From assembly GCA_031291845.1 (NCBI GenBank), contig JARLIH010000239.1, forward strand, positions 62,001-126,000: DNA of 64,000 nt, given 5' to 3'. Source of the DNA: Isosphaeraceae bacterium. Its GTDB lineage: Bacteria > Planctomycetota > Planctomycetia > Isosphaerales > Isosphaeraceae. Below, in pieces: positions 1-64,000 of the stretch (its first letter is position 1; the number at the start of each line of letters is the position of its first letter). The notes below the pieces were generated by a model. It was not told where the DNA came from and did not search any database. It saw only the letters and a program-made list of their open reading frames with translations. Position numbers and translations under genes: made by a program.

Positions 1-112
1 ATGGCCGCCCGGATCGTGAACGTTTGACCGTTGCTCGTGCCTTGCGAGGGGTGCGTACCCAAAGACGGGAGTTCTCGGGGAGAGTCTTCGCAAGCCCGAA
101 AAACCCTAACCC
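1..112. other. Left-edge stretch, possible 3' end of an upstream gene
   Basis: An ATG-led frame on the plus strand (M-A-A-R-I-V-N-V) closes with TGA at 25-27, so the first bases could be the C-terminus of a gene that starts outside the window; nothing in eight codons identifies it. The rest, up to the psuG stop, shows no gene or clear hairpin. Confidence 0.25.
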
Positions 113-1035
113 TCAAGGCCCAACCTGTCCATCAAGCACGCTGGCCACCGCCCCCGCCAACTCCGCGTTGGCGACGATCAGCGCGCGGTTAGCGCGAAGG
201 CTGCGTCCCTCGGTCGCCTGCCGCAGCCGGTCGAGGAGGAATGGCGTCACCGCCTTCGCCTTGATCCCGAGGGAACGCGCCTCGGTCAAGGCGACCGCGA
301 GGGCCGATTCCATCACCTCGCGGCCGAGGGCTTCCGTCTCGGGAACGGGCTGGGCCAATACGACCGCCCCAGGGAGTCCCAACCGGCGGTGTGCCTGCAC
401 GAGCGCCGCGGCCTCCGACGGGGCGTCGACCCGCATGTCCAGCGACAGCCCGCTGGAGAGGGTTGTGAAAGCCGGGAAATCATCCGTCCGGTAGCCCACG
501 ACGGGCACGCCGCGTGTCTCCAAGACTTCCAGCGTGGCCGGGATGTCGAGGATCGACTTGACCCCCGAGCAGACGACGAGTGCGCCATCAGCCTGGGCCA
601 GTTCGTCCAGGTCGGTCGAGACGTCGAAGGTCACGGCGGCCTCGCGGTGGACCCCGCCGAGGCCCCCCGTGGCCAGGACCGACACTCCATGCATGCGGGC
701 GATCCGGAGGGTTGCGGAGATCGTCGTGGCCGCATCGAGCCCTCGCGCAACGACCATTCCTAGGTCGCGCCGGCTCGCCTTGAGGAACCGGCCTGAGCGC
801 GCGACGTGCTCGACCTCGGCCTCCGAGAGGCCAACCCGAAGGATGCCATCGAGCACCGCGATCGTCGCCGGAACCGCCCCCGCGCGTCGCACGGCCGCCT
901 CGGACGCGAGGGCCGTCTCGAGGTTGTCGGGCCAGGGCAGGCCGTGGGCGATCAGCGTCGACTCGAGAGCGACCACGCCCTCCCCCCGTCGAGCGCGGAC
1001 TGGACCTCCGCGGAAACGCGTGTGAATGGCGACAT
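113..1035 (-). CDS. psuG: Pseudouridine-5'-phosphate glycosidase (PsuG), apparent N-terminal frameshift
   Basis: PsuG reversibly cleaves pseudouridine 5'-phosphate to uracil and ribose 5-phosphate in pseudouridine salvage. Family marks are VVALESTLIAHGLPWP, the ATGGLGGVHR stretch, and VVCSGVKSILD carrying the catalytic lysine. About 290 residues, from position 976 down to 113, are intact. The natural N-terminus (M-S-P-F-T-R-V-S-A-E-V-Q-S-A-L-D-G-G-R-A), beginning at an ATG at 1035, lies in another frame and lines up directly with the E. coli start (PEVQDALKNKKP before VVALEST). One base, probably a G of GCGGTGGTC, appears to be missing near 977-980. The conserved frame also runs open upstream to 1294, into the kinase gene, but that extension has no PsuG similarity. 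Either sequencing error or a true pseudogene. The usual PsuK-type kinase is not beside it inside the window. Confidence 0.85.
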
Positions 1036-1153
1036 AGCAGGCACCCTGGACGAAAATGGGCCGATCGGGCCGGAGAAAGGTTCCAAGTTTGGCCCCACCC
1101 GTGCGTATAATCAGAGGGACAACTTTCCGTCGCGATGCCCCTTTCCGAGGACA

Positions 1154-2488
<1,335 letters not shown>

Positions 2489-2491
2489 TGC

Positions 2492-3433
2492 TCATGGCCC
2501 TGGGGCCAAGTCGGCTCCATGGTCAGCCGGCACGATGACCTCGACTGCACTTGCGACCAGTTTGACCGTGACCGGTGTCTCTCCGATGATCTCGCCATCC
2601 GCCTGCACGGGGAGGGATTTCGACAGCGTCTCGATCGTGACCCCCTCGCGCGCGGTCAGGTAGCGGACGCGGTGGTCGCGGCGGTGTTGGCCGTTGACGA
2701 CGTGCCAGGCCAGCATCGCGTAGTCGAACAGATTGCGTGCGCGGACGACGCACACGTCGAGGCGGCCGTCGTCGGGACGGATGTCCGGCCCCCAGCGGAG
2801 CGGGGGTTGCCCGAGGATGCCGCTGTTGGCGACCAGCACCTGCGAGGCGCGAAGGCGCAACTCCGCGCCGTCGACCGTGAGCCGGAAGCGCCTCGGCTGG
2901 AACCCGAACAAGCTGCGTAAGGCGGTCCCGATGTACGCGAGCCGCCCGAACCGCTTCTTTTTTTCGGTCGGGGTGTCGCGGATCATGATCGCGTCGATAC
3001 CGACGCCAACCTGGGTGAAGTAGCAGTGCTCGCCCACCCGCATGGCGTCGATGCGCGCGAAACGGTGCGCGCCCGCGAGAAGCGCGCAGGCCGCTCCAAG
3101 GTCGACGGGGATGCCGAGTTCGCGCGCCAGCACGTTGGCCGTCCCCAGCGGTAGGATACCGAGCGGGACGTCCGTCCCGACCAGTCCCTCCGCGACACCG
3201 GAGACGGTCCCATCGCCCCCGGCCGCGACGACCATGGCGAAGCCCCGGGCGCATGCCTCGCGGACGATGTTCACGAGTTGCTCGTCGTGCCCCGTCTCGT
3301 GAATCTCGCAGAACGGCTCCGCGTGTCCCGCGTTGCGCGGGAAGTCGCGTTCCAAGGTATTGCGGACGGTATCGGCGACGTAGCTGCCGGCCTTGGGATT
3401 GATGACGATAAAGATGCGCTGGGTGGTGGTCAA
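2492..3433 (-). CDS. Diacylglycerol/sphingosine kinase family lipid kinase
   Basis: A 313-residue member of the DagK/YegS catalytic family, which phosphorylates a lipid alcohol such as diacylglycerol with ATP. It shows INPKAGS at the N-terminus, the nucleotide motif GGDGTVSGVAEGL near 80, LPLGTANVLAREL, and the C-terminal beta-sandwich ending near ADGE. I place the start at a TTG (3433) whose TTGA overlaps the stop of the SCO1 gene, since homology begins at once (TTTQRIFIVINPK); the same frame is open upstream but only as a shadow of SCO1. The overlap implies translational coupling. It is the last gene of the DUF2784/SBP56/SCO1 run. Exact substrate cannot be told from sequence. Confidence 0.85.
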   Translation of the reverse strand: MTTTQRIFIVINPKAGSYVADTVRNTLERDFPRNAGHAEPFCEIHETGHDEQLVNIVREACARGFAMVVAAGGDGTVSGVAEGLVGTDVPLGILPLGTANVLARELGIPVDLGAACALLAGAHRFARIDAMRVGEHCYFTQVGVGIDAIMIRDTPTEKKKRFGRLAYIGTALRSLFGFQPRRFRLTVDGAELRLRASQVLVANSGILGQPPLRWGPDIRPDDGRLDVCVVRARNLFDYAMLAWHVVNGQHRRDHRVRYLTAREGVTIETLSKSLPVQADGEIIGETPVTVKLVASAVEVIVPADHGADLAPGP

Positions 3434-4026
3434 GGCATGACCTCGGCTCGTTCGCGCTGTACAGGCGGGGGCGCGTCGACGTGCTTCTCGCGAAGGACCG
3501 TCTTCGCGTCCTGCACCACGGCCTTGGGAGTGAGGAACTCCAGGTTGTAGATCTCGCGCTGGCGCCCGCGCGGGTCGACGAGGAACACGCGCGAAGGGTG
3601 GTCGAGGACGCCGCTTGGCCCGACCTTGGCCCACATGCCCCAGGCGGCGATGACGTCGGCCACTTGGGCCGGCGGGCCGGTCAAAAAGTGCCAGGCACCG
3701 AGGTCGGCCTTGTACAGCCTGGCATAATCGGCGAGCACCTCCGGCCGGTCACGGGTCGGATCGAGGGTGATCGAGACGAAGTGCACCTGCTCGCCCCAGA
3801 GTCCCTCATCGCGCAGCGCCTTCGCCACGAGCCGAAGCCGCTGGGTGGTCGCCGGGCAGGAACCGGTGCACGTCGTGTAGACGAAGCTCACGACGACGGC
3901 CTTCCCACGCAGCTCGTCGAGCGCGAATCGCGCGCCGCGCTCGTCGACGAGGCGCGTCGCCGGTGCCGGACCGATGTCGGCCAGCGGCGACGCTCCAAGC
4001 ACGAACAACATCGCGACCCATGCCAT
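3430..4026 (-). CDS. SCO1/SenC/PrrC family copper-binding thioredoxin-fold protein
   Basis: 198 residues, with a short hydrophobic N-terminus typical of an exported or membrane-anchored form. The copper site is complete: C53 and C57 in TCTGSCP, and H143 in LDHPSRVFLVD. SCO proteins deliver copper to the CuA site of cytochrome oxidase or act as thiol-disulfide proteins in the periplasm. No oxidase gene is near; instead the gene follows an SBP56 gene by about 137 nt and overlaps the lipid kinase downstream. SCO1 genes accompany methanethiol oxidase (mtoX) in described clusters, which suggests that this copy serves the neighbouring SBP56 protein. Confidence 0.9.
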   Translation of the reverse strand: MAWVAMLFVLGASPLADIGPAPATRLVDERGARFALDELRGKAVVVSFVYTTCTGSCPATTQRLRLVAKALRDEGLWGEQVHFVSITLDPTRDRPEVLADYARLYKADLGAWHFLTGPPAQVADVIAAWGMWAKVGPSGVLDHPSRVFLVDPRGRQREIYNLEFLTPKAVVQDAKTVLREKHVDAPPPVQRERAEVMP

Positions 4027-4076
4027 GCCGAGTCACTCCAAATATGCCCCGTGCGATCCGCGATCCGTGTCGGTTT

Positions 4077-4097
4077 GTAGGGCCCATGAAATGCACC
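4077..4097. repeat. Solo degenerate copy of the GTAGGGTGCATGAA element
   Basis: Eighteen of 21 bases match the left arm of the long inverted repeat at 10391-10456. Only one arm is present. It lies in the gap between the SBP56 and SCO1 genes. Confidence 0.5.
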
Positions 4098-4163
4098 CTC
4101 CATGAATGCAGTTCGGCTGCCCTGAGAACGACGAAACCTGCAAAGCCACCTCACGGCCACACC

Positions 4164-5369
4164 TCAGTTCAACAGCATGTCATGCCCCCGCGCCGGCCCG
4201 GTCGGGAACTTGTTCAGGTCGATGCTGAAAAACGGGTCGACCTTCATCCCGTCCGGACCAATATGGACCAGCCGCACCCAGAACCTGCCCGCGTGATCCA
4301 GGGTCGACAACAGGGAGTTGGACGCATACATCCTTCTCCCGTCCCCCGTGACATGCATCATGTTCGGCTGCACACCGGGGGCGACGGTGCTGAACAGTTT
4401 CGGATGCTCGGGGTCGGCGACGTCCCACTGCTGGATGAGGTTGTCGTTGAAGCAACTGACGAACAAATAGCGGTCGTCGGGACTCTGGCGCAGGTCGGCG
4501 GGGAGGGCGCCGGTGTCGGCGACTTTCCGGAACGCATAGGTGCCGTCGGCCTGCCCTTTGAAGAGCCAGAGTGAGTTGTCGAGCGCGCAGTTGGTGAACC
4601 CGTAGTTGCTCTCCGGCTTGAGGCTCCAGCGCACCTCCAAGGGGGCGAGGCCGGCCTTGCCGACCTGCAGGGGCTTGCGCTCCTTGAGGTCCCACACGAC
4701 CATCTCGCGGCCGAAGTCTTTCAGGTCCATCTGCGCGAGCGGCTTGCGATAGTTCCGCAGGGGGGTGAAGCTGCTGGAGACCATCCGGTTGAGGTCGGGC
4801 TTGATCGCCACGTCGTAACCATAGGGGGCGTCGCTCGGGTTGGAGATCCGGCGGATAAAGCGCCCGTCGTTGGTGAACTCGGCCATCCCGGCGGGCAGTC
4901 CCCCGTCGGCTGCGCCCAGGAAGTTGATCAGCATCCGCCCCGGGAGCGCATAGTACGTGTGCGGACCCGACAGGCCGGTGCGCCCGGGCACGTCCTCCAG
5001 GACCTTCTCGACACGCGGCCTGGCCGGGTCGGTCGCGACGTCGAGGATCCAGACCCGGCTCGACAGCAGGCCGCCCGCCCAGATGCGCGTACGGTCGTCG
5101 GTGTAGCCCCAGTGGTGCGTCTCGTTCCCCTTGCTGCCGAGGTCGAGCGTATAGGTGATCGTGCCATAGCTGGGGCTGTCGGCGTCGACGTCGATGACGG
5201 CCAGGAAGTCGTTATCGCGTGCGTCGGCGTCGACACAAAAGAGATACAGATATTTCTCCGGCCGGTCGAGTCGTTTGACATAAGGGGAGAGACACGTTTC
5301 GGCCGCCGCGGGCGCTCCCAAAGTTCCGAGGAGCAGGGCCAGGCTTATGGTCCAGTGCCGTTGCGACAT
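4164..5369 (-). CDS. Selenium-binding protein 56 family, methanethiol-oxidase-like (MtoX-type), exported
   Basis: 401 residues of the SBP56 beta-propeller family. Residues 1-23 are a Sec signal peptide (basic RH, hydrophobic core, cleavage after AAA). Recognisable parts are THHWGYTDDR, the GLSGPHTYYALPG stretch, and PNMMHVTGDGRRMYASNSLLS near the C-terminus. Bacterial members of this family oxidise methanethiol to formaldehyde, H2S and H2O2 in the periplasm and bind copper. The start is the ATG at 5369, preceded by GGAG at good spacing; the ATG at 5384 is less likely. SCO1, a known companion of mtoX, is the next gene. The MauG-like partner known from mto clusters is absent. The sequence is somewhat shorter than typical SBP56 proteins, so the methanethiol activity is an inference. 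Confidence 0.8.
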   Translation of the reverse strand: MSQRHWTISLALLLGTLGAPAAAETCLSPYVKRLDRPEKYLYLFCVDADARDNDFLAVIDVDADSPSYGTITYTLDLGSKGNETHHWGYTDDRTRIWAGGLLSSRVWILDVATDPARPRVEKVLEDVPGRTGLSGPHTYYALPGRMLINFLGAADGGLPAGMAEFTNDGRFIRRISNPSDAPYGYDVAIKPDLNRMVSSSFTPLRNYRKPLAQMDLKDFGREMVVWDLKERKPLQVGKAGLAPLEVRWSLKPESNYGFTNCALDNSLWLFKGQADGTYAFRKVADTGALPADLRQSPDDRYLFVSCFNDNLIQQWDVADPEHPKLFSTVAPGVQPNMMHVTGDGRRMYASNSLLSTLDHAGRFWVRLVHIGPDGMKVDPFFSIDLNKFPTGPARGHDMLLN

Positions 5370-5427
5370 CAGCGTGGTCTCCATGCTCGCGGTGCGCTCG
5401 ACAAGCCCAGGGGACCCCTGCAACGTA

Positions 5428-5871
5428 TCATCCTCCACCGGCCACCCGCCACCCCCCGCCGAGCTTCCGCTGGCCGCGACCCCAGGGCCAGCGCGGGGGG
5501 CCGAGCACGAAGGCCCCGAGTACGGTCAGGCCGAACGCGCAGTAGCCCACCGTGAAGACCCAGGGCGGCGCCTGGAAGAACATGAGCCGGTGCGCCCAGT
5601 AGCCGACGAACGCCCCCGGGTAGGTCTCCTGGCCGGCGAGCCGCCGCAACGTGTTCTCCAGAATCGTCAGCGGACAGATCACACCGCAAAGCGCCTGCGC
5701 GGCCACCACGCCGATAGCCGCCAGGTGCAACACGCGGAACCAGAAGTTGCGCACCCAGCTCCAACCGAGCGCGAGTCCCAATACGATGGCCGCCAGCCCG
5801 AAGACGACGAACGCGACGAACGCTGCATGCAATACAACGACGATGTCCGCCAGGATCCGCGCCCAGAGCAT
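5428..5871 (-). CDS. DUF2784 family membrane protein
   Basis: 147 residues with four hydrophobic segments: about 4-30 (DIVVVLHAAFVAFVVFGLAA), 45-65, a segment around the CGVICPLTILEN motif, and 105-130. The CPLT-x-x-E-N stretch and the aromatic FFQAPPW are typical of DUF2784, a small inner-membrane family of unknown function. It ends 58 nt before the SBP56 start and reads the same way, so it is probably the first gene of that operon. The ATG at 5871 begins at the family's N-terminus; the longer open frame adds unlike residues. Confidence 0.8.
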   Translation of the reverse strand: MLWARILADIVVVLHAAFVAFVVFGLAAIVLGLALGWSWVRNFWFRVLHLAAIGVVAAQALCGVICPLTILENTLRRLAGQETYPGAFVGYWAHRLMFFQAPPWVFTVGYCAFGLTVLGAFVLGPPRWPWGRGQRKLGGGWRVAGGG

Positions 5872-6012
5872 GTTTACCCTCCGATCGATCGAGAAGACGG
5901 CGAGCCGGCCTGATGGCCCCTTGCCTTCTCTGAGCGAAACGGCGGGAGGCGTGCCATGCGGAATCCCACAGGGCCGACCCACGGGCTTCCCGGACCGAAC
6001 GCGGTGCTGGCC

Positions 6013-7227
6013 TCAAATCGTAGCAGTCCATGCGGTCGCGCCGGCCGCGGCGTGGCAGACGTGAACATCGGGCACGGTCCCGAATCGACGTGCAAAACGC
6101 TCCGACACCGTGGCGGCGAACGCGCCGGCACGCCCGGTCTCGACCAGATTGACCGTGCAGCCGGCCCAGCCGGCGCCGGAGAGCTTGCCGCCGAGAAAAC
6201 CGGGGGCGGCTTCGGCCGCCTCGATCAAGGCGTCGAGCGCGGGGGCGCTGTTGTCGAAGTCGTCGCGGCTGGAGGCGTGCGAGGCCGACATCAAGGCGCC
6301 GAACTCGGCGAGCCGCCCTGCGCGGAGCGCGTCGGCCCCGCGCTGAACGCGGGCGTTCTCGGTCAGGACGTGCCGCGCTCGCAAACGCCCGACCGGGTCG
6401 AGGCGGTCCCAGTGCTGTTCCAACTGCTCGAGCGCGATATCGCGGAGCCAGCGGGCGCCGAAATACGTTACCACGCGCTCGCACTCGGCCCGACGCTTGT
6501 TGTACATGCCGTCGGCGAGCCGCCGCGACGTCTTCGAGTCGCACACGACGATCGCCGGCGCGGGTTCGCCGAGCGACAGGCGCGCGAACTCCAGGCTGCG
6601 ACAGTCGAGGCTGAGGGCGAACCCCGCCTTACCGAACAGGACCGAGAACTGGTCGAGCAACCCGGAGGCCACGCCGACGAACTCGTTCTCGCCCCGCTGG
6701 AGCATCTGCGCAAGCGCCATGCGCAGCTCGTCGGCCCGCCCGGCGCACGGGGGCCGTTCGTCCAGCACGGCGGGATCCTCGACCACTCCGGCCGCGATCA
6801 GGAACATCGCGAGGGCCGCCTGTAGGCTCGCCGAGCTGGACAGCCCCGCGCCGAGCGGGACGTCGCCGGCGATCGCCGCCTCGAAACCACCCCGCACATT
6901 CAGCCGCTCGCCCAAGGACCAGAGCACCCCTCGGACATAACGGCCCCACGAGCCGTCGGCCCCCGGCTCGATCCGGTCGACCGCGAACTCGTCACCCGCG
7001 CTGAACTGCACCGACCGCACCCGGGCCAGTCGCCCCTCGACCGCGCGCCCGGCGATCTCCGTGTACCGGTCGATCGCGGCCGCGATCACCAGTCCGCCGT
7101 TGTAGTCCGTGTGGTTTCCCAGCAGCTCCACCCGCGCCGGCGCCCGCGCCATGGCTGTCGGCGCACCACCGAACGTCCGCCCAAACTCGGCGCGGACCAG
7201 TGCGTCCAGATCCCCAGAGGAGGACAT
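6013..7227 (-). CDS. galK: Galactokinase
   Basis: 404 residues of the GHMP kinase family; it phosphorylates the C1 hydroxyl of galactose with ATP in the Leloir pathway. The galactokinase signature APARVELLGNHTDYNGG lies at about 29-45, the GHMP ATP loop GDVPLGAGLSSSAS near 120, and the catalytic aspartate in SGLLDQFSVLFGK. The C-terminal GGKLSGAGWAGCTVNL loop is also complete. No galT or galE is adjacent. The neighbour upstream on the same strand is metK, separated by a palindromic repeat. Some annotators would call such a protein a generic GHMP sugar kinase, but the N-terminal signature fits galactokinase well. Confidence 0.9.
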   Translation of the reverse strand: MSSSGDLDALVRAEFGRTFGGAPTAMARAPARVELLGNHTDYNGGLVIAAAIDRYTEIAGRAVEGRLARVRSVQFSAGDEFAVDRIEPGADGSWGRYVRGVLWSLGERLNVRGGFEAAIAGDVPLGAGLSSSASLQAALAMFLIAAGVVEDPAVLDERPPCAGRADELRMALAQMLQRGENEFVGVASGLLDQFSVLFGKAGFALSLDCRSLEFARLSLGEPAPAIVVCDSKTSRRLADGMYNKRRAECERVVTYFGARWLRDIALEQLEQHWDRLDPVGRLRARHVLTENARVQRGADALRAGRLAEFGALMSASHASSRDDFDNSAPALDALIEAAEAAPGFLGGKLSGAGWAGCTVNLVETGRAGAFAATVSERFARRFGTVPDVHVCHAAAGATAWTATI

Positions 7228-7257
7228 GACCCATCCCGCGAGAAAGGCAAAGAGACT

Positions 7258-7352
7258 ATCCGCAGATAACGCAGATTAACGCAGATTAAATTACAAATTT
7301 ACTTCGATCTGATTTATCTTTTCGTCTGCGCGTATCGGCGACATCTGCGGAT
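7258..7352. repeat. Inverted repeat ATCCGCAGAT...ATCTGCGGAT, copy 1
   Basis: An AT-rich island in the galK/metK gap. Outer arms ATCCGCAGAT (7258-7267) and ATCTGCGGAT (7343-7352) are perfect inverted repeats; inside the left half, ACGCAGATTA is repeated directly. The same outer arms recur at 53845-53964. The base composition is quite unlike the surrounding genes. Confidence 0.7.
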
Positions 7353-7360
7353 CAACTTCT

Positions 7361-8545
7361 TCAGGCCACCGCCGCGGCCCCGGCCGCCTGGCGGAGTGCC
7401 TCGGCCTTGTCGGTGCGTTCCCAGGTGAACTCGGGCTCCGACCGGCCGAAGTGGCCGCCGCTGGCGGTCTTGCGGTAGATCGGCCGGCGCAGGTCGAGGT
7501 GCCGGATAATGCCCGAAGGGGTCAGCGGGAAGAGCTCGCGCACCAGCTCGGCGATCCGCGCGTCGGGAACCTGGCCGGTGCCGAACGTGTCGACGTGGAT
7601 GCTCACGGGCGCCGACACGCCGATGGCGTAGGCGAGCTGGACCTCGCAGCGCTCGGCCAGGCCGCTGGCGACCACGTTCTTGGCCACGTAGCGGGCCATA
7701 TACGCGGCCGACCGGTCGACCTTCGTGGGATCCTTGCCGCTGAACGCGCCGCCGCCATGCCGGCCCATGCCGCCGTAGGTGTCGACGATGATCTTTCGCC
7801 CCGTCACCCCGGCGTCCCCGTGCGGGCCGCCGACCACGAACTTGCCCGTCGGGTTGATGTAGCACTTCAGGTCGCCGTCGACCAGCTCGGGGGGCAGCAC
7901 GGGCAGGATCACCTGCTTCTTGATCGTCTCCTGGATCGTCGCGTGCGAAACTTCGGGCGCGTGCTGAGTCGAGACCACCACGGTGTCGATCCGAACCGGT
8001 GTGTACCCCTCGTACTCGACCGTCACCTGGCTCTTCGCGTCGGGGCGGAGCCACGGGATCGAGCCATCCTGGCGCAGCTCGGTGATCCGGTTGATGATCC
8101 GGTGGGCCAAGGCGATCGGCAGGGGCATCAGCTCGGGCGTCTCGTTGCAGGCGAAGCCGAACATCATGCCCTGGTCGCCCGCGCCGATGTCCTTGCCGCG
8201 GTCGGCGTCGGCGTTGACCCCTTGGGCGATGTCGGGCGACTGCTTGCCGAGCACGACGATGACCGCGCACGTGGTGGCGTCAAAGCCCATGTCGCTCGAC
8301 GTGTAGCCGATCCGGCGGACGACGTCGCGCACGATCGTCGGGTAGTCTACCGAGGCCTTCGTGGTGATCTCGCCCGCCAAGCAGACGAGTCCGGTCGTAA
8401 GCAAGGTCTCGCAGGCGACGCGCCCCTCCGGGTCTTGCGTCAGGATCGCGTCGAGGATGCTGTCGGAGATCTGGTCGGCCATCTTGTCCGGATGGCCCAT
8501 CGAGACCGATTCACTCGTGAACAGGTAGCGGTCGTTCTGAGGCAC
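7361..8545 (-). CDS. metK: S-adenosylmethionine synthetase
   Basis: 394 residues; makes S-adenosylmethionine from methionine and ATP, the methyl and radical-SAM donor (HpnH at 25445 depends on it). Signature sequences are complete: [18 protein letters not shown] near the N-terminus, [15 protein letters not shown], and [20 protein letters not shown] chose the GTG at 8545, with AGGAG 10 nt upstream and homology from the third residue on, rather than the ATG at 8578. I looked in the leader (8546-8640) for a SAM riboswitch and saw no recognisable one. Confidence 0.97.
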
Positions 8546-8727
8546 GGAAGGTCGTCTCCTATGACCGGGCGACGGCAAGGTGTCGGTCGCGGGGGAAACG
8601 GCGGCCGGGTGGCTCCGTCCGGGGCGGCCGTATGATGTTTAGCGAGTGTAACAAGCGGTGGCGAAAAAGGAAACAGAACTGGCTTAGGGGGCTGCGCGTC
8701 GAAAGATGACGCGTCTCGCGAAAGATT

Positions 8728-8758
8728 TTGAACGGCGAGCGGGTGTTAAGTACACAAT
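8728..8758 (+). promoter_or_regulatory. Candidate sigma-70-like promoter for the exported protein at 8809
   Basis: TTGAAC (8728-8733), then a 17-base spacer and TACACAAT. The -35 box is good and the -10 box is poor. It sits about 50 nt before the ATG at 8809, in the divergent region shared with metK. Confidence 0.25.
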
Positions 8759-8808
8759 GGTCTGTGCGGCGCGCCTGTTCGTCACGTCTCCGGATCTCAG
8801 GTGAAGCC

Positions 8809-9639
8809 ATGTCTCGTGCCCGGCTCGCTACGCTCGCCCTCCTGGCGTTCGCCCCGTTGCTACTGGCCGGTGACGACCCCTCCCAAGCCGCGCGGGCGAA
8901 AGCGATGCGGGAGATCGCGCAGGCGGTTCAGGTCCAGTCAAGCGATGGGGCCAAAGTCGAGCTGGTGGACGAGCCCGTCTACCGCTGGGACGACCCCGCG
9001 CGTCGGTTCGGCGACGGCACCGTATGGGTCTACGGCACCTCGGGACGCCCCACTGCGCTCTTGACCCTGTCGCTCAACCAGAACGTGCAAACCGGCGTCG
9101 AATGGCTCCACGAGCTCGCAGCGCTCACCGACACGCGGTTCGCGGCGGAAAGCCGCGACGGCTGGCTCTGGAGCCCCTCCGGGCCGGGAATGATGTTCCG
9201 GCCGATCCCGAACGCCCCGGTTCCGGCGACCGACGAGGCGAAGCGGCTGCGACAGTTGAACGAGCAGGCGCGGCGCTTCAAGGCGTTCGAGCTTTTCGAC
9301 CCCTCCAGTGACGGTCGCGTCCAGCGCTACGAGCTGCGCCTGCTCACGAAGCCGGTCTACCGCTACAAGGACGCCGCCCGGGGCATCCTCGACGGCGGAG
9401 TCTACCTCATTGCCTACGGACGGAACCCGGAGATCGTGCTGGTCGTCGAGGCCCGGGCCGACGGGAAGGCTGCGCCCCAGTGGTCGTACGGCCTCGGCCG
9501 GATCTCGACGGCGGGTCTGCACGTGATGCTCGACGACCAGGACCTCGCCCCTTGGCCGGGCGACGAAGCGCGCTACGGTCCGAACCGGCCATACCATATC
9601 TTCGGACTCCCCGCCCGCGGCCTGAATGCCGAGAAGTGA
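8809..9639 (+). CDS. Exported protein of unknown function
   Basis: 276 residues, starting with a Sec signal peptide (MSRARLATLALLAFAPLLLA). The mature part has no domain I recognise. It contains two similar clauses, VELVDEPVYRWDDPARRFGDGTVW and LRLLTKPVYRYKDAARGILDGGVY, each with a PVYR-Y/W-x-D-xAR core followed by glycine and a beta strand, which suggests an internal duplication of a beta-rich domain. The second ends in NPEIVLVVEAR. The ATG at 8809 begins the signal peptide; the ATG at 8728 would add a non-signal extension. The gene stands alone, divergent from metK. Confidence 0.75.
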   Translation: MSRARLATLALLAFAPLLLAGDDPSQAARAKAMREIAQAVQVQSSDGAKVELVDEPVYRWDDPARRFGDGTVWVYGTSGRPTALLTLSLNQNVQTGVEWLHELAALTDTRFAAESRDGWLWSPSGPGMMFRPIPNAPVPATDEAKRLRQLNEQARRFKAFELFDPSSDGRVQRYELRLLTKPVYRYKDAARGILDGGVYLIAYGRNPEIVLVVEARADGKAAPQWSYGLGRISTAGLHVMLDDQDLAPWPGDEARYGPNRPYHIFGLPARGLNAEK

Positions 9640-9945
9640 CCGCCGTTTTCAACGTCCCGCCGCTAGGAGGGGTGCGGGGGTGTCGACGCGCAATCGCGTC
9701 GGATCGTTCCCGCGCATGGCCCCGGCTTCCTGATCCTTATTTCGTTCCCCATCTCACTGCTGTGGTATCTTTTCTGGGCGCGGGGTCCGCCAGGCCTCCT
9801 CTTGCTGGTCGCACGGGTCGGCCGCCGGCTGCTAACCTGCATGACGGCCGTCGTGGTCTGCAACGCGCGGTACGACCATTAGCGCGTCGATTTCCCGGGC
9901 GTGGCCTATCCCCCGTCTTGACGGCAGGCGGAGAGATGTAAAACG
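9640..9945. other. Intergenic region without a supported gene
   Basis: 306 bases between the exported protein and the DUF202 gene. One plus frame (about 9712-9882) encodes a hydrophobic stretch (LILISFPISLLWYLFW) but has no acceptable start codon. No convincing hairpin or repeat is seen. GGCGGAGAG just before 9946 serves as ribosome binding site for the next gene. Confidence 0.4.
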
Positions 9946-10371
9946 ATGGAGCACAACGACCAGCCTCCGTCACGTCCGGCGGGGTCGGGCCACGTCACCG
10001 ATCACCTGGCCAACGAGCGCACGTTTCTGGCGTGGATCCGGACGTCCCTGGGCTTGATCGGCCTGGGTTTCGTCCTCGCCCGGATGGGGCTTTTTCTCCG
10101 CCAGCTCGCCGCGACGGCGGGCTTCGAGCGCGCTCGGAAGTTCCACCCGGGGCAAGAGTTCCTCGTTTCCGGGCTCGTTTTCCTGCTGCTGGGGACCGCA
10201 CTCTGCGCCTGGTCCGGCTGGCTCTATCGGCGCACACGCGAGGCGATCGACGCCGGTCGTTTCGAGCCAGCCTGGGGCGCGGTGCTGGCCTTGACCGTCG
10301 TCATGGTGTTGGGCGGGCTGATGATCGTCGGACTCGTGCTCTGGCGGACGTTCAGTCCGGATGGGGCTTAG
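9946..10371 (+). CDS. DUF202 (YidH-type) membrane protein
   Basis: 141 residues. The N-terminal DHLANERTFLAWIRTSLGLIGLGFVLARM is the DUF202 hallmark, with the N-E-R-T-x-L-A-W-I-R-T box before the first transmembrane segment. Two more hydrophobic segments follow, around 68-88 (LVSGLVFLLLGTALCAWSGW) and 110-132. Members are small three-helix inner-membrane proteins whose function is unknown; yeast relatives act as vacuolar polyphosphate-complex subunits. It is a single gene, followed at once by a long palindrome that may end its transcript. Confidence 0.88.
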   Translation: MEHNDQPPSRPAGSGHVTDHLANERTFLAWIRTSLGLIGLGFVLARMGLFLRQLAATAGFERARKFHPGQEFLVSGLVFLLLGTALCAWSGWLYRRTREAIDAGRFEPAWGAVLALTVVMVLGGLMIVGLVLWRTFSPDGA

Positions 10372-10390
10372 AAGGATTTCCGATGTCAAT

Positions 10391-10456
10391 GTAGGGTGCA
10401 TGAATTGCACCGTCCCCATTTGTGCCGATGGGGACGGTGCAATTCATGCACCCTAC
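10391..10456. repeat. Long perfect inverted repeat (28-nt arms, 10-nt loop)
   Basis: Left arm 10391-10418 begins GTAGGGTGCATGAATTGCAC and ends CCCCA; right arm 10429-10456 is its exact complement, ending GTGCATGAATTGCACC in reverse reading. The loop TTTGTGCCGA spans 10419-10428. It lies between the convergent DUF202 and rtcA genes, so it could act as a two-way terminator. A degenerate single arm is found at 4077-4097. Confidence 0.9.
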
Positions 10457-10496
10457 AAAACGAGACATTGCTCCAGAGACGGATCCGCACGCACGT

Positions 10497-11531
10497 TCAC
10501 CCACCAACGACCACCCGCCCCGGCCGTTCGCCGTGCGGCTCCTCGATCGTGATCTCCCGGTCGAGAAACGCCCGGATCGTCGCGGCGTTCGTGCGGAGGT
10601 GCTCGGTAACGTCAGAGACCGTGTAGACGCTCTGGCCCGGGGCGAGGGCCAGGGGGAGCAAGATCTGGTCGGCGGAGTGGGGGTCAACGGCACCTTGGGC
10701 CACCGCCTCGAAGGCCAGCAGCTCCATGACGGCCTCGTCGGCGACGACTTCGGAGGGCTTCCCGCGCTCGCCGAGGCCGACGAACGTGGCGGGGGCCGTC
10801 CCGTCGTGCTCGGCCACCAGGCTGATCGCGGCCCCCTGGCCGGGGCTGCGCCACTCGGTCAGGTCGATCTCGGCGCTGAGGCCGTATTCGGCTAAGCGCG
10901 TGAGTGCACGGTCGCGCATCCGCTGCGCGATGTCGGGGCGGAGGTTAGCCACGCCCGCGACGCCGCGGATCCGTCGGAGCGGACCCCGGGCGGTCCCGTT
11001 CAGGGCCCTGGGCTTCCCGGGTTCGATCCAGGCGTCGAGGCGGCCGCCCCCTTTGGGATAGAACCCCGCCTCCGGCATCGCGACCGCCACCGACAGCCCC
11101 ACCGCCGCGAGGTGGGCGCGCCAGGTCGATTCGAGGAAAGGGAAGGCGGGGGCTTTCGGGTTAAACGTGCCGCCACTGAGCGCCACGCGCACCGGACCCT
11201 GAGCCGTCAGCGCCAAGGGAAGGTGAAGCGTCTGGAGGACCAGGCTCGTCGAGCCGGCCGTGCCGATGTCGATGACGAGGTCGCGCGGCTCGTAGGCGGC
11301 CGGCTGGAAGCTCAGCTCCCTCGATCCGACCACGGCCCCCCGCACGTCCGCCCGGCCCAGCTCGGCCGCGGCCAGGACGGCCGACACGTGCTGTGGGCGC
11401 AGGCCCGGCTTGTCACGATTGGCGCGGACCCGCGTCATGCGGAACGGCTTGCCCGTCAGCAGCGACAGGCTGAGCGCGGTGCGTAGGATCTGCCCGCCCC
11501 CTTCGCCGTGTGAGCCGTCCAGGGTGACCAT
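10497..11531 (-). CDS. rtcA: RNA 3'-terminal phosphate cyclase
   Basis: 344 residues; converts RNA 3'-phosphates to 2',3'-cyclic phosphates using ATP through an enzyme-AMP intermediate. N-terminal DGSHGEGGGQILRTALSLS is the family signature; FYPKGGGRL is in the middle. DPHSADQILLPLALA near the C-terminus carries the histidine that is adenylylated. The ATG at 11531 begins at the family N-terminus (MVTLDGSHG); the open frame upstream to 11693 has no such similarity. The ligase RtcB and regulator RtcR are not adjacent, unlike in E. coli. Confidence 0.95.
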   Translation of the reverse strand: MVTLDGSHGEGGGQILRTALSLSLLTGKPFRMTRVRANRDKPGLRPQHVSAVLAAAELGRADVRGAVVGSRELSFQPAAYEPRDLVIDIGTAGSTSLVLQTLHLPLALTAQGPVRVALSGGTFNPKAPAFPFLESTWRAHLAAVGLSVAVAMPEAGFYPKGGGRLDAWIEPGKPRALNGTARGPLRRIRGVAGVANLRPDIAQRMRDRALTRLAEYGLSAEIDLTEWRSPGQGAAISLVAEHDGTAPATFVGLGERGKPSEVVADEAVMELLAFEAVAQGAVDPHSADQILLPLALAPGQSVYTVSDVTEHLRTNAATIRAFLDREITIEEPHGERPGRVVVGG

Positions 11532-11732
11532 TCGCGACGGCACGGCACGGGCCTCCTGGAGCGCCGGGCGGGGCGCACGGTGCGGCGCGAACACGGCCTC
11601 GCGATGACCCACGTGCCGGACCCAGACCTTCCGGCGCCCCGCCGGCGGCTCCGGATCCCAGTATCGCTCGGATGACGCGAGTTGCCAATCCATTGGCCGA
11701 GGCTCCTTTTGAGGTCGGGCCGTGTCCGCGGG

Positions 11733-11782
11733 CGTTCCCGACCCGGGGACCAGGTCGGGAACGCGGCGGCCAAACCGCCGCT
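11733..11782. repeat. Double hairpin upstream of rtcA
   Basis: A 12-bp perfect stem (GCGTTCCCGACC, 11733-11744, with GGTCGGGAACGC, 11754-11765) overlaps a second 7-bp stem (GCGGCGG, 11764-11770, with CCGCCGC, 11776-11782). It lies in the gap between the lipoprotein gene stop and rtcA and looks like a REP-type element or terminator of the lipoprotein transcript. Confidence 0.65.
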
Positions 11783-11825
11783 ACATTGACGATGCGCGCG
11801 TCAGGCGGTCAAGGGGGGACCCCTC

Positions 11826-12710
11826 TCACGACTTCGGCGGGTCGACCGGCTGGAGCCCGGCCGGCGGCGTACCGCCCGATCCGGGCGTACCCGACTTACC
11901 CTGCAAGGCCCACATCAGGACGACTTTCTGCAAGAGCCGGTCGCTCCCCGGCTCGGGCTCGGTGAGCAAGAACGCGCCCAGGCTGCGAGGGTGGTCCGGC
12001 AGGCAGCCGACCACGATGGCCTGGTCGGGCTGAAGCGTCAGGTTGGCCGTCAGCTCCCGCAGGGTTTCTTCCTGCTGGCCGTTCTTGAGCGCGTATTGCT
12101 GGGGCGCGTACAGGCCGCCGTTCGAGATCGTGCCGATCGATTGCTGGACGGGGCCATGCTGGATCTCGGGCACCAGCCGCACGCCGACGCTCGTGGTCCC
12201 TTCGTATTGGGTCGTGGCCCGGAGGATGCCGCCGGCGTCCTTGTACTCCTTACCGGTCGCCTGCCCGTGACGGCTGAGGAAGAGGCTCGCCCGCGGCACC
12301 GCCGGCACGGGGCGGATCAGCGCGGGCTCACCATCGGGCAGGATGTACTTCACCGGCTCGACCTTGTTCGGCGGCGGCGCCTTCACGAGCGCGTCGATTT
12401 CGGCGGGCAATCCGCCCGTCAGCAGTCCGACCCGCAGCCCGTTCTCCTCCAAGGCCCGGCGCGCCTCCGGCCCGACCGCTTGTTCATCCACCCCGCGCCA
12501 GAGCACGTCATTGATGGATTCGTCTCGGAGCGGGCGCGCCAGGATCACGACCGTCAGCAAACAACGCTTCGGCTCGATGACCTGCCCGCTCTGACCCCCG
12601 ATCCGCGTGATCAGGCTCGACGGACGCACGTCGGACGACGTGCGGTTGAGCGAGCAGCCCACCACCAGGGCCAACAACGACAGTACGGCGAGCAACTTCT
12701 TCGGGAACAT
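11826..12710 (-). CDS. Lipoprotein of unknown function
   Basis: 294 residues with a type II signal peptide: MFPKKLLAVLSLLALVVGC, lipobox LVVGC with Cys19 as the lipidated residue. I recognise no domain in the mature part. It includes LLTVVILARPLRDESINDVLW, a stretch reminiscent of a secreted anchor protein, a conserved-looking LQPDQAIVVGCLPDHPRSLGAFLL block, and a proline-rich tail (GGTPPAGLQPVDPP). Monocistronic by appearance; its start is followed by a long divergent region facing the PEP-CTERM-like gene. Confidence 0.75.
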   Translation of the reverse strand: MFPKKLLAVLSLLALVVGCSLNRTSSDVRPSSLITRIGGQSGQVIEPKRCLLTVVILARPLRDESINDVLWRGVDEQAVGPEARRALEENGLRVGLLTGGLPAEIDALVKAPPPNKVEPVKYILPDGEPALIRPVPAVPRASLFLSRHGQATGKEYKDAGGILRATTQYEGTTSVGVRLVPEIQHGPVQQSIGTISNGGLYAPQQYALKNGQQEETLRELTANLTLQPDQAIVVGCLPDHPRSLGAFLLTEPEPGSDRLLQKVVLMWALQGKSGTPGSGGTPPAGLQPVDPPKS

Positions 12711-13198
12711 GGGCGGAATCCTTTCCGCGGCGCCTCGAAGAGGAAGAGAACGACGTGACGATAAACGTTTGACTTGATCGGAAGTGTTCCCGTGCAGGTC
12801 CCGGCAGCGGGCACTCGGGGAGCTTAGAGTGATCAGCCTTTTCCGTCAACCGCAAGGTTGCGCTGGCCGCAGGTCGACGCGTGATCGAAAAATCGAACAG
12901 CGGAATGACTTCGGGGTGACACGCGCTTGCTCTTTGACGGCCATGGAAAAAAACGCCCAAGCCGTGCTTGACCGATTCGGCGACTCTTTGCACAATGCCG
13001 CCGCAATCCGGGAACCCCCCTCGCAGAAACCGCCCCTGCTCTCGGATGGGGCGGTAAGCGGGCGCAGAGGATGGTGTGGCCCGCACCTGTATGGTCCCGC
13101 TTGCCTGACAGCTTCGTGCCACCGTTGCGGCACGGCACGGGGCAGGACCGGGGAACAGTCGTTCGAGAACCTGGTCTCATTCAAGGAGGAATCTCGCC
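12711..13198. other. Divergent intergenic region
   Basis: 488 bases between the lipoprotein gene (minus) and the PEP-CTERM-like gene (plus). It must hold both promoters; no strong consensus pair stands out. The only clear signal is the strong Shine-Dalgarno AAGGAGGA at 13183-13190, 8 nt before the GTG at 13199. No gene or repeat seen. Confidence 0.5.
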
Positions 13199-13954
13199 GT
13201 GATGCGTCGCAGTCCCGCCTTGTCGGCCGTGCTGGCGGCCGCCCTGATCCTGGCTGGTCGGACCGCGCAGGTCATGGCCGCGCCGATCGGTACCAGCTAC
13301 GAGTTGATCAACAACTCTAACCATCCCGTTTCAGAGGTGTTTCTCAACGTCACGGCGAACGCAAGCATCGCCGACTTGGCGAACGAAACCCCCGCGAATA
13401 CGCCCACTTACACGGTGCTTGCCAGTACCCCGGGCTCTAACCCTGTGACGCTGTTGTCCGACAGCACATTCCAGACAGAATCTAACCCAGACCCGACCGG
13501 ACATCCCTTTCGATTGCAGACAGTCGTGGGGACGCCACAGGATACCAGCCAGCATTACGTCCTGCTCGACTTCCAATTCGCCGGTGCCCAGGACAAGAGC
13601 GATAAGGGCCCCAACAACAATTGGACGGGGCAAAACTGGAGCAATACCCTCCTCCAGCCCGGCCAGATGGTACACTTCACGCTAACGCCCGGTTACCCCG
13701 GCCCCCTCTCCGTGTCGCTCAGCCCCGACGCCTTCATTGATGCGGGGCTGCCGGGTTACACCTCGGCGGGGTTGACGTTGAAGGTGATCAAGCCCTCGGA
13801 CAACGGGGGGGGTAACAACGACAATGGCCACCACCACGGCGATCCGCCACCGGCAAACACGCCTGAGCCGTTGTCGGTCGTCCTCTGGTCAACCCTGGCC
13901 GGCGCAGGTCTGATGCGCGCCCGCAAGCTCCGCCGCGCGGCGGCCCAAAGTTAA
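13199..13954 (+). CDS. Exported protein with PEP-CTERM-like sorting signal
   Basis: 251 residues. Signal peptide at 1-27 (MMRRSPALSAVLAAALILAG...MAA). The mature part is rich in Asn, Thr, Ser and Pro, lacks cysteine and probably forms beta sandwich. A low-complexity Gly/Asn/His linker (DNGGGNNDNGHHHGD) precedes the C-terminal NTPEPLSVVLWSTLAGAG followed by R-A-R-K-L-R-R: a Pro-Glu-Pro motif, a hydrophobic helix and a basic tail, as in PEP-CTERM substrates of exosortase. No exosortase is in the window. The start is either GTG 13199, with ideal spacing to AAGGAGGA, or ATG 13202. Confidence 0.8.
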   Translation: MMRRSPALSAVLAAALILAGRTAQVMAAPIGTSYELINNSNHPVSEVFLNVTANASIADLANETPANTPTYTVLASTPGSNPVTLLSDSTFQTESNPDPTGHPFRLQTVVGTPQDTSQHYVLLDFQFAGAQDKSDKGPNNNWTGQNWSNTLLQPGQMVHFTLTPGYPGPLSVSLSPDAFIDAGLPGYTSAGLTLKVIKPSDNGGGNNDNGHHHGDPPPANTPEPLSVVLWSTLAGAGLMRARKLRRAAAQS

Positions 13955-13984
13955 GCGAGCCCGAAATCACGGCGCGATTTCTCG

Positions 13985-14022
13985 ACGGATGCCCGAGGGA
14001 CTCCTCCCCCTCCGGCATCCGT
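13985..14022 (+). terminator. Candidate terminator hairpin after the PEP-CTERM-like gene
   Basis: Stem ACGGATGCC (13985-13993) pairs with GGCATCCGT (14014-14022), with further pairing of AGGG and CCCT inside. It starts 31 nt after the stop codon at 13954. There is no long T-run, so intrinsic termination is only moderately supported. Confidence 0.5.
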
Positions 14023-14122
14023 TCGTCACTTGGCAACACCCCGGCCGGCCGTCAAGATAGTGCACCCGCGCGGCGCCAGAGGCCGCACAGGCCCCTCGTC
14101 CCCGGGAAGGTGCCGGCCGGCC

Positions 14123-14644
14123 GTGAAGATCTTGCTCTCCGAAGCCCAAATCCTGGACCGCGTTCGCGCGCTCGGCCGCCAGATCGAGGCCGACTACCAG
14201 GGAAAGCCCCTTACGATCGTGGCTGTGCTGACCGGCAGCCTCATCCTCCTGGCGGACCTGATCCGACAGATCCAGCTCCCCCTCCGCGTGGCCCTGCTCC
14301 AGGCCAGCAGCTACAAAGGGGCAACCACCACCGCAAGCGACCTGGTGATCAACGATGCGTTCGCCCCCGACGTCGCGGGGCGCGACGTGCTGCTCCTGGA
14401 CGACATCCTCGACACGGGGCATACCCTCAGCACGCTCGTTCGACACGTCTCGGAGCGGGGTGCCTTGAGCGTCCGCACCGCGGTGCTGCTCCGCAAGATC
14501 GGCCGGCAGGAAGTCCATCTCGAACCGGACTACTGGGGGTTCGAGATCCCCGACGCGTTCGTCGTCGGCTACGGCCTCGACTACGACGATGATTACCGCC
14601 ACCTTCCCTACGTCGCCGTGCTCGACGGGCCCCACGCGAGCTGA
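14123..14644 (+). CDS. hpt: Hypoxanthine phosphoribosyltransferase
   Basis: 173 residues; salvages hypoxanthine (and guanine) with PRPP to IMP/GMP. The PRPP loop LLLDDILDTGHTLSTLV lies at about 95-110, VLTGSLILLADLIR forms the early substrate loop, and the C-terminal DYWGFEIPDAFVVGYGLDYDD is characteristic of bacterial Hpt. The start is the GTG at 14123, where homology begins (VKILLSEAQI), rather than the ATG at 14030. It is followed 7 nt later by a glycosyltransferase, so the genes are likely cotranscribed although metabolically unrelated. Confidence 0.95.
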   Translation: MKILLSEAQILDRVRALGRQIEADYQGKPLTIVAVLTGSLILLADLIRQIQLPLRVALLQASSYKGATTTASDLVINDAFAPDVAGRDVLLLDDILDTGHTLSTLVRHVSERGALSVRTAVLLRKIGRQEVHLEPDYWGFEIPDAFVVGYGLDYDDDYRHLPYVAVLDGPHAS

Positions 14645-14651
14645 ACCCGCC

Positions 14652-15794
14652 GTGAAGCTTGCCCTGGTCACCCGCCGCTACCCGCCGTTGATCGGCGGGG
14701 CCGAAAAAGTGCTGAGCTATCTCGCGCTGGCGTTCGCCCGCGAGGGGGCCGACGTCACCGTGCTGACCGCCCGGCCGCCGGACCCGGACCTGCCGGCGGC
14801 CGAAGCGGTGCCCGTCCCGCCAGGCGAGGGCCGGCTCTCGGTCATTCGCCTGCCGACGTCGCGCGTACGGTTCCTGGGCACCTGGCTCTACATGCGGAAC
14901 CTCCAGCGCTGGTTCGAGACGCACCCGGTGGACCTCGCCTACGTCTCGATGCTGAAGCACGACGCGTACGTTGTCGTTGGTGTGGGCCAACGCCGGGGGT
15001 TTCCCGTGGTCTTGCGGCCCGAGGGCGCGGGTGCCACCGGAGACATCGCGTGGCAGTCGTGGGGCCGCTTCGGCCGCGCGATCGGCCGGCGCTGCCGGAA
15101 GGCCGATGCCTTCGTCTCGATCTCCGCGGCGATCACCGACGAGTTGCGTCTCGCGGGCTACGACCCGGCCCGAATTCTCGCCCTGCCCAACGGCGTCCCG
15201 GTGCCGGACACGCCCTGGCAGCGCCGGGACGGCTGGCGCGAGGCGCCGCGCGCGGTCTTCGTCGGCCGGCTCGCGCCGGAGAAGGGGCTCGACACGCTGC
15301 TCGAGGCCTGGGCCAAGGTCCGGGCCGCGCAACCTGCCGCGCACCTAACGCTCGTCGGCGAGGGGCCGGAACGTCCGGCCCTGGTGGCAAGGGCCGCTGC
15401 GCTCGGCCTGGCCGGGGCGGTCGAGCTGACGGGGGCGGTGTCCAATCCGGCCGAGTCCCTCCGCGCGGCCGACCTGTTCGTGTTACCCTCGCGAGAGGAG
15501 GGGATGAGCATCGCCCTGCTCGAGGCGATGGCGCTCGGCATGCCCCTGGTCGCCTCGTCGGTGCCGGGCAACCGCCGGCTCGTCCAGGACTTCAAGCACG
15601 GCCGTCTCGCCCCGCCCGACGATCCCGACGCCCTGGCCCACGCGATCATCGAGCAATGGTCGGGCTTCGACCGCGCCGTCCACATGGGCCGTGCAGCGCG
15701 GAGCCGGGTGGAGCAGGAGTTCTCGATCCAGGCCGTCGCGCGGCGGCACCTGGAATGCTTTGGGAAGCTGATCGCCGCGAAACGCCGTGGGTAA
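14652..15794 (+). CDS. Glycosyltransferase family 4
   Basis: 380 residues with GT-B fold. The N-terminal half starts VKLALVTRRYPPLIGGAEKV, the usual acceptor-domain opening with a glycine-rich loop. The C-terminal half has FVGRLAPEKGLDTLLEAW and LPSREEGMSIALLEAMALG with the E-x7-E motif of nucleotide-sugar binding. It probably transfers a sugar from an NDP donor onto a lipid-linked or surface glycan. Start at GTG 14652, 7 nt after hpt. A second GT4 gene follows after a small zinc-ribbon gene. The acceptor is unknown. Confidence 0.9.
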   Translation: MKLALVTRRYPPLIGGAEKVLSYLALAFAREGADVTVLTARPPDPDLPAAEAVPVPPGEGRLSVIRLPTSRVRFLGTWLYMRNLQRWFETHPVDLAYVSMLKHDAYVVVGVGQRRGFPVVLRPEGAGATGDIAWQSWGRFGRAIGRRCRKADAFVSISAAITDELRLAGYDPARILALPNGVPVPDTPWQRRDGWREAPRAVFVGRLAPEKGLDTLLEAWAKVRAAQPAAHLTLVGEGPERPALVARAAALGLAGAVELTGAVSNPAESLRAADLFVLPSREEGMSIALLEAMALGMPLVASSVPGNRRLVQDFKHGRLAPPDDPDALAHAIIEQWSGFDRAVHMGRAARSRVEQEFSIQAVARRHLECFGKLIAAKRRG

Positions 15795-15823
15795 CGGCTC
15801 CCGAAGCGAGAAAGGAGCGCAAC

Positions 15824-16003
15824 ATGCCCGCCGGATTCTGGGGAGGCATCGTGGGCGCCGCGACCCGTACGCTCACGTGCCCGCACTGCGGCAAAACGCA
15901 AACGGTCAAGCGCCAGCCGCCGCCGTTTCAGGTCACCTGCGCGCACTGCGGCCGGCCATATCGCGTGACCGAACGCGGGGTCGAGGCGCTACGCGACCGC
16001 TGA
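15824..16003 (+). CDS. Small zinc-ribbon protein
   Basis: 59 residues between two glycosyltransferases, translated from ATG 15824 with a strong AAAGGAG 6-7 nt upstream, which is the main reason to accept it. It contains two C-x2-C pairs (CPHCGK and CAHCGRPY) separated by 17 residues, a classical zinc ribbon. Before them is a glycine-rich GFWGGIVGAATRT stretch. No catalytic domain. Small zinc ribbons of this type often bind nucleic acid or a protein partner; none can be named here. Coding in phase with the preceding and following genes suggests one transcript. Confidence 0.75.
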   Translation: MPAGFWGGIVGAATRTLTCPHCGKTQTVKRQPPPFQVTCAHCGRPYRVTERGVEALRDR

Positions 16004-16115
16004 GCCTGAGATGGGGCCGATCGCGGCCCCACTGGGCCGGCGTACGGCCTTTACGCTACACTGGCGACGGCCGGACGTGCGCCGGCGTTCTGTTCCCTGG
16101 TTGTCGGGATTCGCC

Positions 16116-17255
16116 GTGCTCAACGTATTGCAACTGATCCCCACCCTCGACCGCTCCGGCGCCGAAAAACAGATGGTTCTGCTGGCAACGGGTCTGCCGC
16201 GCGACCGGTTCCGCGTCGAGGCGGCCGCGCTCACCCGGCTCGGGCCGCTGGAGGCGGAGCTGCGCGCCTCCGGCGTGCCGGTCACCCTGATCGGCAAGCG
16301 CGCCAAGCTCGACCCCATAGCGCTTCTACGACTGACGCGCTGGATGAGGGACAAGCGCTTCGACGTCGTCCAGACCTGGATCTTCGCGGCGAACACCTAC
16401 GGCCGCATCGCCGCACATTGGGCGCATGTACCCGTCGTCGTGACCGCTGAGATGGCGGTCGACCTCTGGAAGGGACGCCGCGACCTGGCCGTTGACCGCA
16501 GGCTGGCGCACTGGTGCGATCGGGTCGTGGGCAACTCGCGCGCGGTGGCCGACTTCTACCGGCGGGTCGGGGTGCCCGAGGACCGTCTGACCGTCATCCC
16601 CTCCGGGATCGCCGACGAGGAGCCGCCGCACATCGACCCCGCCCGGGTGCGTACTGAGGTGGGCGTGCCGCCCGACGCTCCGCTGGCGCTCTTCGCCGGG
16701 CGCCTCGCGCCCCAGAAGGGTGTCGACGACTTGATCGCGGCCCTCGACCTGCTCCAGCACGTCCGGCCCGACCTACACACCCTGATCGTGGGCGACGGCC
16801 CGCTGCGGGAACAGCTTGAGGCAACCGTACGCGCCTTCCAACTGAACGACCGGGTGCACTTCCTCGGCCACCGCGACGACGTGCCTCGGCTGCTGGCCGC
16901 CGCGGACGTGCTCGTGCTGCCGAGCCTGTACGAGGGCCTGCCGAACGTCGTGCTGGAAGCGATGCGGTTCCGCAAGCCGGTCGTCGCCACGGCCGCCCCC
17001 GGGACGACTGAGGTCGTCGCCGACGGCGAGACCGGCCTGCTCGTACCCCTACGCGACCGGCCCGCTTTGGCCCAGGCGATTCGCCGGGTGGTCGCCGACC
17101 CCACGTTGGCCCGGCAGCTCGGCGAGGCCGGCCGCGCCCGCGTCGAGGCCGAGTTCCGGGCCGAGACGATGGTCGCGCGCTTCGCCGAGCTCTACGACAC
17201 GCTGGCCCGGGCCAAGGGGCGCGGTCTCGTCGAGACGCAACGGCAGGGCCTTTGA
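16116..17255 (+). CDS. Glycosyltransferase family 4
   Basis: 379 residues. Opening VLNVLQLIPTLDRSGAEKQM is typical of GT4 enzymes with a GG/SGAE acceptor loop. FAGRLAPQKGVDDLIAALDLL and LPSLYEGLPNVVLEAMRFRKPVV give the nucleotide-sugar half with E-x7-E. The start is probably GTG 16116; an in-frame ATG at 16011 would add 35 residues of unlikely basic sequence. It differs clearly from the GT4 at 14652 (low identity outside motifs), so the two probably act in succession on one surface glycan rather than being recent duplicates. Confidence 0.9.
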   Translation: MLNVLQLIPTLDRSGAEKQMVLLATGLPRDRFRVEAAALTRLGPLEAELRASGVPVTLIGKRAKLDPIALLRLTRWMRDKRFDVVQTWIFAANTYGRIAAHWAHVPVVVTAEMAVDLWKGRRDLAVDRRLAHWCDRVVGNSRAVADFYRRVGVPEDRLTVIPSGIADEEPPHIDPARVRTEVGVPPDAPLALFAGRLAPQKGVDDLIAALDLLQHVRPDLHTLIVGDGPLREQLEATVRAFQLNDRVHFLGHRDDVPRLLAAADVLVLPSLYEGLPNVVLEAMRFRKPVVATAAPGTTEVVADGETGLLVPLRDRPALAQAIRRVVADPTLARQLGEAGRARVEAEFRAETMVARFAELYDTLARAKGRGLVETQRQGL

Positions 17256-17643
17256 GCCGGCTTCAGGCGGGGCTGGGCGGAAGCGTGTCGCAACTGCCAT
17301 CGAGGAGCCTGGCTCCTCCTCCGTATTCCGGTTATCGGCCACCTGCGCGTTGCCTGCATCGGGAGGACGGCGCCGAACACGGGCCCTGGACGACAACCGA
17401 ACTTGCTCCGTAATATCTCGTAGTCAGCTCCGCGCAAACCGATTTTTCGTTTATCCTCGATCAACGAAACGTTTCGTCGCCGTATCCCTTTGCTCCGCCA
17501 GGATGACCTCCGTGTCCGCGACGCGTTACCGAATCCGACTTCGAGAGGGGGCTTTGTACGTAGCCACGGCGAAGCCCAGAAACGGCCTCAGAGTTTGCGC
17601 GTTCAGGGAAACGGCGTAAACAAGAGCGGGGTTTTCCACTCAA
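17256..17643. other. Intergenic region upstream of the LEPR-XLL pair
   Basis: 388 bases. It contains a perfect 14-bp palindrome ACGAAACGTTTCGT at 17464-17477, which could be an operator, and no gene with a good start. The region presumably carries the promoter of the gene at 17644; no consensus pair is convincing. Confidence 0.4.
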
Positions 17644-19269
17644 ATGTTAGCCCCTCGCATCATGGCGACCTGGGACCGCACCCGGCGGGCGCGAACGCCG
17701 CGTTACGCGGCTGCGCGCTCGCTTGGCTGTTGCGTCGAGGTGCTCGAGGAGCGGTTCCTGCTCACGCAGTCCGCCGATCTTGTGTGGCACTCGGTGCCGG
17801 TCGGCACCGTGCCGGCGCAGGTGGACCTAAACGCCTTGTCCGACGCGACATCCGACGCCGCGACGAGCGCGAGCGACCCCACCACCGTGAGCGACATCGA
17901 GGTCGCGTCCGGCACGGGTGCGGCCTTACCGATCGGGCCTTCCACGGAATCCATCACGGAAACGACGTCCCTCCACTCCACCCTGCGGACGGCGCAAGCC
18001 CTTCCTGACGATATGGACACGGCCGTGTCGGGGACGCTGGGCGCGGCCGGCGCGGCGGGTATCTTTCGGATCCCGTTGGACTCGGCCACGTTGTCGCGCC
18101 TGCAACTGAGCCTGTCCTGGACCAATCCCGACATCTCGGGGGCGGCGAGCATCAGGATCCTGGACAGTTCGGCGCACGTTCTCTTGGACGAGGCCTTGTC
18201 GGCCGAACCTCTGGGTATCGGCGTTTATTTCGGCCACATCAGCCAGGCACCGGGCGCCTCGCTCTACGTCGAGATCCTTCCCGCGACTGGCTCCGCCCAG
18301 AGCGCCGCGCCAACGCCCGGCTATGTCTTGAGAGTGCAGCCCATGAATCCGCCGACCCCGACGGGTCCTCCGGGCCCGCCGTCCGGACCACAGCCGGGGT
18401 CCGCAACGGAAACGGATGGACCGACGACCGGTAACAGTTCGACGTACACCGCGGCCGCCTCCACCGCGACGTCCCCCTCCACCGCGACGTCCCCCTCGCC
18501 GGTGAACACGCCTCCGGTTATGACGTGGGGAAGGTCGCCGGCGAACCTGCCGACCGCCGTTTTGCCGCTGCCCCGTCTGGCGGCGGCCCCGGTCGGAGGG
18601 ATCTTCGCCAGCGCTACCGTTGCCGCACTCAGCTCGAACGCGCGGGCAACCCCCACGGTTCCGCCGCGCAACCTCTTCGAGAGCTCCACCGTCGCCGCGC
18701 CCAGCTCGAACGCGACAGCCGTGGTGGCAGACCCGAACTTCCTGGAGATCACGCCGGAGGCTTCCGGGCAGCCCCTCGCCACGACGGGTTCCACATCGAC
18801 GATTACCACCCGAGCGGGGAAACCCGACATGCCGTCCGTGCGCCCGCTGGCACCTTGGGGAAGGACTGGGGAATGGACTGCCGGGGTCGGCGGCGGGCTT
18901 CCAGAGAACGCGACCCCGCCCGTTCCTGGCGATGGCGCGCCGCGCCTGATCTTTACGCTCCCGCCCGTTGATATCCTGGCGACCACTCCGGCCGTGCCGG
19001 AATCGGCGCGTGCGGGCTGGCCTGGCGACGACGCCACTCTCCCCCGCATTCTCGACGAGCCCTGCGTCGCGGACCCGACGACACGCGTAAACGCCCCCGT
19101 CGAAACGACCGCGACCGGCTCCGCCACCCGTCGGCGTCCCCGTACGGTGCTCGCACTCCTGTACGGCTCGGTCTGCGGCTTCCTTGGCCTCACGGCGCCC
19201 GAATTCAGAGCGGCCCTTCGACGCGTCTCGCGGAGCGAACTGGAGCCGGACGGCGAGGGGACCGAGTGA
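17644..19269 (+). CDS. LEPR-XLL-type surface protein, paralog A
   Basis: 541 residues. The N-terminus is basic (TRRARTPRYAAARS) and then carries VEVLEERFLL at 31-40, the LEPR-XLL motif found at the start of many large planctomycete exported proteins. A beta-rich domain with HSTLRTAQALPDD and GTLGAAGAAGIFRIP follows, then a Thr/Ser/Pro-rich region with an exact 18-bp DNA tandem repeat (18461-18496, TATSPS twice), and C-terminal RRRPRTVLALLYGSVCGFLG. All these blocks recur in the next gene. Probably cell-surface; function unknown. The start is ATG 17644; ATG 17662 is an alternative. Confidence 0.8.
   Translation: MLAPRIMATWDRTRRARTPRYAAARSLGCCVEVLEERFLLTQSADLVWHSVPVGTVPAQVDLNALSDATSDAATSASDPTTVSDIEVASGTGAALPIGPSTESITETTSLHSTLRTAQALPDDMDTAVSGTLGAAGAAGIFRIPLDSATLSRLQLSLSWTNPDISGAASIRILDSSAHVLLDEALSAEPLGIGVYFGHISQAPGASLYVEILPATGSAQSAAPTPGYVLRVQPMNPPTPTGPPGPPSGPQPGSATETDGPTTGNSSTYTAAASTATSPSTATSPSPVNTPPVMTWGRSPANLPTAVLPLPRLAAAPVGGIFASATVAALSSNARATPTVPPRNLFESSTVAAPSSNATAVVADPNFLEITPEASGQPLATTGSTSTITTRAGKPDMPSVRPLAPWGRTGEWTAGVGGGLPENATPPVPGDGAPRLIFTLPPVDILATTPAVPESARAGWPGDDATLPRILDEPCVADPTTRVNAPVETTATGSATRRRPRTVLALLYGSVCGFLGLTAPEFRAALRRVSRSELEPDGEGTE
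18461..18496 (+). repeat. 18-bp exact tandem repeat inside paralog A
   Basis: CCACCGCGACGTCCCCCT occurs twice head to tail, encoding S-T-A-T-S-P twice in the low-complexity linker. A slippage-prone unit in frame (18 = 6 codons). Confidence 0.8.
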
Positions 19270-19455
19270 CCGGGATTGGATGGACCTTGCCCATGCCGGA
19301 GAAAATGCGCCGGGCGTGGTCGGGAAAAAGGGGGAGAATCCGACTACCCTTAACGAAGTCCAGGCTGAAAGACGCCTGCGAATTGGGGTCGGCCGCGCCA
19401 TAAGTCGAGGGATCGAGCGAAGAAACGGCAACCCAACGTAGGGATACACCCCAGG

Positions 19456-20859
19456 ATGACGAAGCGACCCGTGGCTGCTCCCATCCGCCGACGCGGACGT
19501 CGGCGGGACCGCTCGGCGGCCCGGGCTTTCGCATGCCGCCTGGAAGTACTCGAGGACCGGTTCCTGCTCGCACAGTCCTCGTTCAGTGCGCCGGCACCCA
19601 ATGCCGGCAATCCATCCGGGCTAAGCGCAATCGAAGTATTTGTTGGAAAACGCGTTAAGACGTTGGCCGATGCGGACGCGACGCTCACGCCCGACACGAC
19701 GGCCGACCACTCCACACTGTCGACGGCGGAGGACCTGCCAGCGGACGCGAGCCTGCTGGGCACGTTGAACGCGTCGGGGGCGCCGGGGGTGTTTCGATTG
19801 CCGGTCAGTCCCGGCGAGCGTTCGATGGTCATTGCCTTCTCCTGGGTCCAGCCGTCCAGCCGAATTGCGGGCAGCGTCGTCCTCGTGAGTGGTTCGACCG
19901 ACGTCGTGTGGTCCCACGAGCTGCCGGGAAAGCCGCTCGCGATCGATCTCCAGTTCTCGAACCTCGGGGCCGATCCGGGCACGCCGCTGTACCTCGAGAT
20001 CGTGCCGGCCGAAAACCACGCCGCACCACCCATCGCAGGCTCATCCGAGTACGCGCTGCACGTGCTGCAGTTTCCGGATCCGCAAGGTTGGAGTCAGGGC
20101 TCCGGATTCGCCGGATTCCAGCCCGTGCAATCCCTCGGGTCCGGTCCCTGCCCCAATCGCCAGGCGCCGTTACCGGCTTCGGGGCGGCTGCCCGAAACCG
20201 GCACGGGCATAGTCCTCCCCTTGCCCCAGGTGCCTCCATCGCCAGTCGCAGGAATTTTTACGCTCGGTGATTCGAGCGTGCCGGTCGCCAGCATCGTTTC
20301 CGTCGTGGCCGATCCGGACTTGCTCGACCTCGTGCCGGTTGCCACGGGGTTGACCTGGAGCGCCGCGCGGTTGACGTTGGCCAGCGCAGGCGACGGCGAC
20401 GCAAGCGACCCGTGTTGCGTCGGGCTCCCGCGCGACGAGGCAACACCGCTCGCTTCTCAAGAGCCCGGCGCATGGGCCGTCGACCAGGTGTTCGGCTCGG
20501 CGAAGGACGAGACGCCCTCGAACCTCGCCTTGTCGTCTCCCCCCGTGGGCATCCGGGCATTCGAGAAATCGATCGCCGCGGACCGGTTCGGCGACCGCGC
20601 CACACTTCCCCGGCTGGTCGTCGAGCCCGCGATCGTCGAGTGTGGGCGATCGAAGGTCACGTCGACGAGCCAAACCGCGGCTCACCGGCCGACAGCGAAC
20701 CTGCGCCCGCGCGCGCTGCTCGCACTCGTCTACAGCTCCGTCTGTTCGATCCTTGGGCTTACGGCCCCCGGCCTCAGCGCAACGCTTCACCAGGCCGCAC
20801 GCGGCGAGTCAAACGGCTGTAAGCGAGAACCGATACCTCAAACCGGCGCCGTCGTATAG
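19456..20859 (+). CDS. LEPR-XLL-type surface protein, paralog B
   Basis: 467 residues, same plan as the preceding gene: basic leader (RRRGRRRDRSAARAF), LEVLEDRFLL at 29-38, the HSTLSTAEDLPAD / GTLNASGAPGVFRLP domain, a shared SIVSVVADPDLLDLVPVATG block (matching VVADPNFLEITPEASG in paralog A), ATLPRLVVEP near 380, and LRPRALLALVYSSVCSILGL at about 416-435. It lacks the Thr/Ser tandem repeat. Start ATG 19456. It runs 22 bases into the convergent DUF1501 gene. Function unknown; surface location inferred from the N-terminal motif. Confidence 0.8.
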   Translation: MTKRPVAAPIRRRGRRRDRSAARAFACRLEVLEDRFLLAQSSFSAPAPNAGNPSGLSAIEVFVGKRVKTLADADATLTPDTTADHSTLSTAEDLPADASLLGTLNASGAPGVFRLPVSPGERSMVIAFSWVQPSSRIAGSVVLVSGSTDVVWSHELPGKPLAIDLQFSNLGADPGTPLYLEIVPAENHAAPPIAGSSEYALHVLQFPDPQGWSQGSGFAGFQPVQSLGSGPCPNRQAPLPASGRLPETGTGIVLPLPQVPPSPVAGIFTLGDSSVPVASIVSVVADPDLLDLVPVATGLTWSAARLTLASAGDGDASDPCCVGLPRDEATPLASQEPGAWAVDQVFGSAKDETPSNLALSSPPVGIRAFEKSIAADRFGDRATLPRLVVEPAIVECGRSKVTSTSQTAAHRPTANLRPRALLALVYSSVCSILGLTAPGLSATLHQAARGESNGCKREPIPQTGAVV

Positions 20860-22217
20860 AGTGGCGTCATCACCTCACCCGAGCACAGCCGCAAGGGACG
20901 TCGGAGGCGGTCGCGCAGCTCGGTCGCCGGGTCAACCCCGAGCGCGTGGTACACCGTCGCCGCGAGGTCGGGCGGCCCGAACGTCTTGGAAATCGGGTAG
21001 GCCCCCAGCCGGTCGGACTTGCCGATCACCTGGCCACCCACCACGCCGCCCCCGGCAAACACCGCGGGGAACACCGCGGGCCAGTGGTCGCGGCCGGGAA
21101 CGTCCCCCTTGTTCAGCTCGAAGATCCGAGGCGTGCGTCCGAACTCGCCAAGCATGACGACGAGCGTTTCGTCCAGGAGCCCACGCGTCTTCAGGTCGTC
21201 CAGCAGGGAGGACACCGCCTGGTCCAGCGGCGGGAGCAGATCATTCCGCAGCCGCGGGAAGTTACCGACGTGCGTGTCCCACGTTTGCACGATGCCCATC
21301 GTCGCCTGCACCACCGGAACACCCGCCTCCACGAGCCGCCGCGCGAGCAGGAGCGACCGGCCGAAGATGTGCTTGCCGTAGCGGTCGACCAGGCGCGGGT
21401 CTTCGCGCTCGGTGTCGAGCGCCTGGCCCACCTTGCCGCTGCAAAGCATCGCCAGCGCAGAGTCCTGATGGTCGACGAACGCATCCCCCGCACTCGGCAC
21501 GGCGACCTGGCCGAGGAGGTGCCGGCGGCGGTGCAGGCGTTCCGGGTCGAGCCCGGCGGGTAAAGCGAGGCTGTCGTCGCGCGTCTCGGGGCGGTTCGGG
21601 TCGAGGCGGAGCTGCCACGGGTCGTGCCGCGAACCGAGGAAGCCCGCATCCTGACCCGGCCACGTGAGCGGGCCCTCCACCAGCCGAAGCGGCAGCGCAA
21701 CGCCGTTAGGGATGCCGTCGCCCCGGCGCCTCACCTGGTCGAGTACGGCCGCGTAGCACGGGAAATCGTCGCGCGACGCCACCCGGTCCAGGTCGCTCGC
21801 CCCGCGCGGGCTGGACGCCTGGCCCGTCAGTACCCGGTGGACCGCCAGCAGGTGGTTCCCCTCGGTGTGGGACATCGACCGCACGATCGCCAACTCATCG
21901 GCCCGCGCGGCCAGCCGCGGCAGGTGCTCGCAAATGTGAAGGCCGGGGACTGCCGTGGCGATGGGCTTGAATTCGCCCCGGAGCGCATCCGGAGCCTCGG
22001 GCTTCATGTCGAACGAGTCATGCTGTCCCAGCCCGCCGCTCAACAGGATCACGATCACCGACCGCGCCCGCCCCGTCGCCTGCCCACCGGCCGCCGCCGC
22101 ACGCCCCGCAAGCAAGCCCGGCAGTCCGAGCCCGAGCAGGCCGGAGTAACCCACCTGGAGGAACCCACGGCGAGTCAGCCCCACTCCATCCGCACGAATC
22201 GGGTCGATCTGACGCAT
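20838..22217 (-). CDS. DUF1501 protein, Tat-exported
   Basis: 459 residues. A twin-arginine signal (LTRRGFLQVGYSGLLGLGLPG) opens the protein, and VIVILLSGGLGQHDSFDMKP is the DUF1501 start, from the alkaline-phosphatase superfamily. Further marks are RSMSHTEGNHLLAVHRVLTG, GEFGRTPRI and GRDHWPAVFPAVFAGGG. In planctomycetes these genes usually pair with a DUF1549/DUF1553 (PSD1) cytochrome gene; that partner is missing here. Start ATG 22217 gives a normal distance to the twin arginines. It shares its last 22 bases with the convergent surface-protein gene and follows the ceramidase-like gene on the same strand. Confidence 0.92.
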   Translation of the reverse strand: MRQIDPIRADGVGLTRRGFLQVGYSGLLGLGLPGLLAGRAAAAGGQATGRARSVIVILLSGGLGQHDSFDMKPEAPDALRGEFKPIATAVPGLHICEHLPRLAARADELAIVRSMSHTEGNHLLAVHRVLTGQASSPRGASDLDRVASRDDFPCYAAVLDQVRRRGDGIPNGVALPLRLVEGPLTWPGQDAGFLGSRHDPWQLRLDPNRPETRDDSLALPAGLDPERLHRRRHLLGQVAVPSAGDAFVDHQDSALAMLCSGKVGQALDTEREDPRLVDRYGKHIFGRSLLLARRLVEAGVPVVQATMGIVQTWDTHVGNFPRLRNDLLPPLDQAVSSLLDDLKTRGLLDETLVVMLGEFGRTPRIFELNKGDVPGRDHWPAVFPAVFAGGGVVGGQVIGKSDRLGAYPISKTFGPPDLAATVYHALGVDPATELRDRLRRPLRLCSGEVMTPLYTTAPV

Positions 22218-22444
22218 TTCCGAGCCTCTCGAGCCCGCACTCAGCTTATGACGGGCATTTGCCCTGCATGCCACACCCAAAGTTTAACATTTGCTGGCGG
22301 AGATTCCAAGTCCGAGAGCGAATCCTCCCGCGCAAGCGTTGCTGGAATTGGCGGAGCTTCGGGAAATCCGGGTGGCGAGTACCGTCTCCTCCGGGCAACC
22401 CACGGGCCCGCCCCGCGCTCGATCGAGATTCCCGTCCGGGCCCA

Positions 22445-23869
22445 TCATTGCCGCACCTGATTCACAAGCTTTTGCACCGTTGCCGCGATCCGGTCCTCCA
22501 CGTCTTCACCCCAGCGCAGGGCCGGTCGGCCGTATTCGAACAGGTTCGACCCACCCTCATAGCCCCCTTCCTCCCAGACGCGCCGGGACGGGATGTAGGC
22601 GATCATGTCGTCCGTATAGCCGCAGACCCACGTCCCCGCGCCGAACTCCTTCTTGAACCGAAGCGCATAATCCACGACCGACTCTGCCCCCAGCCCGATC
22701 ACGAGCATCTCCCCACCGAGCCGCCACGCGTGGACCGGGTAGGGGTATGACGGCCGAAACGCCTCGCCGGCATCCAGCTTCCGCAGCATCCGTGCGGCCC
22801 AACGAGCGCGAATGGGATTGCCGTCCCGTAGAAACGCAGTCAGTTCCTCGCGCGTGACAACCTTCAAGTACGGCAGTTCCACCAGCTCGAATGCCGTTTT
22901 CAGGGCCGGTGTGACCGTCTTCAGCGGCTGTTTCAGCACGTCTTCCACCGCCGTCGCCAGCATGTGCCCATAGCGGCGGCACAGATCGACGCTTCGCCGC
23001 GGCAAGGGGTTCTGGTCGCCCCCACACGTGTTCACGAACATGGCCGATGCCCCCGGATGGGCCTGCTCCAACTCCCGTTGGGCGAAGCCCGGGTAGTCAC
23101 CGCACCAGGTCGTGAAGTTGAGCGTGGTCGGGTGACAGGCGTAACCGAAGAGGACGGCCGCAAGTGCGCCTCCCGGCCGGGTGACGGTCAAGACCGGCAC
23201 GGAGTGGTCCACCGGCCCCGCCAACGGCGTGCCCTTCGCCAGCAGGGCCGGGACATCGGCCTCGCGGTTGTTGCGCCGGTTCACCGCGAACGTGGCGGTG
23301 CCCGCGCCCAGCCGCAGCTCCGCCGGCGCGAGGTTCGCAAGTGACTCGCCGACCAGGGCGGCTACCTTCTCGACCATCAGCGCCGTGTATTCCTCGACCA
23401 GCTTCACCTGCTCGGCCTCGACCGGGTAGTAATCCACCAGGTCGTCCCCCAGGCGAGGACCGCAGTGATTGTGTGAGAATGTGAACATGATCTGATGTCT
23501 TTGCAGGCCATAGCGCTTTTGCACCCGTTCGAAGACCGGGTCGCTCATCGAGCGGGGGACGCCCTGGAAGTCGCTGGTGATCAGGACCGCGCGATGTCCT
23601 CTCTCGTCCTCGAGTGCCAGGGCTTTGACCCACAGGTCGTGCAGCTTGCCGTCCGGTGGGCGTTTCGTCCCGTAGCCGGCGAGCCACACGGCGGTCTCCG
23701 GCGTGACGACCGCCTTCGCCACCCCCGCTTTCCAGCTTGGAGCCGTCTCGGCGGCAAACCCGGCGCGGTGACCGGTGTCGGGAATGACGAACGTGGAGAC
23801 GACCACCACCAGAGCGACGATGCCAAACAGGCGGGGAAGTCGACAAGAAGGCGCGGCGTGACGAACCAT
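22445..23869 (-). CDS. Neutral/alkaline non-lysosomal ceramidase-like protein
   Basis: 474 residues with a Sec signal peptide (hydrophobic core GIVALVVVVSTFVI). Family marks: KAGVAKAVVTPETAVWLAGYG, FTFSHNHCGP with the zinc-ligand histidines, and FGYACHPTTL. True neutral ceramidases hydrolyse the ceramide amide bond and have a serine in a G-x-x-S-P-N loop; here that loop reads CGGDQNPLP, without the serine, so ceramidase activity is doubtful. Planctomycetes have many such homologs of unknown substrate. The oxidoreductase gene lies 44 nt upstream on the same strand, so the two are probably one operon. Confidence 0.85.
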   Translation of the reverse strand: MVRHAAPSCRLPRLFGIVALVVVVSTFVIPDTGHRAGFAAETAPSWKAGVAKAVVTPETAVWLAGYGTKRPPDGKLHDLWVKALALEDERGHRAVLITSDFQGVPRSMSDPVFERVQKRYGLQRHQIMFTFSHNHCGPRLGDDLVDYYPVEAEQVKLVEEYTALMVEKVAALVGESLANLAPAELRLGAGTATFAVNRRNNREADVPALLAKGTPLAGPVDHSVPVLTVTRPGGALAAVLFGYACHPTTLNFTTWCGDYPGFAQRELEQAHPGASAMFVNTCGGDQNPLPRRSVDLCRRYGHMLATAVEDVLKQPLKTVTPALKTAFELVELPYLKVVTREELTAFLRDGNPIRARWAARMLRKLDAGEAFRPSYPYPVHAWRLGGEMLVIGLGAESVVDYALRFKKEFGAGTWVCGYTDDMIAYIPSRRVWEEGGYEGGSNLFEYGRPALRWGEDVEDRIAATVQKLVNQVRQ

Positions 23870-23913
23870 GGACGGGAGGCTCCAAGCGGCGATCGAGTGG
23901 GTGTTCCGTTGAA

Positions 23914-25005
23914 TCAGCGGTCGCAGGGGAGTTCGCTGGCTTCGAGCAGGGCGCGCTGGACCGCCAGGTCGTGCTCGTACGAGAAATCGGCCGCCTTCTC
24001 GCCGCGGATCACGCGGGCCATGTCGGCGGCATCGTCCACGTAGCGGGTGTACTTCGGAAACGTGATCTGTTGGTATCCCGGTTGATAGGCCCCGCGCGCG
24101 GTCGTCAGCGCCAGCTTCGCGGCCGGGTCGTCGAGCGGCTGGATGTGGAACGTCCCTTCGGTACCGCAGACGACCAGGTGCCGCCGCTGGAAACCGTCGA
24201 CCTCCAGCGCGCTCGCCTTCACCGTGGCCAGTGCTTTCGGGTACTCGAATACCGCCAGCATATTGTCCTGGAGCCCGTCGTCGACGCGCGCGGCGTGCCG
24301 CGCGAACGGTGCGACCTTGGCCGGCTTCCCGAGCACGCCGACCACCAGGTCGATCACGTGGCAGCCCAGCTCGAACATGATGCCGCCGCGGTATTCCGCC
24401 AGCCCGCGCCGGGCGGCTGGCTCGACGACCTTGCTCATCACCGCGTGCACCTCGAACACCTCTCCCAGCCAGCCGCGTTTCAGCAAGTCGCGGAGCAGTA
24501 CGACGGCCGGGTTATAACGGAACATGTAACCCATCTGCACGAGCAGCTTCCGCCGCGCGGCTTCGTCGAGGATCCGGCGGAACTGCGGCAGCGACTCGCC
24601 CGCGGGTTTGTCGACGTGGACGTGCTTGCCAGCCTTGACGCACGCCTCGGCCGTATCGAGCAAGTCGCGCACGCGTGTTTCGACGAGCACCGCCTGGAGG
24701 CCGGGCTCGTTCAGCAGTTGCTCCTGCGTCAGCCAGTGCACCCCTCGGTACGTATCCTGCGCTTCGGCTCGTGCGCGCAGCTCCGGGTCCGGTTCCACGA
24801 CACCGACGACCTCGTAGTCGGCCGACCGCCGGAACACGGCGAGCTTGCTCGCGTGCGCGTGTCCGACCCCGATCTGCCCGACCTTAATCCGTGGCCGGGA
24901 TGGCGAAGGGTCGTCCGCCCTGACGCCGGCGAGACCCGGCGACAGTGAGAGAGCAAGGGCCCCGCCGCATCGTCTCATGAGGGCACGTCGGCTTTGATCG
25001 TTCAT
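23914..25005 (-). CDS. Gfo/Idh/MocA family oxidoreductase, probably Tat-exported
   Basis: 363 residues. The N-terminus QSRRALMRRCGGALALSLSPG resembles a Tat signal, ending near GVRADDP. The NAD(P)-binding domain has KVGQIGVGHAHASKL, and HVDKPAGES replaces the usual EKP loop by DKP. The C-terminal domain includes FELGCHVIDLVVGVLG with the catalytic-site histidine. Such enzymes oxidise or reduce sugars and their derivatives; exported forms with tightly bound cofactor are common in planctomycetes. First gene of a two-gene run with the ceramidase-like protein. Confidence 0.88.
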   Translation of the reverse strand: MNDQSRRALMRRCGGALALSLSPGLAGVRADDPSPSRPRIKVGQIGVGHAHASKLAVFRRSADYEVVGVVEPDPELRARAEAQDTYRGVHWLTQEQLLNEPGLQAVLVETRVRDLLDTAEACVKAGKHVHVDKPAGESLPQFRRILDEAARRKLLVQMGYMFRYNPAVVLLRDLLKRGWLGEVFEVHAVMSKVVEPAARRGLAEYRGGIMFELGCHVIDLVVGVLGKPAKVAPFARHAARVDDGLQDNMLAVFEYPKALATVKASALEVDGFQRRHLVVCGTEGTFHIQPLDDPAAKLALTTARGAYQPGYQQITFPKYTRYVDDAADMARVIRGEKAADFSYEHDLAVQRALLEASELPCDR

Positions 25006-25444
25006 CGCGCTGCTCCCTGGGGTTGCCGGTCGGGACCCGACTCGCTCCGTGAGCGCACGGGCTCTCGGCTCGTCGAGGCTCCCGGACGCTGGAAACGGAA
25101 CCGGGGTTTCCGAGTGTATGACGCGTCCGTGGCACGGGCAAGCGCGGGTATGGCTTAGCCGGCGTCGCCACGAACGCTAAGCCCACGACGGGACGCAATC
25201 GGTCTCACTCCAGCCGCACCCACGCGACGGAAACATCGAGATCGCCGCAAGCTCGACCCAAATTGCCCAGACCAGGGGCCGCGCCGGCGTGCACGCGTCG
25301 TGTCGGCTAATCCAAAATCTTCGCGAACCCGATTCGGCTATCGAATTTCCGGCGATCTGGTAACCTCGGGCGATAGTTCTCCGCCGCCCACCGTCGGCGC
25401 GTCGAGTCGGTACGCCGAGGCGCGGAGCGCAAGGACGCTCGACG
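25006..25444. other. Divergent intergenic region upstream of hpnH
   Basis: 439 bases between the oxidoreductase start (minus) and hpnH (plus). I see no gene, repeat or strong promoter consensus. AAGGA at 25430-25434 lies 9 nt before the hpnH ATG. Confidence 0.5.
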
Positions 25445-26455
25445 ATGCGTTACCCCTTGGGATTCACGTTAGCGCAGGCCAGGCACCGGGCAAAGATGGC
25501 GAGGGCAGGGCAGGAGCGGTATCCCTCCGTCCTGATGCTGGAACCCCTCTACACGTGCAACCTCGCCTGCCTCGGCTGCTCGACCGAGCGGTATTCGGGC
25601 AAATTGTCCGACCGGATGCCCGTCGAGCAATGCCTCAAGGCGGTCGACGACTGCGGCGCACCAATCGTCAATATCTGCGGGGGTGAGCCGACGCTGTATC
25701 CCGAGCTCCCCGAGCTCGTCGAGGGGCTCATCGCGCGGAAAAAGCACATCCTGCTCTGCACGAACGCGCTGGTGCTCGACAAGAAGCTCTTCGGGAAGAT
25801 CGCGCCCAGTCCGCGCCTGTTGCTGATGATCCACCTCGACGGCTTGCGGGAAACGCACGACCACGTCTGCAAGCGCGAGGGCGTTTTCGATAAGGCCATC
25901 GCGATGATTCGGGAGGGGAAGGACCGGGGTTACCACATCTACCTCAACACCACCGTCTACAAGGAGACGAAGGTGGATGAGGTCGAGGGGCTGTGCCAGC
26001 TCGTCGAGGAGCTTCGCGCCGACGGCATCCTGATCTCGCCCGGGTACGAGTACGAGAGCGTGCGCAGGGAGCGCGACATCTTTCTCGACCGCGAGGGGAT
26101 TCACGAAAAGTTCCGCGCCATCCGCGACTTCTCGCGCCGATACCGGGTCAACGCCACGCCGACCTTCCTGGAGTTCGCCGCGGGCTTGCGCGAGCTCCCC
26201 TGTTCCCCCTGGTCAACGGTCAATTACACGCCCAAAGGCTGGAAGGCCCCCTGCTACCTGATCGAAGGGGAGGGCTACTACCAGGATTGGAGCGACTTCT
26301 GGTCGAAGACCGATTGGGCCTACTGGGAGTCACGCGACGACGGCCGGTGCAAGAACTGCAAGATGCACAGCGGCTTCGAGCACAGCGCCGTGAATGAGGC
26401 GATGAAGTCGGTCGGCGGCCAGCTCCGGCTCGCCGCATGGACCATCGGCGTCTGA
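25445..26455 (+). CDS. hpnH: Adenosyl-hopene transferase HpnH, radical SAM
   Basis: 336 residues; joins a 5'-deoxyadenosyl radical to diploptene to give adenosylhopane, the first step of hopanoid side-chain extension. The iron-sulfur motif C-x3-C-x2-C is at C38, C42, C45 (YTCNLACLGC); ICGGEPTLYPELPELV binds SAM. LCTNALVL, ISPGYEYE and the C-terminal CKNCKMHSGFEHSAVN cysteines also match HpnH. The protein begins near the family's RYPLVLMLEPLF motif, so the ATG at 25445 is sound. Other hopanoid genes (squalene-hopene cyclase, hpnG, hpnI) are not in the window. Confidence 0.92.
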   Translation: MRYPLGFTLAQARHRAKMARAGQERYPSVLMLEPLYTCNLACLGCSTERYSGKLSDRMPVEQCLKAVDDCGAPIVNICGGEPTLYPELPELVEGLIARKKHILLCTNALVLDKKLFGKIAPSPRLLLMIHLDGLRETHDHVCKREGVFDKAIAMIREGKDRGYHIYLNTTVYKETKVDEVEGLCQLVEELRADGILISPGYEYESVRRERDIFLDREGIHEKFRAIRDFSRRYRVNATPTFLEFAAGLRELPCSPWSTVNYTPKGWKAPCYLIEGEGYYQDWSDFWSKTDWAYWESRDDGRCKNCKMHSGFEHSAVNEAMKSVGGQLRLAAWTIGV

Positions 26456-26788
26456 ACCCGGTACTCGTTCGCGACACGATCGTCGACCAAGATAGCTCGC
26501 GTGCGCGAGGGCCCACCTCTCCGACGGACCCGAAGCGCAAGTGCCGACTAAACGCGGCGGACTCTGTGCTCCTTGGTGCGGACGTGCCCCGCACGAATCG
26601 GATTCCTCTCCCCTCGGGAGAGGGTGGCCGCGCACCGGCCGGGTGAGGGCGAACCCGGGACACATGCCCCCCCTGCGCCCTTCACCTGTCATTGCGGCGA
26701 TTGTGCTGCCTGAAGCTCCTTCGCGACATGCGCCGACTCGGCGCCCTCGCCCGCACGGAAAAAAGTGCCGGTCCGTCCGTCGCAAGCC
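26456..26788. other. Convergent intergenic region with a REP-like element
   Basis: 333 bases between hpnH and the kinase stop. Apart from the hairpin element at 26605-26640 no gene or regulatory motif is visible. Confidence 0.5.
26605..26640. repeat. REP-like double hairpin
   Basis: Perfect 8-bp stem CCTCTCCC/GGGAGAGG (26605-26612 and 26616-26623, loop CTC) followed by GGCC/GGCC (26626-26640) and then GGGTGAGGG. Compound elements of this form occur repeatedly in many GC-rich genomes. It may separate the convergent transcripts. Confidence 0.6.
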
Positions 26789-29700
26789 TCAGCGCAACGG
26801 CGTGGTCCAACCCTGCCGCAGCCACAACGCCGCAGTCCGACGGGCCAGCGAGACCACGCGTGGCAAGCGGCTCGGCCGGGCGGGCAGGGTGGCCGCGTAG
26901 GTCAGGGTGACGCCCGCGAGTGTCGCGGGATCACCGGAGCCGAGCTCGATCGCGTCTTCCAGGTCGGCGAGGGTCTGGTCCCACTGGCCGAGATGCAGGA
27001 AGGCGCGGGCCCGGCCGAGGAACGCGGCGGCGTCTTCGGGGTCGTCGCTCAGCACGAGATTCCACTCGTCCCGGGCTTCGGCGAACCTCCCCAGTTTGTG
27101 CCAGGCGCGGGCCTTCGCGGCGTGGGCCGGGCCGCCGGCGCCGCCGGTGATCGCGAGCTCGAGATCGGCGAGCCCCTCGGCCGGGCGACCGGTGTCGACT
27201 CGGAGACTGCCGCGCAGAGCCACGAGGCGCGAGTCGCGCGGGTCAAGGGTTGTCCCTTGCTCCGCATCCGTCTGGGCCGCTGCGAGATCGCCGGCACGCC
27301 GCCGCACCTGGGCGCGGGTGAGAAGGGCTTGCACTGAGTCGGGGCGCAGCGCGACGGCACGGTCAGCGTCCGCCAGGGCCTCGCCGTGCGCGCCGAGTGC
27401 GCTGAGGACGACGGCACGGGTCAGGAGCGCCGGCAAGGGGGTCTCGCCACCGCTGCGCGACCTGAGCCGGTTGGCCGCAGCGCGCAGATCCCGGCGCAGG
27501 GCGGGACCGGCGACGGGCAGACGATCCATGTCGTCGGGTTGTAGTTGGCCCAGGTCGGTGTCACGGCGCAGGGCCAGGGCGACGCGCGTCCAGAGCCGCA
27601 AGCGCGCGGGGGTGGCACCCTGCTGGAGCAGCTCAGCGGCGTCGGCCTGGGCTCGTGCGGGGTCGCCGAGCAGTAGTCGGGCCTGCGCGCGGGCGTTGAG
27701 CAGCTCCGCCGGCCGCACGTCTCGCCCCCGGAATCCGTCGAGCAACCGCGTGAGCTCGGCCTCTCCTTCCGCCACCCGGCCGACCCGTAGGGCGAGCAAG
27801 GCCCGGCCCAGCGCTGCGCTCGTCATCGTGGGGTCGTCGCGCAGCACCGCGTCGTAATCGGCGCGCGCCGATTCCACGGCGCCTAGACCGGCCAGTGCCC
27901 TGGCGCGGGAGAGACGGGCGATCCGCGCCGATTTCGGGTCATCGGCCGACGCGACGACGGCGCTGAGTTCCGCGAGCGCTGTCGGGAAGTCGCCCAGCTC
28001 GAGCGCGATCTGGCCCGCTTCGAGGCGGATTGCGAGCGGATCGAGTCCGTCGGGGTGCCGGCGGGCCTGCGCCAGGTCGTCGAGCGCCCGGCCCCAGGCC
28101 CGCTTCCTGGACGCGTACAGCAGCGCCCGGTTGAAATGGGCCCAGGCGGAATCGGGTCGCAACGCGATCGCTTCGCTGTAGTGCGCCAGGGCGCGGTCCG
28201 CCTCGCCGTAGCGTTCACAGTAGAACGCCAGCGCGAACTGGTGCCAGAAATCATTGGGCCGGAGCGACACCGCCCGTTCCAGCCAGGCCAGACCGCGTGC
28301 GCGGGGACCGTCCAGCAGGGCGACCAAGCCGCGCTGGAAGTCGCCCCTCGCCCGGGCGTCGGGCTCCGGGTCTTCGTCAGAACGGTCGACGCCCGGCGGC
28401 CCCGCCTCGGGCTCATATCGCGTCCGGAGCCTGCGCCAGGGCCCTTTCGGCTCGGCGAACAGCAGGGCGCGGTCGCACAGCGCAAGCGCCGACGCACGGC
28501 CCTCCGCATCGTGCGGGTCCGAGGCCCACACCCAGAGGAACAGGAGCTCGTTGACCTCGTCCAGCAGGCGGGCACGCCGCGGCGGGTCGAGTCGCTCGAA
28601 GTCCGGGAGGCGGTTCCAGTCGCTCCGGCTGAGAACGTGGAAGGGCTCGAGCGTGCGCTGGAGCTCGGGTCCGATGGACTTCAACTCCTTGCCCGTGATC
28701 AGCCGGAAGCGAAGCGGCTCGATCAGCCGGAAGAGGCCGTCGGCCCGAGCGCGCGCGTTTTGTGTCTCGTCGACGTCGCGCTGCCGGGCTTCAGCTTCCG
28801 TGTGCAGCGAGCGCAGGGCGCTATACCCCTTGGCGAGCGCAGCCGCTCGGGCATATTCGGTCGAGCCGTCGGCGAGCTGGCCAACGTGCTCGGCGCTCCG
28901 GCCCGCGGCCAGGGCTTGCCGCACGTCCCCTTCGCGACGGAACCCCCGGGCCTGAACGCGGAATGCCGTGGCCATCGCGGCAGCCGAGAGGGCCAACAGC
29001 GCGACGACGACGGTAATGCGCAGCCGGTTGCGCGCGCCCCAGCGCAGCGTGCGCGCGGGCTCGGGCTCGCGCGCAAAGCGGAGAGGGCCGTCGTCGGCCA
29101 CGGCATGCAGGTCGACCGCCAGTTGGGCGGCGGTTTGATAGCGGTCGGGTGGGTCGGCGGCCAGGCACTTGCGGATCACGGCCTCGAGCGCGGCGGGGAC
29201 GTTCCGGTCACGCAGCCGCTCCCAGGGGGGACCCGCACGGCGCTGGTCGATCAAGGTGCGGAGGGCCTCGCCGGGCCGGCCCTCGACCGCGGTGGGGAAC
29301 GGACGCGAGGCCAGGACCTCGAACAGGACCACCCCCAGGCCGTAGACATCGGCGCGCGCGTCGACCACGCCCGTCGCCTGTTCGGCGACGGCGCGGAGGT
29401 GCTCGGGGGCCATGTAGGCCAGAGTCCCCCCCAGAACCAGGGGAGCCACGTCGGGACCCCCTGCGGGCGCGGCGTGAGACAGGTTGAAGTCGAGGAGCAT
29501 CGGGACGGCGTCGGCCGTCACGAGCACGTTCGACGGCTTGACATCGCTATGCAGGATCCCTTGTTCGTGCGCGTGGTGGAGGGCTTCCGCCAGCCGGGCC
29601 CCCCACCACGCGACGGCCTGGCCCAAGGAGCGCCGGGCCAGCGCTGCGCGCCCCTCGGCGCGCGGCGACGGGACTTCCGAAGCGGGCCGCAGCGCGTCGA

Positions 29701-30475
29701 ACACGGCGAGCAGCTCCGCTCCCGATCGGGCCGACGCGCACCGCTCGTCGGCCAGGATCGCGGCCAGCGTCACCCGGCCGAAGTAGGGCATGCACAGCAG
29801 GTGCAGCCCCGTGGACGGGTCGGTCCGATACGAGTAGACGGGCACGATGTGGGTGTGCTGGAGCCGGGCGAGCGTCTGGGGCTCGGCCGAACCGCGCCGG
29901 GCGACCTTGAGGGCGACCGGGCGGTCGGCCAGCCCTTGTTCCTCGGCCAGGTAGACGCGAGCGAATGCGCCTCGCCCCAGCTCTTCGACGAGCCGGAACC
30001 CGTCGATCGTCTGGCCGGTCTCCGGGAACGGAGCGCTGGGAACGGCGGCGGCCAGCGACCAGCTCTCGGTCGAGCCGACCCACTCGTGGATCTCGAGGAT
30101 CTCGCCAAGCTGGGGGGCAAGCCCCGGGAAGCGCACTTCGTACTCGGCCGGACGGGGCGACTCGCCGGCTTCCTCGCGAAGGCAAAACTCTTCATACAAG
30201 AGGGCGACGAGCACTTCGTCTTCGAGCTGGGCATAGCGCTCGGCGTACCACTCGACGCGCACCGGCTCTCCCGCCCCCCTGCGCAGCGCGAGGTCGGCGC
30301 GCAAGAGGGCGAGGATCGCGCCCGGCCCGCGCCCGGGCTCGTTCGGCAAGTAATGCCGGGGGTCGGGCGGATCGTGCGGGCGCGACCGCCAGTCGGCCTC
30401 GAAGGCCCGCGCCAACCGGGAGGCGGCGGGTGACGACGCCTCATCCCAGATCCGGCCCCGACTGGTCATGGCCAT
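26789..30475 (-). CDS. Membrane Ser/Thr protein kinase with C-terminal TPR repeats
   Basis: 1228 residues. An N-terminal region of about 155 residues precedes the kinase domain (glycine loop ELGRGAFARVYLAEE, lysine in VALKV). The catalytic loop reads ILHSDVKPSNVLV, so HRD has become HSD near residue 311, and the DFG motif is DFN in LLDFNLSHAAP near 329; proton-acceptor Asp, Lys and Asn are kept. A transmembrane helix (ITVVVALLALSAAAMATA) is at about 485-507, and the rest is TPR-rich (from about 690). The gene overlaps the ECF sigma-factor gene by 35 bases, so the two are one operon: a typical planctomycete sigma/kinase pair in which phosphorylation may control the sigma factor. Confidence 0.9.
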   Translation of the reverse strand: MAMTSRGRIWDEASSPAASRLARAFEADWRSRPHDPPDPRHYLPNEPGRGPGAILALLRADLALRRGAGEPVRVEWYAERYAQLEDEVLVALLYEEFCLREEAGESPRPAEYEVRFPGLAPQLGEILEIHEWVGSTESWSLAAAVPSAPFPETGQTIDGFRLVEELGRGAFARVYLAEEQGLADRPVALKVARRGSAEPQTLARLQHTHIVPVYSYRTDPSTGLHLLCMPYFGRVTLAAILADERCASARSGAELLAVFDALRPASEVPSPRAEGRAALARRSLGQAVAWWGARLAEALHHAHEQGILHSDVKPSNVLVTADAVPMLLDFNLSHAAPAGGPDVAPLVLGGTLAYMAPEHLRAVAEQATGVVDARADVYGLGVVLFEVLASRPFPTAVEGRPGEALRTLIDQRRAGPPWERLRDRNVPAALEAVIRKCLAADPPDRYQTAAQLAVDLHAVADDGPLRFAREPEPARTLRWGARNRLRITVVVALLALSAAAMATAFRVQARGFRREGDVRQALAAGRSAEHVGQLADGSTEYARAAALAKGYSALRSLHTEAEARQRDVDETQNARARADGLFRLIEPLRFRLITGKELKSIGPELQRTLEPFHVLSRSDWNRLPDFERLDPPRRARLLDEVNELLFLWVWASDPHDAEGRASALALCDRALLFAEPKGPWRRLRTRYEPEAGPPGVDRSDEDPEPDARARGDFQRGLVALLDGPRARGLAWLERAVSLRPNDFWHQFALAFYCERYGEADRALAHYSEAIALRPDSAWAHFNRALLYASRKRAWGRALDDLAQARRHPDGLDPLAIRLEAGQIALELGDFPTALAELSAVVASADDPKSARIARLSRARALAGLGAVESARADYDAVLRDDPTMTSAALGRALLALRVGRVAEGEAELTRLLDGFRGRDVRPAELLNARAQARLLLGDPARAQADAAELLQQGATPARLRLWTRVALALRRDTDLGQLQPDDMDRLPVAGPALRRDLRAAANRLRSRSGGETPLPALLTRAVVLSALGAHGEALADADRAVALRPDSVQALLTRAQVRRRAGDLAAAQTDAEQGTTLDPRDSRLVALRGSLRVDTGRPAEGLADLELAITGGAGGPAHAAKARAWHKLGRFAEARDEWNLVLSDDPEDAAAFLGRARAFLHLGQWDQTLADLEDAIELGSGDPATLAGVTLTYAATLPARPSRLPRVVSLARRTAALWLRQGWTTPLR

Positions 30476-31076
30476 CCCTCACGCCCTCCTCGTTGCTCTG
30501 CGTCCGTCGGCGCAGGTCTTCGAGCACCCGCCGCACGGTTCGCTCGCTGATGCCGAGCCGTCCCGCGATCTCGTGGTTCGTGAACCCTTCCGCCTTCAGG
30601 TCCAGGACAATCCGCCGCCCCTCGGGGACCAGGTCGCGCAGGCGCCCCAGCGTCTCGCGCGCTTCGGCCATCTCGCTCGGCGTGTCGGCGCCGTCGCTCA
30701 GTTCCCGGGCGTGGCTGCCGTCCCAGAGCGACTCCTCGAGCCGGACGTCCCGCCCCTGGCTCGACGCCCGGCGGTACTCATCGATGACCTTGTTCCGCGC
30801 CGCTCGTGCCAGGAACGCCACGAGGTTCCGCGGGTCCTCGAACTCCGAAGGACCGGCCCCCATCCTGCGGAAAAAGCTCCCCCAGACACTTTGCAGGAAG
30901 TCAAGCGAATCGAACCGCGCCCGCAACAGCTTCGGCAACTGCCGGCGCACCACGAGACGCACCTGCGCCTCGTACCGGCACAGGAGCTCGCGCGCGGCCT
31001 CCTCGTCCCCCGCCCGGATCCGCGCGAGAAACGCCTGTAGCTCCCCGCGTTCCTGGGACGGGCCCCCGCTCGACAT
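30441..31076 (-). CDS. ECF-type RNA polymerase sigma factor
   Basis: 211 residues. Region 2: FDSLDFLQSVWGSFFRRM followed by AFLARAARNKVIDEYRR, which binds core and the -10 element. Region 4: EGFTNHEIAGRLGISERTVR, a helix-turn-helix that binds the -35 element. No anti-sigma gene is adjacent; instead the kinase starts inside the last codons of this gene. Planctomycete ECF groups linked to Ser/Thr kinases have this arrangement. The start is ATG 31076; a longer frame to 31154 exists but its extra residues are not sigma-like. Confidence 0.9.
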   Translation of the reverse strand: MSSGGPSQERGELQAFLARIRAGDEEAARELLCRYEAQVRLVVRRQLPKLLRARFDSLDFLQSVWGSFFRRMGAGPSEFEDPRNLVAFLARAARNKVIDEYRRASSQGRDVRLEESLWDGSHARELSDGADTPSEMAEARETLGRLRDLVPEGRRIVLDLKAEGFTNHEIAGRLGISERTVRRVLEDLRRRTQSNEEGVRDGHDQSGPDLG

Positions 31077-31324
31077 AGGATAGAAACCTCCGTGGCTGGC
31101 TTGGGCCGTTACTAGGAATGACGGAATTCCGTGATCGTCGCGGACAGGGGGCACGATCGTCCAGCCCTTTGCGTCGCTCCCTCGGGGAACGCAAGGCTCT
31201 CGGAACCTTCACCGGCCGTTCATCGCTTCCACGTGCCGTATCGTGATAGTGCGCACCCAAACCGTTCTCGCGCGCGCCGATGTTGACTGCATCCCAACGT
31301 CTCCCGTGACCTGGAGCCAGCCTC

Positions 31325-32755
31325 ATGAGATTGCCCGGAATCTTGCTCGCCGCCACGTTGCCCTTGTTCTTAGGCGCCGCCGTGCCCGAGGGGCCGTTCG
31401 TCGTCAAGCCGTACCTCCAGCTCGGTCACACTCCGGCCCCTGACAAACTGGCACTACTCTGGCATGCCCCCGACGCCGACACCGCGTGGTCGGTCGAATA
31501 CCGGATCGGGGCCGACGGGGCTTGGAAGAAGGCTGACGCACCCCGCGCGAGCCGGGTCGCGGTCACCGGCATTGCGCCCCACCGGGTCTACCGCGCTGCG
31601 CTCAGCGGCCTGGAGCCCGGCGGGACGTTCACGTACCGCGTCAACCAGGGGGGCAAGGAAGTCTTCTCGGCCGAGGGCCGCGCCCCGAAGTCGGCCGGAC
31701 AGCCTTACCGCTTCGTTGCGTTCGGCGACTGCGGGGCGGGCACCACCGATCAGAAACCGCTGGCGTATCGGGCGTTCCTGGCCAAGCCCGACTTCGTGGT
31801 GATCCCTGGCGACATCGTCTACGAGGAGGGGCGGATCTCGGAGTACCATGAGACGTTCTGGCCCGTCTACAACGCCGACGAGCCCTCGCCGGCAACGGGC
31901 GTTCCGCTGCTCCGTTCGACCCTGTTCGTCGCCGCGCCCGGCAATCATGACACCGGCAACCGCGACCTGGACAAGCACGCCGACGGTCTCGGGTATTTCC
32001 TCTACTGGGACCAGCCCCTCAACGGCCCGCTCGCCAAGGAAGGGAGCGCGATCGTCCCTCCGTTGATCGCCTCGGAGGCGAACCGCCGTGCCTTCACGAG
32101 TGCTGCGGGCGACGCGTATCCCCGGATGACGAACTTCTCCTTCGACTACGGCAATGCCCACTGGACCATCGTCGACTCGAATCCCTACGTCGACTGGACC
32201 AACCCCGAGCTGCTCAAGTGGGTCGAGCGCGACCTCGCGGCCGCCCAGCGCGCGACGTGGCGCTTCGTCATGTTCCACCACCCCCCGTTCAACTCGGCGC
32301 GCGAGCACTTGGAGCAGCAGCAGACACGCGCGCTCGCCCCTTTGTTCGAGGCGGGCAACGTCGACGTGGTCTTCAATGGCCACGTGCATAATTATCAGCG
32401 GTCGTTCCCGATGCGATTCAAGCCCGACAACAAGGGAACGTTGCTCGTCGGCGGCCGTGACGGCAAAACGGTTCGCGGCCGCGTGATCAACGGCCGCTGG
32501 GCGCTCGACAAGGCGTTCGATGGCCGCAACGACACCACGCCGGACGGCGTGATCTACCTGATCACCGGCGCCGGTGGCCAGAAGCTGTACAACCCCGAGC
32601 AGCAGGACGACCGTGACTCGTGGCAGGGGTTTACCGACAAGTTCATCTCGAAGGTCCACTCATTGACCATCGCCGAGGTAGACGGCAAGACCCTGACGAT
32701 CCGCCAGGTCACGGGGGACGGGCAGGAGCTGGACCGGTTCACGGTCACGAAGTAA
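31325..32755 (+). CDS. Purple-acid-phosphatase-like metallophosphoesterase, exported
   Basis: 476 residues with a Sec signal peptide (MRLPGILLAATLPLFLGAA). An N-terminal fibronectin-III-like domain (KPYLQLG to about 115) precedes the two-metal phosphoesterase core with all five blocks: FGDCGAG, PGDIVYEEG, APGNHD, FHHPPF and NGHVHNYQRS. It should hydrolyse phosphomonoesters outside the cytoplasm; an alkaline phosphatase is also encoded at 48717. The ATG at 31325 directly precedes the signal. Monocistronic, divergent from the sigma/kinase operon. Confidence 0.92.
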   Translation: MRLPGILLAATLPLFLGAAVPEGPFVVKPYLQLGHTPAPDKLALLWHAPDADTAWSVEYRIGADGAWKKADAPRASRVAVTGIAPHRVYRAALSGLEPGGTFTYRVNQGGKEVFSAEGRAPKSAGQPYRFVAFGDCGAGTTDQKPLAYRAFLAKPDFVVIPGDIVYEEGRISEYHETFWPVYNADEPSPATGVPLLRSTLFVAAPGNHDTGNRDLDKHADGLGYFLYWDQPLNGPLAKEGSAIVPPLIASEANRRAFTSAAGDAYPRMTNFSFDYGNAHWTIVDSNPYVDWTNPELLKWVERDLAAAQRATWRFVMFHHPPFNSAREHLEQQQTRALAPLFEAGNVDVVFNGHVHNYQRSFPMRFKPDNKGTLLVGGRDGKTVRGRVINGRWALDKAFDGRNDTTPDGVIYLITGAGGQKLYNPEQQDDRDSWQGFTDKFISKVHSLTIAEVDGKTLTIRQVTGDGQELDRFTVTK

Positions 32756-32975
32756 CGCGGCCGTTCGGTAGGAATCGACGTCGATTGAGGACAGAGCTGG
32801 GTGGCACGCCCGTCGCAGACTCCGGTCGTGCCGCCCAATGTGCCGAAGGCCCTCGCGCTGCGACGGTGCGATCGTCCTGTTGCATTCCGACAGGCTCGCG
32901 CCCCGAGAACAGGGTACACTGGAGAGCGCGGTCGACCCGTCACGGTCGACCTCTGGCTCCCAGGAACTGGCTCCC

Positions 32976-34910
32976 ATGTGCGGCATAGCGGGCGCGGCGT
33001 GGACGAACGCGGGGCGAGCTCTGGGCGATGCCCCGCTCAGCGCAATGATGGCCCGCATCGCGCACCGGGGGCCCGACGACTCGGGCATCTACCGCAACGC
33101 GCACGCCGCACTCGGGTTCCGGCGGCTCTCGATCGTGGACCTCGAAGGGGGGCATCAGCCGTTCTCGAACGAGGATGGGACCGTCTGGGTCGTCTTCAAC
33201 GGAGAGATCTACAACTTCCTCGCCTTGCGGCGACGGCTCGAGGCGCGAGGGCACACACTCCGCTCGCAGGGGGACACCGAAGTCCTGGTCCACCTGTACG
33301 AGGACGAGGGAACCGCGATGTTCCCGCTGCTGCGCGGGATGTTCGCGCTGGCGATCTGGGACGCCGCGCGACACACGCTGGTCCTCGCGCGCGACCGCCT
33401 GGGCCAGAAGCCGCTCGTTTACCGGCACGACGGCGCGCGAATCACCTTCGCCAGCGAGCTGAAGGCACTATTAGCCCTTCCCGAGAGCGAGCTGCCCCGG
33501 CAGGTTGACCCGCTCGCGCTCGACCAGTACCTCACGTTCGGCTACGTGCCGCACCCGCGCACGATCCTGGAGGGCGTGTACAAACTGCCGCCCGCCCACT
33601 GCGCGGTCTGGCACGAAGGGCGACTCACGCTCGATCGTTACTGGAACCCGGACTGGAACTCCGAGGCGACCACGTCCCCCGGCGAGGACGTCGAGCGCCT
33701 GCGCGAGACCCTGAGCGACGCCGTGCGCGAGCAGATGATCGCCGACGTGCCGCTCGGCGCGTTCTTGTCCGGTGGCGTGGACTCGACGATCATCGCCGGC
33801 CTGATGCAGCGCGTCTCGAGCCGTCCCGTGCAGACGTTCGCGATCGGGTTCGACGACCCCAAATTCGACGAGACGCGCTACGCCGAGCTCGCCGCGCGGC
33901 ACCTGGGGACCGAGCACCACACGTTCCGCGTCACGCCCCAGGCCTGGGAGGTCCTGCCTGCCCTGGCTGAGCAGTTCGACGAGCCGTTCGCCGACAGCTC
34001 GGCCGTGCCGACCTGGTACGTCTCGCGCGAGACACGGCGGTCGGTCACGGTGGCCCTCACCGGCGACGCGGGGGACGAGCTTTTCGGCGGCTACGACCGT
34101 TACCGCGCGGTCGCGCTGGCCAACCTGATCGACCGCCTACCCAGCGGCCCCCGCGCGGTCCTGTGCGGCCCCTTGGCCCGCGCCTTGCCCGGCTCGACCG
34201 GCGCAAAATCCGCCCTCCGGCGGGTGAAGCGGATGCTGGAAGGGGTCGCCGAGCCCGCCGAAACACGCTACATGCAATGGGTCGGCACATTCCAGGAAGC
34301 CCAGCGCGTCGCGCTCTACAGCGATCGCTGGCTCGACACGCTCGCCGCCGCCGGCGTGGCCGACCCCGACGAGGCCGACCCCGCCACCGTCCTGTCGCGC
34401 GCCTTCGCCGCCGCTCCGAAGCGTGACCCGGTCACGCGCACGATGATCGCCGACATCCTGACCTACCTGCCGTGCGACCTGCTCGTGAAGGTCGACATGG
34501 CAAGCATGGCGCACAGCCTCGAGTGCCGCGGCCCGTTCCTCGACCACCGCGTCGTCGAGCTGGCCCTCTCGATGCCCCTGGAACGCAAGCTGCGGCTGCG
34601 CGGGGGGCGGTCGAAAGTCGTGCTCAAGCAGGCGTTCGCAGACCTTCTGCCGCCGGAGATTCGCACCCGTCCGAAGATGGGTTTCGGCGTCCCGATCGAC
34701 CGCTGGTTCCGCGGCGAGCTCAAGGACGAGCTCCGCGCCGTCCTGCTCGACCCGGTCTGTCTGGGGCGGGGACTGTTCCGCGAGGCCGAAGTGGCCCGCC
34801 TCGTCGACGAGCACATCGAGAACCGCGCCGATCACGCGTACAAGCTATGGGCACTGTTGATGCTGGAGCTCTGGTTCCGGAATCACATTGACGCACACGC
34901 GGCGTTCTGA
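32976..34910 (+). CDS. asnB: Asparagine synthase (glutamine-hydrolysing)
   Basis: 644 residues. The class II glutaminase domain starts with the catalytic Cys2 (MCGIAGAAW) and has HRGPDDSG and NGEIYNF; the synthetase domain has the pyrophosphatase loop AFLSGGVDSTIIAG and DELFGGYDRY. Start is ATG 32976, fixed because the nucleophile must be residue 2 after Met removal; the open frame upstream cannot be used. Some long homologs act in surface-polysaccharide or exosortase-linked systems; the nearby genes do not decide between these and ordinary asparagine synthesis. A DUF4058 gene follows 12 nt later. Confidence 0.93.
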   Translation: MCGIAGAAWTNAGRALGDAPLSAMMARIAHRGPDDSGIYRNAHAALGFRRLSIVDLEGGHQPFSNEDGTVWVVFNGEIYNFLALRRRLEARGHTLRSQGDTEVLVHLYEDEGTAMFPLLRGMFALAIWDAARHTLVLARDRLGQKPLVYRHDGARITFASELKALLALPESELPRQVDPLALDQYLTFGYVPHPRTILEGVYKLPPAHCAVWHEGRLTLDRYWNPDWNSEATTSPGEDVERLRETLSDAVREQMIADVPLGAFLSGGVDSTIIAGLMQRVSSRPVQTFAIGFDDPKFDETRYAELAARHLGTEHHTFRVTPQAWEVLPALAEQFDEPFADSSAVPTWYVSRETRRSVTVALTGDAGDELFGGYDRYRAVALANLIDRLPSGPRAVLCGPLARALPGSTGAKSALRRVKRMLEGVAEPAETRYMQWVGTFQEAQRVALYSDRWLDTLAAAGVADPDEADPATVLSRAFAAAPKRDPVTRTMIADILTYLPCDLLVKVDMASMAHSLECRGPFLDHRVVELALSMPLERKLRLRGGRSKVVLKQAFADLLPPEIRTRPKMGFGVPIDRWFRGELKDELRAVLLDPVCLGRGLFREAEVARLVDEHIENRADHAYKLWALLMLELWFRNHIDAHAAF

Positions 34911-34922
34911 GAATCTTATATT

Positions 34923-35723
34923 ATGAGCATGATCTTTCCGGGAATGGATCCCTACCTGGAAGACCCCGCGGTTTGGCCCGGCGTTCATAGCCGCATGGTG
35001 GTCTACCTGGCTGATTACCTTCAGCCCCGTTTACAGCCGCGCTACATCGCCGCTGTTGAAGAACGCGTCTTCGTCGAGGAAACGAGGCGCGACATGATAC
35101 CCGACGTCGTTCTCAAGCGGAGGCGCCCCGGGAAGCCTCAAGGAAGAGTGGCGGTGCTCGAAGGTAACATGCCCGAGGTTATCCGGGTTTCAGGTCTGGA
35201 GATTCATGAGTCGTACGTGACGATCCTCGATCGGCACTCAGGCCAAAAGATTGTCACCGTTATCGAGCTCGTGAGCCCTACCAACAAATATGCCGGGGCA
35301 GGGCGAGACTCCTACGTCGCGAAGCAACGCGACGTACTCGGGAGTGAAGCGCACCTTGTCGAGATCGACCTGCTCCGGGCCGGGCCGCATGTCCTGACGA
35401 TCCCGGAGTGGGCTGCGCGGGGGCGGGGGCCGTACGACTACCTCGTCTGCGTCAACCGCGCGGTGGGACTGCGCGACGAGTATGAGGTATACCGCCAGAG
35501 CCTACGCGTCCCGCTGACGAGCGTTCGCGTCCCGTTGGCTGACGGTGACCCCGATGCGATGCTGGACATTCAGGCCGTCCTCTCGCAGGTCTACGACGCC
35601 GGTTTCTATCGCGACCTGCTCGCCTACGATCGGCCGTGCGTACCCCCGCTTCCGCCGGCCGATCAAGCTTGGGCCGACGAACGGATTCGGGCGGCGACGG
35701 CGGAGCCAAGCCAAGAGAGTTAA
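34923..35723 (+). CDS. DUF4058 family protein, copy 1
   Basis: 266 residues. FPGMDPYLEDPAVWPGVHS is the DUF4058 opening, followed by PDVVLKRR, TVIELVSPTNK, and KQRDVLGSEAHLVEIDLLR. The E-L-V-S-P-x-N-K and V-E-I-D-L-x-R elements recall a PD-(D/E)XK nuclease core, though this is an inference. Function unknown; the family is expanded in planctomycetes and cyanobacteria. It lies 12 nt after asnB and is convergent with nagA. A second copy is at 62495. Confidence 0.92.
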   Translation: MSMIFPGMDPYLEDPAVWPGVHSRMVVYLADYLQPRLQPRYIAAVEERVFVEETRRDMIPDVVLKRRRPGKPQGRVAVLEGNMPEVIRVSGLEIHESYVTILDRHSGQKIVTVIELVSPTNKYAGAGRDSYVAKQRDVLGSEAHLVEIDLLRAGPHVLTIPEWAARGRGPYDYLVCVNRAVGLRDEYEVYRQSLRVPLTSVRVPLADGDPDAMLDIQAVLSQVYDAGFYRDLLAYDRPCVPPLPPADQAWADERIRAATAEPSQES

Positions 35724-35745
35724 GAAGCCCCGGTTGCCGTACGAA

Positions 35746-36963
35746 TCAACTCGATTGCAGCCCGGAATCGGTACACAGTTCGACGCCGTCGACAAACACT
35801 CGCCGCACGTTTAAGTCACGGTCGAGGACAACCACGTCGGCCCGCTTGCCCAGCTCGATGCTGCCGAGCTCGCGGTCTTGCCCCGCGATCCGCGCCGGGG
35901 TGAGCGAGGCCATGCGAACCACTTCCCAGAGCGGCCGCCCGGTGAGCCTCGCGAAGGTGCGGACCATGTGGTCCATCCCCTGCACGCTGGAGGCCAGGGC
36001 GCTGCCGTCCGGCAGCATGCCGACGCCGTCGCGCTTGATCAGCGGTTCGCCGCCGTCGCGCGGGCCGAGCACGTAGTTCCCGCCATCCGGCATGTCGAGC
36101 GCACGGCTGCAGTCCGTCACCAGGGCGAGCCGGTCCGGTCCCTTGACCTTCAGCGCCAGCAGCAAGAGGCTCGCATCCAGGTGCTTGCCGTCGGCGATGA
36201 CCTCCGTCGTCAATTGATCGTAGTAGAGCGTCGCTTCCAGAACGCCCCCTTGCATGGGATACATCTGGAGGTGCCTGAGCTTGCTCTTGTCGGACATCGC
36301 GCAATAAAGGTGGTCGACATGCCGCACGCCCCAGCCGACCGCGTCGGTCATCTGCGCGAACGTGGCCCACGAGTGACCGACGTTCGTCCGCACGCCCTTG
36401 TCGTTGCAGGCCAGCACGAACTGTTTGGCGCCCGGCACCTCGGGGGCGACCGTCGCGGTGACGAGGTCGTCGGCATATTCGAGATACTGCGTGAATTCGT
36501 GCTCGACCGGCGGACGAATCGGCCCGCCCGGATGTGCGCCCCGCGCCTCGTACCGAAAGTACGGGCCGTAGAAGTGAGCCCCCAGCACCCGCGCGCCCTT
36601 CGGGTCAGGGTTGCGGCGGAACTCGCGGGTACGCTCCAGCGTCGCCAGGATCTGCTCGTGCGTGGCGACCGTCGTCGTGACCGCCAAGCGCGTCGTGCCG
36701 TGCCGCGCATGCGCCCGCAGGGCAAGCTGAAACGCCTCGGCCGTCCCGTCCATGAAATCGCCGCCGGCCCCACCGTGAACGTGCAGGTCAACAAACCCGG
36801 GCGCGACGTAGCCGTCACCCGCGTCGATCAGCTTCATCTCCGGCGGCAGTGTTTCGGCGGCGCCGAGTACTTCCGTGAAACGCCCGTTTCGCACCGCGAT
36901 CGCACCGCGGTCGACACGGTCGGGAAACACAATCTGGCCACGGAACACGTGAGACCTGACCAT
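35746..36963 (-). CDS. nagA: N-acetylglucosamine-6-phosphate deacetylase family, variant metal site
   Basis: 405 residues of the amidohydrolase superfamily. GFVDLHVHGGAGGDFMDGT gives the first metal histidines, VGHSWATF and VRHVDHLYCAMS the later ones, and LVTDCSRAL the catalytic aspartate. In classical NagA the glutamate of H-x-EGP binds the metal; here the stretch is GAHFYGPYF with Tyr132 in that place. Activity as NagA (GlcNAc-6-P to GlcN-6-P) is therefore likely by family but not certain. Start ATG 36963 agrees with the family's N-terminus. No nagB adjacent. Confidence 0.85.
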   Translation of the reverse strand: MVRSHVFRGQIVFPDRVDRGAIAVRNGRFTEVLGAAETLPPEMKLIDAGDGYVAPGFVDLHVHGGAGGDFMDGTAEAFQLALRAHARHGTTRLAVTTTVATHEQILATLERTREFRRNPDPKGARVLGAHFYGPYFRYEARGAHPGGPIRPPVEHEFTQYLEYADDLVTATVAPEVPGAKQFVLACNDKGVRTNVGHSWATFAQMTDAVGWGVRHVDHLYCAMSDKSKLRHLQMYPMQGGVLEATLYYDQLTTEVIADGKHLDASLLLLALKVKGPDRLALVTDCSRALDMPDGGNYVLGPRDGGEPLIKRDGVGMLPDGSALASSVQGMDHMVRTFARLTGRPLWEVVRMASLTPARIAGQDRELGSIELGKRADVVVLDRDLNVRRVFVDGVELCTDSGLQSS

Positions 36964-37032
36964 GCGCTGACTCCAGGACCCCGGGGCAGAGACTCGCGGC
37001 GCCATCTCCGCGGAACGTTCGGGCTCGTCCCT

Positions 37033-37863
37033 TCAGCGTCCTTTGCGCGTCTTCTTTTTCGCGGCCGACTTCGTCTTCTCTTCGGGCATGGAATCGTCGT
37101 CCGAGGACGTGGAGGAGGCGTCTTTATCCTTGGTCGCGGGTTCAGCCTTGGCCGTCTCGACCGGTGTGCTGGAGTCGGACGACTGGAGCTTCGCCAGGTC
37201 GAACGGCTCGCCGAGCATCTTGTCGAAATCATCGCGCTGTTTCGACTTGAGCACGCGGCCGATCTGCTGGATCGCCTCCTTGCGGAGCTTGTTCGACGCC
37301 GCGGTGAACTGGACCACCGCATCGCGGTTGAAGCCCGGGCCACCCGCGGCCACCCCATTCATGCGCAGGGACATGAAGAGCTGGCGCTGCGCCTGCTGGA
37401 GCTGGATCGCGATCACCCGCACCTGGTTCGACTGACTCTCGGTCAGGCCCAGCCGGGAGGCGACCTCTGGCCGCGCGACGGCCAGCGGCCCCTCGGCGCG
37501 GAGCATGATTTGAAGGAACCGCGCGTTTTGCTTCTTGTCGAAGATCTGCCCGAGCGATTGTTCCATTTCCCGGCGCAAGCCGTCGCGCGCCTGGAAGACC
37601 GCCTGCGGGCTCACGCCGCCGCCGCTGAACATGATGCTCTGATTCAGCTCGCGCTGTTTCAGGCTCATCGACCGGACGAGGTCATAGACCTTGGTCTTCT
37701 GGTCGGTGCTGAGCTTGAGCTCTTCCTGCACCGCCGGCGCCATCGAAATCAATAACGGGCTCGCGCTATCCCCGCCGCCCGAAGGCGGCTGCGCGGGTGT
37801 GCGCACCGGACACGCCGCGAAGATCAAACCGACCACGACGAACAGAGCACGACCGCGGTGCAT
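37033..37863 (-). CDS. Exported helical protein of unknown function
   Basis: 276 residues with a Sec signal peptide (GRALFVVVGLIFAACP). The mature part is mostly charged alpha helix with two similar blocks, EELKLSTDQKTKVYDLV and ASRLGLTESQSNQVRVIA, each followed by Q- and R-rich helix; the L-x-L-T-x-x-Q-x-x-x-V pattern recalls Spy/CpxP-like periplasmic helical proteins, a resemblance only. The C-terminal 60 residues are acidic/lysine low-complexity (TSSDDDSMPEEKTKSAAKKK). It starts 70 nt upstream of nagA on the same strand, after its stop at 37033. Confidence 0.75.
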   Translation of the reverse strand: MHRGRALFVVVGLIFAACPVRTPAQPPSGGGDSASPLLISMAPAVQEELKLSTDQKTKVYDLVRSMSLKQRELNQSIMFSGGGVSPQAVFQARDGLRREMEQSLGQIFDKKQNARFLQIMLRAEGPLAVARPEVASRLGLTESQSNQVRVIAIQLQQAQRQLFMSLRMNGVAAGGPGFNRDAVVQFTAASNKLRKEAIQQIGRVLKSKQRDDFDKMLGEPFDLAKLQSSDSSTPVETAKAEPATKDKDASSTSSDDDSMPEEKTKSAAKKKTRKGR

Positions 37864-38391
37864 GGCTCGATCCTTCCATCGGTCCTTGATCGCCCGGCCC
37901 CGAGCGGACCACCAAGGCAGACACGGGCTCGTTTGGGCTGGCCCCCATTGTTCAAGAACCTTGCCTGAGCCGCAAGGTAATGCTCCTGGACGGACTCGGC
38001 TTCGTTGCCGTCCTGACGCGCGCGGCCCAATCGCTCAGCCGCGGCGCGAGTTGGCCTGATGAAGGAGCGGGACCGGGAAACGTCGATGGCCAGTGACGGC
38101 CGAGCAGCGGGCACCTTGATCCAGCCCAGGATCGAGTGCGCTCCCCTTCTGCGCCCAGGACGAAGAACATGGCCTGGAAGGCGTTGTGCGGGTCAGCCAG
38201 ACGGGGTTGGAAGGTCCACGGGCCTTCGGAAACGTCACGGGAAGGCCCGGCGGTTCCTGCCAATGCCCGTAAACCAAAATCGTGCGGTGGGTTAGCCCCG
38301 GAGTGGCGCCAACCCACCATCGACCGGTCCACAAGGCGGTGGGTTGGCGCCCTTGGCGGGCAGACCCACCTTACTTACAAAGAAACGGCCC
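37864..38391. other. Intergenic region with two tandem hairpins
   Basis: 528 bases upstream of the exported helical protein and downstream of sodC. The only structure is the pair of GGTGGGTT...AACCCACC hairpins at 38286-38370. No supported gene. Confidence 0.5.
38286..38370. repeat. Two tandem GGTGGGTT hairpin elements
   Basis: Unit 1 (38286-38318) has GGTGGGTT and AACCCACC arms around a GC-rich loop; unit 2 (38338-38370) has the same left arm and ACCCACC, 19 nt further on. Both contain GGCGCC. A two-copy REP-like element, 21 nt before the sodC stop codon. Confidence 0.65.
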
Positions 38392-38952
38392 TCATTCTCC
38401 CTTCGCCACGCCGATCACACCAACGGCGACGCGGCCGCCGGCGTCGCCGGTGGGCTGGGTCTTGAGGTCGTCGGCCTTCTCGTGGACGACCAGGCCGCGG
38501 CCGAGAATCGAGTGTGCGCCGTGGAAGGCGAGATGTTTGTCGACCTCGTCGTAGTCCACTTCGCCGTTGGCGTCAGCCTCGATGTTGCCCAGATCGCCAA
38601 CATGGCGCTTGGCAGCATCGCGCCCGCCGTGCTGGTGCTTTTCCGGGTTGAAGTGGCCGCCCGCCGCCTTGCCGTCGGGCGAGCTGGAGTCGCCGAACTC
38701 GTGGATGTGGAAGCCGTGCTTGCCCGGCGTCAGACCGCTGATGTGGGCGTGGACGCGGACTCCGTGCTCGACCTTGGTGAACGTCACCGTGCCGCTCACG
38801 GTGCTCCCCTTGGTGGGGTACAGCACGGCAATCGCCTTGGTGGGGCCGCCGTGCGGCTCGGCGTCCTGGGCCTGGGCGCTCGCCCAGTAACTCGTCGTGG
38901 CGACCAAGAGGGCGCCGACCGTCAGGGTCGGCACGAACTTCGTGATGGGCAT
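38392..38952 (-). CDS. sodC: Cu/Zn superoxide dismutase lacking cysteines, exported
   Basis: 186 residues with a signal peptide (KFVPTLTVGALLVATTSYWASAQA). Metal ligands are present: HGFHIHEFGD (two copper His), GGHFNP (bridging His), HQHGGRDAAKRHVGD (zinc His and Asp) and LVVHEKADD (copper His). The protein has no cysteine: the usual disulfide partners in EFGDCSS and LACGVIG are Ser and Val here (EFGDSSS, VAVGVIG). The SOD fold usually uses that disulfide to keep the electrostatic loop in place. It should convert superoxide to H2O2 and O2 in the periplasm. Confidence 0.92.
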   Translation of the reverse strand: MPITKFVPTLTVGALLVATTSYWASAQAQDAEPHGGPTKAIAVLYPTKGSTVSGTVTFTKVEHGVRVHAHISGLTPGKHGFHIHEFGDSSSPDGKAAGGHFNPEKHQHGGRDAAKRHVGDLGNIEADANGEVDYDEVDKHLAFHGAHSILGRGLVVHEKADDLKTQPTGDAGGRVAVGVIGVAKGE

Positions 38953-39037
38953 GCGTTCTCTCCTGTGTTCGTGTTTCGATCCGCCCCGGCTATCGGGGAC
39001 CGGGGGAGAGTTGCAAGTTAGCCAGTACGGTCAGCGC

Positions 39038-42000
39038 TCACAAGGGCCTAGCGGCGGGGCCGTTTGCAAAGGCCGCCAGTGCCTCATCCTCCTCCCGCCA
39101 GGGCCGCGCACCACCGCGCACGCGGCCGAATGCAAGGTACAGGGCCGGCATCAGGAACAGGTTCAGCACGGTCGACGTCACCAGGCCGCCGAGGATCACC
39201 GCGGCCATCGGGTGCTCGATCTCGTGGCCCGGCTTGTTCCCGGCGATCGCCAGAGGCACGAGGGCCAGGCCCGTCGCCAGGGCCGTCATCAGGATCGGTG
39301 CCAGCCGCTCTTCGGACCCGCGCAGCACCAGGTTCAGGCCGAACGGTTCTCCCTCCTCTTCCTCCAGGTGGCGGTAGTGGCTGACGAGCATGATGCCGTT
39401 GCGTGCCGCGATGCCGAGCACCGTCACGAAGCCCACCAGCGACCCGAGCGACAGCACGCCCCCGCCCCACACTGCGCCGAAGACGCCGCCGATCAGGGCA
39501 AACGGCAGCGTGATGAACACCAGGACGGTCAAGCGGATCGTGCGGAAGTCGGAATGGATCACCAGCAACACGCCCAGGAGCGACAGCACCGCCAGGGCCA
39601 AGAGCCGCCGGCGCGACTCCTCGCGTGCGGCATACTCGCCGAGGAACTCGGGGTGGTGCTCGGCGGGGAACTCGATCGCCTTGACCTTCTCCTCGATCGC
39701 GCGGGCGACGCTTCCCAGGTCGCGCCCCTCGACGTTGCACGTCACGTCGATCCGGCGCGTCGCGCCTTCATGTTTGATCTCATTCGGAGCGGGGACGATC
39801 GCCACCTCCGCCACATCGCCCAGGGGGACATGCGTGCCAAGCGGCGTTTCGATCGGCAGGTCGCGCAGCTCTGAGACGTCGTTGCGCACCCGCTCGACGC
39901 CCCAGACGAAGACGTCGAACGTCTTCTGGTCGCGGTAGACCTCGCCGACCTTCGTCCCCTTGACCAGGGTCGTCGCCGAGCGCCGGACGTCGCCCGGAGT
40001 CAGGCCGAGCCGGCTGGCGGCGTCGGGGCGCAGGGTCACGTCGAGCTGCGGCACGAGGATCTGCTGCTCGACCTGGAGGTTCTTGACCCCCTCGACCTTC
40101 TCCATGACCTTGGCCACCTCCTGGGCCTTGGCGCGGAGGACGTCCATGTCGGGGCCGAAGATCCGCACGACGACCGTAGCCCCCGCGCCGGTGAGGACCT
40201 CCTTGATACGCTCTTTCAGGTAAGTGAGGACGTCGCGTTTCAGGCCGGGGTAGCCATTGATCGCTTCCTCAATTTTGGCGACGGTCGGGCCGTAGGGCTC
40301 GTCGGGGTCGACGCTGATCCAGAGCTCGGTGAAGTTCGGCCCGACGACCTCGTCGGCCACCTCGGCGCGGCCGATGTGTGAGCCGAAGTTCTGCACCCCT
40401 TTGATCGCACGCAGCTCCTTGCTCGCGTTCTGGGTAATGCGCCTCATGGCCTCGAGCGAGGTGCCGGGCTTCTCGACGAAGTGCATCAGGAAGTCGTTCT
40501 CCTGGAAGCTCGGCAGGAACTCCTCGCCCAGGCCCGCGACGAAGAAGCCCGACACGCCGAAGGCCGCGAGCAAGATCACGACCGCCAATCCGGGCCGCGT
40601 GGCGAACCACGGCAGCACGCCCCGGTACATCGCCTTCAGCCCTCGCACCAGGGGCGACTCGCGCCGGCGTTCCGTCGCGCCGGTCAGGAGCATCAGCGAC
40701 AGGGCCGGCGTGACCGTAAGCGCGACCAGGAGCGACGCGGCGATGGCCAACACGTAGGCGGTGGCCAGCGGACGGAAGAACGACCCCGACAGCCCTTCGA
40801 GGAAGAAGACCGGCAGGAAGACCAGCACGACGATCAGGCTCGCGTACACCACCGCGCTGCGCACTTCGAGCGAGGCCCCGAGCACCACGCGATACGCCGA
40901 ATGCGGGCTCCCCGCCTCGCGGTTCAGCCTCAATCGGCGCACGATGTTCTCGACGTCGATGATCGCGTCGTCGACCACCTCGCCCATCGCAATTACGAGC
41001 CCGGCGAGGACCATCGTGTTGATCGTGGCCCCCGAGTAGACGATGACGAGCGTTGCCGCCATCAAGGAGAGCGGGATCGCCAGCAGGCTGATCAGCGCGG
41101 TGCGCCAGTCGAACAGGAACGAGACGAGGATGATCACCACCAGGATGCAGCCGACGAGCATCGCCTCCTTCAGGTTGGCGAGCGACCGCTCGATAAACGT
41201 CGCGGGGCGGAAGATGGTGGGGTCGACCTTCATCCCCTTGAGGCCGGGCTTGAGCGCTTCGAGCGCCTTCTCGACGTTGCGGGTGACCTCGAGCGTATTG
41301 CCCGTCGGCTGCTTCTCGACGATGAGGAGGAGGCCCGGCTCGTCGTCGATGACCGCGTCGCCGATCGGCGGCGGGAAGCCGATCTGGACGTCGGCGACAT
41401 CACCCAACCGCAGCGGTGCGCCGTTGCGGAAGGCGACCGCGATGCGTGCCAGGTCCGACGGCTCCTCGATGGCCGAGCGGTGCCGCACGGCGATGCGCTG
41501 ATTGGGCATGTCGACGAAGCCGCCGCCCCCGACCATCGCCGCGTCGCCCACAGCCTTGACGATCGTGTCGAGCGTCACGGCATTGGCGCGCAGGCGGTCG
41601 GGGTCGACGAGCACCTGGTACTGCTTGTCCCGCTGGCCCCACATGGCGACGTTCGCCACCCCCGGGATCGCCATCAAGCGCGGGCGAATCGTGTATTTGG
41701 CCAGGAGCGTCATTTCCATCTGAGAGAGGGTCTTCGACGACAGCCCGACTTTGAGCAGACGGCTCGTCGACGACAAGGGGGACAAGATCACCGGCGCATG
41801 CGCCGCCGCCGGCAGCCGCGACGCCTCGACCGACAACCGCTCCTGCACGACCTGCCGCGCGGCCGTCAGGTTCGTCCCCTCCTTCAGGATGAGCTTGACC
41901 GATGAAAGCCCCAGCACCGAGTTCGAGCGGATCGTCTTCAGGCCCGTCGTCCCGTTGAGCGCGTTCTCGAGCGGCACGCTCACGAGACTCTCCACCTCCT

Positions 42001-42175
42001 CGGTCGAGAGCCCGGGCGCTTCGGTCTGAACTTCAATCAGCGGCGGCGCGAACTCGGGGAAAACGTCCAGGGGCGCGTTCTGCGCCGTGTTGATCCCGAC
42101 GATCATCAGCACGACCGACAGCGCGAGGACCAGCACGCGCAGGCGGAGGGCGGTGGAGACGAGCCAGTTCATCAT
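39038..42175 (-). CDS. RND efflux pump, heavy-metal-type (CusA/CzcA)
   Basis: 1045 residues, the full length of an RND transporter. The two-halves plan (12 transmembrane helices) is visible: N-terminal helix [16 protein letters not shown], then a large periplasmic loop ([21 protein letters not shown]), helices around 340-470 including [18 protein letters not shown], which carries the proton-relay aspartates, and the repeat in the second half ending [15 protein letters not shown]. This fits the heavy-metal-efflux branch, expelling Cu, Ag, Co, Zn or Cd. Partners are the adaptor at 43048 and the outer-membrane protein at 44516. The last gene of the minus-strand run; Uma2 is 183 nt upstream. Confidence 0.93.
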
Positions 42176-42358
42176 GGCGATTGAGTCTCAATGATTGTTC
42201 GATGAGACAGGCTCTCATCACCCAGTCTCGTTCCGACGCGCCGCGTGGGAATGCGTTCTTGGACGCTTTGCGTCCCGATTGGAAGAGCCGCAGAGCGGTG
42301 AAGCCGGCGTTCGCACGCAAATTGGACCTGTTTCATGGGCCGTGCTCGGCGCATCGCT

Positions 42359-43033
42359 TCAGGGTGCTTGAACACGTGGAACAAGCTCATCGCGCACCCA
42401 CGTCTGAAACTGCACGACCCATTCCGAAAGATCTTCCATGGACGCCGCCAAGTTCAGCCAGTGGATGACCTCTTCCAAGCCGAGACGGGGAAAGCTGGGG
42501 CTAGTCGTAACTTCGGTGTACGAGCCATTGGGCTGGAGCTGCCAGACACTCAGTCTCTCGCCGTCGAATCGCCAGACCTCGGGCACGCTGAGCGAGGCGT
42601 AAATGTCCATACGACTCATGGCGCTGCGGCTAATCTCGACTTCGACTGCCAGGTCCGGCGGTGGATCGACGCTTAGATCGAGCTTCTTCTTGCCGCGCAC
42701 GCGGCGGAAGTTTTCAAGATAGAACGACGCGTCGGCCTCCAAACCACGCTTCTTGGCTTCCTTGCGCCAGGTCGTCGTACCGAGCGATCGGCACGGAATG
42801 CGCGTGCCAGCGGCCACGAGCGTGATGAGGAGTCCGACCCGCTGCGCCCATTCATCATGCTCGGGAGAAGGTGACATGATCTCCAGCGTCCCGCAATCGT
42901 AGGTGAGTCGAATCGACGGATGATCACCCCACAGTGTCAACGTGTTTTCGTATGTACTCCAATCGACGCACGGAATAAGGACCCGCGACTCGGGCTCGAG
43001 GGTTTCCGCCATCACTTGTTCGGCCGTCGCCAT
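42359..43033 (-). CDS. Uma2 family (DUF820) endonuclease-like protein, copy 1
   Basis: 224 residues. The DUF820 restriction-endonuclease-like fold is shown by YENTLTLWGDHPSIRLTYDCG, LEIMSPSPEHD, and PPPDLAVEVEISRSAM with the P-D...E-V-E core, then YASLSVPEVWRFDG. Start ATG 43033 has GGAGGAG 5 nt before it; an in-frame GTG at 43051 overlaps the adaptor's stop. The position between adaptor and pump genes of an efflux operon is odd; it is translated from that transcript. Function of the family is unknown, with nuclease activity predicted from fold. Confidence 0.88.
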   Translation of the reverse strand: MATAEQVMAETLEPESRVLIPCVDWSTYENTLTLWGDHPSIRLTYDCGTLEIMSPSPEHDEWAQRVGLLITLVAAGTRIPCRSLGTTTWRKEAKKRGLEADASFYLENFRRVRGKKKLDLSVDPPPDLAVEVEISRSAMSRMDIYASLSVPEVWRFDGERLSVWQLQPNGSYTEVTTSPSFPRLGLEEVIHWLNLAASMEDLSEWVVQFQTWVRDELVPRVQAP

Positions 43034-43047
43034 GGCACTCCTCCGCG

Positions 43048-44274
43048 TCACTTCCCGCCCCCGAACTCCGTCCCGAAGATCTCCGCCGCGCCGTCCGTGA
43101 CGACCTTCGCCCCCGGCTTCAAGGCCCCGCCGGCCAGGGCCGCGAGCTCGCCGACGACGCGATCGACCACGACCCGGCGGCGGACGTACGTGTGCGGGGC
43201 CGTGTTCTCGTAGACCCAGACCCCGCCGTGGATGTCGCGCAGCAAGCTCGCGCGGGGGACGGCCAGCTCCTCGTTCTCCCCCTTCAGCGGCAACGTCACG
43301 CCGACGCGCTGGCCGGGGCGAAGCGATTCGTCCTTGTTCTCGACTTCGTAGTAGAGATGAACCGTGGCCGCGAGCGGATCGCCCGTCGGCGGAGCGGCGA
43401 CGGGCCGGCCCGGCTTCGTCGCGACGCCGGGGGCTTCGGCCAGGCCGCCGATGCCCGCGGGCTTCCCGGCGTCGATCCGCGTGAGGTCGCCCACGTAGAC
43501 CGGCACCTTGACCCAGACCGGGTTCAAGGTCACGACGTCGAAGAGGATGGTGTTCGCCGCGATCATCTGGCCGGTCTGAGCGTGCACGTTGTTCAGCAGG
43601 CCGTCGGCGGGCGCCTCGATCGTTTGCTCCGTCAGCTTCCCCCCTTCGGAGTTGCCCGCAACTTTCTGCAGGATCTCCAGGCGCTGCTCGGCCGCGCGCA
43701 GGGCGGTCTGCGCCAGGTCGTACTGCCCCCGGGCGTCCTCGAGCGCTGCGCTGCTGCCGATCTTGTTCCGCACGAGCCCTTCGGCTCGGTCGAGCTCGAT
43801 CTTGCGGGCCTTGAGCTGCTGGGTCGTCTGCCTGACCTGCCCCTCGGCCTCGGTCATGAGCGGCACGAGCGTCGCACGCGACTCGGGTGAGAGGATCGGC
43901 TCGAGCACGAAGATCGGCTGACCCGCCTTCACCTTCGCCCCGGGCACGGGGATCGCGCGTCCTTGAGGCGCCTTGAGCTGCCCGTTGAACGGCGACGCGA
44001 CGCTGACCAACCGGCCGACCGGGACCATCACCTCGCCCCCGTACGACGTGGTGCGCGGCACCTTCTTCCGCTCCGCCGGTACGGTCACCACGCCGAGCCG
44101 TTTCTCGGCCTCGGCCGTGAGCTTGACCGTCGCCAGCTCCGACTCTTTAACGGCCGATTCCACCTTTGCCGGCGCGGCCGACTTTGACGGTGCTGCCGGT
44201 GCGGCGGGAGGCTGGCAACCCGCGAGGATCCCCGCCAACAGCGGGCCGAGCGCAAGCCACCAGGGACGAGTCAT
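43048..44274 (-). CDS. RND periplasmic adaptor, lipoprotein (HlyD/CusB-type)
   Basis: 408 residues. Type II signal with lipobox LAGC (Cys20), then a Pro/Ala-rich linker. The lipoyl/barrel-sandwich halves lie around TTSYGGEVMVP and GKLTEQTIEAPADGLLNNV, flanking a long coiled-coil hairpin (ARKIELDRAEGLVRNK and following). The C-terminal part (PGQRVGVTLPL, GVWVYEN) is membrane-proximal. It links the RND pump to the outer-membrane channel. Transcribed divergently from the TolC-type gene over a 241-bp gap; followed by Uma2 and the pump. Confidence 0.92.
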   Translation of the reverse strand: MTRPWWLALGPLLAGILAGCQPPAAPAAPSKSAAPAKVESAVKESELATVKLTAEAEKRLGVVTVPAERKKVPRTTSYGGEVMVPVGRLVSVASPFNGQLKAPQGRAIPVPGAKVKAGQPIFVLEPILSPESRATLVPLMTEAEGQVRQTTQQLKARKIELDRAEGLVRNKIGSSAALEDARGQYDLAQTALRAAEQRLEILQKVAGNSEGGKLTEQTIEAPADGLLNNVHAQTGQMIAANTILFDVVTLNPVWVKVPVYVGDLTRIDAGKPAGIGGLAEAPGVATKPGRPVAAPPTGDPLAATVHLYYEVENKDESLRPGQRVGVTLPLKGENEELAVPRASLLRDIHGGVWVYENTAPHTYVRRRVVVDRVVGELAALAGGALKPGAKVVTDGAAEIFGTEFGGGK

Positions 44275-44515
44275 GGCAGAATTCCCAGGATAGGTCGTTT
44301 GGGAAGCAAGTCGGCCGCTTCGTAATTACGATAAGATACAAGAAGCGCTATTCCGTCGCCCCCGGACTTCCATGAAATTTTCTTCAGGTTTCGCGCGGCG
44401 AGAGAACACGGACCGATACGTAAGAGGCTCACGCGGAACCTAACAGGGGGCGGTCCCGAGGTTTCGCGTCCCGGGTCGTGGACTCGACCTGAACCGTTAG
44501 CAGGATGCGACTCCC

Positions 44516-46141
44516 ATGCGCGTTCGCCTGATCATGCCCAGCCTCGCGCTGGGCCTCGGCCTGCTGCTCGGCGCAGACGCCCCCCCGCCGCGCCCGGCGT
44601 CCGGCACCCTACCGCTGACCAACTTCCCTTTCGGGCCCGGCCGCACCGAAAAGGCAAAACCACCAGCACCTGCAACCGCGAATCGACGGTCGACGGCCAT
44701 CGGCACCGACGCACGGGTGCAGAGGGCCCAGGTCAGTGCACCAGCGCTCCCCGGCGCGAGCTTCCCCACGGGCCCAGTCCCCGGGCCCGGACCGGAAGAG
44801 GCCCCTGAGGGGCTGGGAGGGCAGTCCCTCACGCTGGAAACCGCGCTCTATGGCGCCGTGACGAGCAACCCCGATCTCGTCACCCTGCGCAACAGCAACA
44901 TCGCCTCGGCCGAGGCCGTCGAAGTTGCCCGGCGCTTTCCCACCACGCTCAATCCCACGCTCTGGGTCGACTTCCGGCCGATCGTCCTCATTCCGGGCAA
45001 CACCTTCGTCGGCGGTTCTCACGCGGGCACGTCGGGCCCGGCATACACGTTCGGCAAGCCCTATTACTATCTCTCACTCCGCCAGCCGATCGAGCTGGGG
45101 CACCAGACGACGCACCGCTACCACATCGCTCAGGCCGCCTACACGCAACAGCAATGGACCGTCGTGCAGGCCGAGCTGCTGGCCCTCGTGCAGACCTATC
45201 GCTTCTTCCAGACGGCCGCCTATCGCCGCGAGAAGCTCCGCGTGGCGGGTGCCCTGGCCGACTTCAACGACCGGCTCGTGCAAACACTGCGGAAGGGGCT
45301 CGAGGCGAACCGCGTGATGGCCGCGGACGTCGCGCTCGCCGACGTCGAGAACCAGGCCACGCGGCAGCTCGTGGAGGTCGCGCGCCAGGATTACGCGAAC
45401 GCTCTGACCGACCTGCGGAACCAGGTCGGCATGCCCGAGACGGCCGCCGCCGCCGAGCCGCTCGGCGAGTTCGCGCTCCCCAGGAACATCCCGGATGCCG
45501 ACGAGACGGGCCTGATCCAGATCGCGCTCCAGAGCCGCCCCGAGATCCACGCTGCACGCGCCGCGGCGGCCGGTGCCGAGGCGGCCGTCCGCCTCGCCCG
45601 TGGAGACCGCATCCCTACCCCCATCGTCGGCCCCGAGTATCAGTGCGACGAGGTGGGCGTTCAGTACATCGGTTTCGTCTATATCACCCCGCTCCCGGTA
45701 CTGAACAACGGGCGGCCCCTGGTCCTCCAGCGCGAGGCCGACCATCGCCGGGCCCTGATGACGCTGCAACAGGCCGAGCAACGGACCGTCACCCAGGTCA
45801 AGTCCGCCACCGCCAAGTGGAACGCCGCCCTACGCCTCGTGCGCCAAACGACCGGCCTGACCGCCGGGCTCAAGCCCCAGGTCGACCAACTGGAGCGACT
45901 GTTCGAGGCAAACCAGTCGACCTTGGCACAGTTGCTCCAGGCCCGCCAGCGGTTGATCCAGCTCGAGAACGCCGAGCTCGACGCCCTGTGGCAGGCCACG
46001 CAGGCCCAGGCCGACCTGCTCGCAGCCCTCGGGGCCCCTTGCCTGATCGCGTCGCTCCAGCCCCCCGGCACTGCGCCCGCCCCCGCGACGGCCGCGGCAC
46101 CTGCCGCAACGAACTCCGCGCCGGCAACTACAGTCCGTTAA
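44516..46141 (+). CDS. TolC-type outer membrane efflux protein
   Basis: 541 residues with signal peptide (MPSLALGLGLLLGADA). The mature part begins with a Pro/Ala-rich segment, then the outer-membrane efflux fold: LTLETALYGAVTSNPDLVTLRNSN, PYYYLSLRQPIEL, the coiled QAAYTQQQWTVVQAELLALV helices, and the second repeat DETGLIQIALQSRPEI followed by PVLNNGRPL and the final QLLQARQRLIQLENAE helix. It should be the outer-membrane channel for the divergent adaptor and pump. The Ala/Pro-rich tail is of unknown role. Confidence 0.9.
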   Translation: MRVRLIMPSLALGLGLLLGADAPPPRPASGTLPLTNFPFGPGRTEKAKPPAPATANRRSTAIGTDARVQRAQVSAPALPGASFPTGPVPGPGPEEAPEGLGGQSLTLETALYGAVTSNPDLVTLRNSNIASAEAVEVARRFPTTLNPTLWVDFRPIVLIPGNTFVGGSHAGTSGPAYTFGKPYYYLSLRQPIELGHQTTHRYHIAQAAYTQQQWTVVQAELLALVQTYRFFQTAAYRREKLRVAGALADFNDRLVQTLRKGLEANRVMAADVALADVENQATRQLVEVARQDYANALTDLRNQVGMPETAAAAEPLGEFALPRNIPDADETGLIQIALQSRPEIHAARAAAAGAEAAVRLARGDRIPTPIVGPEYQCDEVGVQYIGFVYITPLPVLNNGRPLVLQREADHRRALMTLQQAEQRTVTQVKSATAKWNAALRLVRQTTGLTAGLKPQVDQLERLFEANQSTLAQLLQARQRLIQLENAELDALWQATQAQADLLAALGAPCLIASLQPPGTAPAPATAAAPAATNSAPATTVR

Positions 46142-46327
46142 CGCGGTTCTCGAACCGGCCGCCAGACGCTAGACTCCCCGCGAGGGCCAAGGCGGGTCGC
46201 ACCCAACGGGACGCGCAGCGCGCCGATCGATTTTCTTCAGGGCGGGCGTAGCTCCGTCCGAGCCCAGCCCTCCCACGAATTTTCCATGACAACACAATTT
46301 GACGATCACTTTTGAGACCGACAACGC

Positions 46328-47680
46328 ATGACACATCCCGCCGAGCAGGCTCCCAGCCTGGACCTTCCGTGGGGAGAACATGACCGGCTCCCGCTGGCAT
46401 GGCCCGGATCGTGGACAGCTCCCGACGTGGTCCGTCCCGACCTCGACGGAGTCATCGACGACTACCCCGCCGCGCTCGGACGCGCGCTGGACGGGCCGCT
46501 CGGCCCACTGCACGTCGAGCCCGGTTCCAAGGTGGCGATCATCGTGGACGACCCCTCGCGCTGGACGCCGGTCCGCGAGGCGCTTCCGCTGCTGTTGACG
46601 CGGCTGCACGACGCCGGAGTGGGCGTCGAGGACGTGTCGATCAGCATCGGCGTCGGGCGGCACCACGCGGTGGACGACGCGGCGATGCGCCGGCGGGTCG
46701 GGGACGCCGTGGTCGCCGCCTACCCCTGTTACAGCCCGCCGGTGGACGACCTCTCCCAGTACGCCGAGCTTGGGACGACGCCCGAAGGGGTGCCGGTGCG
46801 GGTCTTCCGCCCGGTCGCCGAGGCCGACGTGCGGATCCTGATCGGATCGGTGTTGCCCCACCTGCAGGCGGGTTTCGGCGGCGGTTACAAGCTGATCTTC
46901 CCGGGCACGAGCCACCGCAGCACGCTCGGGGGTTTGCACCGTCAGGGACTCGGGAAAGGGCACGACGCCGAACGGCTAATCGGCGGCGACGCAGCGCACA
47001 ACCCGATGCGCCGGGCGATCCGCGCGGCGGCCAGCTTGCTCGGACCTTGCTTCTCAATCAGTCACCTGATCGGCGCGCCGGGGCAGATCCTGGACGTCGT
47101 GGCCGGCCACCCGGACCCGGTCCAGGACGCGCTCGCGACCGAGGCACGCCGGCGCTTCCGCGCACCCGATGCTCCCGCGGCCGACCTGGTCATCGCGGGG
47201 AACCACCCCTGGCCGGGCGACCCGATGCAGAGCTTCAAGGTCCTGCTCCAGCACCGCGCTGCGTGCCGCCGCGGGGGCGTGCTCGCCGGGTTCTTCTGGA
47301 CCGACGAAACGGAGATTGACCGCTCCTTCCCCCTGCCGGCCCTGCGCGCGATCGCCGCCACCGGCGTACCGGGCGGCCGGTTCATCCGGCACGCGCTGGC
47401 GCTCGCCGAGCGCGCTACCGCCGCGCTCGGATCGCCGAGCCAGTTCATGATCCGCTGGGCCCGCGAGCTGGTCGTCGACCGGACAGTGCTGGTTTACGCG
47501 CCGCCGCTGCACGCGCGGTTGGGACCCCATCTCGGCCCGGTGCGGCTGTTTGCGGATCCGGGCGAATTGTGGCAGGCGGCCTCGCACACGCTCGGCGGGC
47601 CACCCGGCGACGCCCGCGTTTTCCCCCTCGGGGGTTTGACCTACGCGGCGGCGGCCGGCGCTCCAGGATCCGCGCAGTAA
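46328..47680 (+). CDS. LarA-family (nickel-pincer) racemase-like protein, DUF2088
   Basis: 450 residues. The catalytic residues of lactate racemase LarA (H108, H174, K184, H200 in L. plantarum) can be laid onto H112 (GVGRHH), H178 and K188 (PHLQAGFGGGYK), and H204 (GGLH) with identical spacing, and the DDPSR stretch supplies the pincer-binding Asp and Arg. It is therefore probably an active nickel-pincer isomerase/racemase; the substrate could be lactate or another 2-hydroxyacid. LarB, LarC and LarE, which make the pincer cofactor, are not nearby. Single gene. Confidence 0.85.
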   Translation: MTHPAEQAPSLDLPWGEHDRLPLAWPGSWTAPDVVRPDLDGVIDDYPAALGRALDGPLGPLHVEPGSKVAIIVDDPSRWTPVREALPLLLTRLHDAGVGVEDVSISIGVGRHHAVDDAAMRRRVGDAVVAAYPCYSPPVDDLSQYAELGTTPEGVPVRVFRPVAEADVRILIGSVLPHLQAGFGGGYKLIFPGTSHRSTLGGLHRQGLGKGHDAERLIGGDAAHNPMRRAIRAAASLLGPCFSISHLIGAPGQILDVVAGHPDPVQDALATEARRRFRAPDAPAADLVIAGNHPWPGDPMQSFKVLLQHRAACRRGGVLAGFFWTDETEIDRSFPLPALRAIAATGVPGGRFIRHALALAERATAALGSPSQFMIRWARELVVDRTVLVYAPPLHARLGPHLGPVRLFADPGELWQAASHTLGGPPGDARVFPLGGLTYAAAAGAPGSAQ

Positions 47681-47864
47681 CGCGCCGGGACATGTCTCGG
47701 CCTCCCTCACTCCCTTTGGCCCCGCCTGTGCACTCTCGGGCACCGTCCGGACCGCGCTCCTTCACTGGTTCCTCGCGAGAGCAAGTCCCGGCAAATGAGC
47801 GGTGGTCGCCGCGCGCACAGACCGGTCGTTGTCGATCGGATGGTACCCCGGTATGATGCCTGTT

Positions 47865-48539
47865 ATGAAGCCGCGCGTGTACCTGGAGACGACCGTTCCG
47901 AGCTATCTGACCGCGTGGCCCAGCCGGGATCTCGTTCGGGCGGCTCACCAGCAGATTACCTGCGAGTGGTGGGAACGACGGAACGACTACGAATTGTTCG
48001 TCTCCCAACTGGTCATTCGTGAGTGCCAGGCGGGCGACCAAGTGGCCGCGGCAGCACGACTGGCCGCCCTGGCGGGGTTGCCCCTGTTGGAGCACAGCGA
48101 GGTGGTCGAGACCTTGGCGCAGGCGCTGCGAAATCGAGTGCCGTTGCCGGAACGTGCGATCGCTGATGCCCTCCATATCGCCACGGCCGCGGCGCATGGG
48201 ATGGATTACCTGCTCACGTGGAATTGCACTCATATCGCCAATGTGACCCTGCGTGGACGGATCGAGGCGGTGTGCCGGGATATCGGGTACGAGCCGCCGG
48301 CGATCTGCACGCCGGAGGAGTACCCCCTGGAGGGGACGACGATGATCGAGGATGACGTGATGTGCGCGGTGCGGACGGCCCGCGAGGAATACTGCCGGCA
48401 GTTCGGGTACGATCTCGGGGCCATCGTTCGCGACCTCCAAGAGCAGGAGCGCTCTGGGGGACGACGGGTCGTTCGCCTGCCACCGCGCCGACCCGAGGCG
48501 ACGAGCCGCAATGTTGCCGAAAGTCCTGCCTCCCGGTGA
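47865..48539 (+). CDS. PIN-domain toxin-like protein fused to a small partner domain
   Basis: 224 residues. Residues 1-157 are a PIN domain of the type starting MKPRVYLETTVPSYL, with ADALHIATAAAHG and LLTWNCTHIAN carrying the acidic and polar active-site residues. From residue 166, MIEDDVMCAVRTAREEYCRQ followed by FGYDLGAIVRDLQ is a domain usually encoded as a separate small gene downstream of such PIN genes; here there is no stop codon between them. The tail is basic (RRVVRLPPRRP). Starts at ATG 47865 by homology; ATGs at 47853 and 47856 are possible. Probably a type II toxin-antitoxin derivative with RNase fold. Confidence 0.8.
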   Translation: MKPRVYLETTVPSYLTAWPSRDLVRAAHQQITCEWWERRNDYELFVSQLVIRECQAGDQVAAAARLAALAGLPLLEHSEVVETLAQALRNRVPLPERAIADALHIATAAAHGMDYLLTWNCTHIANVTLRGRIEAVCRDIGYEPPAICTPEEYPLEGTTMIEDDVMCAVRTAREEYCRQFGYDLGAIVRDLQEQERSGGRRVVRLPPRRPEATSRNVAESPASR

Positions 48540-48716
48540 GACTTCGCGCCCCCCGATGCGACTTTGCAATCGTCTCGTTGCCGCGCCAGCCGTCGTGGCA
48601 GCGCATCGTGTGCTTTTGGTAAGATGCTCGGCAACGGTTCCTCCCCGGCCGTGACCAGTCACGCGCCGGCCGCCCCATGGCCCCGCCCTCGTTCGCCGAC
48701 CGCCGGGAGATCCCTC

Positions 48717-50417
48717 GTGACCGCGAAGCTGCTCGCGCGCCCCGCCGCGCTGTTGTTGGTTGCCCTTGGCCTACCGGCCCGGGGACAGGACATCCTCAAG
48801 GACCTTCAGACGGCCTACGCCACCCACGCGACGCAAAAGGCCACGCGCGCCTATCACTTCGGCTCGCAAGGCCCGGGCGACGTCTTCTCGAATCATACCA
48901 CCCACTCGAACCGCCTGATCCCGGTCTACGCCTTCGGCCGCAAGGTCGACCTCGCCAGCGTCACCGGCAAGAACAGCGCCTATCGCGACCCCGAGCGGAT
49001 CAAAGCGCTCTACGGCACGCTCCCCGAGCACACCCTGAACCCCGAAGCCGAGTACGCCGACCAGAGCGACCTCTATCGCGTCCAGCGCGACGCCGTCGCG
49101 AGGGGCGCCAAGTACCTCTTCATCCTCTGGTTCGACGGGATGGACTGGCCGACCACGCAGGCCGCCGCGATCGCCAAGACGGGCCGGGTCTACACCGAGG
49201 GCGAAGGCGCGGGTCTCCTTTTCCAGGACTACCCGGCCGGCGGCTCAGCGCAGTTCGGCTGGTACGTGACCAGCCCGACCCACGACCAGAACCGGCCCGA
49301 CCTCGACGCCCAGACGGTGACCATCCCGGCGCGCAGCCTCGGGGGCGGTTACGACGCGCGGATCGCCGGCCCGAATCCCTGGACCCTCGGCCCGCGCGGC
49401 GCCGAGGCCCCAGGCTATCTGAAGGGGCAGTCGGCCGACGAGCGCGACAGGGAGGGTGTGGCCGCCGTCGGCGGCGTGCTCCACGCCTACACCGACTCCT
49501 CCACGAGCGCAGCGGCGTTCATCAGCGGGCGGAAAGCGTACAACAACGGCCTGAACGTCACCGACGACGGCCGGTTCGTCCCCACGCTGTTCCACGAACT
49601 GCAAGCGAAAGGGTGGAAGCTCGGAACCGTGACGAGCGTGCCGTTCAACCACGCCTCCCCGGCGGCCATGTACGCCCATAACGTCCACCGCGACGACTAC
49701 CAGGACCTCGCGCGCGACATGCTCGGCCTGCCGCACGTCGGCCACGAGGCCAAGCGCGACGAGCGCCACGCGGGGCTCGACGTGGTGATCGGGACCGGCT
49801 GGGGCCAGGTCACGAACGAGAAGAGCCTGAAGGCCCAGGGGAAGAACGGCGTCGCAGGGGCCTTGCACGTCACCGACGCCGACGTCGCGGCCGTCGACGC
49901 GTCGCGCGGAGGCACCTACCGGATCGTTCACACCACGCCCGGGACCGCAGGGGGCCCCTCGCTACTCGCGGCGGCCGAGTCCGCGGCGGGGAAAGGCGAG
50001 CGCCTGCTCGGCCTCTTCGGCTCAAAGGCGCTCAACCACCTCCCTTACCGCACGGCCGACGGCCGGTACGACCCCGCCCCCGACCTCGACGGCAAGGCCG
50101 AGCACTACACCCCGGCTGAGCTCAAGGAGCAGCCGACGCTGGCCGACATGACCACCGCCGCGCTGACGGTGCTCGCGTCGAAGCCCGGACAGCCGTTCGC
50201 GCTCTTCGTCGAGGCGGGGGACGTCGACTTCGCCCTGCATAAGAACAACCTCGACAACGCCGTCGGCGCCGTCTTGAGCGGCGAGGATGCGCTCCGGGTC
50301 GTCATCGATTGGGTCGAAAAACACAGCAACTGGGACGAGTCGGTGCTCATCGCCACGGCTGACCACGGGCACTATCTGGTCCTCGACGACCCAAAGGGGC
50401 TTGCCCCCGCCAAGTGA
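48717..50417 (+). CDS. Alkaline phosphatase, exported
   Basis: 566 residues. Start at GTG 48717 with GGGAG upstream; it opens a Sec signal peptide (LARPAALLLVALGLPARG). Active-site blocks: FDGMDWPTTQ (metal), YTDSSTSAAAFISG with nucleophile Ser261 after Asp260, EAGDVDFALHKNN (metal Asp and His) and ATADHGHYLVL (metal Asp and His). In place of the usual EGxxID it has EAGDVD. It should release phosphate from monoesters outside the cytoplasm. Longer than E. coli PhoA (about 470), owing to a large insert between the first two blocks. Confidence 0.9.
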   Translation: MTAKLLARPAALLLVALGLPARGQDILKDLQTAYATHATQKATRAYHFGSQGPGDVFSNHTTHSNRLIPVYAFGRKVDLASVTGKNSAYRDPERIKALYGTLPEHTLNPEAEYADQSDLYRVQRDAVARGAKYLFILWFDGMDWPTTQAAAIAKTGRVYTEGEGAGLLFQDYPAGGSAQFGWYVTSPTHDQNRPDLDAQTVTIPARSLGGGYDARIAGPNPWTLGPRGAEAPGYLKGQSADERDREGVAAVGGVLHAYTDSSTSAAAFISGRKAYNNGLNVTDDGRFVPTLFHELQAKGWKLGTVTSVPFNHASPAAMYAHNVHRDDYQDLARDMLGLPHVGHEAKRDERHAGLDVVIGTGWGQVTNEKSLKAQGKNGVAGALHVTDADVAAVDASRGGTYRIVHTTPGTAGGPSLLAAAESAAGKGERLLGLFGSKALNHLPYRTADGRYDPAPDLDGKAEHYTPAELKEQPTLADMTTAALTVLASKPGQPFALFVEAGDVDFALHKNNLDNAVGAVLSGEDALRVVIDWVEKHSNWDESVLIATADHGHYLVLDDPKGLAPAK

Positions 50418-50648
50418 GGCGAGCTCCAACAAAAGCGATGCAATCCTCAATCGCGGGAATCGCGCTCGCGAGATGTTTGCGCTCTTTCGTACGTGATCGA
50501 GGCATTCGGGACACGCTGTCGCTTCTCGACCCCGTACCAAGAGCCAACGGAACGTGGCACCGTTGACTTCAGGCTGCTTGCTGCCTAAACTAGGTCGTTC
50601 GCTGCCAAAAAGCCGCGCAAATTCATGATGTATCGGGAGTGCCACCGC

Positions 50649-52028
50649 GTGGCCAGCAAGCCCTGGGGCGGTCGTTTCGAAGGCCGGACCGACCGCCGCG
50701 TCGAAGAGTTTACCGAATCCATCTCCTTCGACCGTCGGCTCTTCGAGCACGACATCCGGGGCTCGATTGCGCACGCGCGGATGCTCGCCCAGGTCAACCT
50801 CCTGACGGCCACAGAATGCGATAAGATTGTGCAAGGATTGTCGGAAATCCAGGCAGAAATTGAGACGGGACGATTCGCCTATGCGCTGGAGCGCGAAGAC
50901 ATCCACATGCACATCGAGTCGGCCCTGATCGACAAGCTGGGAGACGTGGGGCGCAAGCTGCACACGGCCCGCAGCCGTAACGACCAGGTGGCGACGGACC
51001 TGAAACTGTGGACGCGCGATGCACTCGACCGGGTCGACGCCCGCCTCGAGGCGCTCCAGCGGGCCTTTCTGGGGGCGGCCGAGCGGTATCGTGACGTGAT
51101 CCTGCCGGGCTACACCCACCTCCAGCGCGCCCAGCCGGTGCTGGCCGCGCACTACTTCTTGGCCTACGTCGAGAAGCTCGCGCGCGACCGCTCGCGCGTG
51201 GCCGATTGCCGCAAGCGGCTCAACGTCCTGCCGCTCGGGGCCGCCGCGCTGGCCGGCACGACGCTGCCGATCGACCGCGCGCACGTGGCCGAGGCCCTCG
51301 GGTTCGACGGCGTCGCGGCGAACAGCCTCGACGTCTCGAGCGACCGCGACTTCGCGCTCGAGTCGGCCTTCGTCCTCTCGCTCATCGCGACCCATCTCTC
51401 CGGCTGGGCCGAGGAATGGGTCATCTGGAGCACCCAGGAGTTCTCGTTTCTCGCGCTGCCGGACGCCATCTGCACCGGCAGCAGCATCATGCCGCAGAAG
51501 AAGAACCCCGACGTCCTGGAGCTCATCCGCGGCCGCAGCGCCCGCGTGCTCGGGGCGCTGCAAACGCTGCTGGTGCTCGTCAAAGGCTTGCCCCTGGCCT
51601 ATAACCGCGACCTCCAGGAAGACAAGCCCCCGCTTTTCGACGCCTTCGACACCGTCGAGGCGTGCCTGGACCTCGCCGCCGTCGTCGTCGACGGGGCAAA
51701 GCTCCGCGCTGATCGCATCAACGAACGGCTCGACGAGGGATACCTCGACGCCACCACCTTGATGGAATACCTCATCAAGGAAGGCGTTCCCCAGCGCACC
51801 GCGCACGAGGTCATCGGCCACCTGGTCGGCCTCTGCGAGCAGCGCGGACTCAAGCGCCTGGCCGACCTGCCCGACGACGACTTTGCACGGGCAAACCCGA
51901 AGCTCGGGCCAGGCGTCAAGAAGGTCCTGGGCGTGGACAACGCAGTGAAAGCGTTCCAGTCTTACGGTTCCACGGCGCCGGGGGAAGTCGAGCGTCAACT
52001 CGAGGCGTGGCGAGCGCGAATACTCTGA
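50649..52028 (+). CDS. argH: Argininosuccinate lyase
   Basis: 459 residues, the normal size; cleaves argininosuccinate to arginine and fumarate, the last step of arginine biosynthesis. [15 protein letters not shown] opens the protein; [17 protein letters not shown] and [12 protein letters not shown] (flexible catalytic loop, Ser278/279) are diagnostic. Start is GTG 50649 with GGGAG upstream; in-frame ATGs at 50625 and 50628 lack a ribosome binding site. The hicBA pair and lysA follow on the same strand, giving a possible amino-acid operon interrupted by a toxin-antitoxin pair. Confidence 0.96.
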
Positions 52029-52052
52029 GTCACAAAAGTGGAAGCGCTTATC

Positions 52053-52259
52053 ATGAAATTCAACGTCACTATTGACCGTGATGAGGATGGAGCGTGGGTC
52101 GTCGAGTGCCCCTCGATCCCGGGCTGCGTCAGTCAGGGACCGACCAAGGCCGAGGCGCTGGAGAATATCCGAGACGCGATCAAGCTTTGCCTGGAAGTCC
52201 GAGCCGAGCGCGGGATGCCCCTGACGATCGAGTCGGCCCAAGTGGAGGTCTCGGCCTGA
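52053..52259 (+). CDS. hicB: HicB-family antitoxin
   Basis: 68 residues. MKFNVTIDRDEDGAWVVECP is the HicB partial RNase-H-like fold, with SIPGCVSQGPTKAEALENIR and the IKLCLEVR helix. No C-terminal DNA-binding domain is present, as in the short UPF0150 type. The gene begins 24 nt after argH and overlaps hicA by the ATGA shared at 52257-52260, so antitoxin comes first. Start ATG 52053; 52038 is an alternative. Confidence 0.88.
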   Translation: MKFNVTIDRDEDGAWVVECPSIPGCVSQGPTKAEALENIRDAIKLCLEVRAERGMPLTIESAQVEVSA

Positions 52260-52480
52260 TGCCGTCCCTTCCCGTGATCAGCGGGCACGACGTTGTCAAA
52301 GCCTTCCAGTCGTTGGGGTGGAACATCGCTCGGCGCAACAGCAGCCATATCATCCTGGTCAAGGAAGGCGAGACGGCCTCATTATCTGTTCCCGATCACA
52401 CGGAAATCGCCAAAGGAACGCTACGTAGCCTCATCCGCTCGGCAAACCTTACGGTCTCCGAGTTCCTGGCAGCGCTCTGA
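52259..52480 (+). CDS. hicA: HicA-family mRNA interferase toxin
   Basis: 73 residues. The double-stranded-RNA-binding-like fold of HicA is shown by SGHDVVKAFQSLGWNIARR followed by NSSHIIL with the catalytic His30, then VPDHTEIAKGTLRSLIRSA. HicA cleaves mRNA and is blocked by HicB. Not found as a long frame of its own because an upstream frame extends it; the real start overlaps the hicB stop (ATGA). It ends 63 nt before lysA. Confidence 0.9.
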   Translation: MPSLPVISGHDVVKAFQSLGWNIARRNSSHIILVKEGETASLSVPDHTEIAKGTLRSLIRSANLTVSEFLAAL

Positions 52481-52543
52481 CTCAAACGATGGACTGGTGG
52501 GCGGTTTCCGCCCCAATTCATTCACACAAGCGAACGATCCTCC

Positions 52544-53821
52544 ATGGACCACTTTCACTACCGCGACGGCCAGCTTTACTGCGAAGACGTTCCGGTCGCC
52601 GACCTGGCCGAGCAGTTCGGAACGCCCCTCTACGTGTACAGCCAAAGCGCGTTCCTCGGCACGTTCAACGCACTTCGGAGCGCGTTCGCCGCGGTCGATC
52701 CGCTGATCTGCTACGCGATGAAGGCGAACTCGAACCTCGGCATCCTCCGGATGATGGCCGAGCACGGCAGCGGGTTCGACGTCGTTTCCGGCGGCGAGCT
52801 CTACCGTGTGCTCGCCGCGGGGGGAGAGGCGGCCAAGAGCGTCTTCGCGGGCGTCGGCAAGACCGATGAGGAGATTCGCGAGGGCATCGCAGCCGGCATC
52901 CTCATGTTCAACGTCGAGAGCGAGGAAGAGCTCGACGCCATCGCCCGCGTCGCCAAGGAGATGAACCGCGTTGCGCCGATCGCGCTTCGGGTCAACCCCG
53001 ACGTCGACCCCAAGACCCACCGCTACATCTCGACCGGCAAGAAAGAGTCGAAGTTCGGCATGGACATCGACCGTGCCCTCCGCCTGGCCGAATCGGCCGT
53101 CAAGGTCTCGAGCCTCAGCATGATCGGCATGCACATGCACATCGGCTCGCAGATCACGACCGTCGAACCCTACGCAGGCGCGGTGGCCAAGGGGGTGGAG
53201 ATCGTCGAGAAACTGCGCAAAATGGGCCATCCGATCCAGTGGTACAACATGGGCGGAGGATTCGGAATTAACTACGTCGGCCAGGAGGCGAAACCCGTCG
53301 AGGCGTTCGCGCGGGTGATCGTTCCGGCCGTACAGTCGACCCAGTGTCGCCTGGCGATGGAACCGGGGCGGGTGATCGCCGGGAACGCGGGCATCCTCGT
53401 CAGCCGTGTGTTATATACCAAGCAGTCGGGAGAGAAGCGGTTCCTGATCCAAGACGCCGCGATGAACGACCTGATCCGGCCGGCCCTGTACGAGTCGTTC
53501 CACAAGATCTGGCCCGTGAGCGTGCCGCCGGGTTTCCCCGCGCCCCCCGTCGACTTCGCGGCGGTGCCCGGGGCCGAGCCCTGGGACGTGGTCGGCCCAG
53601 TCTGCGAGAGCGGCGACTTCCTGGCCAAGGACCGGCCGCTCCCCCGCCTGGCCCGTGGCGCACTCCTGGCCACCTTCTCGGCCGGAGCCTACGGCATGGT
53701 CATGGCGTCGAACTACAACACCCGTCCCCGCGCCCCCGAAATCCTCGTCGAGGGCACAACCGTCAAACTCGTCCGCCGCCGCGAAACGTACGAGGACCTG
53801 ATCCTCCAAGAACGACTGTAG
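52544..53821 (+). CDS. lysA: Diaminopimelate decarboxylase
   Basis: 425 residues; a PLP enzyme of fold III that decarboxylates meso-diaminopimelate to lysine, the last step of lysine biosynthesis. Schiff-base Lys60 is in CYAMKANSN; HIGSQI, MGGGFGINY, EPGRVIAGNAG and VGPVCESGDFLAKDR (active-site Cys, Glu, Asp) are intact. ATG 52544 gives the usual N-terminus. The gene is followed by a palindromic repeat that may end the transcript. Confidence 0.96.
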   Translation: MDHFHYRDGQLYCEDVPVADLAEQFGTPLYVYSQSAFLGTFNALRSAFAAVDPLICYAMKANSNLGILRMMAEHGSGFDVVSGGELYRVLAAGGEAAKSVFAGVGKTDEEIREGIAAGILMFNVESEEELDAIARVAKEMNRVAPIALRVNPDVDPKTHRYISTGKKESKFGMDIDRALRLAESAVKVSSLSMIGMHMHIGSQITTVEPYAGAVAKGVEIVEKLRKMGHPIQWYNMGGGFGINYVGQEAKPVEAFARVIVPAVQSTQCRLAMEPGRVIAGNAGILVSRVLYTKQSGEKRFLIQDAAMNDLIRPALYESFHKIWPVSVPPGFPAPPVDFAAVPGAEPWDVVGPVCESGDFLAKDRPLPRLARGALLATFSAGAYGMVMASNYNTRPRAPEILVEGTTVKLVRRRETYEDLILQERL

Positions 53822-53844
53822 TAGACGCGAAGAAGAGCGGATAT

Positions 53845-53964
53845 TTATCCGCAGATGGTACAGATGAACGCGGGTAAATAGATAAAATCTAGATTTCTAT
53901 AGAAACTTCGTTCCTTTTTTGCCTTTTTTGTTCCTGTTTTTTATCTGCGTTCATCTGCGGATAA
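53845..53964. repeat. Inverted repeat TTATCCGCAGAT...ATCTGCGGATAA, copy 2
   Basis: Arms TTATCCGCAGAT (53845-53856) and ATCTGCGGATAA (53953-53964) are perfect complements, with a further ATGAACGCG/TGCGTTCAT pairing inside. The centre is AT-rich with long T-runs. The same outer arms flank the element at 7258-7352. It lies between lysA and the HEAT-repeat gene. Confidence 0.75.
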
Positions 53965-53996
53965 CCCCGCTTTTCTCTTCGATTGGACCCCTGCCC

Positions 53997-56357
53997 ATGC
54001 GTCGAGATTTGTCCATCCGAGACCGTCTGGCCCTGATCGTGGGCGTCGCCGGGCTGTGGGCCGGGGCGATGCTGGCGGTCACGCCGGGCGCGACGGGGCA
54101 GGAGGCCCAAGACGAAAAAAAGGCACCCCAGGCCGAGGCCAAGGGGGACGAGCCCGCGCCGGCGACCAAGTCGGCTGCGCCTGTGGTCCCGTTCGGGTTC
54201 TCGAAGGCGCCCGAGACGCCGCTGGAACTCTGGGAGGCGGCTGATTACCTGATCCGTACGGGCCAGGGCGCCCAGGCGGTTCCCTACCTGTCAACGTTCC
54301 TCAAGAGCAAGCCCGACGACGCGACCCTGCTCCGGATTCGCGACCGTTACGGCGCAGGCTCGATCCTCCGGCTGGATGACGATCCGCGCACGCGACCGCT
54401 GGCCAAGCCGGTCGTGGATATGCTCAACAGCGCGGTGCTGCGGCACGCGACGCGGCCCGAGCGGATTGGGCGGTTCATCACGGGACTGACGAAGTCGAGA
54501 GAGGAGCAGCAGTACGCCGTCGACCGCCTCCGCGAGTCGGGGCCGTTCGCGGTTCCGCACCTGGTGCGGGAGCTGCAGCGGCCCGCGCTCAGCGCTGACG
54601 ACCGCGCGGCGCTCGTGCACGGCGCCGGCCGGCTCGACCGCACCGCCGGACCGCCGCTGATCGCCACGCTCGACAGCCCCGACGGCCGCCTCGTGCGCGA
54701 CGCGATCGAAGCCCTTGCCATGATGGGCGAGCTGCGGGCCATCCCCCAGCTCACCTACCTCGCCGCCCGGGGGAACCAGACCGCCGCCACCGCGATCGAG
54801 GCGCTGACGGGCAGGCCCTGGGGCGGGGTCGAACGCTCGCCGGCCCGCGTGCTGACCGACGAGGCGCTGCGGTATCACCTCCATGAGATCCGGTTCCCGG
54901 GCGACACGTTCTTCCTCTGGGTCTGGGACGACGCCCAGAAGGTGCCCGCGTCGCGCGAGGTATCGCGGGCCGATGCCGAAGCCTACTTCGGCCTGAAGTA
55001 TGCCCGTGAGGCGCTCGTCCTCGACCCGTCGAACCGGACCGCGCAAGTCGCCCTCTTGAGCCTGGCCCTGGAGCAGGCCGTCGAGCGGGCGGGCTACGCC
55101 TCCTATCCGGCGAACGATACGACCGGCTCCTTCGCCGCGGCGACCGCCGCCGGTCCGGAGATCCTGGCCACGATCGTGCGCGACGCACTGGCGCGGGGCA
55201 AGTACGACCTCGCCGCCGCGGCCGTGACAGCGCTCGGCCAGGTGGCCGACGTGAACGCGCTGGCGGCCGACCGCCGCCCCAATCCGCTCGTGCAGGCCCT
55301 CTCGGCCCCGAGCCGACGCGTGCAGTTCGCCGCCGCGCGGGCGCTCGTGCTGCTCGCCCCGCGCAGGCCGTTCGCCGGGTCGAGCCGCGTCGTGCCGATC
55401 CTCGCCCGGTTCGCCACCAACCAGGCCGTCCCCCGCGCGGTCGTCATCGACGGCAACCCCACGCGCGGCGGCCAGCTCAAGGGGTTCTTGAAGGCCCTCG
55501 GCTACGACCCGATCCTTGCCCTCACCGGCGATGAAGGCTTCCGCGTCGCATCCGAGACGGCCGACGTCGAGCTGATCCTGATCGACAACCACCTGGTCCA
55601 GGGCGCCTGGCGCCTGGTCGACACGCTCTCGAACCTGCGGGCCGACGCGCGGACCGCCGGCGTGCCGATCGCGATCGTCGGCCCCTTGAACCTGGAATAC
55701 AAGCTCGGCTATTTGAGCGAGACTTTTCCGGGCGTGAAGCTGCTCGTCCAGCCGACGAGCGCTGAGGCCCTGGAGCGCCAGCTCGGCGGCCGCCCCGCGC
55801 AGTTGCCCGACGCCGAGCGGGCCGGTTACGCGCGAGCGGCGACCAGCCTGCTCGCGCTCGTGGCCCAGCAGGCGGGAAGCCCGTTCGAGGTCGACCTGAC
55901 CGCCGCCGAGCCGTCGTTGACGGTCGCGCTCAACGTCCCGGCGACCGGCGTGTCCGCCTCGGCCGCCCTGGCCGATGTCCCCAACCCGGGCGCTCAGCGC
56001 GGCCTGGCCGACGTGCTGCTCGATCCGGGAAAGCCGGACGAACTCCGGCTCACCACCGCCGCCCAGCTCGCGCGGAGCATTCAGCGCTACGGGCCGCTGG
56101 TCGCCGCCGACCAGGAGGCCAAGCTGCTGGCTGCGTTCGACCAGGCCGTCGACCCCGCCCTGCGCGGGGCGCTCGGCGCCGTGATCGGCGCCCTGAGACC
56201 GAAGGCTGCACCGACCGGCGCGCGGCTTCAGCAGTACCAAAGCTCATTAACCAACACCGATAACCCCCCGGCGCAACCCTCTCCCGCGTCGAAGCCGACC
56301 TCCTCTCCGCCGGCTTCGCCCGACGCCGCAGCCCCCGCTCCGGAGGCCAAACCGTAA
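53997..56357 (+). CDS. HEAT-repeat protein with embedded receiver-like domain
   Basis: 786 residues. Signal-like N-terminus (RLALIVGVAGLWAGAMLAV). Helical HEAT-type repeats from about 85 to 470 (for example QYAVDRLRESGPFAVPHLVREL and AAATAIEALTGRPWGG). Residues about 480-610 resemble a response-regulator receiver: Asp485 at the end of the first strand, Asp530 in ELILIDNHLVQG at the phospho-acceptor site, then VPIAIVGPL; but the conserved Lys is replaced by Gln (LLVQPTSAEALE), so phosphorylation is unlikely. C-terminal Pro/Ala/Ser-rich tail. Start ATG 53997, right after the repeat; a longer frame from 53919 runs through it. A sigma-54 activator follows. Function unknown. Confidence 0.75.
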   Translation: MRRDLSIRDRLALIVGVAGLWAGAMLAVTPGATGQEAQDEKKAPQAEAKGDEPAPATKSAAPVVPFGFSKAPETPLELWEAADYLIRTGQGAQAVPYLSTFLKSKPDDATLLRIRDRYGAGSILRLDDDPRTRPLAKPVVDMLNSAVLRHATRPERIGRFITGLTKSREEQQYAVDRLRESGPFAVPHLVRELQRPALSADDRAALVHGAGRLDRTAGPPLIATLDSPDGRLVRDAIEALAMMGELRAIPQLTYLAARGNQTAATAIEALTGRPWGGVERSPARVLTDEALRYHLHEIRFPGDTFFLWVWDDAQKVPASREVSRADAEAYFGLKYAREALVLDPSNRTAQVALLSLALEQAVERAGYASYPANDTTGSFAAATAAGPEILATIVRDALARGKYDLAAAAVTALGQVADVNALAADRRPNPLVQALSAPSRRVQFAAARALVLLAPRRPFAGSSRVVPILARFATNQAVPRAVVIDGNPTRGGQLKGFLKALGYDPILALTGDEGFRVASETADVELILIDNHLVQGAWRLVDTLSNLRADARTAGVPIAIVGPLNLEYKLGYLSETFPGVKLLVQPTSAEALERQLGGRPAQLPDAERAGYARAATSLLALVAQQAGSPFEVDLTAAEPSLTVALNVPATGVSASAALADVPNPGAQRGLADVLLDPGKPDELRLTTAAQLARSIQRYGPLVAADQEAKLLAAFDQAVDPALRGALGAVIGALRPKAAPTGARLQQYQSSLTNTDNPPAQPSPASKPTSSPPASPDAAAPAPEAKP

Positions 56358-56418
56358 CCGCCTTCAGTCCATAAACGTTTCGGCCGGGTGCCTGCCCACA
56401 CCCTCGTGAGCAGGCTTG

Positions 56419-56461
56419 GTTGCGTGCGCATGCCCTCGCGGACGAGGGCATGGCACGCAAC
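56419..56461. repeat. Inverted repeat GTTGCGTG...CACGCAAC
   Basis: A near-perfect palindrome with one-base bulge: GTTGCGTGC-G-CATGCCCTCG, loop CGGA, then CGAGGGCATGGCACGCAAC. Situated between the HEAT-protein stop and the sigma-54 activator, 108 bases before the ATG of the latter. May end the upstream transcript. Confidence 0.65.
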
Positions 56462-56569
56462 GGCAAGGAATGCCCGGGAACTGGTTCGGCATGAGAAGGA
56501 TGGTGGAGTCTCCGCGTGGCCGCCGGCTCTGACCCGGCGGCCTCGGGGACTCGGGAAGGACGCGCGGCG

Positions 56570-57709
<1,140 letters not shown>

Positions 57710-57776
57710 GGCGGTTGCCGGCCAGGCCGGCCCCAGCGACGATAACAAATAGCCACTGATTGCTGAGGAGGGTTTG

Positions 57777-58463
57777 ATGCCGGCCGCTCTGACGTCATCT
57801 CCTGTCGGCGAAGGTCGATCCTCCGCTCGTACACTTGCCGGCTTGCTCGAGCAGCTCGGTGACATTCCGCTCAGACGTGTGCGCATCCAACCGCCGCTGG
57901 GAACGGCGACCGAGCAAGATCTGATCAACGCCGACCCGCACGAGGATGGTCTCTGTGAGCTAGTCGACGGCGTGCTCGTGGAGAAGGCGATGGGACTACG
58001 AGAGTCGCTGTTGGCCGCGGCGTTGCTCGCGCTTCTCCGGGGTTTCGTTGATCCTCCAAACCTCGGCCTCGTGACCGGGGCAGGCGGCACGTTTGGGCTT
58101 TTTCCGGGATTGGTTCGCATTCCTGACGTCGCATTCATCTCGTGGGCACGCATACCCGGCGGGCGCGTGCCCGCGGAGCCAATCCCACAGATCGCGCCGG
58201 ACCTCGCTGTTGAGGTGCTGAGTGAAGGGAATACCCCCAAGGAAATGGAGCGCAAGCGTCGGGAGTACTTCGCGGCGGGGGTCCGGCTCGTTTGGATGAT
58301 CGATCCCGAGCACCGAACAGTCACTATTTTTACCGGGCCCGATCAATCCACGACGCTTGACACGACGCAGACCCTCGAAGGCGGCGACGTGTTGCCCGGC
58401 TTTCACGTAGCGCTTACGACCCTTTTTGCGGAACTCGACCGGCAGGGGCCGCAGGGGACTTGA
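57777..58463 (+). CDS. Uma2 family (DUF820) endonuclease-like protein, copy 2
   Basis: 228 residues. DGLCELVDGVLVEKAMGLRE, LVRIPDVAFISW, APDLAVEVLSEGNTPKEMER with the D-x-A-V-E-V-L core and K, and YFAAGVRLVWMIDPE are the four blocks of the family. Strong ribosome binding site GAGGAGG at 57765-57771, 5 nt before ATG 57777. It precedes an orphan DNA methyltransferase by 63 nt in the same direction. It differs from copy 1 (42359) by its longer N-terminus and belongs to the typical HD-family core. Confidence 0.9.
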   Translation: MPAALTSSPVGEGRSSARTLAGLLEQLGDIPLRRVRIQPPLGTATEQDLINADPHEDGLCELVDGVLVEKAMGLRESLLAAALLALLRGFVDPPNLGLVTGAGGTFGLFPGLVRIPDVAFISWARIPGGRVPAEPIPQIAPDLAVEVLSEGNTPKEMERKRREYFAAGVRLVWMIDPEHRTVTIFTGPDQSTTLDTTQTLEGGDVLPGFHVALTTLFAELDRQGPQGT

Positions 58464-58526
58464 GCGGTGGGGTATACTGAGACTGAAGAGATCTCACACC
58501 CCGACTCAACCTCCCCGACGACGCCG

Positions 58527-59411
58527 ATGCCCGACGCACCCTTGCCGCTCGACCAGATCCACCAGGGCGATTGCCTGGCGCTCTTTCCGAAGGTCGAGAC
58601 CGGCTCGGTCGACCTCGTCTTCGCCGACCCGCCCTTCAACATCGGCTACGACTACGACGTCTACCACGACCGCCGCGACGCCGACCAGTACCTCGACTGG
58701 TGCCGCCAGTGGGGCGAGCAGATCGTCCGCGTGCTCAAGCCCACCGGCGCCTTCTGGCTGGCGATCGGCGACGAGTTCGCGGCCGAGCTGAAGGTGATCT
58801 TCCACCGCGACCTCGGCCTCTCGCTCCGAAGCTGGGTCGTCTGGTACTACACGTTCGGCGTCCACTGCACGAAGAAGTTCGCCCGCAGCCACGCGCACCT
58901 GTTCTACTTCGTGAAGGACCCGAAGAACTACACGTTCAACGACAAGCCCGTCCGCGTCCCCTCCGCGCGGCAGCTCGTCTACTTCGACAGCCGCGCCAAT
59001 CCCGAGGGACGCCTGCCCGACGACACCTGGATCCTCCGTCCGCAAGACGTCCCGGGCGGCTTCGCCGCCGACACCGACACATGGTACTTCCCCCGCGTCT
59101 GCGGCACCTTCAAGGAACGCGCCGGCTGGCACGGCTGCCAGATGCCCGAGCAACTCCTCGGGCGGATTATTCGGGCGTGCTCGAATGAGGGGGAAATGGT
59201 CTTGGACCCTTTCGGCGGCAGCGGCACGACCCTGCTCACGGCCAAGAAGCTGGGGCGGAAGTTCCTGGGATTCGAGCTCTCTCAGGAATACGCGGCGCGC
59301 ATTGCGTCACGCCTGACCGACACGCACGCCGGCCAGTTGCTCGAAGGCGGGGCCGAACCGCTGGCGGGAGGGAAGGGGAGGGGGTCGCGATCGAGGAACG
59401 GGACGACGTGA
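58527..59411 (+). CDS. DNA amino-methyltransferase, beta class, orphan
   Basis: 294 residues. Motif IV ([12 protein letters not shown]) comes first and motif I ([19 protein letters not shown]) last, the order of the beta class, which includes N6-adenine methylases such as CcrM and many restriction-system enzymes; DPPF favours adenine N6. A recognition region lies between (about 100-200). No restriction endonuclease partner is annotated, but the Uma2 protein with nuclease fold is the nearest same-strand gene. Start ATG 58527 precedes the first conserved stretch by about 5 residues; the open frame from 58467 adds unlike sequence. Confidence 0.9.
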
Positions 59412-59416
59412 GGTTG

Positions 59417-60925
59417 CTAGCGCCGTCGCTTGCTTGCTCTTTTCTTGCCTTTCGGCTCAGCGCGCAGGGTGTCGAGTAACCCTTGAATCCAGCGAACGCC
59501 TCGGGGCATGCCGATCGCGGTAAAGAGCTCGTGCGCCCGGAGCCATAAAGCTTTTGCCTCATCGGTGTCACCACGGTCGTTGTAGATCGTGCCGAGGTTA
59601 CCGTAATCCCTGGCCATACCCTCACGGTGGCCAAGCGACTCTTCGATCTCCAACGATTTGCGGAACATCGACTCCGCAACGGCCAGGTCACCACGCGCGC
59701 GGTAGACCAAGCCGAGGTTGCCGTAGTCGGCGGCCGTACCCTCACGGCGGCCGAGCGACTCGTCGATCTCCAACGCTTTGCGGTGCATCGACTCCGCACC
59801 AGCAAGGTCGCCACGGGCCGCGTAGATCAGGCCGAGGTTGCCGTATTGGTTGGCCATACCCTCACGGCGGCCGAGCGACTCGTCGATCTCCAACGCTTTG
59901 CGGTGCATCGACTCCGCACCAACCAGGTCGCCACGGGCGCGGTAGATCAGGCCGAGGTTGCCGTATTGGTTGGCCATACCCTCACGGCGGCCGAGCGACT
60001 CGTAGATCTCTAACGCTTTGCGGTACATCGACTCCGCGCCAGCCAGGTCACCACGGGCGCGGTAGATCAGGCCGAGGTTGCCGTAGTCGGCGGCCATACC
60101 CTCGCGGTGGCCGAGCGACTCGTCGATCTCCAACGATTTGCGGTACATCGACTCCGCACCAGCCAGGTCGCCACGGACCGCGTAGATCAGGCCGAGGTTG
60201 CCGTATTGGATGGCTATACCCTCACGGCGGCCGAGCGACTCGTTGATCTCAAGAGCCCGAAGAAATGACGCCTCTGCCTCCGCGAATTCACCAAGCAAGT
60301 TGAGGTGGTTGCCCAGTTCATTGAGCCAACGAGCATGCGTGGCCTGCACGAAGGGATTGTCACTCTCCGAGGTCGACGCGAGCCGGGAGCGCAGTTCGTG
60401 AACCCGTGCCCGCCGCTCCGGCTCGGAAAGGCGGCCGTCACCGCCGCCGTCCCACGGTTCGGCCAGCAGCGGACGCAACTCGGCCTCGGTCAAGTCGGGG
60501 AAGAAAAACGTGTCGCTCCGCCAGTCGAAGAAGTCGGGGGCCTCGCGGCCGAACAGGCCGAGCAGGTAGTCGGGCGTCCAGAAGACAACTGGGCGCTGGA
60601 TCTTAACGGGCCATTCCGGCCGCTGGAGGTTGAGCGCCTGCAAGACCGCGTGATTCCTCACCACCGAGGGGACCGCCTTCTCGAGGTCCACCAGCATCAC
60701 CGGCCCCTCGGCATTCGGATCTGCTTGACGCACGACTTCGTCCAGCACGTCGATCGTGTCCGCGCGCACGTGAACAACGGTTAACCCCGTTTGCGGCATT
60801 GATTCCTGCAGCGCTTCGATCAGCGCATCGCGATCGGCCGATCGGTTGCACACCGCCACGAAGAGCGCAAAGCCATCCGACCGCGACAGGCCGCGCCGGA
60901 GCGCGCGGAAGGGCTCGCTGCTCAA
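59417..60925 (-). CDS. TPR protein with degenerate NTPase-like N-terminal domain
   Basis: 502 residues. Residues 1-150 resemble an AAA-type core that has lost the P-loop: FALFVAVCNRSADRD stands where the P-loop would be, GPVMLVDLEKAV (about 74-85) looks like Walker B and RPVVFWTPDYLLGLFGREAP like sensor and arginine-finger segments; this is my inference. After a helical part come one diverged and six almost identical 40-residue TPR units (about 225-465), each reading L-E-I-x-E-S-L-G-x-R-E-G-M-A...Y-G-N-L-G-L-I-Y...R-G-D-L-x-G-A-E-S-M-x-R-K. C-terminus is basic (KGKKRASKRRR). The gene begins 7 nt after the NTPase gene; certainly cotranscribed with it. Function unknown. Confidence 0.85.
   Translation of the reverse strand: MSSEPFRALRRGLSRSDGFALFVAVCNRSADRDALIEALQESMPQTGLTVVHVRADTIDVLDEVVRQADPNAEGPVMLVDLEKAVPSVVRNHAVLQALNLQRPEWPVKIQRPVVFWTPDYLLGLFGREAPDFFDWRSDTFFFPDLTEAELRPLLAEPWDGGGDGRLSEPERRARVHELRSRLASTSESDNPFVQATHARWLNELGNHLNLLGEFAEAEASFLRALEINESLGRREGIAIQYGNLGLIYAVRGDLAGAESMYRKSLEIDESLGHREGMAADYGNLGLIYRARGDLAGAESMYRKALEIYESLGRREGMANQYGNLGLIYRARGDLVGAESMHRKALEIDESLGRREGMANQYGNLGLIYAARGDLAGAESMHRKALEIDESLGRREGTAADYGNLGLVYRARGDLAVAESMFRKSLEIEESLGHREGMARDYGNLGTIYNDRGDTDEAKALWLRAHELFTAIGMPRGVRWIQGLLDTLRAEPKGKKRASKRRR
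59532..60252 (-). repeat. 120-bp tandem DNA repeats (six units) within the TPR gene
   Basis: Six copies of a 120-bp unit follow head to tail, several differing at only a few positions (for example GCCGAGGTTGCCGTA and GGCCGAGCGACTCGT recur in every unit). The high identity at DNA level, including third codon positions, indicates recent duplication or conversion. As the unit is 40 codons, gain or loss keeps the frame. Confidence 0.9.
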
Positions 60926-60932
60926 GACCGGA

Positions 60933-62261
60933 TCAAGATCCGGCGCCGTACTTGGGGAGGGTCCGGATGACAGGGTTCACCTCGTACCAGGGTCGGCCGT
61001 TCATGTACTCGAAGACGTGCAGAAGATAAAGCATTTCCTGGTGCAGCTCGTCACTGGGCATGTCCTCGCTGGGCTTGGCGAAGGCACGGAGCTTTTCCCA
61101 ATACGCGTCCGGGATCTCACGCAAGAGGCTGTTCGCATAATTCCGGACGGCCGTTTCGGCGGCCTTCCGGGTAATGGGCAGACTCTCGATCGCGCCCAGA
61201 GACGAGCGCAGGAACATCATCAGGTGGCGCGGGTGCCCGCCGGTCATTGCGCAGAGGTAATGGGCGGTTTCGGGCGCGTCGAAAGCGTCGCCGACTTTCA
61301 CCCCGGCGTGCCGGCAGCGAGCTTCGATCATCTTCCCCATGACTTTCATGCCGGCCGTTTCCGGGGTTGGGTCCGACCTGCCGGGGCCGCGCAGGTTGAT
61401 CATGGAGACCGGCACGTTGTGCTCGCCGAACGCGTGCTCCACCTGCGCGGTGCGGGGCGAGTAGAAGAGTGAGATCGGCACGGTGTAGATCGTGTGCGCG
61501 TTCAGGCTGGCCAGTTGGTCGGCGCGGTCCAGGAACAACCGGTCGTGCGTGGTGGTCTTGCCGTCCTTCAACTCACGGCGGACCATCTTGTCCAGACCGT
61601 CGATGATCAGGACGAGGCCGTCTTTGCCACGCTCCAGGAGCTTGACCCTCGCGACCGTCAAAAGGTCGTTCACGGCCTCGAGCAGGTCGGTGCTGCGCAA
61701 ATTCACGGCCTCGCGAAGTTGCGCCCGAGCGTCGGGGCGGTTCTTGATCTCCGCCGTCAAGTCACCGAAGGGAACGGCGACCTTCGCCTCCTTGAGCAAG
61801 ACCTTCGTGCCGAGCGTTTGCTTCACATCGTCCCACAACCGTTGCAGGTACGTGGTGACGGGGTCGAACCCTTCGATGTTGGCGTCACGGAGCTGACGCT
61901 GCACCTCGGCGACCGTGCAGACCAGAAGGTCGGGAAAGTCGAGGTCGTTGACGTCCAGGGCTTGGCTGACGTCGAAGTAGACGACCTGAAACGAGGAGGG
62001 TTTCTGCGCGGAAGGGGGGCGCTCGAGACTCGCCCTCAGTCGGTAAAGCTCGCTGGTCTTACCAACGCCGCGATGCCCGGCGAACGGCTTGACTTCGGGC
62101 TTCTCCGGGTCCGCCAGGCGCAAGCACCGCTCGAACGCTTCGACGACATGCGCGCCGCGCACCTCGTCGCAGTTCACGTAGCGATCGTCCGTCGGCTCGA
62201 GCGACTCGTTCGGATTGCACGCGCGATACAGACGCGTCGTCGGGTCGAGGGTCTGAGCCAT
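60933..62261 (-). CDS. P-loop NTPase of AAA/STAND type
   Basis: 442 residues. Walker A GHRGVGKTSEL (about 62-72), Walker B LVLIIDGLDKM (216-226) and TGGHPRHLMMFLRS (340-353), the G-x-P type sensor-like motif seen in STAND and Orc/KAP relatives. Between them is a long helical part with an LREAVNLRSTDLLEAVNDLL stretch. It ends with a winged-helix-like segment (LHQEMLYLLHVFEYMNGRPW). No transmembrane helix. The gene precedes the TPR protein by 7 nt, suggesting a switch NTPase with a TPR effector or sensor partner. The two-gene module fits defence-like or signalling STAND systems, but no known system is matched. Confidence 0.85.
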   Translation of the reverse strand: MAQTLDPTTRLYRACNPNESLEPTDDRYVNCDEVRGAHVVEAFERCLRLADPEKPEVKPFAGHRGVGKTSELYRLRASLERPPSAQKPSSFQVVYFDVSQALDVNDLDFPDLLVCTVAEVQRQLRDANIEGFDPVTTYLQRLWDDVKQTLGTKVLLKEAKVAVPFGDLTAEIKNRPDARAQLREAVNLRSTDLLEAVNDLLTVARVKLLERGKDGLVLIIDGLDKMVRRELKDGKTTTHDRLFLDRADQLASLNAHTIYTVPISLFYSPRTAQVEHAFGEHNVPVSMINLRGPGRSDPTPETAGMKVMGKMIEARCRHAGVKVGDAFDAPETAHYLCAMTGGHPRHLMMFLRSSLGAIESLPITRKAAETAVRNYANSLLREIPDAYWEKLRAFAKPSEDMPSDELHQEMLYLLHVFEYMNGRPWYEVNPVIRTLPKYGAGS

Positions 62262-62494
62262 GAAGGACGGTCCTGAGGCGAACTTTGTGCCACCCGAACG
62301 GTGGGTCCACCACGTTCTTCTCTCCTTTTAGAATATCGGCCACCCCCCCGGTTCACAATCGACCCCGATGAGCGGAGACCCGGGAAGGGCGGAACACCAG
62401 CGGCATGACCGGTCGAGGCGTTATTCTGGTTCCTCAGCGATTTCCGTTACAATGGGGGCGTCAGCGTCCTCAAACGTCCGTGGAGCCCGTTGCG

Positions 62495-63346
62495 ATGCCC
62501 TCACCGTTTCCCGGCATGGACCCGTACCTGGAAGCGCCTCACATCTGGCCGGATGTTCACGACGCCTTGGCCGCAGAAATGCGCAACGAGCTGAATCAAT
62601 CGTTGCCCAGTCCTTACTACGCTCGGCTGCAAATGCGGCCCGAGCTCGGCATCGTGGAGGAGTCGAAGGGACGTCAACGAGTCGTACCGGACGTCGTCAT
62701 CGTCCACTCTTCTCAGAAGCAACCCTTGGCCGCTACGACGGCATTGCTAGAGCGACCCAGGCGTGACATCTCGCGATCCATCGAGCTCGTCGTCGACCTG
62801 GAGCCGATCAGGCACCACTTCGTCGAGATCCGTGACCCGAACCAGGGACACAAGCTCATTACGCTGATCGAAATCCTGAGCCCGTCGAACAAGCGTCCCG
62901 GACCAGATCGGGAGGATTACCGGCGGAAACAGCGAGAAATTCTCGACAGCGACGCCAACCTGGTCGAGATCGACCTCCACCGATCGGGCGAGCGCGTGCT
63001 GGCTGACCTCAACCTCGAAGCCCTGCTCGCGCAAACCGATCCCAGGCCGGACTACATCGTCTCGGTCAATCGCGCGTGGCTGCGGGCGACGGGAAACGCG
63101 TATCAGATCTTTCCCTGCTCGTTGCACGAGTGGCTGCCTTGCTTTCCCGTCCCCTTGAAGCAAGGGGAGACCGAGGTCCTGCTCGATCTCCAGTACGCCT
63201 TCAACCGCGCCTACGACAGCGGGCCCTACCGCCGCGGCGCGGTCGACTACGCGCTGCCGCCCGTTCCGCCCCTCCCTCCGGAAGACGCCGCGTGGGCCGA
63301 AACGCTCGTCCGCGCGGCCGCGGCACCCCAACTCGAAAATCCTTAA
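62495..63346 (+). CDS. DUF4058 family protein, copy 2
   Basis: 283 residues. MPSPFPGMDPYLEAPHIWPD opens it, as in copy 1 at 34923; VVPDVVIV, LITLIEILSPSNK and YRRKQREILDSDANLVEIDL also correspond. Copies are clearly diverged. Located between the NTPase gene (divergent, 233 bp upstream) and the BlaI/BlaR1 pair. Function unknown. Confidence 0.9.
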   Translation: MPSPFPGMDPYLEAPHIWPDVHDALAAEMRNELNQSLPSPYYARLQMRPELGIVEESKGRQRVVPDVVIVHSSQKQPLAATTALLERPRRDISRSIELVVDLEPIRHHFVEIRDPNQGHKLITLIEILSPSNKRPGPDREDYRRKQREILDSDANLVEIDLHRSGERVLADLNLEALLAQTDPRPDYIVSVNRAWLRATGNAYQIFPCSLHEWLPCFPVPLKQGETEVLLDLQYAFNRAYDSGPYRRGAVDYALPPVPPLPPEDAAWAETLVRAAAAPQLENP

Positions 63347-63435
63347 GACTCCTCCTTGACGCGCGCCACGTCCTCGCCTATCCTTCATCTCAGACAAAAC
63401 GACTTAACTCTCAGACAAACCCACTGGGAGGCCCG

Positions 63436-63846
63436 ATGGCGCGGCCGGCGCGGGACATTACGGAGTCGGAGCTGGCGATCTTGCGCGTGCTGTGGGAGCG
63501 CCCCAGCGCGACGATCCGGCAGCTTACCGACGTGCTCTATCCGGGCGGGGCCGCCGCGCAGTACGCGACGGTGCAAAAGCTGCTGGAGCGGATGGAGGCG
63601 AAGGGGTACGTCCAGCGCGACCGTTCGCTGTTCGTGCACCAGTTCACGGCGGTGCTCGACCGCGACGAGCTCATCGGCCAGCGCTTGCGGGCCCTGGCCG
63701 AGACGCTCTGCGACGGCTCGCTCACGCCGCTCATGACACACCTGGCGCGCGCCCAGCGGCTAACCGAGACTGAGCGCGAGGCCCTCCGCGCGATCATCGA
63801 GGGGGAAGGCAACGACCCCGGAACCCCGCGCTCGAAGCGGAAATGA
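63436..63846 (+). CDS. BlaI/MecI family transcriptional repressor
   Basis: 136 residues. The winged-helix N-terminus is ITESELAILRVLWERPSATIRQL, with YATVQKLLERMEAKGYVQRD as the recognition helix and wing. BlaI repressors dimerise on promoter dyads and are cleaved by a M56/BlaR1 membrane protease, whose gene follows after 27 nt. Strong GGGAGG upstream of ATG 63436. Regulated genes are not in the window. Confidence 0.93.
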   Translation: MARPARDITESELAILRVLWERPSATIRQLTDVLYPGGAAAQYATVQKLLERMEAKGYVQRDRSLFVHQFTAVLDRDELIGQRLRALAETLCDGSLTPLMTHLARAQRLTETEREALRAIIEGEGNDPGTPRSKRK

Positions 63847-63873
63847 GCCGGTCCCGGCGAAAGGGGGCGACGC

Positions 63874-64000
63874 GTGGAATGGCTCGCGCAGGCCTGTTTG
63901 AGCAACGCCTTGGTCGCGACGCTACTTGCCCTGCTGGCGGCGGTGGCTGGGACCTTTGTCCGTCGGCCCGCCCTGACGCACGGCCTGTGGCTGCTCGTCT
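63874..64000 (+). CDS. BlaR1/M56 family sensor protease, 5' end only
   Basis: Starts at GTG 63874 with GGGGG 5-10 nt upstream and runs off the right edge after 42 codons. The N-terminus VEWLAQACLSNALVATLLAL is a membrane helix and HGLWLLV begins the next, typical of BlaR1-type M56 metalloproteases. It should inactivate the BlaI-like repressor in response to a signal. Partial gene. Confidence 0.85.
   Translation, partial: MEWLAQACLSNALVATLLALLAAVAGTFVRRPALTHGLWLLV

Follow-up and report, generated by a model that had tools for sequence, protein, structure and literature searches.

Linkage of a family of LEPR-XLL-type, putatively membrane-anchored PPC-like proteins to a TPR kinase and an ECF sigma factor in the Isosphaeraceae

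Introduction

For PknS of Xanthomonas citri, the kinase domain is placed inside the cell and the TPRs in the periplasm, with the kinase directly phosphorylating EcfK and its periplasmic part modulating its autophosphorylation, while the periplasmic input is left to future work (PMC13147305). The TPR domains of planctomycete kinases are predicted to be periplasmic (PMC11032199), and several planctomycete ECF groups are predicted from microsynteny to be kinase-regulated, with ECF59, 61, 62 and 217 listed as planctomycete STK-linked groups (PMC8999054). A published consensus, RRLxxExLExRxLLA, is believed to be a novel signal for the export of cell-surface proteins in planctomycetes; a related motif occurs in 52 genes of T. 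immobilis, and 8/20 detected proteins of this type were found only in the SDS fraction (PMC8567305).

A tandem gene pair is described here from a 64,000-nucleotide stretch of DNA (the window) of a member of the Isosphaeraceae. On balance, we favour the reading that its two products are exported, membrane-anchored partners, probably co-receptors, of the kinase and ECF sigma factor encoded approximately 6 kb away.

The tandem gene pair and its family

Table 1. Features of the tandem gene pair and the linked signalling genes in the window
Feature	Coordinates	Strand	Description
ORF A	17644..19269	+	541 aa; LEPR-XLL-type box, PPC-like domain, Pro/Ser/Thr-rich linker, C-terminal TM helix, tail
LEPR-XLL-type box of ORF A	17737..17763	+	EVLEERFLL; direct reading
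PPC-like beta-sandwich of ORF A	17974..18336	+	About residues 111-231; AF2 pLDDT about 66
C-terminal block of ORF A	19135..19233	+	RPR - predicted TM helix (19144-19200, TVLALLYGSVCGFLGLTAP) - EFRAALRR; KD 1.58; two C-terminal profiles
ORF B	19456..20859	+	467 aa; tandem paralogue of ORF A with identical architecture
LEPR-XLL-type box of ORF B	19543..19569	+	EVLEDRFLL; direct reading
PPC-like beta-sandwich of ORF B	19708..20064	+	About residues 85-203; AF2 pLDDT 55-72
C-terminal block of ORF B	20704..20802	+	RPR - predicted TM helix (20713-20769, ALLALVYSSVCSILGLTAP) - GLSATLHQAAR; KD 1.76; C-terminal profile
Ser/Thr protein kinase	26789..30475	-	1228 aa; cytoplasmic kinase - single TM - TPR array; Pfam PF00069 and TPRs
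ECF sigma factor	30441..31154	-	PF07638 E 7e-19; overlaps kinase start

The products of ORF A and ORF B (Table 1) align over nearly their full length (BLASTP: 31% identity; 141 bits; E 4e-41), which bears out a preliminary description of the locus as a pair of tandem paralogs, and all of the shared blocks listed there were found in both proteins in the order given. Direct family searches of NCBIfam, Pfam and PHROGs returned no matches to either ORF. The family was defined stepwise, using profiles of two, three, eleven and finally 24 sequences; the two-sequence profile detected one relative, in the congeneric genome G009, and the three-sequence profile reached further genera, while a profile scan of genome contigs returned the congener alone. 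With the full-length profile, members were identified in 33 of the 45 genomes of the Isosphaeraceae, the taxonomic family of the window, while the 253 other genomes of the class yielded a single match, to the middle (PPC) domain alone. The family architecture comprises a LEPR-XLL-type box, a PPC-like beta domain, a Pro/Ser-rich linker and a C-terminal helix. Antisense or spurious ORFs matched by the profiles (e.g. G037:C1:8978751) were dismissed after reading. In genome G031 (L173, L236), the kinase-adjoining member is split by an apparent frameshift, with its C-terminal half in another frame. As far as our literature search reached, we found neither the family nor its association with kinase and sigma factor genes described.

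The N-terminal box

The LEPR-XLL box noted in the preliminary description is present in both ORFs, but its spelling departs from LEPR, and neither protein matches the NCBIfam LEPR-XLL model (NF012209) above its cut-off. The boxes are recognisable as LEPR-XLL-type through relatives such as L019 (LEPRLLM), which passes this model (20 vs 17 bits). In ORF A the box follows an N-terminus that is rich in Arg but has no classical Sec hydrophobic core, and in every family member read with an intact N-terminus the box lies close to that end, after an Arg-rich stretch. This succession of an Arg-rich N-terminus and a LExLExRxLL box is what the family shares with the LEPR-XLL and PF07595 surface proteins (PMC8567305). 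There is no Pfam match to Planc_extracel (PF07595) in the window proteins, and the best relative reaches only E 0.33. Family members differ from LEPR-XLL and PF07595 proteins in being short, at about 430-650 aa from the box, and in having a predicted C-terminal TM anchor, which is missing from nine other complete LEPR-XLL proteins of the same genome.

The C-terminal block

As judged from its sequence, the C-terminal block is a transmembrane helix with a short tail that is basic in most cases. Alignment of 23 C-termini shows the hydrophobic helix ending in GLxxPDL, followed by basic residues, and a looser form, in which the helix is followed by PDL ([AL]PDL or (L/Y)PDL) and a basic tail, is kept in most of the family. 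The pattern Y-x-SVC-x-x-LGLTAP proposed for the pair is genus-bound in its exact spelling and family-wide only in the looser form, the window variants at the PDL site being LGLTAPEF (ORF A) and LGLTAPGL (ORF B). In the C-termini of L006, L007 and L014, PDL is replaced by LSQPxxGFD, and two of these fall below KD 1.4; helices with KD >= 1.4 are found in 30/32 members. The tail, with a median of 29 aa, is mostly basic and poorly conserved, and in 28/32 members its basic character exceeds that of the outer flank. The window pair is among the exceptions, with outer flank and tail charges of +4 and -2 in ORF A and of +4 and +1 in ORF B. In the AF2 model of ORF B, helices at residues 418-432 and 440-450 fall in a low-confidence region.

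A narrow C-terminal profile gave strong scores only for the pair and one congener, its weaker matches, several of which were read, being taken as chance. A 37-position profile returned 35 matches at E <= 2.3e-4 in the 45 genomes, all 35 of them family members; 23 had been used to build the profile and 12 were independent, two of the latter being fragments or frameshifted. Outside the family, in other genomes of the class, the matches, judged by score, were weak, the best reaching E 6.8e-4. The co-occurrence of block and LEPR-XLL box anticipated in the preliminary description holds throughout the 35 matches, and the block was neither found in unrelated cytoplasmic proteins nor limited to the pair. 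It was also rightly regarded as undescribed, having no counterpart in Pfam or NCBIfam.

The proposal that the block is a separate sorting or anchoring signal fared less evenly. The hydrophobic helix and tail are consistent with an anchor, while a processed sorting signal is not supported. As a general second signal of LEPR-XLL proteins the block was rejected, since there is no such helix (best KD 1.21) in nine other LEPR-XLL proteins whose 3' end is intact, all from the window's genome; it is therefore a marker of the family rather than a general partner of the LEPR-XLL signal and, as far as can be read from sequence, a family-specific predicted membrane anchor. PEP-CTERM-type signals resemble it in having a hydrophobic helix close to the C-terminus and, in most cases, basic residues after it. 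Membership of that class was rejected, in agreement with the preliminary description, since no PEP-type or other conserved motif precedes the helix in the 23 C-termini. Sortase, exosortase and rhombosortase signals likewise carry their motif before the helix, whereas in the family the conserved PDL is at the opposite end of the helix, next to the tail.

The PPC-like domain and linker

AF2 models of moderate confidence contain a beta-sandwich in both proteins. For ORF A, the top Foldseek matches include Tk-SP and the ColG/ColH collagen-binding/PPC domains, while the ORF B model matches 1nqj (TMt 0.68-0.78) and 5sv5 (TMt 0.72); a PPC/CBD beta-sandwich fold is supported by matches to 1nqj (TMt up to 0.79), 3jqw and 5sv5 (0.65-0.72). 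Furthermore, in a planctomycete protein with no other relation to the family (L079), the family profile overlaps the region that Pfam assigns to PF04151. The likeness to PPC (PF04151) and collagen-binding domains thus consists of the predicted fold and this profile overlap. The family differs from PPC domains in that no direct Pfam match to PF04151 was obtained in the window proteins or their relatives, and in that the domain is here not attached to a peptidase; comparison of the PPC segment with PDB sequences returned nothing useful. The Pro/Ser-rich linker of the family contains a PLPxxxAxPxGG block and a GGxPL block.

A protein from another planctomycete family (L086 of G291, reverse strand) combines a LEVLENRFTPA box with a metzincin-type HExxHxxGxxHS motif. 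Its PPC region is matched by the family profile and it ends in a hydrophobic helix with a basic tail, giving it an overall layout similar to that of the family, on a peptidase.

Linkage to a kinase and an ECF sigma factor

Comparison of neighbourhoods revealed two recurring genes, encoding a kinase-TPR protein and an ECF sigma factor. An orthologue search identified the window kinase as an orthologue of the kinases adjoining family members in other genomes, and profile matches were obtained to the ECF sigma factor found beside the kinase in relatives; the window thus holds a PF07638-type sigma factor beside a Hanks kinase with TM helix and TPRs. The TM helix of the kinase (KD 2.29) directly follows the kinase domain and has an Arg-rich inner flank, which would place the TPR array outside. 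In the aligned sigma factors, DSLD or DSVD/DSID stands in the position of DAED in region 2.2. The window protein has DSLD, which makes phospho-activation as in ECF43 uncertain.

In 26 genomes, a total of 31 of the 38 family loci have the orthologous kinase no more than 7.2 kb away, and for most of them the gap is < 300 bp. The sigma factor accompanies the kinase nearly always; none was seen at three linked loci, two of which have a kinase cut by the contig end, while that of the third (G032) is a more distant relative. Twenty-four of the linked loci are convergent, four divergent and three codirectional, and the linkage has therefore outlived rearrangement. Among the seven other loci, those of G010 and G023 are clearly unlinked to the kinase, while the remaining five (G003, G016, G017, G018, G024) are on short or partly examined contigs. 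As a control, 14 other LEPR-XLL loci of the window's genome were inspected: the kinase/sigma orthologue group was not nearby, and only weakly matching kinases and sigma factors were observed. This nearly constant adjacency suggests that the pair supplies a piece missing from a signalling system.

In the window, the pair and the kinase are four genes apart (20838-26455); from reading the sequence, rather than from domain searches, the four appear DUF1501-like, ceramidase-like, oxidoreductase and radical-SAM-like. These are absent from the equivalent position in the congener G009, where the gap is 27 bp. In G032 (L226:1566-7872), the family member and the more distantly related kinase share a strand, the member lying directly upstream, and the surroundings yielded no sigma factor. 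At L257:3164-7317 (G000:C157), a different ECF sigma factor and a WD40-array kinase adjoin a LEPR-XLL gene (L105) whose product has no C-terminal TM; the location of LEPR-XLL genes beside ECF/kinase pairs may be more general.

Matched histories of the LEPR-XLL-type protein and the kinase

Tree distance matrices of the LEPR-XLL-type proteins and kinases are strongly correlated across 27 pairs (Mantel r 0.91; 0/2000 permutations as high), an agreement partly expected from the physical linkage of the genes alone. Up to three co-duplicated pairs occur per genome, the three being found in G013, and the paralogous pairs of G001, G002, G013 and G019 co-segregate into matching clades. Retention of the linkage through rearrangement and duplication is a stronger argument than tree agreement. 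In member-bearing genomes the kinase TPR region covers 436-478 of 478 model positions, with one cut by a contig end, while the closest ECF-linked kinases of the member-less genomes G004, G006, G007 and G008 cover 0-123 of these positions. The g18 genomes (G033-G035) encode full-length but divergent kinases and no member.

Proposed mechanism and alternative explanations

The layout of PknS, the predicted periplasmic location of planctomycete TPRs and the existence of kinase-regulated ECF groups together lead us to infer that the LEPR-XLL-type protein is an anchored outer partner of the kinase. Its N-terminus would direct export by a planctomycete route. Judging from hydropathy and charge, the C-terminal helix would stop in the cytoplasmic membrane, leaving the tail inside and exposing the PPC-like domain with its linker on the outside. 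In the kinase, the catalytic domain would lie inside and the TPR array outside, as indicated by its TM helix and flanking charge and in line with published predictions. The linkage, matched trees and co-occurrence suggest that the PPC-like protein may contact the TPR array and, in the role of co-receptor or ligand-binding partner, gate the kinase; the kinase, by analogy with PknS-EcfK and PknT-EcfP, may phosphorylate the ECF sigma factor and so switch on its regulon. We tentatively propose, as a possibility rather short of an even chance, that this is a three-part planctomycete system in which a LEPR-XLL-exported, C-terminally anchored PPC protein is the dedicated co-receptor on the TPR array of a Hanks kinase that phosphorylates an ECF sigma factor. 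Counted against a partner role are the weak charge rule in the window, the members located away from the kinase in G010 and G023, the g18 kinases without a member, the LSQPxxGFD C-termini and DSLD in the sigma factor.

The main rival treats the family as an output of the system instead of its sensor, the protein belonging to the surface or envelope and its gene being controlled by the linked ECF sigma factor. Signalling genes often adjoin their targets, a cell-surface location is presumed for LEPR-XLL proteins (PMC8567305), and the mostly convergent orientation means that the LEPR gene is not in the kinase operon. We nevertheless consider this rather unlikely, though with a real chance of being correct, as the association with the TPR array of the kinase fits a partner better and, in a limited test with simple patterns, no promoter common to the LEPR and sigma factor genes was seen. 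Instead, a conserved, housekeeping-like TCGACA-N16-18-TAnAAT element lies upstream, near the LEPR start codon, in four congeneric genomes (L188, L186, L187, L173), preceded in 3/4 of them by a GTCGCCGGAnGTCGCC-like repeat. Another possibility, an anchored surface protein that is lineage-specific and tied to the kinase by inherited gene order only, would account for the restriction to one taxonomic family and for the part of the tree agreement that follows from linkage. This appears improbable, since the linkage has persisted in three orientations, despite genes inserted in between and through duplication of the pair, and since most kinases of genomes without a member have no TPR array.

Two further explanations concern the C-terminus itself. 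Its helix and basic tail resemble the tripartite layout of PEP-CTERM-type signals, and the block could accordingly be cleaved by a sortase-like enzyme. With the upstream motif missing, PDL on the tail side, the nine other complete LEPR-XLL proteins devoid of the block and only one or few proteins carrying it per genome, such processing is very improbable. It is scarcely plausible that the cytoplasmic tail is an anti-sigma element holding the ECF factor directly: the sigma factor gene adjoins that of the family and no separate anti-sigma gene was noticed, but a tail of 29 aa is short for a known anti-sigma domain, and its basic, poorly conserved character also speaks against such a role. An anchored partner of the kinase remains our preferred reading.

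Comparison with known systems

If the co-receptor reading is true, the family would give this type of TPR receptor kinase an identified input and, to our knowledge, provide the first assigned role for any LEPR-XLL protein. By tying the input of TPR kinases to LEPR-XLL function, the family offers a concrete test of both.

This kind of signalling system is already known, and the added anchored partner is new as far as our search reached. PknS-EcfK of Xanthomonas citri and PknT-EcfP of Vibrio parahaemolyticus, both ECF43 systems, share with the window an ECF sigma factor beside a Hanks-type kinase, and PknS has the same order as the window kinase, namely kinase, TM and periplasmic TPR (PMC13147305). 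The window sigma factor, unlike ECF43, appears to keep a DAED-like motif, DSLD. An exported, anchored partner is not reported for PknS-EcfK or PknT-EcfP in the text consulted (PMC13147305), whereas the system described here would include one, specific to a single planctomycete family.
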